In this document: piece after piece, positions 1 through 64,000 of the stretch
How positions within the stretch are numbered: the stretch's first letter is position 1
How the letters are laid out: each line of letters opens with the position of its first letter
Assembly (NCBI GenBank): GCA_964019415.1
Contig: OZ025876.1
Span: forward strand, 513,622 to 577,621
Reading direction: 5' to 3'
DNA from: Ianthella basta
Lineage: Eukaryota > Porifera > Demospongiae > Verongiida > Ianthellidae
Length of the DNA: 64,000 nucleotides
Made by a program: the position numbers and the translations under genes
The notes under the pieces: generated by a model
Databases searched by the model: none
The model's input: only the letters and a program-made list of their open reading frames with translations
Told to the model about the DNA's origin: nothing

Positions 1-26
1 ACTTCACCATTCATGTAATGAAGTAC

Positions 27-420
27 CTTCAAAAGTTTTCCTATCTTAGCAGCCAGTTTTGTCAGGAAGTCCTCTGCATCATCCCAGTCTTCCACGCCAT
101 ATGTCTTACAAAGGTACTCTGCCTTTACTCGCTCCAAGAGAGGAGGGATGTGCTGCCAGAGGTCCTTCACATTTTCAACACGAACCTACAAAATGGAAGT
201 GGGAAAAGGCAAAATGAAGTGCAGACTTAAAGTCATAAGGTTTCTTATTCATGCCAGTGAAATAAGACAACTTAATCTGAGCAAATACTTAGCAGAACTG
301 GTCAAAACTGATTACTACTAACAACGATATACCTCTCCTTGGATCATTCACGTCCACACCGCTCTGAGTGAGCTCTTGAACTCGCTTGCTGCGACCCGCT
401 GCGCACGCGGCCGCCTCCAT
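27..420 (-). pseudogene. GNL2/NOG2-like exon plus ankyrin-like start exon (unit alpha, cut by window edge)
   Basis: Two minus-strand exons are visible. The upstream one (420-333) begins ATG and encodes a short peptide ending SGVDVNDPRR, which resembles the end of an ankyrin repeat; it stops at AGAG|GTATAT. The second (185-27) sits between an acceptor TTTTGTAG and a donor AAG|GTACTT and encodes 53 residues from VRVENVKDLW to TGKLLK. That matches the segment just after the GTPase domain of the nucleolar ribosome-assembly GTPase GNL2/NOG2. The next GNL2 exon would lie left of the window. The GTPase domain itself is absent here and in every other copy. The start exon leaves phase 1 while the GNL2 exon opens in phase 0, so they may not belong to one mRNA. 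The GNL2 exon is intact in this unit. Confidence 0.6.
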
Positions 421-464
421 CAGTTTACAGCCCACTCTCGACCACACCTCATCAGCTGAAATAA

Positions 465-1810
465 ATGGCCGCCACCTCGGTTCGAAGTTGAGCCGCTTCG
501 CTAGCCTTCTTGAGCAAAGGTTAGGTTACTCAACCTGCATAGAAGACTACGTATTCATCTGTACGTATATTTGGAATCGGATGACAAGACCATGGTGCGG
601 AAGTCGGACGTGGTCGAGGGAGGGAGGTCGCCTTGAGCGTATCTAGCTAATGCAACGTCAGAGGGAGCTGCGTGATTGGGGCTCATGGCACTACTTCATA
701 CTGGCCTCCTACACTGAACGGTGAGTCGCTGCACAGTGTTACCAGCAAGGACGTTGAGGGTGATGTGTTCATGAATTGCACCTTTCACTGGGTCACTGGT
801 TGTGTGTGAATGATGGTGTCGAGCTACTTTTGTGTATTGTATTAATGGCCGCCTCAGTGGGCCCTCATGTGTGAGTATAACCACACACTCCAGATAGGCC
901 CTTGACTGCTAGTGCACCCGTGATCGCTAACAACAGCCTGCTGGATGTGCGTTATGTTCAACATTGCTGTGCACTTCTCAGGTGAACAGGTTTGAAGACA
1001 TTACTCCAGATACTTATTACAGTGGTCCACTGTCAGTAAGTCTCTGTTGTAATAGTATTGGCTTCTTGTGTACATGTGCATCACGTCTGAGTGAGTCTGC
1101 TGCAGACTGTGTCTGTGTGTGTGTACCTGTGTGTATGCATACACAAGTGTGAGTGTGCAAGGGGAAGTTAATGAGCTTCGAGCGCAGTACTGACTTCAGT
1201 GGGATACAAGACGTTTCGATCCGTAGATCTTCATCAGTTGTAATACAAAACTTAGGAAAGCGCGACATTAAATAAGGGTGGGTGTGTCATTGAGTGTCAA
1301 AAGTTTGGCGGGAGGTGATGTAATGGGTGCATCTAATTAGGAGTAAAGGAGTGATAGGCAATAAAATGAATAGGGGTGGGAGGTGAGGTAGGGTGAGGTG
1401 GCCTGGGGTCTCGCGATCTTGTGGACACCGGGGGAACTAAGTGGGAGGGTAACTCTGAGGCCGGTGGGTGTGATCCTATTTAATGTCGCGCTTTCCTAAG
1501 TTTTGTATTACAACTGATGAAGATTTACAGATCGAAACATCTTGTATCCCACTGAAGTCAGTACTGCGCTCGAAGCTCATTAACTTCCCCCTGCATCGTG
1601 AACACGTAGTAATGAACCTCTACAGTATCAAGTGTGAGTGTGTGTATGCATGTCACTGTGTCTGTGGGACAAGTTTGTCTTGTATCCATGTAATTGTCAC
1701 CTTGACATGTGCACATCTTTCTCACTGTAGCCCAATGCGTGAAACACTTGAGCAATCTTCTGACAAAGGCCAAGACGCAGGTTGGAGCAGTGTCCATCCA
1801 CTCCTCCTGA
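465..1810 (+). pseudogene. Decayed plus-strand gene, version T1, block 1
   Basis: Head-to-head with the GNL2-like start exon, 45 bp apart, so the two may share a promoter. Three stretches recur in all blocks: a GC-rich 5' exon near 465-640 with the pattern SRFASLLEQRLG; an exon at 982-1035 (CTCAG|GTGAAC...TCA|GTAAGT) reading VNRFEDITPDTYYSGPLS; and a last exon at 1731-1810 reading QCVKHLSNLLTKAKTQVG and ending in TGA. The middle exon is 54 nt here but 61 nt in the T2 versions, so it joins the last exon out of frame. A 440-bp inverted-repeat element (1156-1595) lies in the intron. I do not recognise the family; the first exon faintly recalls the N terminus of CCDC43 proteins, which I do not rely on. 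Confidence 0.45.
1156..1595. mobile_element. 440-bp MITE-like inverted-repeat element
   Basis: The left arm (about 1156-1277, starting TGCAAGGGGAAGTTAATG) returns as its reverse complement at about 1474-1595 (ending CATTAACTTCCCCCTGCA). The arms are about 120 bp and nearly identical, around a GT-rich 196-bp centre with no coding potential. The equivalent introns in blocks 2, 3 and 4 lack it, so it is an insertion private to block 1. No clean target duplication could be read because the flank is (GT)n-like. Confidence 0.8.
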
Positions 1811-3047
1811 CCTTCTGTAGTGTACCACAAATCACATGATAGTCTCTTTCTCAAACAAAACTCAAAACAGTGTCATGTATCACTGTGTATGCTGCATCTT
1901 TACATGTACCCTTTTGTGTATTCATGTTACTCATTGCATACACCATCAAAGGGTGAATGTTTGATTATCTTAAATTGCAGTGGCTCACATGTTTACACAA
2001 ATAGCACATGTACAAGTCCAGTAATCTCGTACACCTCAACTGCATGCATTCAAGTCAGCAGTAAACACATTGCATGCCCATCAGATGTTGATTGCCTTCC
2101 ATTAAGCTGGTACACTTGCTTGGGACAGACTTTGACTTCCAATTCTTCACAATTGAACCTAGAGTTGTTCCATGAGCTGCCTGTAATGGACTATATAATG
2201 GACAGTGTACGTATGTGCATGTGCATGTGTGTATGTGCACCTTTGTAATAATGAACACAATGTCATGCAATTGACGTATTGCTTGAGTAGTGTATGAAGT
2301 ACAGTCTGCTCACTTAGTTCAGTAAAAGACTGTGAATCGGGATCACATTACACATTGTCACAATACAGTTAGACTGTTCCAATAAAAAAAAATAAAATAC
2401 ACATTTTAGCAAAAATAAAATGCTCACTCAATGTCAATAATAGGGTGTATGCACATGGCACAATGGAGTTCTTGTTCACCAAGACCCATGTGGAGAGGGT
2501 CTAAATACATTGACAGCAAACAAAGACGGTATGCACATGCAAGCACAGTGGCAAGACTCGAGCCTGCATGAGTTATGCAGGTGTAGCCCTGGCCAGTAAT
2601 CCTAACATTGGTTGTCAGCTACAGTAGGCTGGTAATACATAGCCATATATCTACTGAAATACCTGCATGGGTAATTCCCCTCTACAGAGACCCACCCCTC
2701 ATATTCCATTTCCTGTGTGTGTAACTGTAAACGCCTGCAACTGTTCGGATAGTGCACAAAGTGCAGTTTACTCATTCACTCAATATACAAAGACCAAAAT
2801 CATAATCAGACTATGTACACATTGTCAAATAGGATCTCTATACAGTGACACTATGTCCAAAAGCAATGAAGCACACACAATGAAGTACAAATTACAGCGA
2901 ATAAAAAGTGCTCACATTCGATAACAGCACATAGCTATTGGTGCATGCAGAGGGATGACAGGGCCTCAGGGAGTTCTTCACCTAGACCCATGTGTGGAGA
3001 GGGTCTAAATACACTGACAGCAAACAAAGACAGTATGCACATGCAAG
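1811..3047. other. Non-coding spacer between T1 and ROCO gene 1, with direct repeat
   Basis: No intact gene is seen. A minus-strand remnant near 2100-2190 (pattern KSKSVPSKCT) matches the C-terminal part of the GNL2-like units. A sequence at about 2466-2543 (gagttcttgttcacc... to ...atgcacatgcaag) recurs at about 2971-3048, forming direct repeats roughly 500 bp apart. AT-rich stretches with several AATAAA-like strings lie at 2380-2420. Confidence 0.6.
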
Positions 3048-6000
3048 CTACTCTAGTTTGAAGTGTTCTCTCTGCAGGTCCAGTGCTAGCGTATCATAGC
3101 CAGCTCTGGTTATCGCTGTCAGAAGAGTGGACCACGTCCGTTCTTCTTCCCCAGTGTGCTGCTCTCCTCTCAGCCAGCGGTTAAGCATGTCTCGACATGC
3201 CCCCTCTTGGTTGTCGGGGTGGCTGTCAAATACGACTTGGCTGACACGCCCCCTCACATGCAACCTGACGGCCACCATCTGCCAGTTGGGGGCAACTGCT
3301 GTCACAAGCAGCTCATCCACGTCTCTCATGTCTGGAGTGGATGAGATGTCTAGGAGGGCTCGAGCACCTGAGGAGGGAAAGGAGGTGGCAAGAGTGAACA
3401 CTACATGAAATGAGATAGACAGCATGTATGTAAAGGGTGCCAATGAAGGGCTCATTGTATGGCTACAAACACAACATGTGCCGTGATGACTCACCTTGCA
3501 ACTGCTTAGATGGCAACTGTGGTTGGTTCGATTCAGCTGACGACTGAGGCTGGCTTGGTTCAGCATGCACTTCTGCAGAGTGAGATTGTGATGTACTTGA
3601 TCAAACTAGGGTGCCTACTGGCAGATTCGCTACACAACTGAACAGTAAAGCTGCTACACACTGCTGTAGAGTGGCTGCCATACAGGAAAGGTTCATACCC
3701 ATTGGCCCACTATATTCCTCATACATGAATGCAAATACACAAACACTCACTTGTCAACAATTGGCACAGCTTTTCTCTGAGTCTGTGACAGTGTTGTTGT
3801 GCAATTTGAGCATACTCCATGGCTTCGAGGAGAACCTTCCAGGTAGGATTACCATGGTAACCCTCTGACCATTTGATGAGTCCACCTTGCACAGCTTCTT
3901 CCTCCTTAAAAGGGCGGATGCTATAACATTCTTCAATTGTTTCAGGAGCAAATCCAACTTTCTCGAGCACTGCCTTTCCCTTCCCTGCTGATTTCCTGCT
4001 CACATAAGTTCGGAAGAGAGTGAGATATTCCTCACATTCTGCAGAAGAGGAAGGGCAAGGTACGAGTTAGTGTTCTCTCCCTCCATCAATGCATGAATTG
4101 ACACTGTAAGAGCCATTCTTGTAAAACAGATGCACCACATACGTAGTAAGCGTACAAAGAGAACATATTGCTTTGTATGGTCACATATGAACTCACCATA
4201 AACCATGACCTGTGACAGGATCTGCACTTGGACATCAGGCTGGTTGGATACAGCGGGTGCCTGAGGCTGGTTGGGTGCAGCGGGTGACTGTGGCTGGTTG
4301 GGTGCAGCGGGTGACTGAGGCTGGTTGGGTGCAGCGGGTGACTGTGGCTGGTTGGGTGCAGCGGGTGACTGAGGCTGGTTGGGTGCAGCGGGTGACTGAG
4401 GCTGGTTGGGTGCAGCGGGTGACTGAGGCTGGTTGGGTGCAGCGGGTGCCTGAGGCTGGTTGGGTGCAGCGGGTGCCTGAGGCTGGTTGGGTGCAGCGGG
4501 TGCCTGAGGCTGGTTGGGTGCAGCGGGTGACTGAGGCTGGTTGGGTGCAGCGGGTGCCTGAGGCTGGTTGGGTGCAGCGGGTGACTGAGGCTGGTTGGGT
4601 GCAGCGGGTGACTGAGGCTGGTTGGGTACAGCGGGTGACTGAGGCTGGTTGGGTACAGCGGGTGACTGAGGCTGGTTGGGTACAGCGGGTGACTGAGGCT
4701 GGTTGGGTACAGCGGGTGACTGAGGCTGGTTGGGTACAGCGGGTGACTGAGGCTGGTTGGGTACAGCGGGTGACTGAGGCTGGTTGGGTACAGCGGGTGA
4801 CTGAGGCTGGTTTGGTACATCGGGTGACTGAGGCTGGTTGGGTACAGCGGGTGACTGAGGCTGGTTGGGTACAGCGGGTGACTGAGGCTGGTTGGGTACA
4901 GCGGGTGACTGAGGCTGGTTGGGTACAGCGGGTGACTGAGGCTGGTTGGGTACAGCGGGTGACTGAGGCTGGTTGGGTACAGCGGGTGACTGAAGCTGGT
5001 TGGGTACAGCGGGTGACTGAGGCTGGTTGGGTACAGCGGGTGACTGAGGCTGGTTGGGTACAGCGGGTGACTGGGGCTGGTTGGGTACAGCGGGTGACTG
5101 AGGCTGGTTGGGTACAGCGGGTGACTGAGGCTGGTTGGGTACAGTGGATAACTGAGCCTGTGTCCAGATGATCCTCTCAATGTCATCCACACAAGGGGTA
5201 CACCCTCCAAAGAGATCCAATAGAACCACTCTAGTGGAGGGATTTTTGCCATCATTCAGGGAGAGGGAGTATGCCTTGCAGCGTTTAACTGAGTCCTGGA
5301 TATCTGCCACTGGAAACAGCTCGTTTGGTGTAGGGGTTGAGACATCCTTGCACAGTGCATGCTTCCTTGATGGATGCACAAGATACGAATCAGCTTCCAG
5401 TTTGGGAGAGAGCCGATGGATGACTGCAAGGATGTCACTGATGACGGCTGTGAAGTACTGACATGACATGTCAGCTGATGTAATGCTTGCACTGACCACT
5501 TGAATCACTCTGTTGTTGGTGATATGGACAATAATGTCAATGCCTTCCTTGGACTGCCATGCGATCCCATTCCACCAGACACTGCAGCAGTGCTGGACAC
5601 CCTCTGAGAGGTGGTGCTTCACCACAAAGTGAGCCGCTAGACAGAGAAGGATGGTCTGGAGGACACGAGCAGAGATGGAGTGTTTATTGGATGTTCTTAG
5701 CTGCCAACAGAGGTAGTGGACACTTCGTTGAGAGAGGCCTTCTGGGGTGAGTGGAGGAGGCTTTGCAGAGATAAGGGCAGGAAAGAACAACCATCCGCTG
5801 GCATCTTCACTCTGGGTCAGTTCGCTCAAGTCCACCTTCAGGACTGATGGGTCCACGGGAATACAGAACTCCAAACTGATCAGCAGTTGTTGGACCATTT
5901 CCAGATCCAGGTCTGGGAATAAGTTAGCCAATCGCTGACAGTGAAGGAGACCAAATCTATTGACAATCGTTTTGGAGTGGGAGAAGAGGGTCCCGTACAC

Positions 6001-8994
6001 ATCGCGGAGAATGCTAGGAAGGTCCAACACCAGCCAACTATTTGGGGGGTCTGCCTTATTTGGGAGGTAGAGGGCATGACCAGCAGCTGACAGATCCTGA
6101 CACACCTCCTCTGGGGGCGGCATGGTCCGAGGAAGCTTGACCCTGTTATGTTGGATCCACTCCTCAAACTCCTGCAGCTGCACTGCTTGGGACAAGGAGG
6201 ATGACCTGATCTGTGATAGGACCCAGGCGAGACTGTACTTTGTGTGAATGGCTCTGAACTCAGGAATGGGGATCTCCCGGAGGAAGTGGCACAGTTTGTC
6301 AATGCCATCGGACTGGGGCTTGCGACAGTTTAGGAAACAGGATCCCACAAATTCCAGTGGCAATTCTTCCATCAGATCATTTCTGGTTGCCTCAATGCAC
6401 CTGTTGAGCTTGGCAGTGGCTTCTTGCTTGGATGCCACCTTGTCCAAGAAGCTACCAATGACAATGATTTGTGGAGGACTGGCAGTAGTGGACATCAGTG
6501 CCATTGGGGACAGCCAGCGATGAAGCTGGTGCAAGATGGACTCTTCTACTTCTGTCATCTTTACCACCAGCATGATGGTCATTGAGACTCCTGGTTTGGT
6601 GAGAAGTGATTCCAGAAACATCTGGTGAGGGCCATGGTAGTCATCCTGGCCAGCAAAGTCAAAGAAGACCACTTCCCCATACCTCTGGCTGCAGTGCAAA
6701 ATTGTTTCAATGCCAGCCGTCCGCTTGCGATGGTCACTCACTCTCCTCAGTTGATTGAAGATCCTACCCAAATAGGAGTTCCTTTCAGCTTGAAGTGCCG
6801 CAATGAGTGTGCTCTTGCCACTCTCTGCATTGCCAATGATACAGAGGGTCTTTCGAGAGGCAAAGGAATATGATTGCTTGATGGCCTTTGTGAACTGTTC
6901 CGAGGCTGTGCCAAAGGGAGTCTCATTAAGTGTGTTCTTGACCCTCACACTGGCTCCTCCTTCAGCCAGGAGTATCCCACACTGAGTGTGGTTAGAGATA
7001 GCAGCAAAGTGAAGAGCAGTGTTGCCATTTGTGCTTTGCATGTTAAGGTCAGCACCTGCCAAGATGAGCATTCTTACTAGCTCCTCATGGCCTTCACGTG
7101 TAACAGTCATGAGGGGAGTGCATCCGTCAATGTTCACACAGTTCACATTGCAACTATCAGCAATAAGAGCTTCTACAATATAAATGTGACCCAAATAGCA
7201 GGCATGAATGAGAAGGTTATTTCTCTCCTTACTTGATAGAACGCTGACACAGCAACCATTCTTGAGTAGAGCCTGAACAACAAACATATTACCTTCTGGC
7301 TCACGGCAAGCACAGTGAAGAAGAGCTTCTTTCTCCTCACTTGATAGAATGCGGACAGTGCAACCATTCTTGAGAAGAGCATGGGCCACAAACACATCAC
7401 CCTCTGGCTCACGGCAAGCACAGCGGAGAAGAGCTTCTTTCTTTTCAATTGATAGAATGTCGACACTGCTACCATTCTCGAGAAGAGCATGGACTACAAA
7501 CACATTACCCTCTGGCTCACGGCAAGCACAGCGGAGAAGAGCTTCTTTCTCCTTACTTGATAGAATGCTGACACTGCAACCATTCTTGAGAAGAGCATGG
7601 GCCACAAACACATCACCCTCATGGCAAGCAGAGTGGAGAAGAGCTTCTTTGTTTACTCTTGATAGAATGCGGACACTGCAACCATTCTTGAGAAGAGCAT
7701 GGACTACAAACACATTACCCTCTGGCTCACGGCAAGCACAGCGGAGAAGAGCTTCTTTCTCCATACTTGATAGAATGTCGACGCTGTAACCATTCCTGAG
7801 AAGAGCCCGGACAACAAACACATTACCCTCTGGCTTACGGCAAGCACAGTGGAGAAGAGCTTCTTTCTCCTCACTTGATAGAATGCCGACACTGCAACCA
7901 TTCTTGAGAAGAGCATGGACTAGAAACAAATTACCCTCTGGCTCACGGCAAGCACAGCGGAGAAGAGCTTTTTTCTCCATACTTGATAGAATGTCGACGC
8001 TGTAACCATTCCTGAGAAGAGCCCGGACAACAAACACATTACCCTCTGGCTCCCGGCAAGCACAGTGGAGAAGAGCTTCTTTCTCCTCACTTGATAGAAT
8101 GCCGACACTGCAACCATTCTTGAGAAGAGCATGGACTAGAAACACATTACCCTCTGGCTCACGGCAAGCACAGTGGAGAAGAGCTTCTTTCTCCTTACTT
8201 GATAGAATGCTGACACTGCAACCATTCTTGAGAAGAGCATGGGCCACAAACACATAACCCTCATGGCAAGCACAGTGGAGAAGAGCTTCTTTGTTTACTC
8301 TTGATAGAATGCGGACACTGCAACCATTCTTGAGAAGAGCATGGACTACAAACACATTACCCTCTGGCTCATGGCAAGCACAGTGGAGAAGAGCTTCTTT
8401 CTCCTTACTTGATAGAATGCTGACACTGCAACCATTCTTGAGAAGAGCATGGGCCACAAACACATCACCCTCATGGCAAGCACAGTGGAGAAGAGCTTCT
8501 TTGTTTACTCTTGATAGAATGCGGACACTGTAACCATTCTTGAGAAGAGCCCGGACAACAAACACATTACCCTCTGGCTTACGGCAAGCACAGCGGAGAA
8601 GAGCTTCTTTCTCCTCACTTGATAGAATGCCGACACTGCAACCATTCTTGAGAAGAGCATGGACTACAAACACATTATCCTCTGGCTCACGGCAAGCACA
8701 GTGGAGAAGAGCTTCTTTCTCCTCACTTGATTGAATGCCGACACTGCAACCATTCTTGAGAAGAGCATGGACTAGAAACACATTACCCTCTGGCTCACGG
8801 CAAGCACAGTGGAGAAGAGCTTCTTTCTCCTCACTTGATAGAATGTTGACATTGCAACCATTCTTGAGAAGAGTCTTAACAGCCAACATATCACCCTTTC
8901 TGCATGAATGCAAAAGAAACAGATCGTTCATCTGCCACATGGGCATTTCTTTACAGCTCGCTTCAGCTCGCCACATATCATCTCGTTTCGACAT
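3048..8994 (-). CDS. ROCO gene 1: ankyrin-Roc-COR-minisatellite-Death-Death protein
   Basis: Four-exon minus-strand model, 8994-4197, 4038-3751, 3572-3495 and 3367-3048 (TAG). All junctions are GT/AG and phases agree, giving about 1827 residues. Order: about 19 ankyrin repeats (residues ~20-690), mostly 34- or 36-residue units with ALLHCAC and VHALLKNGCSV signatures; Roc GTPase with P-loop GNAESGKS (~721-728), switch DFAGQ (~779) and a SFLDK guanine motif; COR (~890-1150, AAGHALYLPNKAD, LVLDLPSIL); about 34 copies of a PQSPAVPNQ repeat; a Death domain in exon 2; a Pro/Gln linker; and a second Death domain (TWSTLLTAITRAGYDTLAL). This is the DAPK/ROCO layout without a kinase. Such proteins couple GTP switching to Death-domain signalling in the cytosol; that role is family knowledge. 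The start is the first ATG in the open frame. The frame also runs 49 codons upstream without ATG, so a 5' exon is possible. Confidence 0.88.
4232..5153 (-). repeat. 27-bp coding minisatellite, about 34 units (ROCO gene 1)
   Basis: Tandem 27-bp units (plus strand ctgaggctggttgggtacag plus 7 bp) encode PQSPAVPNQ on the minus strand. The 3' part (low coordinates) uses PQSPAAPNQ and PQAPAAPNQ variants; the rest is nearly uniform. The array links the COR domain to the first Death domain and keeps frame because the unit is a multiple of three. Confidence 0.95.
7200..8900 (-). repeat. Tandem 102/108-bp ankyrin-coding repeats (ROCO gene 1)
   Basis: About 15 consecutive units are very similar at DNA level (core ggcaagcacagtggagaaga). 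They alternate between 34-residue units (HEGDVFVAHALL) and 36-residue units carrying a PEGN insertion (REPEGNVFVVHALL). Three ordinary, more divergent ankyrin repeats (near 6960-7200) separate this array from the Roc domain. Confidence 0.9.
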
Positions 8995-9282
8995 GAGGGG
9001 ACTAGTTTTTATCAAATCGGCCTCGTCGTTCGTCCAGTGGATATGGCTGTGGTCAATGAGCTTTAGATCTTGTACCAATTGTCCCTTGTTGTACTTTGGG
9101 TGAACGTTCGCTCTTGCCACAATCAAAAAAATATCCACCAAGGTCTCCTCACTTTACTCACCTCCACCCACTCCGAATCAGCTCTCGATGTTACCTTGAA
9201 ATCAGGGCCTTGAAATAGTCCCGGCCACCGCGTTATGTTGTGCCACAGCCCACGCCTGTGGTATCTTAGCAGCAGTAATAAA

Positions 9283-10091
9283 ATGGCGACCAGCTGCTGT
9301 TGGGAGCAGTTCGAGCCGCTTAGCTAACTTACTTCAGCGCAGGGTAGGCTGCCCAGCCGAAATAGCACACTTTGTTTTCATCTGTTCGTATTCGGAAGCG
9401 GAGGACATGAGTACGCCACGGAAGTTGGACGTGGTCGACAATAACTTACGAGGGCGACTTGCGTGTCAGAATACAGTCTCACTGTTTCCCACCTTCTGTA
9501 CTGAATGGTGAGGCGCTGCACAGTGCAATCGCTCCACCAGCAAGCACGGTGGTAGTGAGAGTGATGTGTGCGCATGAAGCAGTGTTGTGTTCAGGCTGTG
9601 GATCTTTCACCTGGTCACTGGTTGTGTTTGTATGGTGTGTTGGGTGTTTAGTATGTTAAGGGCCACCTCACTGGACCCTCATGTGTTTGTGTAGCTAGCT
9701 CCAACCACACACTCCAGATCACCAGCCATTCACCGCTAGTGCACCCATAGTCACTAACAACAGCCTCCTGGATGTGTGCTGTGTTTCACATTGCATCTCA
9801 GGTGAACAGGTTTGAAGATATCACTCTAACGAATGTGCTACTGTTTACAACGGTCCACCCTAGTAAGTCTCTGTATATGGCATTCTTGATGACACTCCTC
9901 CTGTTCTTCACCGTCCTGTATGTATGTATGTACATGTGTGTAACATGTCTGTGTGTGCATGTGTGTCACTGCGTGCATGGGTCTCTGTGTAATTGACAGC
10001 TTGACACATGCAGTTCTTACTCACAGACTGAGCAGCCCAATGTATGTGCCATTTTAGACATGCACGTTTGAGCAGCATGTGTCCCTCCTGA
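9283..10091 (+). pseudogene. Decayed plus-strand gene, version T2, block 1
   Basis: Related to T1 but diverged. The 5' exon (about 9270-9480) carries the pattern SRLANLLQRRVG and further on RKLDVV. The middle exon (9802-9862, CTCAG|GTGAAC...A|GTAAGT) reads VNRFEDITLTNVLLFTTVHP in 61 nt, which would leave the right phase for the T1 last exon. The T2 last exon (from about 10,035) is degraded and ends at TGA 10,089-10,091. So T1 keeps a good last exon and T2 a good middle exon. The equivalent site before it (cccacgcctgtggtatc) is uninterrupted here, unlike in blocks 2 and 3. Product unknown. Confidence 0.4.
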
Positions 10092-10489
10092 CTTCTGTAG
10101 TCACGTGTAGTATACGAAAATGACATGACAGTCTCCTGAAATATAACTCAACACTGTGTCACAAGGGCAGTGGAAATGGGGGAGCTAGGGGGCTGTAGCC
10201 CCTCCAATAATTCTTGACCCCAGAAGAGTGGCTATAAGCTTGACTGTTGTTACCACTATGCAGTCCCCTAAGTCATGTTCGCCAACACTGTTGTGTCATG
10301 TTTTGTATCACATGTACGCATGCTGCAACTTCACATGTGCCCTTTCGTGTATTCATGTATGGCACTGCATATGTATGGTACCCATTGTACAGACCATCCA
10401 AAAAGGAGTAAATGTTAGATAGACTTAAAATGCAGTGGCACACACAATTACACAAATAACACAAGTCAACTATTCTGAATACACCTCGA

Positions 10490-13390
10490 CTTCATTCAAG
10501 TCAGCAGCAAACACATTGCCCATCTTCCTAATAACACTAGTCCGCCGCTTGCTGTGCTTCCTTGGCACAGATGTTGACTGCCATTCACTCTCAACAGAAA
10601 ACACCTCCAACTTCACTCAAGTCAGCAGTCAAGATGCCACCCGTGGTGTGAGGATTGTTACAGTCTGTTTGCTTGTTCTAGGTACACTTGCTTGGGACAG
10701 ACTTTGACTTACACTTCTTCAGAATTGAACTGGGAGTTGTTCCTTGAGCTGCCTGTAATGGAGTAATGGATGGTACCGATGGTTGGCAAGTTGCAGCTGG
10801 AGACACAGCCTGTAACATGTCGGCAGTCATCACTGCTGAGCACGTAGTAGGTTAGAGTCTTGAGCTGATTTCCGTTTAGAACTACACTGTTTTTGCTTCT
10901 TCCTCTTTGCCAGTAACTGTTGTGGCGGTGTTTGTTTTTCTTCTTTGCTGAACCTGTTACTGGTTACTTTAGCTCTTTTGGTGATTTTGAAGGCGGTGAA
11001 CCATCTCCATTTGTGTTCGCTTCTCCTTTACTTCTTCTCTTTCCCTTGCGACCATTTGTTGCCCTCGTGGGTGCTTCCATCATTGCAATCGGAGCCTCCA
11101 TCTCTCCTCCACAGAGAATGACCTCAAAGGACTTGTCACCACTCCCTTCCATGGGCACAACAATACTGTGGGTGCTTACTTGCTCTGGCGGGAATGTGCA
11201 CCGTGACAGCATGTGTCTCTTACCTTTTTAGCTGTAGACCTGTGTTGTATCTGGTGGAAGTGGATACTCAACACGCTCGTGTACCTATGCCTCTGACAGG
11301 TGGTTAATCAGAGATACTGATCATCTGTAATCGCCGGGAAGCACCTCCTCCTCAAAACAGCTGAAATTCTAGCATACTTGCTCTGACAGGAATGTGCATG
11401 GTATTGAATGGTGTTGAATAGGCTCTGTGTCAAAGCTCACCTTGATAGGTCAATTCTTGTCTGCACGCAACACACTTTACTGCTGCCATCATGTGATATA
11501 CCGAAAGTTTTTTATTACTCAAAATATTGTGCAATTGTACCAGACCACCTTTTTGACGGGCTGGTTCACGAGACTAGACTACTACTGCCACTGAGTTAGC
11601 TAACCAATCAAATTTGATCTAAGTGTGACCAATCAGATCTATTCTAATGGTAACCAATCAGATGGGATCTGGTTGGTTACTGTCTAAAGACACATCAGTG
11701 AAATAGTACACCCCAAGCCACACCCAAGTTGCCCCCCCCCTCCCCCACCCCACTACCAGTGGCCCATGCACACTCACTCCAGGAGGCTTCACAAAGTATG
11801 ATATCTTCCCTCTCTGCCAGTCATTGAGGACCATATTTGCCACTGTGTTTGCATCAGGCACATTGCCCTGAGTACGTAGGAGGGAGTGTCACACACACAC
11901 AGTAAAGCATGCTACCAATGTATTCTTGAGTCACTCCACTCAAATTGCTATATTAAACAGAGACCTCCAAATTCTGAGTTGTTGGTGACGTCTTGGTTGC
12001 TATGTTACCATGGCAGCTGAATGTCAATAATTATTAGATGCTACTCTCATGAAAATTAGTTTGGCTGTATTCAAAACATGCCACAATACATCAATCATAT
12101 ACAGGCTGTTTTTTTCAAAACCTATCTTTTAGGAGCTACATGAGCCTTGAAAGTGCCTTAATCGTGCAAACGGCCCAAAACTGCGTAACCAACAAACTGA
12201 CCCACAAACCAAATGCCTAACCCCTGTTGCACAATCACGCACGGGGTAACAACACTAGCTAGCTAGCTAATGATCATTCCCCTCTGGGGAAACAAGGTTG
12301 CATTCGTCTTGAAGGAGAAGGCTGCCATCCTCAACACACTATTGGCATGTGCACAGGTAAGGTTCTATCTAGGCTGTACATATTTGGGAGGGGGAGGGGA
12401 GCTGTAGTGGTCAAAGCATGCCTCCCAGGGAGACCTGTGGTCATGCCCCACACCAGGAAAGTTTTGAATTTTAGGCCCTCTAAGAGTACTTCCCATCCAA
12501 TTTGAGATATAAAATTACAGTGCTGCCATTTTGACTTCACCATTCGTTAAATGACAAACCTTCAAACGTTTTCCTGTCTTAGCAGCCAGTTTTGTCAGGA
12601 AGTCCTCTGCATCATCCCAGTCTTTCACACCATACGGCTTACAAAGGTACTCTGCCTTCACTCACTCCAAGAGAGGAGGGATGTGCTGCCAGGGGTCCTT
12701 CACATTCTCAACACGAACCTACAAAATGGAAGTGGGAACAGGCATGATGAAGTGCAGACTTAAAACATAAGGTTTCTTCTTCATGCCAGGCCCACAAACT
12801 ATATCTGCAAATTAATGAATCCTACCTGAAAACACCAAACACGACACATTTTGTATCAAAGTGCTGAATTACAGAAGCACGTTACATCTGATCATTCCAC
12901 ATATATATGTTCATGCAGATACAAGCATCAAAAGTCCTGGAGCAATGCCATGAGATAAGGCAGGCCCAGAGGAAGGACTTCAATGTGGTCAGGCCACGTC
13001 AAGGCAATCTTACCTAGATGGCCACATGTATTGCTATACAAAGAATGGCCAGGCCTAAAAATATGGTCAGGCCATGACCTGGGCAGCCTAGGCTGTTCTG
13101 CCGGACATGAAGTACAGACTTAAAGTCATAAGGTTTCGATAGAATAGAGATTCATTACCACGTCTGGACATTGATAAAGGGGGGATTACTTGAGCGTTAA
13201 ACACGTATAAGGTTTCTTCTTCATGCCAGTGAAATAAGGCAACTTAATCTGAGCAAATACTAAGCAGAACTGGTCAAAACTGATTACTACTAACAACGAT
13301 ATACCTCTCCTTGGATCATTCACGTCCACACCGCTACGAATGAGCTCTTGAACTCGCTTGCCGCGACCCGCTACGGCCGCTTCCACTTCA
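10490..13390 (-). pseudogene. GNL2/NOG2-like C-terminal unit beta
   Basis: Minus-strand exons in order: ankyrin-like start exon near 13386-13302 (the expected ATG is GTG here); GNL2 exon 12718-12560, which contains an in-frame TGA in place of the Arg codon after PPLLE; and exon 11867-11778 (CTCAG|GGCAAT...GGA|GTGAGT), reading [20 protein letters not shown] then [10 protein letters not shown]. These two exons join in phase and match the KLLKGGEPD...[17 protein letters not shown] stretch of GNL2. Downstream are a Lys/Arg-rich exon candidate (about 11,180-10,970, RATNGRKGKRRSKGEAN) and a basic last segment (about 10,640-10,490, RKHSKRRTSVIRKMGN). A fragment 12,240-12,357 could instead be a plus-strand exon (KVAFVLKEKAAILNTLLACA|GTAAGG). 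The stop and missing ATG mark this unit as broken. Confidence 0.65.
11499..11576. mobile_element. Solo terminal fragment of the TAGTCTCGT transposon family (block 1)
   Basis: The stretch taccgaaagttt...accagaccacct...ggctggttcacgagacta is a diverged match to the internal terminal repeat of the 6.24-kb element (23,360-23,437). The same fossil sits at the same place in every block, so it predates the block duplications. Confidence 0.65.
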
Positions 13391-13438
13391 GCTACGCCCG
13401 ACCACGCCTCTATTGCGACACCACATCAGCTGAATTAA

Positions 13439-14301
13439 ATGGCCGCCAAACCGTCCGGCTCGAGGTTGAGCCGCTTCGCTAGCCTTCTTGAGCAAAGGTT
13501 ATGTTATTCAACCTACATAGAAGACTACGTCTTCATCTGTACGTATATTCAAAACTGGATGACAAGACTATGGTACGGAAGTCGGACGTGATCGAGAGAG
13601 CGAGGTCGCCTTGAGCGTATCTAGATAATTCAACGTCAGAGTGAGCCGCGTGATTGTGGCTCATGGCACTACTTTATACTGGCCTCCTACACTGAACGGT
13701 GAGTCGCTGCACAGTGTTACCAGCAAGGACGTTGAGGGTGATGTGTTCATGCATTGGACCTTTCACTTGGTCACTGGTTGTGTGTGAATGATGGTGTCGA
13801 GCTACTGTTGTGTATTGTATTAATGGCCGCCTCAGTGGGCCCTCATGTGTGAGTATATCCACACACTCCAGATAGGCCCTTGACTGCTAGTGCACCCGTG
13901 ATCACTAACAACAGCCTGCTGGATGTGTGTTATGTTCAACATTGCTGTACATTTCTCAGGTGAACAGGTTTGAAGACATTACTCCAGATACTTTTTACAG
14001 TGGTCCACTGTCAGTAAGTCCCTGTTGTAATAGTATTGGCTTCTTGTGTACATGTGCATCACGTCTGAGTGAGTCTGCTGCAGACTGTGTCTGTGTGTGT
14101 ACCTGTGTGTATGCACACACACGTGTGAGTGTGTGTATGCATGTCACTGTGTCTGTGGGACAAGTTTGTCTTGTATCCATGTAATTGTCACCTTGACATG
14201 TGCACATCTTTCTCACTGTAGCCCAATGCGTGAAACACTTGAGCAATCTTCTGACAAAGGCCGAGACGCAGGTTGGAGCAGTGTCCATCCACTCCTCCTG
14301 A
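13439..14301 (+). pseudogene. Decayed plus-strand gene, version T1, block 2
   Basis: Same plan as the block 1 copy without the 440-bp insertion: 5' exon from ATG 13,439 (SRFASLLEQRL), a 54-nt middle exon 13,960-14,013, and a last exon with the QCVKHLSNLLTK pattern ending TGA 14,299-14,301. The middle exon again leaves the wrong phase. Confidence 0.4.
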
Positions 14302-15020
14302 CCTTCTGTAGTGTGCCACAAATCACATGATAGTCTCCTTCTCACACAAAACTCAAAACAGTGTCACGTATCACTGTGTATGCTGCAACTTTACATGTAC
14401 CCGTTGTGTATACACCATCAAAGGGTGATCATGAATGTTAGATAATCTTAAATTGCAGTGGTTCACAAGTTTACACAAATAACACATGTACAAGTCCAGT
14501 AATCTTGTACACCTCGACTGCATGCATTCAAGTATGCACATTGCATGCCCATCAGATGTTGATTGCCTTCCATTTTAAACTGGTACACTTGCTTGGGTGA
14601 GACTTTGACTTCCAATTCTTCACAATTGAACCTGGAGTTGTTCCATGAGCTTCCTGTGATGGACTATATAATGGACAGTGTACGTATGTGCATGTGCATG
14701 TGTGTATGTGCACCTTTGTAATAATGAACGCAATGTCATGCAATTAACGTATTGCTTGAGTAGTGTATGAAGTACAGTCTGCTCATTTAGTTCACTAAAA
14801 GACCGTGAATCAGGATCACATTACACATTGTCACATTACAGTTAGACTGTTCCAATAAAACACAAAAAAAAACAAATTTTAGCAAAAATAAAATGCTCAC
14901 TCAATGTCAATAATAGGGTGTATGCACATGGCACAAGGGAGTTCTTGTTCACCTATGTAGACCCATGTGGAGAGGGTCTAAATACACTGACAGCAAACAA
15001 AAGCAGTATGCACATGCAAG
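14302..15020. other. Spacer between T1 and ROCO gene 2, internally deleted
   Basis: Homologous to 1811-3047 but about 500 bp shorter: the two direct repeats of block 1 are merged into one near 14,935-15,020. No gene is seen apart from the minus-strand KSKS-type remnant near 14,580-14,660. Confidence 0.6.
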
Positions 15021-18000
15021 CTACTCTGGTTTGAAGTGTTCTCTCTGCAGGTCCAGTGCTAGTGTATCATAGCCAGCTCTGGTTATCGCTGTCAGAAGAG
15101 TGGACCACGTCCGCTCCTCTTCCCCAGTGTGCTGCTCTCCTCTCAGCCAGCGGTCAAACATGTCACGACACGCCCCCTCAAGGTCATTGGGGTGGCTGTC
15201 AAATACGACTTGGCTGACACGCCCCTCCACACCCAACGTGAGGGCCACAATCTGCCAGTTGGGGGCAACTGCTGTCACAACCAGCTCATCCACATCTCTC
15301 ATGTCTGGAGTGGATGAGATGTCTAGAAGGGCTCGAGCACCTGAGGAGGGAAAGGAGGTGGCATGAGTGAACACTACATGGAATGAGATAGACAGCATGT
15401 ATGTAAAGGGTGCCAATGAAGGGCTCATTGTATGGCTACAAACACAACATGTGCTGTGATGACTCACCTTGCAACTGCTTATATGACAACTGAGGCTGGC
15501 TCGGTTCAGCTGACAACAGAGGCTGGCTTGGTTCAGCATGCACTTCTGCAGAGTGAGATTGTGATGTATTTGATCAAACTACGGTGCCTACTGGCAGATT
15601 CGCTATACAACTGAACAGTAAAGCTGCTACACACTGCTGTAGAGTGGCTGCCATACAGGAAAAGTTCATACCCATTGGCCCACTGTATTCCTCACACATG
15701 AATGCAAACACACAAATGCTCACTTGTCAACAATTGGTACAGCTCTTCTCTGAGTCTGTGACAGTGTTGTTGTGCAATTTGAGCATACTCCATGGCTTCG
15801 AGGAGTACCTTCCAGGTAGGATTACCATGGTAACCCTCTGACCATTTGATGAGTCCAACTTGCACAGCTTCTTCCTCCTTAAAAGGACGAATGCCATAAC
15901 ATTCTTCAATCGTTTCAGGAGCAAATCCAACTTTCTCGAGCACTGCCCTTCCCTTCCCTGCTGATTTCCTGCTCACATAAGTTCGGAAGAGAGTGAGATA
16001 TTCCTCACATTCTGCAGAAGAGGAAGGGTAGGTTATGAGTTAGTGTTCTCTCCCTCCATCAATGCATGAATTGACACTGTAAGAGCCATTCATGGAAAAC
16101 AGATGCACCACATACGTAGTAAGCGTACAAAGAGAACATATTGCATTATATGGTCACATATGAACTCACTATAGACCATCTGTGATAGGACATCAGGCTG
16201 GCTGGGTACAGCGGGCGACTGAGGCTGGCTGGGTACAGCGGGCGACTGAGGCTGGCTGGGTACAGCGGGCGACTGAGGCTGGCTGGGTACAGCGGGCGAC
16301 TGAGGCTGGCTGGGTACAGCGGGCGACTGAGGCTGGCTGGGTACAGCGGGCGACTGAGGCTGGCTGGGTACAGCGGGCGACTGAGGCTGGCTGGGTACAG
16401 CGGGCGACTGAGGCTGGCTGGGTACAGCGGGCGACTGAGGCTGGCTGGGTACAGCGGGCGACTGAGGCTGGCTGGGTACAGCGGGCGACTGAGGCTGGCT
16501 GGGTACAGCGGGCGACTGAGGCTGGCTGGGTACAGCGGGCGACTGAGGCTGGCTGGGTACAGCGGGCGACTGAGGCTGGCTGGGTACAGCGGGCGACTGA
16601 GGCTGGCTGGGTACAGCGGGCGACTGAGGCTGGCTGGGTACAGCGGGCGACTGAGGCTGGCTGGGTACAGCGGGCGACTGAGGCTGGCTGGGTACAGCGG
16701 GCGACTGAGGCTGGCTGGGTACAGCGGGCGACTGAGGCTGGCTGGGTACAGCGGGCGACTGAGGCTGGCTGGGTACAGCGGGCGACTGAGGCTGGCTGGG
16801 TACAGCGGGCGACTGAGGCTGGCTGGGTACAGCGGGCGACTGAGGCTGGCTGGGTACAGCGGGCGACTGAGGCTGGCTGGGTACAGCGGGCGACTGAGGC
16901 TGGCTGGGTACAGCGGGCGACTGAGGCTGGCTGGGTACAGCGGGCGACTGAGGCTGGCTGGGTACAGCGGGCGACTGAGGCTGGCTGGGTACAGCGGGCG
17001 ACTGAGGCTGGCTGGGTACAGCGGGCGACTGAGGCTGGCTGGGTACAGCGGGCGACTGAGGCTGGCTGGGTACAGCGGGCGACTGAGGCTGGCTGGGTAC
17101 AGCGGGCGACTGAGGCTGGCTGGGTACAGCGGGCGACTGAGGCTGGCTGGGTACAGCGGGCGACTGAGGCTGGCTGGGTACAGCGGGCGACTGAGGCTGG
17201 CTGGGTACAGCGGGCGACTGAGGCTGGCTGGGTACAGCGGGCGACTGAGGCTGGCTGGGTACAGCGGGCGACTGAGGCTGGCTGGGTACAGCGGGCGACT
17301 GAGGCTGGCTGGGTACAGCGGGCGACTGAGGCTGGCTGGGTACAGCGGGCGACTGAGGCTGGCTGGGTACAGCGGGCGACTGAGGCTGGCTGGGTACAGC
17401 GGGCGACTGAGGCTGGCTGGGTACAGCGGGCGACTGAGGCTGGCTGGGTACAGCGGGCGACTGAGGCTGGCTGGGTACAGCGGGCGACTGAGGCTGGCTG
17501 GGTACAGCGGGCGACTGAGGCTGGCTGGGTACAGCGGGCGACTGAGGCTGGCTGGGTACAGCGGGCGACTGAGGCTGGCTGGGTACAGCGGGCGACTGAG
17601 GCTGGCTGGGTACAGCGGGCGACTGAGGCTGGCTGGGTACAGCGGGCGACTGAGGCTGGCTGGGTACAGCGGGCGACTGAGGCTGGCTGGGTACAGCGGG
17701 CGACTGAGGCTGGCTGGGTACAGCGGGCGACTGAGGCTGGCTGGGTACAGCGGGCGACTGAGGCTGGCTGGGTACAGCGGGCGACTGAGGCTGGCTGGGT
17801 ACAGCGGGCGACTGAGGCTGGCTGGGTACAGCGGGCGACTGAGGCTGGCTGGGTACAGCGGGCGACTGAGGCTGGCTGGGTACAGCGGGCGACTGAGGCT
17901 GGCTGGGTACAGCGGGCGACTGAGGCTGGCTGGGTACAGCGGGCGACTGAGGCTGGCTGGGTACAGCGGGCGACTGAGGCTGGCTGGGTACAGCGGGCGA

Positions 18001-21000
18001 CTGAGGCTGGCTGGGTACAGCGGGCGACTGAGGCTGGCTGGGTACAGCGGGCGACTGAGGCTGGCTGGGTACAGCGGGCGACTGAGGCTGGCTGGGTACA
18101 GCGGGCGACTGAGGCTGGCTGGGTACAGCGGGCGACTGAGGCTGGCTGGGTACAGCGGGCGACTGAGGCTGGCTGGGTACAGCGGGCGACTGAGGCTGGC
18201 TGGGTACAGCGGGCGACTGAGGCTGGCTGGGTACAGCGGGCGACTGAGGCTGGCTGGGTACAGCGGGCGACTGAGGCTGGCTGGGTACAGCGGGCGACTG
18301 AGGCTGGCTGGGTACAGCGGGCGACTGAGGCTGGCTGGGTACAGCGGGCGACTGAGGCTGGCTGGGTACAGCGGGCGACTGAGGCTGGCTGGGTACAGCG
18401 GGCGACTGAGGCTGGCTGGGTACAGCGGGCGACTGAGGCTGGCTGGGTACAGCGGGCGACTGAGGCTGGCTGGGTACAGCGGGCGACTGAGGCTGGCTGG
18501 GTACAGCGGGCGACTGAGGCTGGCTGGGTACAGCGGGCGACTGAGGCTGGCTGGGTACAGCGGGCGACTGAGGCTGGCTGGGTACAGCGGGCGACTGAGG
18601 CTGGCTGGGTACAGCGGGCGACTGAGGCTGGCTGGGTACAGCGGGCGACTGAGGCTGGCTGGGTACAGCGGGCGACTGAGGCTGGCTGGGTACAGCGGGC
18701 GACTGAGGCTGGCTGGGTACAGCGGGCGACTGAGGCTGGCTGGGTACAGCGGGCGACTGAGGCTGGCTGGGTACAGCGGGCGACTGAGGCTGGCTGGGTA
18801 CAGCGGGCGACTGAGGCTGGCTGGGTACAGCGGGCGACTGAGGCTGGCTGGGTACAGCGGGCGACTGAGGCTGGTTGGGTACAGCGGGCGACTGAGGCTG
18901 GTTGGGTACAGCGGGTGACTGAGGCTGGCTGGGCTCACCCTGTGTCCAGATGATTCTCTCAATGCAATCCACAGAAGGGGTGTATCCTTCAAAGAGATCC
19001 GATATTACAACTTTAGTGGAGGGATTGTTGCTGTCCTTTCGGGAAAGGCAGTATGCATCATAGTGTCTGATTGAGTCTTGGATGTCCACCACTGGAAACA
19101 GCTCCATTGGAGGTGGGTTGGAGACATCCGTGCACAGTGCATGCTTCCTTGATGGATGTACAATATACGAATCAGCTGCCAGTTTGGGAGAGAGTCGACG
19201 GATGACTGCAAGGATGTCACTGATGACGTCTGTGAAGTACTGACATGATGTGTCAGCTGATGTAATGCTTGCACTGACCACTTGGATCACTCTGTTGTTG
19301 GTGATGTGGACAGTAATGTCAATGCCTTTCTTGGACTGCCATTTGATCCCATTCCACCAGACACTGCAGCAGTGCTGGACACCCTCTGAGAGATGGTGCT
19401 TCACCACAAAGTGGGCTGCCAGGCAGAGCAGGATTGTCTGGAGGACACGAGCGGAGATGGAGTGTTTTTTGGATGTTCTCAGCTGCCAACAGAGGTAGTG
19501 AGAGAGGCCTTCTGGGGTGAGTGGAGGAGGCTTTGCAGAGATAAGGGCAGGAAAGAACAACCATCCGCTGGCATCTTCACTCTGGGTCAGTTTGCTCAAG
19601 TCCACCTTCAGGACTGACGGGTCCACGGGAATACAGAACTCCAAACTGTTCAGCAGTTGTTGGACCATTTCCAGATCCAGGTCTGGGAATAGGTTAGCCA
19701 ATTGCTGACGGTGAAGGAGACCAAACACATTGACAATTTCTTTGGAGCGGGAGAAGAGAGTGCCGTACACACTCTGGAGAATGCTGGGCAGGTCCAACAC
19801 CAGCCAACTATTTGGGAGATCTGCCTTATTCGGGAGGTAGAGGGCATGACCAGCAGCTGACAGATCCTGACACACCTCCTCTGGGGGTGGCATGGTCCGA
19901 GGAAGATTGTCTTTGTTGTTTTGGATCCATTCCTCAAACTCTTGCAGTTGCACTGCTTGGGGTAAGGAGGATGACCTGATCTGGTAGAGGACCCAGGCGA
20001 GACTGTACTTTGTGTGAATGGCTCTGAACTCTGGAATGGGGATCTCCTGAAGAAAGTGGCACAGTTTGTCAATGCCATCCGACTGGGGCTGACGACAGTT
20101 TAGGAAACAGGACTCCAATGGCAACTCTTCCATCAGATCTTTTCTGGTTGCCTCAATGCACCTGTTGAGCTTGGCAATGGCTTCTTGCTTGGATGCCACC
20201 TTGTCCAGGAAGCTACCAATGACAATGACTCGAGGAGGACTGGCAGTAGTGAACATCAGTGCCATTGGGGACAGCCAGCGATGGAGTTGATGCAAGATGG
20301 AATCTTCTTCTTCTGTCATCTTCACAACCAGCAGGATGGTCACTGAGACTCCTGGTTTGGTGAGGAGTGATTCCAGAAACATCTGGTGAGGGCCATGGTA
20401 GTCATCCTGGCCAGCAAAGTCAAAGAAGAGCACTTCCCCATACCTCTGGCTGCAGTGCAGAACCGTTTCAATGCCAGCTGTCCGCTTGCGAGGGTCTTGC
20501 ACTCTTCTCAGTTGATTGAAGATCCTACCCAAAAACGAGTTCCTTTCTGCTTGAAGTGCTGCAATGAGTGTGCTCTTGCCACCCTCTGCATTGCCAATGA
20601 TACAGAGGGTCTTTCGAGAGGCAAAGGAATATGATTGTTTGATGGCCACCATGAACTGATCTGAGGCTATGTCAAAGGGAGTCTCATTAAGTGTGTTCTT
20701 GGCCCTCACACTAGCTCCTCCTTCAGCCAGGAGTATCCCACACTGAGTGTGGTTAGAGGTAGCAGCAAAGTGAAGTGCAGTGCTACCATTTGTGCTTTGC
20801 ATGTTGAGGTCAGCACCTGCCAAGATGAGTGCTCTTACTAGCTCCTCATGGCCTTCACGTACAACAAGCATGAGGGGAGTATATCCATCGGTGTCCACAC
20901 AGTTCACATTGCAACCATCAGCAATAAGAGCTTCTACAATATAAATGTGACCCAAATAGCAGGCATGAATGAGAAGCTTATTTCTCTCCTTACTTGATAG

Positions 21001-21966
21001 AATGCTGACACTGCAACCATTCTTGAGAAGAGCCTGGACTACAAATATATTACCGTTTGGCTTACGGCAAGCACAGTGGAGAAGAGCTTCTTTCTCCTCA
21101 CTTGATAGAATGTTGACATTGCAACCATTATTGAGAAGAGCCCGGACTACAAATATGGCCTTTGGCTTATGGCAAGCACAGTGGAGAAGAGCTTCTTTCT
21201 CCTCACTTGATAAAATGTTGACATTGCAACCATTCTTGAGAAGATCCCGGACTACTAATATATAACCCTTTGGCTCATGGCAAGCACAGTTGAGAAGAGC
21301 ATCTTTCTCCTCACTTGATAGAATGCCAATACTGCAACCATTCTTGAGAAGGATCGGGACAACAAACACATAAGCTTGACGGCAAGCAAAGTGGAGAAGA
21401 GCTTCTTTCTCCTCACTTGATTGCGAATTGACAATAACCCGGACAACAAACACATCACCCTCACGGCAAGCACAGCGGAGAATAGCTTCTTTCTCCTCAC
21501 TTGATTGCGAATTGACAATAGCCTGGACAACAAACATATCACCCTCATTACAAGCACAGTAGAGAAGAACTTCTTTCTCCTCACTTGATAGAATGCTGAC
21601 ACTGCAACCATTCTTGAGAAGAGCCTGGACAACAAACACATCACCCTCACAGCAAGCACAGTGGAGAAGAGCTTCTTTCTCCTCACCTGATAGAATGCCA
21701 ACACTGCAACCATTCTTGAGAAGAGCCTGGACAACAAACACATCACCCTCACAGCAAGCACAGTGGAGAAGAACTTCTTTCTCCTCACTTGATAGAATGT
21801 TGACATTGCAACCATTCTTGAGAAGATTCCTAACAGACAACATATCACGCTTTCTGTAGGAATGCAAAAGAAACAGATCGTTCGTCTTCCACACGGGCAT
21901 TTCTTTACAGCTCGCTTCAGCTCGCCACATATCATCTTGTTTCGACATGAGAGGGCTAGTTTTCAT
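15021..21966 (-). CDS. ROCO gene 2: ankyrin-Roc-COR-giant minisatellite-Death-Death protein
   Basis: Exons 21966-16170, 16011-15724, 15545-15468 and 15340-15021 (TAG); phases agree, giving about 2160 residues. It has the fewest ankyrin repeats of the four, about 13, two of them cut short to a VNSQSSEE form. The P-loop is GNAEGGKS (~458-465), with Gly where copies 1 and 3 have Ser. Switch DFAGQ and the COR signatures (AAGHALYLPNKAD) are intact. The linker is about 101 copies of PQSPAVPSQ, over 900 residues or more than 40% of the protein. The last base of exon 1 is A rather than G (TATA|GTGAGT), which weakens the donor and changes Glu to Lys at the junction. Both Death domains are intact. The start is the first ATG after an in-frame stop; there is a 2-nt shift relative to copy 1 just upstream. 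Function is inferred from domains only. Confidence 0.87.
16193..18943 (-). repeat. 27-bp coding minisatellite, about 101 near-identical units (ROCO gene 2)
   Basis: A 2.75-kb array of the unit that encodes PQSPAVPSQ on the minus strand. Units are essentially identical at DNA level; only the last three or so at the high-coordinate end carry the PNQ (ggttggg) form shared with copies 1 and 3. Such uniformity points to recent expansion by unequal exchange or slippage. All six frames lack stops, which produces spurious long ORFs. Confidence 0.97.
20960..21850 (-). repeat. Ankyrin-coding tandem repeats (ROCO gene 2)
   Basis: About nine units of 34-36 codons, with two shortened to 26-28 codons (VNSQSSEE). 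They share the ggcaagcacagtggagaaga core with the other copies but are more diverged from each other. Confidence 0.85.
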
Positions 21967-22020
21967 CAAATCGGCCTCGTCGTTCGTCCAGTGGATACAC
22001 TCGGCCAATGAGCTTTAGAT

Positions 22021-22202
22021 CTTGTACCAATTGTCCCTTGTTGTACTTTGGGTGAACGTTCGCTCTTGCCACAATCAAAAAATATTGACCAAGGTCTCCT
22101 CGCTTCACTCACCTCCACCCACTCCGAATGAGCTCTCGATGATTCCGTGAAATAGTCCCGGCCACCGCCTCCACGCCCACGTTGTGCCACATCCCACGCC
22201 TG
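22021..22202. other. 5' flank of ROCO gene 2
   Basis: Conserved upstream of all four ROCO genes: a stretch that would read VHPKYNKGQLVQDLKLI on the minus strand, then (minus strand) TTCGGAGTGGGTGGAG|GTGAGTGAAG, a good splice donor. It may hold an untranslated or short coding first exon, but no consistent ATG is seen. Confidence 0.35.
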
Positions 22203-23020
22203 TAGTCTGGCTTGCTAGACCGTCCCTTCCCTTCCACGCCTACCGGGCGCTTACGGTACGGTCTGGCCAGGGGGGGTCGGACAAGGTCACGTGTGTCCGC
22301 AAAATGGCCGACGCGGCTGCTCTTTACTGTGTATTTTACCTATACTAGCAAAGAGCAGACATATTTCGAGAAACACGTTGCATTGCTTGTTTCTTTGCTT
22401 CTGAGCACACAGTTGGACAAGGGCTATCAGAAAATGGACCCTTCCCCGCTCTTCCCCAGCATCTAGGTAGGTTTTGCGAGCATTTTCCAACACCGGTGTA
22501 CGAGTGTTGGCTGATGCTGGCTACGAGGCAGATGGAGCCTAATCTGGGGTACTGAGCAAGTTCTCCTGTGGAAGTGACTCCTTAGAAGCTGGTAGCGAGT
22601 CCTCATTGATCACTTCAGGACTGCAAGACTGATATGTTGACTGCTTCTGCAATGGGAGTGCAATCGGCAGCCACGTCCTTGCAATAGTCTTGGTTCTGTA
22701 CACGATTTGTCACATTCGATAGCAGGGATGCTAGAAATGACTTAAGGGTGCTGGCAATCCTCAGGAAACGCTGCGATAACTTGCAAAACTAAATCGTGAA
22801 AGCGGTCAGACAATTAAGCCCAATCCACCGTATGGCTCCTTGGCTACGTAGGTACGGGTCATACCAGGGGCGCGAATGCAGTACAAGGCCCTGCCATGGC
22901 TCAGGGTATGCACATTCGGCCTTGGAGCACAGTCAGCTAACAGATGGATACGCGATTGGAATGTCAGGAATGCAATTATTGAGGTGCTGGTATTGCGCAA
23001 TCCCAGGACTTGTCCGACCC

Positions 23021-23355
23021 TAGTCTCGTCCCCAGCCCGCTTTCGGCCGCCATTTTGCAATGGCCCGAAAGGTGGTCTGGCACATTTGCTCGATATTTTG
23101 ATACCGGCCTTGGGGCGCTTGCCAAAATCTTGGCAAGCGCCTCCATGTCTTGCGATATGCAATTTAGCAGCTTCATTCGCTCACCTACGTGAGTCATATT
23201 TAGGTATTCTATCAAATGAGATCAAACTGTACCCAATTTTACCGCTTTCACAATTTTGAACGGTGGCCTGGTACAGTTTCTCAATGTCCGTTACCGCCCC
23301 TTAAGGCGATTCTAGTAATCGCCCCAATCATTGTGCTTCTTGCATGCATGTGACG
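23021..23355 (+). repeat. Left terminal inverted repeat of the 6.24-kb transposon
   Basis: About 335 bp, mirrored at 28,925-29,260 with a few per cent mismatch. It contains subterminal short palindromes such as gcgcttgccaaaatcttggcaagcgc (26 bp; arms 11 bp). The match fades near gcatgca(t/c)gtga at about 23,350. Confidence 0.9.
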
Positions 23356-23359
23356 CAAC

Positions 23360-23545
23360 ATACCGAAAGTTTTTAATTAATCAGAATATCGAGCAAATGT
23401 GCCAGACCACCTTTTGGGGGGCTGGGAACGAGACTAGATGCCCGATAGTCTCGTTCCCAGCCCCCCAAAAGGTGGTCTGGCACATTTACTCAATATTTTG
23501 ATTAATTGGAAACTTTCGGTATGTCGCGTCACATGTATGCATCCG
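23360..23545. repeat. Internal palindrome carrying two more copies of the transposon end
   Basis: A copy of the terminus ends at 23,437 (acgagacta) and another starts at 23,447 (tagtctcgttcccagcc), separated by exactly 9 bp, gatgcccga. The arms are about 80-95 bp and near-perfect inverse complements (taccgaaagttt / aaactttcggta). So 23,021-23,437 could be a 417-bp deletion derivative next to a full element starting at 23,447. Confidence 0.8.
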
Positions 23546-23582
23546 CTGCAAGAAGCCTGTTTTGCTATTCTATGTCGCTCAC

Positions 23583-26500
23583 ATGCGGTGTATCATCTGC
23601 GACCAGGAAACTACCCATCACCGTTATATAACGGCAGCCTGGATCAGTGGCCTAGGCCTACCCCACGCCGTACGAGTGCGGATAGAAGACAATGCCTTGG
23701 GGAAGTTAGCGTGCAGGGCCTGCTATCGTTTGGGAGAGCAGGTCGTGCAGAAGATTAAGTCGCTGCGCGACTCTTTAGCGGTACTAAGTGGCATCACGGG
23801 CATAGCCTTGGATGTAGCTATCAACGCACTGGAGACAGAGCAGCTGAACATGGATGAAGTTCCTCCAGTCGAGTCACCAGTTAGGCCTGATTCAGACGTA
23901 AGGAAGCGCCCCCTAACAAGCCCCGATCAGACATCGCCTGCCATCGAGCGCGCTAGCAAGCGAATCAATGTTTCCCATACCCCCGACAAGGAGCAGCCAC
24001 CACGTTCAAGGAGGAATCTGTTTGGAACAAATCAGGTTGCACAGTCAGCTTCACCAAGAATTCAGGTGATTACTTTAACTATACGTAATTAGCTGGCTAC
24101 ATTATTTATTTAATTATATTATATTATATTATTTAGATTAGTGGAGTATATTGTCACTTGCACTGTATATATGTATATAATATATATAGACCTCTTGAAG
24201 GGGCTGTATTAGGTGATATTTCCCGAGGTCGAAGGCCAAGGGATATATCACCAATACAGCAATACCAGTTAAGGAAATCATGTGCATGCAAATAGGTGAT
24301 ATAACATGGTTTCCTTGGTAACGGTATATATACTGTATATATATAATATATTGTTTGGCTTGATCCCTAGTGCTTTTAATTATTTTCTGCACATGTGCAC
24401 TCTATATTGATATACGACATTGATATAGGATATATATACATCTATATGATATATTGATATTGACATTGATATACGTTTTCAGCATGCATGCAGATAGCTA
24501 TAGCTATAGTCGATAGCTGATATATTGCATTGTTCTGGCATATGCATGCATGTGTGTAGGTTGACCAGAAGTCACATCGTGTCCATACTCCCTGGAAGCA
24601 TGTTGTGCGTACGCTACGCCTGAAGAGGACTCAGTACAGTGTCAGGACCCTACTGAAGAGCACCCCACTCAGAGATGAGGTCATACAGAATGTTTGCACT
24701 GCAATACAGACTGAATGCAAATCTCTTTGTAGGGCTGGACCTCGGCCTGCAGCTGGTACAACATCATTGCTGAGGAAGACTTCGGTAGCTGACATGAAGA
24801 CATTCACATGGCAAAGGCTTTTATTGTTTATTGGCAAGCAAGCTCCTGTTCTGCTTGCAATTGTGAAAACTGCAGTAGAGAAATCACCTAATGGAGGATT
24901 CAATATTGCAGCTGCAGGAATGGCTATTGCCATTATGCTGAATGCACGAAACAGGTTTTTATGCCACACACAAGCTGTTCTTTCTATTTTTCTCTATCGC
25001 AGTGGTGCAACCAAGGAGGTTGGTTTAAGTAATGTTTACATTACTATTACATGTACAGAATGACTTACTATAAGCTCTATGATTTGCTCTATTTTAGGTA
25101 TTCAACGTTCTCAACAAGATGTGCATCTGCTCATCTCATAATGCCACCCTGAATTACATGCGAGCTTGTCGACATGACTTTGACAAGCCTGTTCAATTGT
25201 GGAAATCATCCATGGAATCTTGCATGTTAACTCCAGAATCAGGTGAATTTGGCGATCCGACAAGCTATATGATTGTGGGTGACAATTTGGACAAAAATTT
25301 TCACCCTAGACACATGACCCTGGATAAGCAGGTGCACTCAGAGCACATGTTTCACTATTTTGGAGTGAAGAATCGTGTTGTCAGTAGGCACCCACTGACT
25401 GACAATGCTCCTGCTAGCAAGCTTAGTGATCTCGGCCCAGGAGACTTCCTGCCAAGTGTGGATGACAGCCTACAGCTGAGAGAAGATTACATTACTCTGA
25501 TGTGTAGGATTGCCCTTGAGAAATTCCCCTTTTTCAGAAAGTTATTTGGCGACATTGTTCCTCAGCACATACCACATCAATATGCAAAGGAAATGAAGAC
25601 AAAATCTGAAGTGGTAAGTGTATGTATATAATATGCATGCATGTATACTATATATTTTGTGTACCTCTGCTGATTGTACATGCAGGTGACACTTGGTGTG
25701 CTAATGAAGGATGAAAACACACGTGAGGATATGATCGCTATTGCTGAGCATGTAATTGACAATTATGTGCCCATGGTTGCAAGTGGAGAGGCAAATGAAG
25801 ATGTGGCATATGTTCAAGTACCATTCGTTGGAGATCAGCTCACAGTGGAACGATTGCGTAATATACAAAGAGCCAGAAGGACAGCAGACAGTGTGCAGGA
25901 ACGTTTAGAACCTCTAATACCAATGGTTGCTGATTGGCATGCAAAGCAAAGCCTATATGGGGTATGTTTGATGCATTTCATATTTCAGTGTGCATACATG
26001 CATACTATATTAGTATGAATATTAGCACTATGTGTGTCATTCACCACATGCAGGTTATGATGAATAGATTGTTCAGTGGTACATCAAGTCAAGAAGGAGG
26101 AACCCTCTTCCAGTTGCGTAATCTCATAAACAGAAGGAACGTAAGCCATGTCACACAGGGAAAGGTCAATGAAATAGAAGATTTTTTTGAGTTGGTGACA
26201 GTTTGTCACATTCAGGCTGTGTTCATGCTGCATTTTGGCATGAACGACAGAAAAGGCTTCCCAACTGTTAACATGCCTACTGAAGATGAGATACGCCATC
26301 TGAATAGCCAGCAAAGGATCAGTCTTCTGAGGGGAAAGGTAGCAGACATTGTTGACAAGTACATCACCACTAATTGGGCAAGAGGAAGAGCAACATCTGA
26401 CAACATGAGAGGAGTTACCAGAACAGAAAGTGTCCCTGAAGATCATAGCTACAGTTCCCCAGCCGGCCCAGTTACACCTGCTTCTGGACCACACTCTGCT

Positions 26501-27178
26501 GAAAATGATGGTGTTTTGGCCTATGCTTGCGCTGTATTGAGTGACGGTATGTTCATGCTGGAGTTTCGGGATGCTATTCGTGAAGGCGATGGTAGGAGAG
26601 TTTTAAGGTGTTGGACAGTTATGATGCTGTACTTCAAGGCTGCCCAGCGGGTGAAGTATGCCTTGGAGGGATTCCACCTCCTAGCCCAGATTAAGGCACT
26701 GCTTCCTAGGCGATTGGCAGAGGAGGTAATGTGGAATAGGTTTGTGAACACTTCTGGGATGCCAGGGAGAAACATCTCCTTAGATTTCCACATGGAGCAT
26801 ATGAACAGAAGGTACAAAGACCAGATGTCACGAATGGGCTCGAATGTTTCAAAGAAAACACTGGATGCTCTGGGTCAGGCATTTCGTCACTCTGAAGCCA
26901 TATCCAACAACTTGCGAGACAGTACACATGTCCACGCACCTTCAGGCAGGCATTCTGTTGCTGATACAGAAAAGGATGAGAATGCCATCCTAAAAGAGTT
27001 GAGGTCGTCACAGGTATTTACCTACATTCCTGGAAGATATCATGCATCTTTCAAGAACATACAAAGTAATGTTTTTTCTGCCATTGATGCAGATGCATAT
27101 TTACAGTGGTTACAAAGGTGTTTGGAACAATGCAGGAAAGAACAGCAAATTGACAGTTTACTACATGATAGGTCTTGA
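23583..27178 (+). CDS. Transposon-encoded DUF6589-like protein (five exons)
   Basis: Exons 23,583-24,065, 24,560-25,018, 25,098-25,613, 25,686-25,961 and 26,054-27,178 (TGA). All introns are phase 0 with GT/AG borders; the protein is about 952 residues. The N terminus has two CxxC pairs (CIIC at 3-6 and CRAC about 40 residues later), likely a zinc-binding fold, then a basic, Ser/Pro-rich linker. The central block contains IVGDNLDKNFHPRHM, reminiscent of the conserved GDN-D-N stretch in DUF6589 proteins of cnidarians, sponges and fungi. That assignment is from memory of the family. The C-terminal half has regular His/Asp/Glu-rich helices (VKYALEGFHLLAQIKALLP). The first in-frame ATG before CIIC was taken as start. 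It is the best candidate for the element's transposase, but no catalytic triad is proven. ROCO genes have coding VNTRs and ankyrin repeats; this gene has neither, so it is foreign to the locus. Confidence 0.75.
24066..24559 (+). other. First intron of the DUF6589-like gene, AT-rich with a hairpin
   Basis: The longest intron of the transposon gene. It contains a near-palindrome at about 24,203-24,260 (gctgtattaggtgatat ... atatcaccaatacagc) and runs of TATA. No coding signal is seen. Confidence 0.6.
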
Positions 27179-27310
27179 CGATACTATACATTATAAAACT
27201 GAGAATTCATATTATACTATTGTGCAACTACAATTTTTGCTTGATCTTTTACTCAACATGTACATTGCAATATCAATTTATGGATATAAAATGAAATTAT
27301 AAACCATAAG

Positions 27311-28909
27311 TCATAATTGCTCTTTTAAGATTTCAAACAGGTCAACAGCCACAGTTCTGCTAATTGGAACTAATGCCATAAGGTCATCAGCACAGGTGAT
27401 AGATGATGTACTATATATAGTAGCCAGTTTGTCTAGTATGGCTGGAGTGAGACCTGTTGACAAGTTCACACCAAGAATCAAAGGAATCCCAGAGGGACAG
27501 AGAGAGTCACGGTAGGCTTGCATTGCCTTTCTCACTCTTTCAGTTGATACATCAGAGACGTCCATGCATTGAAGTGGGTCAGTCACCCGGTGAGATACAT
27601 TACAACTGCTATGGTAACTGGCATCTATGCTACCAGAACACACATCACAACATCTCTGTTGGGGAACACAAATGGCTTCACACTCAAACATGTCTGCTAA
27701 GAGAGACCTTCGACATTCACTGGTGTTGGTGCAGTACCTGATCATGTCTTCTCCAACTGGAACAGTGCAGGATGTAAGGTCAGTGGAATGGAAGTAGAGC
27801 CGTGCCTCTGATAGCAATCCATCTCTGCCTGCACGCCCACATTCCTGAATGTATGTTTCAGTGTCTTCAGGTGGTAGCCAGTGTACAATTTTTCTTACAT
27901 TAGGCACATCCATACCCATTCCAAAAGCCACGGTGCAAATGAGAACTCTGATGGTGCTATTTGGTTTTGAATAAGAATTGATAATAACATCCTTTTCGTT
28001 TGCTGCTGCATGGCCCACAAACTTTGCAATGAGGCGATTCTGGGTCAGCTTTGGTGCATTTGGTGGATAACACAAAGATGATCCAAGTGACAAAATGAAG
28101 TAGTCTAACAGGTCATCACAGTGTTTGTAGTTTCTACAGAAAATAATTGTTTTGTCACAGCACGGACCCATTGTAACCAGGTCATGCACAATAGGTGCAA
28201 ACACAGACAAGTCACCCTTCTGCTCTAATTGTGACACATGGAAGCTGATATTAGGCTTCACTGCGGGGAGATTCACAACTGTAGCATGTTTCATTCCAAG
28301 AATACGCATCACAGCTTTCCTCGTTGAAGAGGTTGCTGTTGCTGTCAGGGCCATTATATGTACTCCTGGAGGCACCAAAGAACGAATTTCCCCAATCTCT
28401 GCATATTCCTTTCGAAATCCCGACAACCCCCATGCTTTGCACAGGTGGCATTCATCTACAACTAGTCCTCTTAAATTAGACTGATAGATAGGGTTCCTAA
28501 ACATTTCCCTCCACCGCAAAACAGATACAAGGGCTTCTGGACTAATGAACACTAGCTGACACTGTCCAGCTTCCACAAGTTCCTCAGACTTCTTATCTGT
28601 CTGGCCTGAACCGACAAATTGCGCGTTCAATCCTTTAGATTGATACTTTGCCACTTGCTCTTGCATTAATGCAATCAGAGGAGACACCACAACCACGATC
28701 GAACCTTCTCTTCCCTCTAGCAAGTCAACAGTCCATGGCAAAATAGCGTAGCATAAAGACTTCCCTTCGCCAGTCGGCAATGAAACGAATACATCGTGCC
28801 CCGAAAGAAACTCCAGCACAACTTCCTCTTGTACCTGCTTGACCTGAGGGTAGCCAAGCTTCGAAGCTGCTTCGCGTATAGCCCTTTTCTCTACCAGACT
28901 TTTCTCCAT
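27311..28909 (-). CDS. Transposon-encoded RecQ-like DNA helicase
   Basis: Single-exon ORF of 532 residues from ATG 28,909; the frame stays open upstream into the TIR, but this Met precedes the conserved core. Superfamily 2 motifs in order: QVQEE (motif 0), LPTGEGKS (Walker A), VVSPLIALMQEQ (Ia), VVDECHL (II, DECH in place of DEAH), ALTATAT (III), VAFGMGMDVPNV (V), QECGRAGRDG (VI). A RecQ zinc-binding segment follows with CRRSLLADMFECEA and CCDVC. No HRDC domain. RecQ enzymes unwind DNA 3' to 5' using ATP. Sitting inside the TIRs and tail-to-tail with the DUF6589-like gene, it is probably part of the element's transposition machinery (inference). No frameshift or stop is seen. Confidence 0.9.
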   Translation of the reverse strand: MEKSLVEKRAIREAASKLGYPQVKQVQEEVVLEFLSGHDVFVSLPTGEGKSLCYAILPWTVDLLEGREGSIVVVVSPLIALMQEQVAKYQSKGLNAQFVGSGQTDKKSEELVEAGQCQLVFISPEALVSVLRWREMFRNPIYQSNLRGLVVDECHLCKAWGLSGFRKEYAEIGEIRSLVPPGVHIMALTATATSSTRKAVMRILGMKHATVVNLPAVKPNISFHVSQLEQKGDLSVFAPIVHDLVTMGPCCDKTIIFCRNYKHCDDLLDYFILSLGSSLCYPPNAPKLTQNRLIAKFVGHAAANEKDVIINSYSKPNSTIRVLICTVAFGMGMDVPNVRKIVHWLPPEDTETYIQECGRAGRDGLLSEARLYFHSTDLTSCTVPVGEDMIRYCTNTSECRRSLLADMFECEAICVPQQRCCDVCSGSIDASYHSSCNVSHRVTDPLQCMDVSDVSTERVRKAMQAYRDSLCPSGIPLILGVNLSTGLTPAILDKLATIYSTSSITCADDLMALVPISRTVAVDLFEILKEQL

Positions 28910-28924
28910 CGGACAGCTACCGGG

Positions 28925-29260
28925 GGACGTGTTCTCACGTGCATGCGCAGCAAATGGGGCGCTTGCCAGAATCGCCTCAAGGGGCGGTAGCGGACATTGA
29001 GAAATTGTACCAGGCCACCGTTTGAAATTGTGAAAGCGGTCAAATTGGGTGCAGATTGGTCTCATTTGATAGAATACCTAAATATGACTCACGTAGGTGA
29101 GCGAATAAAGCTGCTACATTGCGTATCGCAAGACATGGAGGCGCTTGCCAAAATCTTGGCAAGCGCCCAAAGGGCGGTATCAAAATATCGAGCAAATGTG
29201 CCAGACCACCTTTCGGGCCATTGCAAAATGGCGGCCGGAAGTGGGCTGGGAACGAGACTA
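28925..29260 (-). repeat. Right terminal inverted repeat of the 6.24-kb transposon
   Basis: Reverse complement of 23,021-23,355; ends GGGCTGGGAACGAGACTA and is followed directly by the 9-bp duplication GTCCGACCC. The helicase start codon lies 16 bp inside it, so the TIR probably holds the helicase promoter. Confidence 0.9.
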
Positions 29261-29297
29261 GTCCGACCCCCCCTGCGGTCTGGCGAGCCAGACTAAA

Positions 29298-30140
29298 ATG
29301 GCAGGAATAAAATGGCGACCAGCTGCTGTTGGGAGCAGTTCGAGCCGCTTAGCTAACTTACTTCAGCGCAGGGTAGGCTGCCCAGCCGAAATAGCACACT
29401 TCATTTTCATCTGTTCGTATTCGGAAGCGGACGACACGAGTACGCCACGGAAGTTGGACGTGGTCGACAGCAACTTACGAGGGCGAGTTGCGTGTCAGAA
29501 TACAGTCCCACTGTTTCCCACCGTACTTCTGTACTGAATGGTGAGGCGCTGCACAGTGCAATCGCTCCACCAGCAAGCACGGTGGTAGTGAGAGTGATGT
29601 GTGCGCATGAAGCAGTGTTGTGTTCAGGTTGTGGATATTTCACCTGGTCACTGGTTGTGTTGTATGGTGGCAGCAAGCTGCTGTTGGGTGTTTAGTATGT
29701 TAAGGACCACCTCAGTGGGCCCTCATGTGTTTGTGTAGCTAGCTAGCTAGCTACAACCACACACTCCAGATCATCAGCCCTTCACCACTAGTGCACCCAT
29801 AGTCACTAACAACAGCCTCCTGGATGTGTGCTGTGTTTCACATTGCATCTCAGGTGAACAGGCAGGAAGATATCACTCTAAAGAATGTGCTACTGTTTAC
29901 AATGGTCCATTGTAGTAAGTCTCTGTATATGGCATTCTTGATGACACTCCTGTTCTTCACTGTCCTGTATGTATGTATGTACATGTGTGTAACATGTCTG
30001 TGTGTGCATGTGTGTCACTGCGTGCATGGGTCTCTGTGTAATTGACAGCTTGACACATGCAGTTCTTACTCACAGACTGAGCAGCCCAATGTATGTGCCA
30101 TTTTAGACATGCACGTTTGAGCAGCATGTGTCCCTCCTGA
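29298..30140 (+). pseudogene. Decayed plus-strand gene, version T2, block 2
   Basis: 5' exon open for 79 codons from ATG 29,298 (SRLANLLQRRVG, later RKLDVVDSNLRG). The middle exon is 29,854-29,914 (61 nt, VNRQEDITLKNVLLFT), and the last exon is degraded, ending TGA at 30,138-30,140. The gene begins 38 bp right of the transposon. Confidence 0.4.
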
Positions 30141-31037
30141 CTTCTGTAGTCACGTGTAGTATACGAAAATGACATGACAGTCTCCTGAAATATAACTCAA
30201 CACATTATCACAAGGGCAGTGGAAAAGGGGGAGCTAGGGGGCTGTAGCCCCTCCAATAATTCTTGACCCCAGAAGAGTGGCTATAAGCCTGACTGTCGTT
30301 ACCACTATGCAGTCCCCTAAGTCATGTTCGCCAACACTGTTGTGTCATGTTTTGTATCACATGTACACATGCTGCAACTTCACATGTGCCCTTCCATGTA
30401 TTCATGTATGGCACTGCATATGTATGGTACCCATTGTACAGACCATCCAAAAGGAGTAAATGTTAGATAGACTTAAAATGCAGTGGCACACACAATTACA
30501 CAAATAACACAAGTCAACTATTCTGAATACACCTCGACTTCATTCACTCCATTTCTGTTCGCTTCTCCTTTACTTCTTCTCTTTCCCTTGTGACCATTTG
30601 TTGCCCTCGTGGGTGCTTCCATCATTGCAATCGGAGCCTCCATCTCTCCTCCCCAGAGAATGACCTCAAAGGACTCATCACCACTCCCTTCCATGGGCAC
30701 AATACTGTGGGTGCTTACTTGCTCTGACGGGAATGTGCACCGTGACAGCATGTGTCTCTTACCTTTTTAGCTGTAGACCTGTGTTGTATCTGGTGGAAGT
30801 GGATACTCAACACGCTCATGTACCTATGCCTCTGACAGGTGGTTAATCAGAGATACTGATCGTCTGTAATCACCAGGAAGCATCTCCTCCTCAAAACAGC
30901 TGAAATTCTAGCATACTTGCTCTGGCGGGAATGTGCATGGTATCGGATGGTGTTGAATAGGCTCTGTGTCAAAGCTTGACTGGATAGATCAATTCTTGGC
31001 TGCACGCAACACACTTTACTGCTGCCATCATGTGATA

Positions 31038-31117
31038 TACCGAAAGTTTTTTATTACTCAAAATATTGTGCAATTGTACCAGACCACCTTTTCGATGGGC
31101 TGGTTCACTATAGACTA
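31038..31117. mobile_element. Solo terminal fragment of the TAGTCTCGT family (block 2)
   Basis: Same fossil as at 11,499-11,576, here ending ggttcactatagacta. Confidence 0.55.
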
Positions 31118-31267
31118 TCACTGCCACTGAGTTAGCTAACCAATCAAATTTGATCTAAGTGTGACCAATCAGATCTATTCTAATGGTAACCAGTCAGATG
31201 GGATCTGGTTGGTTACTGTCTAAAGGCACATCAATGAAATAGTACACCCCAAGCCACACCCAAGTTG

Positions 31268-31289
31268 CCCCCCCCCCCCCCCCCCCCCC
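31268..31289 (+). repeat. Poly-C tract, 22 bp
   Basis: Uninterrupted C run at a site that is C-rich but shorter and interrupted in the other blocks (11,734; 44,592; 62,786). Confidence 0.9.
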
Positions 31290-32845
31290 ACTACCAGTGA
31301 CCCATGCACACTCACTCCAGGAGGCTTCACAAAGTACGGTATCTTCCCTCTCTGCCAGTCATTGAGGACCATCTTTGCCACTGTGTTTGCATCAGGCACA
31401 TTGTCCTGAGTACGTGGGAGGGAGTGTCACACACACACAGTATAGCATGCTACCAATGTATTCTTGAGTCACTCCACTCAAATTGCTATATTAAACAGAG
31501 ACCTCCAAATTCTGAGTTGTTGGTGACGTCTTGGTTGCTATGTTGCCATGGCAGCTGAATGTCAATAATTATTAGATGCTACTCTCATGAAAATTACTTT
31601 GGCTGTATTCAAAACATGCCACAATACATCAATCATATACAGGCTGTTTTTTTTCAAAACCTATCTTTTAGGAGCTACACGAGCCTTGAAAGTGCCTTAA
31701 TCGCACAAACGGCCCAAAAAGTGCGTGACGGACAAACTGACCCACAAACCAAATGCATAACCCCTGTTGCACAATCACGCACGGGGTAACAACACTAGCT
31801 AGCTGGCTAATGATCATTCCCCTCTGGGGAAACAAGGTTGCATTCGTCTTGAAGGAGAAGGCTGTCATCCTCAACACACTATTGGCATGTGCACAGGTAA
31901 GGTTCTATCTAGGCTGTACATATTTGGGAGGGGGAGGGGAGCTGTAGTGGTCAAAGCATGCCTCCCAGGGAGACCTGTGGTCATGCCCCACACCAGGAAA
32001 GTTTTGAATTTTAGGCCCTCTAAGAGTAATTCCCATCCAATTTGAGATATAAAATTACATTGCTGCCATTTTGACTTCACCATTCGTTAAATGACAAACC
32101 TTCAAACGTTTTCCTGTCTTAGCAGCCAGTTTTGTCAGGAAGTCCTCTGCATTATCCCAATCTTCCATGCCATACGGCTTACAAAGGTACTCTGCCTTCA
32201 CTCACTCCAAGAGAGGAGGGATGTGCTGCCAGGGGTCCTTCACATTCTCAACACGAACCTACAAAATGGAAGTGGGAACAGGCATGATGAAGTGCAGACT
32301 TAAAACATAAGGTTTCTTCTTCATGCCATGCCCACAAACTATATCTGCAAATTAATGAATCCTACCTGAAAACACCAAACACAACACATTTTGTATCAAA
32401 GTGCTGAATTACAGAAGCACGTTACATCTGATCATTCCACATATATATGTTCATGCAGATACAAGCATCAAAAGTCCTGGAGCAATGCCATGAGATAAGG
32501 CAGGCCCAGAGGAAGGACTTTAATGTGATCAGGCCACGTCAAGGCAATCTTACCTAGATGGCCACATGCATTGCTATACAAAAGGCCAGGTCTAAAAATA
32601 TGGTCAGGCCATGGCCTGGGCTGTTCTGCCGGACATGTAAGGCAACTTAATCTGAGCAAATACTAAGCAGAACTGGTCGAAACTGATTGCTACTAACAAC
32701 GATATACCTCTCCTCGGATCATTCACGTCCACACCGCTACGAATGAGCTCTTGAACTCGCTTGGGACTCCGCTTTGCAAGGCCGCCTCCATTTTCAGCCC
32801 ACTCTCGACCACGCCTCTATTGCGACACTTCATCAGTTGAAATAA

Positions 32846-33708
32846 ATGGCCGCCAACTCGGTTCGAAGTGGAGCCACTTCGCTAGCCTTCTTGAGCAAAG
32901 GTTAGGTTACTCAACCTACATAGAAGACTACGATTTTATCTGTACGTATATTCAAAATTGGATGACAAGACTATGGTGCGGAAGTCGGACGTGGTCGAGA
33001 GAGCGAGAGGTCGCCTTGAGCGTATCTAGATAATTCAACGTCAGAGGGAACCACGTGATTGGGGCTCATGGCACTACTTCATACTGTCCTCCTACACTGA
33101 ACGGTGAGTCGCTGCACAGTTTTACCAGCAAGGACGTTGAGGGTGATGTGTTCATGAATTGGACCTTTCACTTGGTCACTGGTTGTGTGTGAATGATGGT
33201 GTCGAGCTACTGTTGTGTATTGTATTAATGGCCGCCTCAGTGGGCCCTCATGTGTGAATATAACCACACACTCCAGATAGGCCCTTGACTGCTAGTGCAC
33301 CCGTGATCACTAACAACAGCCTGCTGAATGTGTGTTACGTTCAACATTGCTGTACACTTCTCAGGTGAACAGGTTTGAAGACATTACTCTAGATACTGGT
33401 TACAGTGGTCCACTGTCAGTAAGTCCCTGTTGTAATAGTATTGGCTTCTTGTGTACATGTGCATCACGTCTGAGTGAGTCTGCCGCAGACTGTGTCTGTG
33501 TGTGTGTACTTGTGTGCATGCATACACACGTGTGAGTGTGTGTATGCATGTCACCGTGTCTGTGGGACAAGTGTGTCTTGTATCCATGTAATTGTCACAT
33601 TGACATGTGCACATCTTTCTCACTGTAGCCCAATGCGTGAAACACTCGAGCAATCTCCTGACAAAGGCCAAGACGCAGGTTGGAGCAGTGTCCATCCACT
33701 CCTCCTGA
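32846..33708 (+). pseudogene. Decayed plus-strand gene, version T1, block 3
   Basis: ATG 32,846 now reads only 16 codons (MAANSVRSG...) before a stop; the homologous SLLEQRLGYSTYIEDY pattern is in another frame. Middle exon 33,365-33,418 (54 nt); last exon with QCVKHSSNLLTKAKTQVG ends TGA 33,706-33,708. Confidence 0.4.
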
Positions 33709-34947
33709 CCTTCTGTAGTGTGCCACAAATCACATGATAGTCTCCTTCTGAAACAAAACTCAAAACAGTGTCACGTATCACTGTGTATGCTGCGACTTTA
33801 CATGTACCCTTTTGTGTATTCATGTATGGTACCCATTGTACAGACCATCAAAGGGTGATCATGAATGTTAGATAATCTTAAATTGCAGTGGCTCACACGT
33901 TCACACAAATAACACATGTACAAGTCCAGTAATCTCGTACACCTCGACTGCATGCATTTCAAGTATACACATTGCATGCGCATCAGATGTTGATTGCCTT
34001 CCATTAAGCTGGTACACTTGCTAGGGACAGACTTTGACTTCCAATTCTTCAGAATTGAACCTGGAGTTGCTCCATGAGCTGCCTGTAATGAACTATATAA
34101 TGGACAGTGTACATATGTGCATGTGCATGTGTGTGTATGTGCACATATGTAATAATGAACACAATGTCATGCAATAAACGTATTGAGTAGCGTATGAAGT
34201 ACAGTCTGCTCAGTTAGTTCACTAAAATACCGTGCATGAATCTGGATCACATTACACATTGTCACAATACAGCGAGACTGTTCCAATAAAACACAATAAA
34301 TACAAATTTTAGCAAAAATAAAATGCTCACTCAATGTCAATAATAGGGTGTATGTACATGGCACAAGGGAGTTCTTGTTCACCTAGACCCATGTGTGGAG
34401 GGGGTCTAAATACACTGAGAGCAAAGACAGTATGCACATGCAAGCACAGTGGCAAAACTCGAGCCTGCATGGGTTATGCAGGTGTAGCCCTGGCCAGTAA
34501 TCCTAACATTGGTTGTAAGCTACAGTAGGCTGGTAATACGTAGCCATAGATCTACTGTAATACCTGCACGGGTAATTCCCCTCTACAGAGACCCGCCCCT
34601 CATATTCCATTACCTGTGTGTGTAACCGTAAACGCCTGCAACTGTTCAGATAGTGCACAAAGTGCAGTTTACTCGTTCACTCAATATACAAAGACCAAAA
34701 TCATGATCAGATTATGTACACATTGTCAAATAGGATCTCTAATCAGTGATACTATGTCCAAAGCAATGAAGCACACACAATGAAGTACAAATTACAGCAA
34801 ATAAAAAGTGCTCACATTCGATAGCAGCACATAGCTATTGGTGCATGCAGAGGAAAGATGGGGCTTCAGGGAGTTCTACACCTAGACCCATGTGTGGAGA
34901 GGGTCTAAATACACTGACAGCAAACAAAAGCAGTATGCACATGCAAG
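33709..34947. other. Spacer between T1 and ROCO gene 3
   Basis: Same organisation as 1811-3047, with both direct repeats retained (about 34,370-34,440 and 34,870-34,947). No gene is supported. Confidence 0.55.
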
Positions 34948-37900
34948 CTACTCTGGTTTGAAGTGTTCTCTCTGCAGGTCCAGTGCTAGCGTATCATAGC
35001 CAGCTCTGTTTATCGCTGTCAGAAGAGTGGACCATGTCCGTTCCTCTTCCCCGGTGTGCCGCTCTCCTCGCAGCCAGCGGTCAAACATGTTCCGACACGC
35101 CCCCTCACTGTCGTTGGGGTGGCTGTCAAATACGACTTGGCTGACACGCCCCTCCACACCCAACCTGAGGGCCACCCTCTGCCAGTTGGGGGCAACTGCT
35201 ATCACAAGCAGCTCATCAACATCTCTCATGTCTGGAGTGGATGAGACGTCTAGAAGGGCTCGAGCACCTGAGGAGGGAACAGAGGTGGCATGAGTGAACA
35301 CTACATGGAATGAGGGAGACAGCAGGTATGTAAAGGGTGCCAATGAAGGGCTCATTGTATGGCTACAAACACATGTGCCATGATGACTTCACCTTGCAAC
35401 TGCTTAGATGACGACTGAGACTGGCTTGGCTCAACTGACGACTGAGGCTGGCTTGGATTAACTGACGACTGAGACTGGCTTGGATTAACTAACGACTGAG
35501 ACTTGCTTGGATTAACTGACAGCTGAGACTGGCTTGGATTAACTGACGACTTAGACTGGCTTGGATTAACTGACGACTGAGGCAGGCTTGGGTCAACTGA
35601 CGACTTAGACTGGCTTGGATTAACTGACGACTGAAACTGGCTTGGATTAACTGACGACTGAGACTGGCTTGGATTAACTGACGACTGAGACTGGCTTGGA
35701 TTAACTGACGACTGAGGCTGGCTTGGTTCAACTGACGACTGAAACTGGCTTGGATTAACTGACGACTGAGACTGGCTTGGATTAACTGACGACTGAGACT
35801 GGCTTGGATTAACTGACGACTGAGGCTGGCTTGGTTCAACTGACGATTGAGGCTGAGGCTGGCTCAGTTCAGCACACACTTCTACAATGAAAGATATTGT
35901 GTCGTATTAGACTCAAACCAGTGTACCAACTGGCACACTTGCCACAACTGAAATGTAATACTACTACAGACAAACTGCTGTGGACAGTGGCTGCCAGGGA
36001 ATGTACATACCCAATACCCCACTGTACCTCCACACACATGCAACAAACACACACTCACTTTTCAGCTTTTGATAGAGCTCTTCTCTGAGTCCCTGGCAGT
36101 GTGTCTGCTCAATACCGGCATACTCCATGGCATTAAGGAGTGCCTTCCAGGTGGGATGGTGACCGTCTGACCATTTGATGAGTCCGTCTTGCACAGCCTC
36201 TTCCTCATTCAAAGGGTGTCTGACATAACATGCTCTAATTGCCGCTGCATCAAACCCAAGTTTCTCAAACATTGCCCTTCCCTTCTCTGCTGACTTTCTG
36301 CTCACGTAAGTTCGGAAGAGAACAAGGTATCCCTCACATTCTGCAAAGAGGAAGATTACAGTGTGTGTGTTAGTGTCCTTTCCCTCCATCAATGCTTGAA
36401 TTGAAACTGGAAGAGCTATTCTTGTAAAACAGATGCACCACAAGTAAGCATGCCAAGAGAAACATACTGCATTGTCACATATGAACTCACCATAAACCAT
36501 CTGTGACAGGATCTGTACTAGGACATCAGGCTGGTTGGGTACAGCGGGTGACTGAGGCCAGTTGGGTACAGCGGGTGACTGAGGCTGGTTGGGTACAGCG
36601 GGTGACTGTGGCTGGTTGGGTACAGCGGGTGACTGAGGCTGGTTGGGTACAGCGGGTGACTGAGGCTGGTTGGGTACAGCGGGTGACTGAGGCTGGTTGG
36701 GTACAGCGGGTGACTGAGGCTGGTCAGGTACAGCGGGTGACTGAGGCTGGTTGGGTACAGCGGGTGACTGAGGCTGGTTGGGTACAGCGGGTGACTGAGG
36801 CTGGTTGAGTACAGCGGGTGACTGAGGCTGGTTGGGTACAGCGGGTGACTGAGGCTGGTTGGGTACAGCGGGTGACTGAGGCTGGTTGGGTACAGCGGGT
36901 GACTGAGGCTGGTTGGGTACAGCGGGTGACTGAGGCTGGTTGGGTACAGCGGGTGACTGAGGCTGGTTGGGTACAGCGGGTGACTGAGGCTGGTTGGGTA
37001 CAGCGGGTGACTGAGGCTGGTTGGGTACAGCGGGTGACTGAGGCTGGTTGGGTACAGCGGGTGACTGAGGCTGGTTGGGTACAGTGGGTGACTGAGGCTG
37101 GTTGGGTACAGCGGGTGACTGAGGCTGGTTGGGCTCACCCCGTGTCCAGATGATCCTCTGAATGCAATCCACAGAAGGGGTGCAGTCTCCAAAAAGATGC
37201 GATAATACAACTCTAGTGGAGGGATTGTTGTCGTCCTTTACGGAAAGGGAGTATGCCTTGCAACGTTTAACCGAGTCTTGGATATCTGCCACTGGAAACA
37301 GCTCGTTTGTTGTGTGGTTTGAGATATCCTTGCGCAGTGCATGCCTTCTTGGTGGATGCACAAGATACGAATCAGCTTCCAGTTTGGGAGAGATTCGGTG
37401 GATGACTGCAAGGATGTCACTGATGACATCTGTGAAGTACTGACATGACGTGTCAGCTGACGTAATGCTTGCACTGACCACTTGGATCACTCTGTTGTTG
37501 GTGATATGTACAGTAATGTCAATGCCTTCCTTGGACTGCCATGTGATCCCATTCCACCAGACACTGCAGCAGTGCTGGACACCCTCTGAGAGGTGGTGCT
37601 TCACCACAAAGTGGGCTGCCAGGCAGAGCAGGATTGTCTGGAGGACACGAGCGGAGATGGAGTGTTTATTGGATGTTCTTAGCTGCCAACACAGATAGTG
37701 GACACTTTGCTGTGAGAGGCCTTCTGGGGTGAGTGGAGGAGGCTTTGCAGAGATAAGGGCAGGAAAGAACAACCATCCGCTGGCATCTTCACTCTGGGTC
37801 AGTTTGCTCAAGTCCACCTTCAGGACTGATGGGTCCACGGGAATACAGAACTCCAAACTGATCAGCAGTTGTTGGACCATTTCCCGATCCAGGTCTGGGA

Positions 37901-40900
37901 ATAGCTTTGCCAATTGCTGACGGTGAAGGAGACCAAACACATAGACAATGTCTTTGGAGCGGGAGAAGAGAGTTCCGTACACACTCTGGAGAATGCTGGG
38001 CAGGTCCAACACCAGCCAACTATTTGGGGGATCTGCCTTATTCGGGAGGTAGAGGGCATGACCAGCTGCAGACAGATCTTGACACACCTCCTCTGGGGGC
38101 GACATGGTCCGAGGAAGGTTGTCCCTGTTATTTTGGATCCACTCCTCAAAGTCTTGCAGCTGCACTGCTTGGGTCAAGGAGGATGACCTGATCTGGTAGA
38201 GGACCCAGGCGAGACTGTACTTTGTGTGGATGGCTCTGAACTCAGGAATGGGAATCTCCTTAAGGAGGTGGCACAGTTTGTCAATGCCGTCCGATTGGGG
38301 CTGACGACAGTTAAGGAAACAGGATCCCACAAACTCCAGTGGCAACTCTTCTGACAGATGTTTTCTGGTTTCCTCAATGCACCTGTTGAGCTTGGCAGCG
38401 GCTTCTTGCTTGGATGCCACCTTGTCCAGGAAGCTACCAATGACAATAATTTGAGGAGGACTGGCAGTAGTGGACATCAACGCCATTGGGGACAGCCAGC
38501 GATGAAACTGGTGCAAGATGGACTCTTCTTCTTCTGTCATCTTTACCACCAGCAGGATGGTCATTGAGACTCCTGGTTTGGTGAGAAGTGATTCCAGAAA
38601 CATCTGGTGAGGGCCGTGGTAGTCATCCTGGCCAGCAAAGTCGAAGAAGAGTACTTCCCCATATCTCTGGCTGCAGTACAGAACAGTTTCAATGCCAGCT
38701 GTCCGTCTGCGAGGGTCACTCACTCTCCTCAGTTGATTGAAGATCCTACCCAAATAGGAGTTCCTTTCAGCTTGAAGTGCTGCAATGAGTGTGCTCTTGC
38801 CACTCTCTGCATTGCCAATGATACAGAGGGTCTTTCGAGAGGCAAAAGAGTATGATAACTTGATTGTCTCCTTGAACTGCTCTGAGGCTATGTCAAAGGG
38901 AGTCTCATTAAGTGTGTTCTTGGCCCTCACACTAGCTCCTCCCTCAGCCAGGAGTATCCCACACTGAGTGTGGTTAGCGATAGCAGCAAAGTGAAGAGCA
39001 GTGTTGCCATTTGTGCTTTGCATGTTAAGGTCAGCACCTGCCAAGATGAGCATTCTTACTAGCTCCTCATGGCCTTCACGTGCAACAATCATGAGGGGAG
39101 TGCATCCATCAATGTCCACACAGTTCACATTGCAACCATCAGCAATAAGAGCTTCTGCAATATAAATGTAACCCAAATAGCAGGCATGAACGAGCAGCTT
39201 ATTTCTCTCCTTACTTGATAGAATGCTGACACTGCAACCATTCTTGAGAAGAATCTGTACAACAAATACATCACCCTCATTGCAAGCACAGCGGAGAAGA
39301 GCTTCTTTCTTTTCTCTTGATAGAATACTGACACTGCAACCATGCTTGAGAAGAGCACAGACTACAAACACATTACAATCTGGCTCACGGCAAGCGCAGT
39401 GGAGAAGAGCTTCTTTCTTTTCTCTTGATAGAATGCGGACACTGCTACCATTCTTGAGAAGAGCCTTTACAACAAACACATCACCCTCATTGCAAGCACA
39501 GCGGAGAAGAGCTTCTTTCATTTCTCTTGATAGAATGCTGACAATGCAACCATTCTTCAGAAGAGCATGGACTACAAACACATCACCCTCATGGCAAGCA
39601 CAGCGGAGAAGAGCTTCTTTCTCCTTACTTGATAGAATGCTGACACTGCAACCATTCTTCAGAAGAGCATGGACTACAAACACATTACCCTTTGGCTCAC
39701 TGCAAGCACAGTGGAGAAGAGCTTCTTTCTCCTCACTTGATAGAATGCTGACACTGCAACCATTCCTGAGAAGAGCCTGGATGACAAACACATCACCCTC
39801 ATTGCAAGCACAGCGGAGAAGAGCTTCTTTCTTTTCTCTTGATAGAATACTGACACTGCAACCATGCTTGAGAAGAGCACGGACTACAAACACATTACCC
39901 TCTGGCTCACGGCAAGCGCAGTGGAGAAGAGCTTCTTTCTTTTCTCTTGATAGAATGCGGACACTGCTACCATTCTTGAGAAGAGCCTTTACAACAAACA
40001 CATCACCCTCATTGCAAGCACAGCGGAGAAGAGCTTCTTTCTCCTCACTTGATAGAATGCTGACACTGCAACCATTCCTGAGAAGAGCCTGGATGACAAA
40101 CACATCACCCTCATTGCAAGCACAGCGGAGAAGAGCTTCTTTCATTTCTCTTGATAGAATGCTGACACTGCAACCATTCTTCAGAAGAGCATGGACTACA
40201 AAAACATTACCCTCTGGCTCACGGCAAGCACAGTGGAGAAGAGCTTTTTTCTTTTCTCTTGATAGAATGCGGACACTGCTACCATTCTTGAGAAGAGCCT
40301 TTACAACAAACACATCACCCTCATTGCAAGCACAGCGGAGAAGAGCTTCTTTCTCCTCACTTGATAGAATGCTGACACTGCAACCACTCTTGAGAAGAGC
40401 ATGGACTAGAAACACATTACCCTCTGGCTCACGGCAAGCAAAGTGGAGAAGAGCTTCTTTCTCCTCACTTGATTGCGAATTGACAATAGCCTGGACAACA
40501 AACACATCACCCTCATTGCAAGCACAGCGGAGAAGAGCTTCTTTCTCCTCACTTGATAGAATGCTGACACTGCAACCATTCCTGAGAAGAGCCTGGGTGA
40601 CAAACACATCACCCTCATTGCAAGCACAGCGGAGAAGAGCTTCTTTCTTTTCTCTTGATAGAATACTGACACTGCAACCATACTTGAGAAGAGCACGGAC
40701 TACAAACACATTACCCTCTGGCTCACGGCAAGCGCAGTAGAGAAGAGCTTCTTTCTTTTCTCTTGATAGAATGCGGACACTGCTACCATTCTTGAGAAGA
40801 GCCTTTACAACAAACACATCACCCTCATTGCAAGCACAGCGGAGAAGAGCTTCTTTCTCCTCACTTGATAGAATGCTGACACTGCAACCACTCTTGAGAA

Positions 40901-41630
40901 GAGCATGGACTAGAAACACATTACCCTCTGGCTCACGGCAAGCAAAGTGGAGAAGAGCTTCTTTCTCCTCACTTGATTGCGAATTGACAATAGCCTGGAC
41001 AACAAACGCATCACCCTCACAGCAAGCACAGTGAAGAAGAGTTTCTTTCTCCTCACTTGATAGAATGCTGACACTGCAGCCATGCTTGAGAAGAGCACAG
41101 ACTACAAACACATTACCCTCTGGCTCACGGCAAGCAAAGTGGAGAAGAGCTTCTTTCTCCTCACTTGATTGCGAATTGACAATAGCCTGGACAACAAACA
41201 CATCACCCTTATTGCAAGCATAGCGGAGAAGAGCATCTTTCTCTTCACTTGATAGAATGCCGACACTGCAACCATTCTTGAGAAGAGTCCGAACAACAAA
41301 CACATCACCCTCATGGCAAGCACAGTGGAGAAGAGCTTCTTTCTCCTCACCTGATAGAATGTCGACACTGCAACTATTATTCAGAAGAGCCTGGACAACA
41401 AACACATCACCCTCATGGCAAGCACAGCGGAGAAGAGCTTCTTTCTTTTCTCTTGATAGAATACTGACACTGCAACCATTCTTGAGAAGATTCTTAACAG
41501 CCAACACATCACCCTGTCTGCAGGAATGCAAAAGAAACAGATCTTTCATCTGCCACATGGGCATTTCTTTACAGCTTGCTTTAGCTCGCCACATATCATC
41601 TTGTTTAGATATGAGAGGGCTAGTTTTCAT
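34948..41630 (-). CDS. ROCO gene 3: ankyrin-Roc-COR-minisatellite-Death-Death protein
   Basis: Exons 41630-36491, 36340-36059, 35881-35393 and 35267-34948 (TAG); phases agree, about 2076 residues. About 26 ankyrin repeats, many in a higher-order three-repeat pattern (NEGDVFVVKALLKNGSS, REPEGNVFVV, NEGDVFVIQALLRNG). P-loop GNAESGKS (~939-946), switch DFAGQ, COR intact, then about 22 PQSPAVPNQ units. The third exon is greatly expanded: 163 codons of a second 27-bp repeat (PSQSQSSVN) against 26 codons in copies 1 and 2. The first intron (36,341-36,490) is exactly 150 nt with no in-frame stop, so keeping it would add 50 residues without breaking the frame. Both Death domains look intact (HPLNEEEAVQDGLIKWSD; TWSTLLTAINRAGYDTLAL). 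Likely start is the first ATG of the open frame; a 5' exon is not excluded. Confidence 0.88.
35400..35865 (-). repeat. Second 27-bp coding minisatellite, about 16 units (ROCO gene 3, exon 3)
   Basis: Units of the form actgacgactgagactggct plus 7 bp encode PSQSQSSVN-type nonapeptides in the linker between the two Death domains. It is a different sequence from the exon 1 minisatellite although the period is also 27 bp. Copy 4 has about five units at 52,920-53,090; copies 1 and 2 have one or two. Confidence 0.92.
36528..37133 (-). repeat. 27-bp coding minisatellite, about 22 units (ROCO gene 3, exon 1)
   Basis: PQSPAVPNQ units with a few single-base variants (PNW, PDQ, VLNQ, SPTV). Confidence 0.95.
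39190..41500 (-). repeat. Ankyrin-coding tandem repeats with higher-order structure (ROCO gene 3)
   Basis: Twenty-three DNA-similar ankyrin units. Blocks of three to five units recur almost unchanged (for example 39,290-39,890 against 39,820-40,350 and 40,610-41,000), which shows segmental duplication inside the exon. Confidence 0.9.
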
Positions 41631-41869
41631 CAAATCGGCCTCGTCGTTCGTCCAGTGGATACACTCGGCCAATGAGCTTTAGATCTTGTACCAATTGTCC
41701 CTTGTTGTACTTTAGGTGAACGTTCGCTCTTGCCACAATCAAAAAAATATTGACCAAGGTCTCCTCGCTTCACTCACCTCCACCCACTCCGAATGAGCTC
41801 TCGATGATTCCGTGAAATAGTCCCGGCCACCGCCTCCACGCCCACGTTGTGCCACAGCCCACGCCTGTG

Positions 41870-42728
41870 GTCTGGCTTGCTAGACCGTCCCGTAAGCGCC
41901 CGTCCCTTCCCTTCCACGCCTACCGGGCGCTTATGGGACGGTCTAGCGGGCCAGACAACCCCCTTGACCCACGCCGAGGGGGGTCGGTCAAGGTCACGTG
42001 TGTCCGCAAAATGGCCGACGCTGCTGCTCTTTACTGTGTATTTTACCTATACTAGCTAAGAGCAGACATATTTCGAGAAACACGTCGCATTGCTTGTTTC
42101 TTTGCTTCTGAGCACACAGTTAGACAAGGGCTATCAGAAAATGGACCCTTCCCCAGCATCTAGGTAGGTTTTGCGAGCATTTTCCAACACCGGTGTACGA
42201 GTGTTCTCTGATGTTGGCTACGAGGCAGATGGAGCCTAATCTGGTGTTCTGAGCAAGTGCTCCTGTGGAAGTGACTCCTTAGAAGCTGGTAGCGAGTCAT
42301 CATTGATCACTTCAGGACTGCAAGACTGATAGGTTGACTGCTTCTGCAATGGGAGTGCAATCGGCAGCCACGTCCTTGCAATCGTCTTGGTTCTGTACAT
42401 GATTTGTCACATTCCATAGCAGGGATGCTAGAAATAGCTTAAGCGTGCTGGCAATCCTCAAGAAACGCTACGATAACTTGCAAAACTAAATCGTGAAAGC
42501 GGTCAGACAATTAAGCCCAATCCACCGTATGGCTCCTTGGCTACGTACGTACGGGTCATACCAGGGGCGCGAATGCAGTACAAGGCCCTTCCATGGCTCA
42601 GGGTATGCACATTCGGCCTTGGAGCACAGTCAGCTAACATATGGAAACGCCATTAGAATGTCAGGAATGCAATTATTGAGGTGCTGATATTGCGCAATCC
42701 CAGGACCTTGTCCGACCCCCCCTTGACC
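41870..42728. mobile_element. Element related to the outer block 2 insertion, with a terminal hairpin
   Basis: Starts GTCTGGCTTGCTAGACCG. A hairpin pairs 41,870-41,902 with 41,924-41,956 (cgggcgcttatgggacggtc). The rest to 42,728 matches 22,260-23,020 and carries the single, empty GTCCGACCC site at 42,710-42,718. The element is flanked by cccacgcctgtg on both sides (41,858-41,869 and about 42,727-42,738), consistent with a 9-12-bp target duplication. No intact ORF. Confidence 0.6.
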
Positions 42729-42763
42729 CACGCCTGTGACATCATCTTAGCAGCAGGAATAAA

Positions 42764-43596
42764 ATGGCCACCAGCTGCTGTTGGGAGCAGTTCGAGCCGC
42801 TCAGCTAGCTTACTTCAGCGCAGGGTAGGCTGCCCAGCCGACACAGCACACTTCATTTTCATCTGTTCGTATTCGGAAGCGGACGACACGAGTACGCCAC
42901 GGAAGTTGGACGTGGTCGACAGTAACTTACGAGGGCGAGTTGCGTGTCAGAATACAGTCCCACTGCTCTCTCTGTTTCCCACTGTATTTCTGTACTGCAT
43001 GGTGAGGCGCTGCTCGGTGCAATCGCTCCACCAACAAGCACAGTGGTAGTGAGAGTGATGTGTGCGCATGAAGCAGTGTTGTGTGCAGGCTGTGGACCTT
43101 TCACCTGGTCACTAGTTGTGTTGTATGGTGGCAGCAAGCTGCTGTTGGGTGTTTAGTATGTTAAGGGCCGCCTCAGTGGGCCCTCATGTGTTTGTGTAGC
43201 TAGCTAGCTACAACCACACACTCCAGATCATCAGCCCTTCACCGCTAGTGCACCCATAGTCACTAACAACAGCCTCCTGGATGTGTGCTGTGTTTCACAT
43301 TGCATCTCAGGTGAACAGGTTTGAAGATATCACTCTAACGAATGTGCTACTGTTTACAATAGTCCATCATAGTAAGTCTCTGTATATGGCATTCTTGATG
43401 ACACTCCTCCTGTTCTTCACTGTCCTGTATGTATGTATGTACATGTGTGTAACATGTCTGTGTGTGCATGTGTGTCACTGTGTGAGTCTCTGTGTAATTG
43501 ACAGCTTGACACATGCAGTTCTCTCTCACAGACTGAGCAGCCCAATGTATGTGCTATTTTAGACATGCACGTTTGAGCAGCATGCGTCCCTCCTGA
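42764..43596 (+). pseudogene. Decayed plus-strand gene, version T2, block 3
   Basis: 5' part with SRSASLLQRRVG and RKLDVVDSNLRG patterns; middle exon 43,311-43,371 (61 nt, VNRFEDITLTNVLLFTIVH); degraded last exon ending at TGA 43,594-43,596. Confidence 0.4.
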
Positions 43597-44358
43597 CTTC
43601 TGTAGTCACGTGTAGTATACATAAATGACATGACAGTCTCCTTCTGAAATATAACTCAACACTGTGTCACAAGGGCAGTGGAACAGGGGGAGCTAGGGGG
43701 CTGTAGCCCTCCAATAATTCATGTATGGCACTGCATATGTATGGTACCCATTGTACAGACTATCCAAAAAGGAGTAAATGTTAGATAGACTTAAAATGCA
43801 GTGGCACACATAATTACACAAATAACACAAGTCAACTATTCTGAATACACCTCGACTTCATTCACTCCATTTCTGTTCGCTTCTCCTTTACTTCTTCTCT
43901 TTCCCTTGTGACCATTTGTTGCCCTCGTGGGTGCTTCCATCATTGCAATTGGAGCCTCCATCTCTCCTCCACAGAGAATGACCTCAAAGGACTCGTCACC
44001 ACTCCCTTCCATGGGCACAACAATACTGTGGGTGCTTACTTGCTCTGGCAGGAATGTGCACCATGACAGCATGTGTCTCTTACCTTTTTAGCTGTAGACC
44101 TGTGTTGTATCTGGTGGAAGTGGATACTCGACACGCTCGTGTACCTATGCCTCTGACAGGTGGTTAATCAGAGACACTGATCATCTGTAATCGCCAGGAA
44201 GCATCTCCTCCTCAAAACAGCTGAAATTCTAGCATACTTGCTCTGGCGGGAATGTGCATGGTATCGGATGGTGTTGAATAGGCTCTGTTTAGAAGCTCAC
44301 CTTGATAGGTCGATTCTTGTCTGCACGCAACACACTTTACTGCTGCCATCATGTGATA

Positions 44359-44436
44359 TACAGAAAGTTTTCTATTACTCATAATATTGTGCAATTGTAC
44401 CAGACCACCTTTTCGATGGGCTGGTTCACGAGACTA
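44359..44436. mobile_element. Solo terminal fragment of the TAGTCTCGT family (block 3)
   Basis: Same fossil as at 11,499-11,576, ending ggttcacgagacta. Confidence 0.55.
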
Positions 44437-44950
44437 GACTACTACTGCCACTGAGTTAGCTAACCAATCAAATTTGATCTAAGTGTGACCAATCAGATGT
44501 ATTCTAATGGTAACCAGTCAGATGGGATCTGGTTGGTTACTGTCTAAAGACACATCAGTGAAATAGTACACCCCAAGCCACACCCAAGTTGCCCCCCCGA
44601 CCCCCACTCCACTACCAGTGACCCATGCACACTCACTCTAGGAGGCTTCAGAAAGTACGGTATCTTCCCTCTCTGCCAGTCATTGAGGACCATCTTTGCC
44701 ACTGTGTTTGCATCAGGCACATTGCCCTGAGTACGTGGGAGGGAGTGTCACACACACACAGTATAGCATGCTATCAATGTATTCTTGAGTCACTACACTC
44801 AAATTCCTATATAAAACAGAGACCTCCAAATTCCGAGTTGTTGGTGACGTCTTGGTTGCTATGTTGCCATGGCAGCTGAATGTCAATAATTATTAGATGC
44901 TACTCTCATGAAATTAGTTTGGCTGTATTCAAAACATGCCACAATACAAG

Positions 44951-47900
44951 ATGGCGGATCGCGCGAAACTGAAGTTGACGATGACTGTGATCTTTGTGAT
45001 CCTGAGGTGGATCCTATCCTTTGAAACGATTCTGGATCCTAGGACTCATCCATTGGACCCCGAATGTATCCTGTTTGCCTCCAATTTCAAGCCGACAGGT
45101 CTAGAATCCTTCGCTATCTCCTGGCGTGAAAGAGAACTCCCGCGTGAGGTGAGACAACTCGCTAAAGGCGCTAAAGGCGCTAGGTCACCTATGCAGTCAA
45201 TCCTGTTAATACTAGCAGGCGACATTGAGTGCAATCCAGGACCAGCCAAACCGAACTACAAACTTCCCTGTGTTGGGTGCATGAAGCCAGTCAGATCAAA
45301 CCAGCGTGGAATCGAATGTTTGCGCTGCCTCAAGTGGACCCACCTGAAATGCTCCGCATCCACCGCTATTGACTATGCATCACTGGATGGTCAGGAGTGG
45401 TTCTGCTCGTCCTGTATCTCCACTGAGCTACCCTTTTATGACTCTGACATTGATTATCTCAACACAGGAACAGGTACGTCTGACCAGGGGGGGGAGTCAT
45501 TCCCTTTCTCTGAGAGTGAGCCACAACAACAACCCTCATTCCCATCCAACGGATATGCTTTCTGTCATCTTAATGTCCAGTCTTTGACATCCAAACTGGA
45601 TGAGATCTCAGACTTTCTCAGCAGAAGTGAATGCTCGGTTATCCTTGGCATCAGTGAAACTTGGCTGGACAGCTCTGTGACCGATGCTGCCGTAACAGTG
45701 GAGAATTTCAAGCTATACCGAAAGGATAGGAGATATGGTAGGGGTGGAGGCATCCTGGTTCAAGTCCCTGTCTCCATTAGAAGCCACAGGAGGGAAGATC
45801 TGGAGTGTGACCACATTGAAGCTGTATGGCTGGAGCTACGCATCGAGAAGTCTACCATTTTGCTTTGCCACATCTATCGCCCCCCCAACTCTGCTAAATG
45901 CATTTTAGAAGACCTGTCTGATGTGCTTGAACAAGCCGCAAGTGAACGAAAGGAACTGATGATAATGGGGGACCTAAATTGCAACATCCTGGCACCAAAT
46001 GCAACCACGAAGCACCTCACTGCGATTATGGAGGAACACCAACTCTCTCAGCTCATCTCCGAGCCTACCAGGGTGACTAATCAGTCACAGACTCTCATCG
46101 ACCTCTGTTTTGTTTCTGCTCCCATGTGCTACACTTCTGGAGTCACCCCACTAGCAGGTAGTGACCATATGCTAACTTATGCATCTAGATCAGCGAGAAC
46201 TAGAAGACCTACACAGCCTGTTAAGGAGATTCGGTCTTTTAAGAAGTGCAATGTGGACACCTTGCTAACTGATCTGCAGGAGGCCCCCTGGGGAGTCATG
46301 GATGTTTTCGATTCTATGGATGACAAATGGGATTATTGGAAGACTCTCTTCATGAAGATTGTAAACAAACATGCCCCTATGATCAGGATAAGGCCAAGAA
46401 AGCACAGCCACCAGTGGATCTCTGCTGACATCCGTATGATGATGAAGTCTCGGAACTACTATCGCAATAAGTATAGGAAGACACGGGATGAACAGGACTG
46501 GGAGACTTATCGTAGATTGAGGAATGCAGTGAAAATGAACCTGAGGGAGTCCAAGAAAGATCATTTTGAGAGAGTCTGTAAAAACACGTCCAGGCAACCT
46601 AAGAAACTATGGGATGAACTGAACAGAGCCCTAGGTCGTAAAGTGAAGAGTGGCATAACCCAGCTAGAGACCAGCTCTGGTATTCTCACATCAACCAGGG
46701 AGATCGCGAACCAGCTCAACTCCTATTTCACCAATTCAGCTAAACAACCTGCCCATCATTGTACACCACCTGCATTGCACCAGGCCAAGTCAGAATTCAC
46801 TTTCCACCCTCTTGAAGAGGATGACATCCTGGCTGCTTTAAAAGGGTTGAATGTGCATAAATCAACTGGAGTGGATGGAGTATCAGCTCGTCTCCTACGC
46901 ATGGTTGCTGAAGCCATTGCACCGAGCATGGCTAAGATGTTTAACCAGAGCCTGGCTGGTGGTGAAATCCCAGAAGAGTGGAAGAGGGCAAATGTCCCAC
47001 CAGTCCCCAAGTGTACAGAAGCATGTCAGCCATCTGACTTCAGACCCATCTCTGTTCTCCCAGTCATAGCCAAAGTCTTTGAGTCTCTTGTTCACAAGCA
47101 GCTCTACACCTACCTGACAGAGAACTCCTTGCTCCATCCCAGTCAATCAGGTTTTCGTCCCGCCCATTGCACCCAGGACTTGCTACTCAAGACTGTTGAT
47201 GATTGGAGAGCATCGCTTGACCGTGGAGAATGTGTCGGAACTGCAATGATTGACCTGAGTAAGGCCTTTGATTCTATCGATCACAACCTACTCCTTGACA
47301 AACTTTCAGCCTATGGCATTTTGAACGGAGAGCACCAATGGTTCTCAAACTATCTCTCAGGCAGGCAGTAGAGAGTCATGGTAAATGGAGCTTACTCTGA
47401 TTGGGCCCCAGTCTCAAGAGGGGTACCACAAGGTTCCTTTCTTGGCCCACTGCTATTCTTGGTATTCATGAATGATTTACCTACTGTAGTCACCAGCTGT
47501 ACCATCAACCTATATGCCGACGATACTACCATCTATTATGCAAACCAGGATCCTGATTGTGTGACACATGCCATTAATGATGATCTCCAGCTCATTGCCA
47601 CCTGGATTGTGTCTAACAAACTAACAATGAATGTAAGCAAGACCCAAATGATGGTACTAAGCAGGCGGGCCGCCAGGTCACGGGCAGAACAGATCAAGGT
47701 CCAAGTCAATGGGACAACCATCCCTCGGCAGGAATTTGTCAAGTATCTGGGAGTAACTATTGATCACGACCTGAGTTGGAAGTCCCATGTAGGAGCAGTG
47801 CGGAGAAGGATGCTAGCTGCAATTGCTAGCATAAGACAAGTCAGTGCTTACCTCCCCCTCTCGACCAAACGGATGCTGTACAACGCACTAGTCCTGCCGT

Positions 47901-48325
47901 ATGCGGACTACTGCCAGGTGATCTGGCACCCCTGCAGTTCCAACCTCGCCCAAAGTGTGGAGAGAGTACAGAATTATGGAATGAGAGTGGTACTGAACAA
48001 GCCTCCACGAACACCAAGTGCCCCCCTCAGAGGCGAACTTGGGTGGACCACCCTCCACAGGAGGCGACACAATGCAACACTCTGCCAGGTCCACCGGTGT
48101 GTCCTCAAGCAGGCTCCCAGTTATCTATCAGGAAAGTTCGTCAAGAACTCGTGTACTTACTCATCCACCAGAGGAGCCGACAAACTCCACCTTCCGCAAC
48201 CTCGCACAGAAATGTACAGACAATCGTTCGAATTCCAAGGTGCCTTACAGTACAATCAACTACCGCAAAGTATTAGACAATTATCAAGTGTGAAATCCTT
48301 TAAGCATGCAATTTTGAATCTGTAA
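44951..48325 (+). pseudogene. LINE polyprotein: 2A-like peptide, PHD finger, AP endonuclease, reverse transcriptase; one stop
   Basis: ATG 44,951, final TAA 48,323-48,325 (1125 codons). Residues 91-98 read DIECNPGP, a 2A-like ribosome-skipping motif. A C4HC3 PHD-like finger follows (CVGC ... CLRCLKWTHLKC ... WFCSSC). The APE-type endonuclease shows CHLNVQSL, SETWLD, YRPPN, MGDLN and GSDH. The reverse transcriptase shows FRPISVLPVIAK, QSGFRPAHCTQDLL, DLSKAFDSIDH, GVPQGSFLGPLLF and YADDTTIY, then the thumb and C-terminal tail. A single TAG at 47,369-47,371 (codon 807) cuts the RT between the DLSKAFD and GVPQG motifs; the frame is otherwise open, so inactivation is recent. Confidence 0.9.
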
Positions 48326-48504
48326 CTCAACTCTATAGCTATGTCTTACTTATCTGGACCCTGAAATTCATTGTTTATTTATCTATTATTTATTAGCTAT
48401 TTAATTGCCTATGTGTGTATATATACCTATGCTTGTATCTGTACTGTTCAGGACCTGCATGAAAACCCACTCTTGTGGATGCAGCACTCCTGTTTGAAAT
48501 AATT

Positions 48505-48526
48505 CATCTATCTATCTATCTATCTA
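48505..48526 (+). repeat. (ATCT)n tail of the LINE
   Basis: Five ATCT units directly before the resumed host sequence catcaatcatatac. Confidence 0.85.
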
Positions 48527-49441
48527 CATCAATCATATACAGGCTGTTTTTTTCAAAACCTATCTTTCAGGAGCTACACGATCCTTGAAAGTGCCTTAAT
48601 CGCGCAAACGGCCCAAAAAGTGCATAACCAACAAACTGACCCACAAACCAAATGCATAACCCCTGTTGCACAATCACACACGGGGTAACAACACTAGCTA
48701 GCTGGCTAATGATCATTCCCCTCTGGGGAAACAAGGTTGCATTCGTCTTGAAGGAGAAGGCTGTCATCCTCAACACACTATTGGCATGTGCACAGGTAAG
48801 GTTCTATCTAGGCTGTACATATTTGGGAGGGGGAGGGGAGCTGTAGTGGTCAAAGCATGCCTCCCAGGGAGACCTGTGGTCATGCCCCACACCAGGAAAG
48901 TTTTGAAGTTTAGGCCCTCTAAGAGTAATTCCCATCCAATTTGAGATATAAAATTACAGTGCTGCCATTTTGACTTCACCATTCGTTAAATGACAAACCT
49001 TCAAACGTTTTCCTGTCTTAGCAGCCAGTTTTGACAAGAAGTCCTCTGCTTCATCCCAGTCTTTCACACCATACGTCTTACAAAGGGACTCTGCCCTCAC
49101 TCGCTCTAAGAGAGGAGGGATGTGCTGCCAGGGGTCCTTCACATTCTCAACCCGAACCTACAAAATGGAAGTGGGAACAGGCAAGATGAAGTGCAGATGA
49201 AGTCATAAGGTTTCTTCTTCATACCAGTGAGATAAGGCAACTTAATCTGAGCAAATACTTAGCAGAACTGGTCAAACCTGATTACTACTAACAACGATAT
49301 ACCTCTCCTCGGATCATTCACGTCCACACCGCTACGAATGAGCTCTTGAACTCGCTTGCCGCGACCCGCTGCTCACGGCCGCCTCCATTTTCAGCTACGC
49401 TGGACCACACCTCTATTGCGACACCTCATCAGCCGAAATAA

Positions 49442-50309
49442 ATGGCCGTCAACTCGTCCGGCGCGAAGTTGAGCCGCTTCGCTAGCCTTCTTGAGCAAAG
49501 GTTAGGTTACTCAACCTACATAGAAGACTACGATTTTATCTGTACGTATATTCAAAATTGGATGACAAGACTATGGTGCGGAAGTCGGACGTGATCGAGA
49601 GAGCGAGATCGCCTTTAGCGTATCTGGATAATTCGACGTCTGAGTGAGCTGCGTGATTGGGGCTCATTGCACTATTTCATACTGGCCCCCTACACTGAAC
49701 AGTGAGTCGCTGCACAGTGTTACCAGCAAGGACGTTGAGGGTGATGTGTTCATGAATTGGACCTTTCACTTGGTCACTGGTTGTGTGTGAATGATGGTGT
49801 CGAGCTACTGTTGTGTGTTGTATTAATGGCCGCCTCAGTGGGCCCTCATGTGTGAGTATAACCACACACTCCAGATAGGCCCTTGACTGCTAGTGCACCC
49901 GTGATCACTAACAACAGCCTGCTGAATGTGCGTTATGTTCAACATTGCTGTACACTTCTCAGGTGAACAGGTTAGAAGACATTTCTCTAGATACTGTTTA
50001 CAGTGGTCCACTGTCAGTAAGTCCCTGTTGTAATAGTATTGGCTTCTTGTGTACATGTGCATCACGTCTGAGTGAGTCTGCCGCATACTGTGTCTGTGTG
50101 TGTACCTGTGTGTATGCATACACACGTGTGAGTGTGTGTATGCATGTCACTGTGTCTGTGGGACAAGTTTGTCTTCACTTGTATCCATGTAATTGTCACC
50201 TTGACATGTGCACATCTTTCTCACTGTAGCCCAATGTGTGAAACACTCGAGCAATCTTCTGACAAAGGCCGAGACGCAGGTTGGAGCAGTGTCCATCCAC
50301 TCCTCCTGA
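49442..50309 (+). pseudogene. Decayed plus-strand gene, version T1, block 4
   Basis: ATG 49,442; SRFASLLEQRLGYSTYIEDY pattern in a second frame; 54-nt middle exon 49,963-50,016 (VNRLEDISLDTVYSGPLS); last exon with CVKHSSNLLTKAETQVGA ends TGA 50,307-50,309. Confidence 0.4.
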
Positions 50310-50699
50310 CCTTCTGTAGTGTACCACAAATCACATGATAGCCTCCTTCTCAAACAAAACTCAAAACAGTGTCATGTATCACTGTATATGCTGCAACTTT
50401 ACATGTACCCTTTTGTGTATTCATGTATTTTGTGTATGGTACCCATTGTATACACCATCAAAGGGTGATCATGAATGTTAGATAATCTTAAATTGCAGTG
50501 GCTCACATGTTTATACAAATACCAAAGTCAACTAATCTGAATACACCTCGACTGCATGCATTTCAAGTATACACATTACATGCCCATCAGAAGTTGATTG
50601 CCTTCCATTAAGCTGGTACACTTGCTTGGGACAGACTTTGACTTCCAATTCTTCAGAATTGAACCTAGAGTTGTTCCATGAGCTGCCTGTAATGGACTA

Positions 50700-51418
50700 T
50701 AGAGTGACTTGCGTGGGCGGATCAAAGGAATTTTGAGTACTTTATATTTTGTAATCTTGCAGCGTGCTTTATGGCCGTTCTTTATGGAAGTTAAAGAACG
50801 CTAGGCGAGCCATAAAGAACTCTAGCAAGAGACGCAAGCACTCAAACTTCCTCCTTGCGCTTTTATGGGTGGATTCTGTCCAGTGTGGTCTGACTGAGAT
50901 CGCGAATTACAAAAGTTACTTTTCGTTTCTGCTGAAGTGTGACCTTGCTGCTCCGTAAGTTAAAGCCTAGCCTGCTACCCATCCTTCGCTTCTGAAAGGC
51001 GGCAACGAGTGCTCTAATGGCAAAGGAAGGGTGCTTCGCTAGTCCTTTTTGCGGTTCTTGAACTGGCAGTCCGAGCGGGCATCTGCGCACTAGCTAGCTA
51101 GCTAGCCAAACGGATAATAACAACGGCAGGAAATAGTTGTTCTTCTGCGATGCTAAAAAGAACATAGCGCAGCTCAGACTTGTTCCATTAAGGCGCATTG
51201 AGAGTCTTCTTGCCAGCGAAGGACCGTTTTCGCCCATTACTGCTACAGCTACTCGCTTCACTCTACCTTCCTTCTGACCAGAATGCGAGGTAAGTTTGAA
51301 TGGAGTCAACCAATCGGATTACAGATGACGCAATGGAAGCAGCCAAATATGGCTTGCAGATGACGCAATCGGAAAATGGAAGATTGAAGGGAACCGTGCG
51401 CCCGCGCAAGTCACTCTA
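50700..51418. mobile_element. 719-bp inverted-repeat element with TA target duplication
   Basis: Left end TAGAGTGACTTGCGTGGGCG, right end CGCCCGCGCAAGTCACTCTA. TA is duplicated on both sides (50,698-50,699; 51,419-51,420). Blocks 1-3 read straight through here (ggactatataatggacag). The centre has a palindromic start (ccgttctttatggaagttaaagaacg) but no gene. Confidence 0.75.
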
Positions 51419-51428
51419 TATCATTTAA

Positions 51429-51576
51429 AGTGGGCTAGGAGTGCTTTACGCGATTTATGGCACTCGGTGTGGGGGTCTCGTTGCGTGATAAAGCACTCGG
51501 CTTCGCCTCGTGCTTTATCAGCAACTCGACCCCCACACCTCGAGCCATAAATCGCGTAAAGCACTACTAGCCCACT
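51429..51576. mobile_element. 148-bp foldback element with TTAA flanks
   Basis: Almost a full palindrome: AGTGGGCTAGGAGTGCTTTA... returns as ...TAAAGCACTACTAGCCCACT, around gtgctttatca-type inner hairpins. TTAA lies on both sides (51,425-51,428; 51,577-51,580), as for piggyBac-type insertion. Present only in block 4. Confidence 0.7.
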
Positions 51577-51599
51577 TTAAGTAACATATATAATGGACA

Positions 51600-52465
51600 G
51601 TGTACGTATGTGCATGTGCATGTGTGTGTATGTGCACTTTGTAATAATGAACACAATGTCATGCAATTAACGTATCACTTGAGTAGTGTATGAAGTACAG
51701 TCTGCTCACTTAGTTCACTAAAAGACTGTGAACCAGGATCACATTACACATTGTCACAATACAGCTAGACTGTTCCAATGAAACACAATAAAATACAAAT
51801 TTTAGCAAAAATAAAATGCTCACTCAATGCCAATAATAGGGTGTATGTACATGGCACAAGGGAGTTCTTGTTCACCTAGACCCATGTGGAGAGGGTCTAA
51901 ATACATTGACAGCAAACAAAAGCAGTATATGCACATGCAAGCACAGTGGCAAAACTTGAGCCTGCATGCATGAGTTATGCAGGTGTAGCCCTGGCCAGTA
52001 ATCCTAACATTGGTTGTAAGCTACAGTAGGCTGGTAATACATAGCCATAGATCTACTGTAATACCTGCATGGGTAATTCCCCTCTACAGAGACCCGCCCC
52101 TCATGCATATTCCATTACCTGTGTGTGTAACCGTAAACACCTTCAACTGTTTGGGTAGTGCACAAAGTGCAGTTTACTCATTCACTCAATATGCAAAGAC
52201 CAAAATCATAATCAGACTATGTATGTACACATTGTCAAATAGGATCTCGAGCTCTATACAGTGACACTATGTCCAAAAGCAATGAAGCACACACAACGAA
52301 GTACAAATTACAGCAAATAAAAAGTGTTCACATTCAATAGCAGCACATAGCTATTGGTGCATGCAGAGGGAATTAAGACGGGGCCTCAGGGAGTTCTTCA
52401 CCTAGACCCATGTGAATAGGGTCTAAATACACTGACAGCAAACAAAAGCAGTATGCACATGCAAG
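51600..52465. other. Spacer between T1 and ROCO gene 4
   Basis: Homologous to 2200-3047 with the direct repeats retained (about 51,870-51,945 and 52,390-52,465). No gene is supported. Confidence 0.55.
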
Positions 52466-53747
52466 CTACTCTGGTTTGAAGTGTTCTCTCTGCAGGTCCA
52501 GTGCTAGCGTATCATAGCCAGCTCTGGTTAGCGCTGTCAGAAGAGTGGACCACGTTCGCTCCTCTTCCCCGGTGTGCTGCTCTCCTCTCAGCCAGCGGTC
52601 AAACATGTCCCGACACGCCCCCTCATGGTCGTTGGGGTGGCTGTCAAATACAACTTGGCTGACACGCTCCTCCACACCCAACGTGAGGGCCATGATCTGC
52701 CAGTTGGGGGCAACTGCTGTCACAACCAGCTCATCTACATCTCTCATGTCTGGAGTGGATGAGATGTCTAAGAGAGCTTGGGCACCTGAGTAGGGAAAGG
52801 AGGTGGCATGAGTGAACACTACATGGATTGAGGTAGACAGCATGTATGTAAAGGGTGCCAATGAAGGGCTCATTGTATGGCTACAAACACAACATGTGCC
52901 ATGATGACTCACCTTGCAACTGCTTAGATGACGACTGAGGCTGGCTTGGTTCAACTGACGATTGAGGCTGGCTTGGATTAACTGACGACTGAGAATGGCT
53001 TGGCTCAACTGACGACTGAGACTGGCTTGGTTCAGCTGACGATTGAGGCTGGCTTGGTTCAACTGATGACTGAGGCTGGCTCAGTTCAGCACACACTTCT
53101 ACAATGAAAGATATTGTGTCGTATTAGATTCAATCCATGCAGTGTACCTGCTGGCACACTTGCCACAACTGAAATGTAATACTACTACATACATACTGCT
53201 GTGGACAGTGGCTGCCAGGGAATGTACATACCCAATAGCCCACTGTATCTCCGCACACATGCAACAAACACACACTCACTTTTCAATTTTTTGTAGAGCT
53301 CTTCTCTGAGTCCCTGGCAGTGTGTCTGCTCAATACCAGCATACTCCATGGCATTAAGGAGCATCTTCCAGGTGGGATGGTCACTCTCTGACCATTTGAT
53401 GAGTCCGTCTTGCACAGCCTCTTCCTCATTCAAAGGATGTCTGCCATAACATGCTCTAATTGTCGCTGCATCAAACCCAAGTTTCTCAAGCACTGCCCTT
53501 CCCTTCTCTGCTTACCTTCTGCTCACATAAGTTCGAAAGAGGACAAGGTGTCCCTCACATTCTGCCGGAAAGTAAGGGAAAGAAGTGAGTATTAGTGTTC
53601 TTTCCCTCCATCAATGCATGAATGAAACTAGGAGAGCTATTTGTGTAAACAGATGCACCACAAGTAAGCATGCCAAGAGAAACACACTACATTGTCACAT
53701 ATGAACTCACCATAAACCATCTGTGACAGGATCTGTACTACGACTTC

Positions 53748-53813
53748 ATGTTGGTTGGGTACAGCAGACAACTGAGGCTGGTTGGGTACAGCAGGTGACT
53801 GAGGCTGGTTGGG
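53748..53813 (-). repeat. Contracted minisatellite, two to three units (ROCO gene 4)
   Basis: Two full PQSPAVPNQ/PQLSAVPNQ units and a partial one, at the position of the long arrays in copies 1-3. It is either the ancestral short state or a contraction. Confidence 0.85.
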
Positions 53814-55859
53814 CTCATCCTGTGTCCAGATGATCCTCACAATGTCATCCACAGAAGGGGTGCACCCTCCAAGGAGGTCTGATACTACAACTTTAGTGGA
53901 GGGATTATTGCCATCCTTCACGGAAAGGGAATACGCATAGCAACATTTGATTGAGTCTTGGATGTCTGCCACTGGAAACAGTTCCTTTGGAGGTGGGGTT
54001 GAAACATCCTTGCACAGCGTATGCCTTTTTGGTGGATGCACAATATACGAATCAGCTGCCAGTTTGGGAGAGAGTCGATGGATGACGTCAAGGATGTCAC
54101 TGATGACATCTGCAAGGTACTGAAATGAATTGTCAGCTGACATATGGCTTGCACTGACCACTTGGATCACTTTGTTCTTAGTGATGTGGACAGTAATGTC
54201 AATGCCTTCCTTGGACTGCCATGTGATCCCATTCCACCAGACACTGCAGCAGTGCTGGACACCCTCTGATAGGTAGTGCTTCACCACAAAATGGGCTGCC
54301 AGGCAGAGAAGGATGGTCTGAAGGACACGAGCAGAGATGGAGTGTTTCTTGGATGTTCTTAGCTGCCAACAGAGGTACTGGACACCATTTTGAGTGAAGC
54401 TTTCTGAAGGACACTGAGGGAGCTCTGCAGAGATGAGGGCAGGGAAGAACAACCATCCGCTGACTTCCTCACTCTGAGTCAGTTTGCTCAAGCCCAACTT
54501 CAGGACTGATGGGTCCACAGGAATGCAGAACTCTAAACTGATCAACAGTTGTTGGACCATTTCCAGATCAAGGTGTGGAAAGAGCTTAGCCAAGTGTTGA
54601 CAGTGAAGGAGGCCAAATTCATTGACAATCTCTTTGGAGTGGGAGAAGAGGGTCCCATACACATGGTGGAGAATGCTGGGAAGGTCCAACACAAGCCAAC
54701 TTTTTGGGGGATCTGCCTTGTTCGGGAGGTAGAGGGCATGACCAGCAGCAGACAGATCCTGACACACCTCCTCTGGGGGTGGCATAGTCCGGGGAAGGTT
54801 GCCCTTGTTGTTCTGGACCCATGTGGAGAACTCCTGCAGCTGCACTGCTTCAGGTAAGGAGGATGACCTGATCTGGTAGAGGACCCAGGCGAGACTGTAT
54901 GATGTGTGGATGGCTCTGAACTCAGGAATGGGGATCTCCTGGAGGAAGTGGCACAGTTTGTCAATGCCATCAGACTGAGGCTGACGACAGTTAAGGAAAC
55001 AGGATCCCACAAACTCCAGTGGCAACTCTTCTGCCAAATCATTTCTGGTTGCTTCAATACACCTGTTGAGCTTGGCAGTAGCTTCTTGCTTGGATGCCAC
55101 CTTGTCCAGGAAGCTCCCAATGCCAACGACCCGAGGAGGATTGGCGGTAGTGGACATCAGTGCCATTGGGGACAGCCAGCGATGGAGCTGGTGCAAGATG
55201 GACTCTTCTTCTTCTGTCACCTTTACCACCAGCAGGACAGTCATGGAGACTCCTGGCTTACTGAGGAGTGATTCCAGAAACATCTGGTGAGGGCCATGGT
55301 AGTCATCTTGGCCAGCAAAGTCATAGAAGAGTACTTCTCCATACCTCTGGCTGCAGTGCAGAATTGTTTCAATACCAGCTGTTCGCTTGCGATGGTCACT
55401 TACTCTCCTCAGTCGATTGAAGATCCTACCCCAAAAGGAATTTCTTTCGGCTTGAAGTGCTGCAATGAGTGTGCTCTTACCACCCTCTGCATTGCCAATG
55501 ATACAGAGGATCTTTCGAGAGGCAAAGGAGTATGATTGCTTGATGGCCTCCTCGAACTGTTCCGAGGCTATGTCAAAGGGAGTCTTATTAAGTGTGTTCT
55601 TGGCCCTCACACTAGCTCCTCCCTCAGCCAGGAGTATCCCACACTGAGTGTGGTTAGAGATAGCAGCAAAGTGAAGAGCAGTGTTACCATTTGTGCTTCG
55701 CATGTTAAGGTCAGCACCTGCCAAGATGAGCATTCTTACTAGCTCCTCATGGCCTTCACGTGCAACAATCATGAGGTGAGTGTATCCATCAGTGTGCGCA
55801 CAGTTCACATTGCAACCATCAGCAATAAGAGCTCCTGCAATATATATGTGACCCAAATG

Positions 55860-58190
55860 ACATGCACAAATGAGAAGCTTCTTTTTCTCCTCACTTAATA
55901 GATTGCTGACACTGCAACCATTCTTGAGAAGAGCCTGGACAACGAACACATCATCCTCATGGCAAGCACAGCGGAGAAGAGCTTCTTTCTTTTCTATTGA
56001 TAGAATGCAGACACTGCAACCATGCTTGAGAAGAGCATGGACTACAAACATATCACCCTCTGGCACACGGCAAGCACAGTGGAGAAGAGCTTCTTTCTCC
56101 TCCCTCGATAGAATGCCGACACTGCATCCGTTCTTGAGAAGGGTCTGGACAACGAACACATCACCCTCACGGCAAGCACAGTGGAGAAGAGCTTCTTTCT
56201 TTTCTCTTGATAGAATGCTGACACTGCAACCATTCTTGAGAAGAGCCTGGACTACAAACACATCACCCTCACGGCAAGCACAGTGGAGAAGAGCTTCTTT
56301 CTCCTCATTTGATAGAATGCTGACACTGCAACCGTTCTTGAGAAGAGCCTGGACAACAAACACATTACCCTCACGGCAAGCACAGTGGAGAAGAGCTTCT
56401 TTCTTTTCTCTTGATAGAATGCTGACACTGCAACCATTCTTGAGAAGAGCCTGAACAACAAACACATTACCCTCACGGCAAGCACAGTGGAGAAGAGCTT
56501 TTTTCTCTTCACTTGATAGAATACTGACACTGCAACCATTCTTGAGAAGAGCCTGAACAACAGACACATCACCCTCATGGCAAGCACAGTGGAGAAGAGC
56601 TTCTTTCTTTTCTCTTGATAGAATACTGACACTGCAACCATTCTTGAGAAGAGCCTGAACAACAAACACATTACCCTCTGGCTCACGGCAAGCACAGCGG
56701 AGAAGAGCTTCTTTCTCCTCACTTGATAGAACGCTGACACTGCAACCATTCTTCAGAAGAGTCCGAACAACAAACACATCATGCTCATGGCAAGCACAGC
56801 GGAGAAGAGCTTCTTTCTCCTCACTTGATAGAATGCTGACACTGCAACCATTCTTGAGAAGAGCCTGGACTACAAACACATCACCCTCATGGCAAGCACA
56901 GTGGAGAAGAGCTTCTTTCTCCTCATTTGATAGAATGCTGACACTGCAACTGTTCTTGAGAAGAGCCTGGACAACAAACACATTACCCTCACTGCAAGCA
57001 CAGTGGAGAAGAGCTTCTTTCTTTTCTCTTGATAGAATGCAGACACTGCAACCATTCTTGAGAAGAGCCTGAACAACAAACACATTACCCTCACGGCAAG
57101 CACAGTGGAGAAGAACTTTTTTCTCTTCACTTGATAGAATACTGACACTGCAACCATTCTTGAGAAGAGCCTGAACAACAGACACATCACCTTCACGGCA
57201 AGCACAGTGGAGAAGAGCTTCTTTCTTTTCTCTTGATAGAATACTGACACTGCAACCATTCTTGAGAAGAGCCTGAACAACAAACACATTACCCTCTGGC
57301 TCACGGCAAGCACAGTGGAGAAGAGCTTCTTTCTCCTCACTTGATAGAATGCTGACACTGCAACCATTCTTCAGAAGAGTCCGAACAACAAACACATCAT
57401 GCTCATGGCAAGCACAGTGGAGAAGAGCTTGTTTCTCCTCACTTGATAGAATGCTGACACTGCAACCATTCATGAGAAGAGGACGGACCACATTGTCAAA
57501 CACATTACCCTCTGGCTCACAGCAAGCACAGTGGAGAAGAGCTTCTTTCTCCTCACTCGATAGAATGCTGATACTGTAACCATTCTTGAGAAGGGTCTGG
57601 ACAACAAGCTCATCACCCTCATGGCAAGCACGATAAAGAAGAGCTATTTTCTCCTTTCTTGATAGATATCTGCCAACAGTATGGACAACAAAAATATTTC
57701 CCCAATGGCAAGCAGAGTGGAGAAGAGCTACTTTATCCTCACTTGATAGCAAATTGATAACAGCCTGGACAACATACACATTAGCATCATAGCAAACACA
57801 GCTGACAAAAGCCTTTTTCTCCTTACTTGTTAGAATGCTGACACTGCAACCATTCTTGAGAAGAGCATGGACTACAAACACATTCACCTCTGGCTCACGG
57901 CAAGCACAGTGGAGAAGAGCTTCTTTCTCTTTACTTGATAGAATACTGACACTGCAACCATTCTTCAGAAGAGCCTGGACTACAAACACATTACCCTCTT
58001 GCTCATGGCAAGCACAGTGGAGAAGATCTTCTTTCTCCTTACTTGTTAGAATACTGACACTGCAACCACTCTTGAGAAGAGCCTGGACTACAAACACATC
58101 ACCCTCATTGCAAGCACAGTGGAGAAGAGATTCTTTTTCCTCACTTGACAGAATGCTGGCACTGCAACCATCTTTGAGAAGAGTCTTAAC
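55860..58190 (-). repeat. Ankyrin-coding tandem repeats (ROCO gene 4)
   Basis: Twenty-three units; the segment 56,090-56,750 is repeated at 56,760-57,420 with few differences. Confidence 0.88.
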
Positions 58191-58506
58191 ATCCAACATA
58201 TCGTCCTTACTGCAGGCATGGCGAAACAGATCGTTCATCTGCCACACGGGCATTTCTTTACAGCTCGCTTCAGCTCGCCAGATATCATCCCGTTTCGACA
58301 TCAGAGGGCTAGTTTTCATCAAATCGGCCTCGTAGTTCGTCCAGTTGATACACTCGGTCAATGAGCTTTAGATCTTGTACCAATTGTCCCTTGTTGTACT
58401 TTGGATGAACGTCCGCTCTCACCACAATCGAAAATATTGACCAAGGTCTCCTCGCTTCACTCACCTCCACCCACTCCGAATTAGCTCTCGACGACTCCGT
58501 GAAATA

Positions 58507-59115
58507 CCGTATACGCTTAACTTTCGCGAGGTTACACTTTCGCGGTTTTCGCGGTTCAGCAGCCATCCGCGAAATAGTCCCGTACCCAGACCACTTCCGG
58601 CCGCCATTTTGAAATGGGCAGCCGGAGGTGGTCTGGGTACGAGACTCGCGAAAGTATCACCCCGCGAAAATTTAGACCAGGTTGAGCAAAGGTCACTGTA
58701 CGATTACGTCACAAAATTGTAAAATGGCGGCGATTCGCGGCGGCAACCTAGTTTATGCGGCTAAGATCCGCCCTCCACCGAGGCAATGGAGTACACCAAT
58801 AGGGCCAGAGTTGAGAGGATGAGAAGAATCAACACCACGAAGATTCCTCTTCACTAGCACTGCAAATATTATTGGATGCGACGATTCGCACGACGTACGT
58901 ACGTCGAATATTCATTGGCGAGTATCTACTATCAGCAGCTGAGAAAGCGTTTGCAAGGCCACGTGTGTTCAGGTACTGGATCGTTTCTTCGCGTGTATTG
59001 GGGAGGATATAGCTAGCCAGGCTAAGACCCTACAACCGCGAAAATAAAAACGCGAAAATCCTGAAAAATCGCGAACTGCGAAAGTTCAACCCCGCGAAAG
59101 TTTAAGCGTATACGG
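58507..59115. mobile_element. 609-bp MITE with TA target duplication
   Basis: Ends CCGTATACGCTTAACTTTCG and CGAAAGTTTAAGCGTATACGG; TA duplicated (58,505-58,506; 59,116-59,117) within gaaatagtcccgg, which is continuous in blocks 2 and 3. Several subterminal cgcgaaa motifs occur on both sides. Tc1/mariner-like by TSD, but no transposase. Confidence 0.8.
58575..58648. mobile_element. About 75-bp hairpin of the TAGTC family nested in the MITE
   Basis: tagtcccgtacccagaccac ... gtggtctgggtacgagact forms a near-perfect hairpin around ggccgccattttgaaatggg. It is flanked by cgcgaaa on both sides, a likely part of a 9-bp duplication. Confidence 0.5.
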
Positions 59116-59124
59116 TAGTCCCGG

Positions 59125-59640
59125 TAGTCTCGTACGCAGACCCACTTCTGGCCGCCATTTTATTCTTTTTAATACATAGGGCACACATGCGCACTGCCCT
59201 GAAAAATGATATAACATAAGAATGATAATGGAAATAGAAGTTCTAGATATCTGTCATTCTCTAAAGTTCATTGTTTAAATTAGATGGAGGGGACACGCCC
59301 CTCACTGGCAATCACATTGATTGGGGTCCTGATTGCATGACCCTTGGATGATCTGGAACCCCTAATACATCTGATCTGGGACTTTAGCAAGGAGAAGCTG
59401 ATCATGCATCTGATAGTGTTCATCGTTTGGCCGTATGGTTGATCTCTTTTCGTTGCCAGCAATGATACCAGTCTCTTGTAGGTCACCTGGGCTGCTTTCC
59501 CCATTCCTCCTGTCGCTGCGAAAACAAGAGAAGTGAATGAACCGTGTTCAACTTCCCGGATGCGCTGTTCATAGCTTCTATTGCGGGCCGGGAAAGGCGC
59601 AATAAAATGGCGGCCGGAAGTGGGTCTGGGTACGAGACTA
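59125..59640. mobile_element. 516-bp non-autonomous relative of the 6.24-kb transposon
   Basis: Ends TAGTCTCGTACGCAGACCCA and TGGGTCTGGGTACGAGACTA, subterminal ggccgccatttta mirrored by taaaatggcggcc. A 9-bp duplication TAGTCCCGG sits at 59,116-59,124 and 59,641-59,649; blocks 2 and 3 have it once (22,153-22,161; 41,818-41,826). Same terminal sequence and TSD length as the helicase transposon. Its centre holds a retroelement fragment. Confidence 0.88.
59285..59590 (-). pseudogene. Fragment of a non-LTR retroelement C terminus
   Basis: The minus strand is open with EHGSFTSLVFAATGGMGKAA, YKRLVSLLATKRDQPY and CIRGSRSS. These match the conserved tail of reverse-transcriptase proteins common in aquatic animal genomes (recognised by pattern). 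It lies wholly inside the 516-bp element. Confidence 0.6.
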
Positions 59641-59708
59641 TAGTCCCGGCCACCGCATCCATGTTGTGCCACAGCCCACGCCTGTGACATCTCATCAGCA
59701 GGAATAAA

Positions 59709-61151
59709 ATGGCCACCAGCTGCTGTTGGGAGCAGTTCGAGCCGCTTAGCTAGCTTACTTCAGCGCAGGGTAGGCTGCCCAGCCGACACAGCACACTTCG
59801 TTTTCATCTGTTCGTATTCGGAAGCGGATGGGGAGAGACCACATCATTATTGCCAACCAAATGACAGTACAGTGATAATGCTAGGGTGGTGCATAATGGT
59901 ATGATATAAAAACAGACCTCAGACTCAGGGGTTAAAAACACGCACTGCATAGAAAAATGCACATGGTGTTTGTGTCCTGGCAAGGTGAGCAGAGTGAAGA
60001 GCAAGTAATAACTACATGGTGGTTGTTAGTGTAAATACATGGGCATAGATGAGACACTGGTGAACATTGGCAATGCATACATAAAAAGGAAAAAAATGGT
60101 ACAGTACACGCATGATTACGATAATACATACATAGCTAAGAGTCAGGGCTATGTCAGGAAACCTAGGTGAGCTGCCAGGAGGTGCAGTTACGAGCAGCAA
60201 AGATATAGTAGCTGCCAGAGATGGCAGTTTTGCCTGCTATCTCAAGAGCATATTTCCTGGCTTTCTTAGTGCTTGACGGGGCGATTTCCTTAAGGACAGT
60301 GTAGGCTTCATTTGAGTAGTGTCCCAGACACCGATCTCAATGGTCAAAAGCCGTGCCGAGAATCCACTATGGGATAAGTCTGACATCAGGAGCTGGTACG
60401 ACGGCTTGTTCTATTTCTTGGATTTCGCACTGGCTAGACTGGTTGCTGAGTTCCAAGGGACAGTCAGCTCTAGGAGGGTCACAGACTTATCCTGGTAAAG
60501 GACGATATCTGGCCTTGCTGTTGTGGTGGCAAGTTTCTGTACTGAATGGTGAAGCACTGCACAGTGCAATCACTCCACCAGCAAGCACGGTGGTAGTGAG
60601 AGTGATGTGTACGCATGTAGCAGTGTTGTGTTCAGGTTGTGGACCTTTCACCTGGTCACTGGTTGTGTTGTATGGTGACATCAGGCTGTTGTTGGGTGTT
60701 TAGTATGTTAAGGGCCACCTCAGTGGGCCCTCATGTGTTTGTGTAGCTAGCTAGCTAGCTACAACCACACACTCCAGATCATCAGCCATTCACCACTAGT
60801 GCACCCATCGTCACTAACAACAGCCTCCTGGATGTGTGCTGTGTTTCACATTGCATCTCAGGTGAACAGGTTTGAAGTTATCGCTCCAAAGAATGTGCTA
60901 CTGTTTACAGTGGTCCATCGTAGTAAGTCTGTGTATATGGCATTCTTGATGACACTCCTCCTGTTCTTCACTGTCCTGTATGTATGTATGTACATGTGTG
61001 TAACATGTCTGTGTGTGCATGTGTGTCACTGCGTGCATGGGTCTCTGTGTAATTGACAGCTTGACACATGCAGTTCTTACTCACAGACTGAGCAGCCCAA
61101 TGTATGTGCCATTTTAGACATGCACGTTTGAGCAGCATGTGTCCCTCCTGA
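59709..61151 (+). pseudogene. Decayed plus-strand gene, version T2, block 4, interrupted
   Basis: The 5' exon (ATG 59,709; SRLASLLQRRVG pattern) breaks off at ttcggaagcgga (about 59,828), where about 700 bp of foreign sequence replaces the rest. The T2 sequence resumes at about 60,533 (ttctgtactgaatggtg). Middle exon 60,862-60,922 (61 nt, VNRFEVIAPKNVLLFTVVHR); last exon degraded, ending TGA at 61,149-61,151. Confidence 0.4.
59828..60533 (-). pseudogene. Degenerate retroelement fragment in T2 of block 4
   Basis: The minus strand reads RPDIVLYQDKSVTLLELTVP near 60,520-60,460 and SDLSHSGFSARLLTIEIG near 60,390-60,330, with stops between. The pattern resembles the distal region of retroelement reverse-transcriptase proteins. 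The rest (59,828-60,150) shows nothing coding. Confidence 0.5.
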
Positions 61152-61539
61152 TTACTGTAGTCACGTGTAGTATACGAAAATGACATGACAGTCTCCTGAA
61201 ATATAACTCAACACATTATCACAAGGGCAGTGGAACAGGAGGAGCTAGGGGGCTGTAGCCCCTCCAATAATTCTTGATCCCAGAAGAGTGGCTATAAGCC
61301 TGACTGTCGTTACCACCATGCAGTCCCCTAAGTCATGTTCACCAACACTGTTGTGTCATGTTTTGTATCACATGTACGCATGCTGCAACTTCACATGTGC
61401 CCTTTCGTGTATTCATGTATGGCACTGCATATGTATGGTACCCATTGTACAGACCATCCAAAAAGGAGTAAATGTTAGATAGACTTAAAATGCAGTGGCA
61501 CGCACAATTACACAAATACCACAACTCATCTGAATACAC

Positions 61540-63967
61540 CTCGACTTCATTCAAGTCAGCAGCAAACACATTGCCCATCTTCCTAATAACGCTAGTCCGC
61601 CGCTTGCTGTGCTTCCTTGGCACAGATGTTGACTGCCATTCACTCTCAACAGAAAACACCTCAACTTCACTCAAGTCAGCAGTTAAGATGCCACCCGTGG
61701 TGTGAGGTTTGTTACAGTCTGTTTGCTTGTTCTAGGTACACTTGCTTGGGACAGACTTTGACTTACACTTCTTCAGAATTGAACTGGGAGTTGTTCCTTG
61801 AGCTGCCTGTAATGGAGTAATGGATGGTACCGATGGTTGGCAAGTTGCAGCTGGAGACACAGCCTGTAACATGTCGGCAGTCATCACTGCTGAGCACGTA
61901 GTAGGTTAGAGTCTTGAGCTGATTTCCGTTTAGAACTACACTGTTTTTGCTTCTTCCTCTTTGCCAGCAACCGTCGTGGCCGTGTTTGTTTTTCTTCTTT
62001 GCTGAACCTGTTACTGGTTACTTTAGCTCTTTTGGTGATTCTGAAGGCGGTGAACTATCTCCATTTGTGTTCGCTTCTCCTTTACTTCTTCTCTTTCCCT
62101 TGTGACCATTGGTTGCCCTCGTGGGAGCTTCCATCATTGCAATCGGAGCCTCCATCTCTCCTCCACAGAGAATGACCTCAAAGGACTCGTCACCACTCCC
62201 TTCCATGGGCACAACAATACTGTGGGTGCTTACTTGCTCTGGCGGGAATGTGCACCGTGACAGCCTGTGTCTCTCACCTTTTTAGCTGTAGACCTGTGTT
62301 GTATCTGGTGGATGTGGATACTCAACACGCTCGTGTACCTATGCCTCTGAAAGGTGGTTAATCAGAGATACTGATCGTCTGTAATCGCCAGGAAGCATCT
62401 CCTCCTCAAAACAGCTGAAATTCTAGCATACTTGCTCTGGTGGGGATGTGCATGCTATCGGATGGTGTTGAATAGGCTCTGTGTCGAAGCTCACCTTGAT
62501 AGATCAATTCTTGGCTGCACGCAACACACTTTACTGCTGCCATCATGTGATATACAGAAAGTTTTCTATTACTCATAATTTTGTGCAATTGTACCAGACC
62601 ACCTTTTCGATGGGCTGGTTCACGAGACTAGACTACTACTGCCACTGAGTTAGCTAACCAATCAAATTTGATCTAAGTGTGACCAATCAGATCTATTCTA
62701 ACGGTAACCAGTCAGATGGGATCTGGTTGGTTACTGTCTAAAGACACATCAATGAAATAGTACACCCCAACTCACACCCACGTTGCCCCCTCCCCCCCAC
62801 CCCACTACCAGTGACCCATGCACACTCACTCCAGAAGGCTTCACAAGGTATGGTATCTTCCCTCTCTGCCAGTCATTGAGGACCGTCTTTGCCACTGTGT
62901 TTGCATCGGGCGCATTGCCTTGAGTACGTAGGAGGGAGTGTCACACACACACAGTATAGCATGCTACCAATGTATTCTTGAGTCACTCCACTCAAACTTT
63001 TATATAAAACAGAGACCTCCAAATTCTGAGTTGTTGGTGATGTCTTGGTTGCTATGTTGCCATGGCAGCTGAATGTCAATGTTAGATGCTACTCTCATGA
63101 AATTAGTTTGGTTGTATTCAAAACATGCCACAATACATCAATCATATACAGGCTGTTTTTTTTTCGAAACCTATCTTTTAGGAGCTACACGAGCCTTGAA
63201 AGTGCCTTAATCGCAAACGGCCCAAAAAGTGCGTAATCAACAAACTGACCCGCAAACCAAACGCATAACCCCTGTTGCACAATCACGCACGGGGTAATAA
63301 CACTAGCTAGCTGGCTAATGATCACTCCCCTCTGGGGAAACAAGGTTGCATTCGTCTTGGAGGAGAAGGCTGCCATCCTCGACACACTATTGGCATGTGC
63401 ACAGGTAAGGTTCTATCTAGGCTGTACATATTTGGGAGGGGGAGGGGAGCTGTAGTGGTCAAAGCATGCCTCCCAGGGAGACCTGTGGTCACACCCCACA
63501 CCAGGAAAGTTTTGAATTTTAGGCCCTCTAAGCTAGAGTAATTCCTACCCAATTTGAGACATAAAAAACATTGCTGCCATTTCTACTTCACCATTCATGT
63601 AATGACGTACCTTCAAAAGTTTTCCTGTCTTAGCAGCCAGTTTTGTCAGGAAGTCCTCTGCATCATCCCAGTCTTCCACGCCATACATCTTACAAAGGTA
63701 CTCTGCATTCACTCGCTCCAAGAGAGGAGGGATGTGCTGCCAGGGGTCCTTCACATTCTCAACACGAACCTACAAAATGAAAGGCAAGACTAAGTGCAGT
63801 CTTAAAGTCATAAGGTTCTTCTTCATGCCAGTGAAATAAGACAACCTAATCTGAGCAAATACTTAGCAGTACTGGTCAAAACTGATTACTACTAACAACG
63901 ATACACCTCTCCTCGGATCATTCACGTCCACACCGCTCTGAATGAGCTGCGCACTGCCGCCCTCCAT
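61540..63967 (-). pseudogene. GNL2/NOG2-like C-terminal unit epsilon
   Basis: Start exon 63,967-63,907 (ATG, 20 codons, in frame, ending SGVDVNDPRR). GNL2 exon 63,769-63,611 is intact (VNAEYLCKMYGVEDWDDAED). The exon at about 62,919-62,830 has lost its normal acceptor: CTCAGGGC became CTCAAGGC, which would move the AG by one base and shift the frame. The Lys/Arg-rich exon (about 62,230-62,020) and last segment (61,670-61,540, RKHSKRRTSVIRKMGN) are undeleted, as in unit beta. Adjacent spacer contains the solo transposon end at 62,553-62,630. Confidence 0.62.
62553..62630. mobile_element. Solo terminal fragment of the TAGTCTCGT family (block 4)
   Basis: Same fossil as at 11,499-11,576, ending ggttcacgagacta. 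Confidence 0.55.
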
Positions 63968-64000
63968 CAGTTTACACCCACCTCTCGACCACGCCTCTAT

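What the first reader, a model, noticed from the sequence alone, without database searches (positions are those of the whole stretch)
23012..29269. A transposon that pairs a DUF6589-like protein with a RecQ-like helicase
Seen: matched termini (TAGTCTCGT...ACGAGACTA), about 330-bp TIRs, 9-bp duplication GTCCGACCC on both sides, and an empty paralogous site in block 3 with one copy. Inside are two convergent, undamaged genes. Known: RecQ-like helicases are cellular repair enzymes, and helicases are hallmarks of Helitrons, but those lack TIRs and target duplications. I know of no standard class that combines a DUF6589-like gene, a RecQ helicase and a 9-bp TSD. Inference: this is a poorly described or undescribed DNA transposon superfamily in which the DUF6589-like protein is the transposase.
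Basis: partly seen in the sequence, partly recalled or inferred. Interest (0 to 1): 0.92.

Follow-up and report, generated by a model that had tools for sequence, protein, structure and literature searches.

The report
AcademH-type jumping gene with RecQ helicase
This is a cut-and-paste jumping gene that carries its own DNA-cutting enzyme and a DNA-unwinding enzyme; the combination matches a transposon group named in 2020 (AcademH), so it looks like a well-preserved new member rather than a new class.

Summary
The sequence facts hold: a 6.24-kb insertion between perfect 9-bp duplications, two convergent open genes (DUF6589-like; RecQ-family helicase) and an empty paralogous site. One reading changes: the "330-bp TIRs" are not one element's ends. 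The insertion is a composite: a 416-bp deletion derivative (MITE), a 9-bp spacer and a 5,815-bp autonomous element. The spacer equals the target duplication of a MITE at another locus, a likely donor site; a second full copy elsewhere lacks the adjoining MITE. In this genome 26 of 40 DUF6589 loci have a RecQ match within 6 kb (about 0.15 expected by chance), 21 convergent. Seven of eight such loci read at length have perfect 9-bp duplications; two are 100% identical over 5.4 kb on different contigs. The predicted structure of the closest DUF6589 relative found resembles Hermes and P-element transposases, with D, D, E conserved. The literature gives RecQ helicase to Academ and 9-10-bp duplications to AcademH, so "undescribed superfamily" is not supported. 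No Academ protein was available for direct comparison. Linking Pfam DUF6589 to this transposase is the useful point.

The parts
23012..23020 (.). left 9-bp target site duplication GTCCGACCC
23021..23436 (-). 416-bp MITE, inverted relative to the autonomous element; its reverse complement matches about 96 bp of the element's left end (92.7%) plus about 326 bp of its right end (90.4%)
   Evidence: same MITE at 39 other loci, 34 with a perfect 9-bp TSD at normal size
23437..23445 (.). 9-bp spacer GATGCCCGA, identical to the TSD of a MITE at C6:7209885 (L071), a likely donor site
23446..29260 (+). autonomous element, 5,815 bp, AcademH type; second copy at C5 (L021 2099-8012), 99.7% identical over 5,812 bp, with its own 9-bp TSD TGTCCGACC and without the adjoining MITE
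23446..23502 (+). element left end: 18-bp terminal repeat (TAGTCTCGTTCCCAGCCC) and 39-bp subterminal repeat at 23464-23502
29179..29260 (-). element right end: the same 18-bp terminal repeat and, after about 25 bp, the 39-bp subterminal repeat (29179-29217)
23583..24065 (+). transposase gene (DUF6589-like), predicted exon 1; Cys-containing N-terminus
   Evidence: splice-site search
24560..25018 (+). transposase gene, predicted exon 2
25098..25613 (+). transposase gene, predicted exon 3; holds the first candidate catalytic Asp (IVGDNLD)
25686..25961 (+). transposase gene, predicted exon 4; holds the second candidate catalytic Asp (GDQLT); PF20231 E 4.1e-12
26054..27178 (+). transposase gene, predicted exon 5; holds the candidate catalytic Glu (HMEHMNR); PF20231 E 1.3e-35
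27311..28909 (-). RecQ-family helicase gene, 532 aa, single exon
29261..29269 (.). right 9-bp target site duplication GTCCGACCC
42710..42718 (.). single GTCCGACCC at the empty paralogous site

Best explanation
The locus is a composite insertion of an AcademH-type cut-and-paste DNA transposon. The autonomous unit (23446-29260) encodes a DDE/D transposase (the DUF6589 protein) and a RecQ-family helicase in convergent orientation. Inferred mechanism: the transposase binds the short terminal and subterminal repeats, cuts both ends and joins them to staggered positions 9 bp apart, so gap filling makes 9-bp duplications (duplications shown; chemistry inferred from fold and triad). The helicase probably unwinds DNA ends or gaps during excision, target joining or repair (inference only). 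Internally deleted copies (416-bp MITEs) move in trans (inferred). Here a MITE sitting beside the element in inverted orientation and sharing its 9-bp duplication (GATGCCCGA) was carried along, so that two right-type ends acted as the ends of one larger unit that inserted at GTCCGACCC (inferred from anatomy; likely donor site found).
Confidence: 0.86

Rival explanations
1. A separate, undescribed superfamily that shares a RecQ helicase and 9-bp TSDs with AcademH only by convergence; the DUF6589 protein would be a transposase unrelated to that of Academ.
For: No direct protein comparison to Academ was possible; no paper in the library mentions DUF6589, and the single paper holding 'PF20231' is an optics paper (listing); the fold search points to hAT and P-element structures.
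Against: Passages already give a RecQ helicase to Academ and 9-10-bp TSDs with a helicase to AcademH, found in animals and fungi by its title; most DUF6589 relatives with an organism name here are animals (sponges, hemichordates, Hydractinia; one is labelled as a bacterium, P0010).
Confidence: 0.08
2. KolobokH: a Kolobok-type transposase with a RecQ helicase.
For: KolobokH encodes RecQ downstream of the transposase; one red-alga Kolobok has it on the complementary strand (PMC9587614, passage).
Against: KolobokH is described there as found only in fungi; Kolobok targets TTAA (recalled), whereas these elements have 9-bp TSDs of no fixed sequence.
Confidence: 0.02
3. One element with true 330-bp TIRs, without a composite history.
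For: The arms 23020-23326 / 28955-29261 are 93% complementary and directly abut the TSD. Sister families have inverted ends of 90-129 bp.
Against: The left arm is part of a 416-bp unit found alone with its own TSD at dozens of sites; the C5 copy starts at the inner left end with its TSD directly outside; spacer GATGCCCGA is the TSD of a MITE at C6.
Confidence: 0.04

Closest known systems
AcademH (Academ lineage with helicase; Kojima 2020, Mob DNA 11:15; seen here only through passages and reference lists of other papers)
   Same: Helicase gene beside a transposase gene; 9-bp TSDs; probably an animal host
   Different: Nothing tested differs; transposase homology not tested; whether published members have convergent genes, TAGTCTCG termini or MITEs is not known to me from any call
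AcademX (Academ lineage with a nuclease; XPG type as recalled)
   Same: Same superfamily if the AcademH assignment is right
   Different: 3-4-bp TSDs; here 9 bp; 3 XPG_I matches in this genome, none near DUF6589
KolobokH
   Same: Transposase plus RecQ helicase
   Different: Fungal; TTAA target (recalled) against 9-bp TSDs of no fixed sequence
hAT (Hermes) and P-element transposases
   Same: Closest solved folds to the DUF6589 model
   Different: 8-bp TSDs and no helicase gene (recalled); no sequence match to them in the PDB

Membership tests
AcademH | RecQ-type helicase encoded in the element | tested here: met
   TIGR00614 233.4 bits vs cut-off 219.8; best PDB match 1oyw (ATP-dependent DNA helicase) E 3e-47, then chains named RecQ; RecQ in Academ stated in PMC3627910
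AcademH | 9- or 10-bp TSDs | tested here: met
   7 of 8 long loci and 34 of 39 MITE loci with perfect 9 bp; criterion from PMC10045372
AcademH | Transposase homologous to the Academ transposase | not testable with these tools
   No Academ protein in any library used; source paper not held
AcademH | DDD/E transposase (Academ is listed among DDD/E superfamilies in PMC9587614) | tested here: inconclusive
AcademH | Found in animals or fungi | tested here: inconclusive
AcademX | 3- or 4-bp TSDs | tested here: not met
   9-bp TSDs; XPG_I: 3 matches on C20, C22, C14, none near a PF20231 locus
KolobokH | TTAA target duplication (recalled) | tested here: not met
   TSDs are 9 bp of no fixed sequence
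Helitron | No TIRs, no TSDs, Rep/PIF1-type helicase (recalled) | tested here: not met
   Inverted termini and TSDs present; helicase is RecQ family

The most novel reading that the evidence does not exclude
Pfam DUF6589, listed as function unknown, is the DDE transposase of a RecQ-carrying superfamily that moved very recently in this genome, and at this locus two right-type ends of neighbouring elements (MITE and autonomous copy) were mobilised together as one macro-transposon whose likely donor site is still recognisable by its 9-bp duplication.
Probability: 0.5. Interest if true: 0.5.

Novelty: new member of a known kind. Interest (0 to 1): 0.36.

Why it matters
It ties a Pfam family of unknown function to a transposase, which would suggest that many genes called DUF6589 in sponges, cnidarians and hemichordates are transposon genes. 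Identical copies at two sites point to recent activity, which makes it possible to ask why a cut-and-paste transposon carries a RecQ helicase.

Tried and rejected
Undescribed superfamily: rejected as the leading reading after the AcademH passages. KolobokH and Helitron: rejected by TSD and termini. True 330-bp TIRs: rejected. Two independent insertions (MITE with its own TSD beside the element): the flanks of the MITE (GTCCGACCC / GATGCCCGA) and of the inner element (GATGCCCGA / GTCCGACCC) differ at 7 of 9 bases, so neither has its own TSD. PDB search by sequence with the DUF6589 profile: no convincing match (one chain, E 2). NCBIfam has no family for P0001 at E 0.001. A viral-contig scan with exon 5: 1 stretch matched a pattern, none confirmed. 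XPG-linked copies as a bridge to Academ: none seen. No relative labelled fungal came up; those searches scored only the 7,989-7,992 candidates sharing most words, so absence means little. One relative (P0010) bears a bacterial label (uncultured Candidatus Thioglobus); I did not follow this up. No structure was predicted of the N-terminal region or of the window's own spliced protein.

Full report
WHAT IS THERE. The window lies in an unnamed 209-Mb assembly of 96 contigs. At 23012-29269 a 6,240-bp insertion sits between perfect copies of GTCCGACCC, with termini TAGTCTCGT and ACGAGACTA. A paralogous block in the window keeps a single GTCCGACCC at 42710-42718 with matching flanks; about 30 bp to the right of that site, beyond the C run, differ before the match resumes.

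ANATOMY, CORRECTED. Positions 23021-23436 form a 416-bp unit that also occurs alone elsewhere. One search listed 43 near-complete matches to the first 331 bp (a lower bound: 40 of 455 candidates were scored); the 42 outside the window fall in 39 loci, each of which I fetched (L022-L060). In these, 46 pairs of termini 380-450 bp apart were found; 36 pairs have a perfect 9-bp TSD and one has a single mismatch; the other nine are alternative pairings or copies without a match. By locus, 34 of 39 have a perfect pair at this size; L050 has one at 460 bp; L023 has one mismatch, L060 two, L034 and L058 none. A second copy in L022 with a worn end was not caught by this count. Left and right 9-mers of different pairs agreed in 7 of 2,070 comparisons. 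The reverse complement of the window MITE matches about 96 bp of the element's left end (92.7%) joined to about 326 bp of its right end (90.4%), as expected of a deletion derivative. Next come 9 bp (GATGCCCGA) and then the autonomous element 23446-29260.

A SECOND COPY AND THE COMPOSITE. On C5 (L021) a copy 99.7% identical over 5,812 bp starts at the inner left end, has TSD TGTCCGACC directly outside, and lacks the adjoining MITE; a 91-bp unit with inverted ends, flanked by TCTCGTTCC on both sides, sits inside its left terminus. It has a 1-bp indel in the DUF6589 gene relative to the window, which splits the frame. The MITE-spacer-element junction was found once in the genome at up to 2 mismatches. 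The spacer plus element end was found at one other place at up to 1 mismatch, C6:7209885, where a MITE of this family is flanked on both sides by GATGCCCGA; it carries a nested 774-bp relative with its own TSD (GTGCCAGAC) and an extra 17-bp copy of the terminus at its right end. I infer that a MITE and the element shared this 9-bp duplication at a donor site and that their two outer, right-type ends were mobilised together. Sharing of one duplication by neighbouring MITEs is seen on C82 (L028). Seen from the spacer, the C6 MITE is oriented like the element and opposite to the window MITE, so the path is not fully explained.

THE GENES. The DUF6589 gene is predicted with five exons, GT/AG borders and a 952-aa frame; other stop-free splice choices exist. 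PF20231 matches exons 4 and 5. The helicase is RecQ family by NCBIfam cut-off and by PDB similarity.

THE MODULE RECURS. PF20231 gave 58 matches in the genome, 40 loci after merging; the helicase gave 88 matches (81 of 680 candidates scored, so a lower bound), 61 loci. 26 of 40 DUF6589 loci have a helicase locus within 6 kb: 21 convergent, 5 same strand, none divergent; about 0.15 expected by chance. Of the 14 without, 13 match fewer than 220 of the 410 profile positions. Eight of these two-gene loci were read at length: seven (window, L021, L061, L062, L064, L065, L066) have perfect 9-bp TSDs; L063 was not resolved in 8 kb. L065 and L066 are identical over 5,391 bp at two sites with different TSDs. 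Identities of the two proteins between loci track each other (10 loci; r 0.98, p 0.0002; r 0.97, p 0.0004 without one near-identical locus; other near-identical loci remain and raise r; some fragments are short).

WHAT IT IS. Passages read: PMC3627910 lists RecQ helicase in Academ; PMC10045372 says AcademH generates 9- or 10-bp TSDs and AcademX 3- or 4-bp, and links the difference to the helicase and nuclease they encode. [quoted passage not shown] PMC10799480 passages treat AcademH and KolobokH helicases as known; PMC9587614 passages describe KolobokH as fungal and list Academ among DDD/E superfamilies. The element fits AcademH on the two defining features that could be tested outright, helicase and TSD. 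Homology to the Academ transposase stays untested.

NOVELTY. New member of a known kind. What I did not find in print: any mention of DUF6589; the only paper holding 'PF20231' is an optics paper (listing). Both searches cover only the held open-access library.

Noticed in passing
window 23012-23020; L021 2090-2098; L022 435-443; L044 559-567: Four insertions of this family (window composite, C5 element, MITEs on C14 and C3) hit the same TTGTCCGACC stretch, shifted by one base in two of them; window, C5 and C14 share about 750 bp of left flank. The motif GGACTTGTCCGACCCCCCC occurs 217 times in the genome at up to 2 mismatches (6 for the reversed control), so a repeat family may offer a hot spot.
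   Followed up: partly
window 22203-29295: The insertion lies inside another TAGTCTGGC-ended inverted-repeat unit (20-bp arms 22203-22222 / 29276-29295, 90%) whose termini resemble those of the L065/L066 family; blocks at 9.2 and 59.7 kb appear to lack it. Its own TSD was not checked.
   Followed up: partly
L021 1295-8531: The C5 element sits inside a larger unit with termini TAGTCTCGA...TCGAGACTA and its own 9-bp TSD CATCATACA.
   Followed up: partly
L063; C3:976476-980091; C3:4512448-4518631; C6:7518037-7521652; C6:7529813-7533428: Five loci carry DUF6589 and RecQ matches on the same strand rather than convergent, in two gene orders.
   Followed up: no
P0029 (Hydractinia): A DUF6589 protein with an N-terminal zf-AD zinc finger (Pfam E 1e-9), a possible clue to the DNA-binding domain of this family.
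   Followed up: no
P0010: A DUF6589 protein carries a bacterial label (uncultured Candidatus Thioglobus); host DNA in a symbiont assembly is a possible cause.
   Followed up: no
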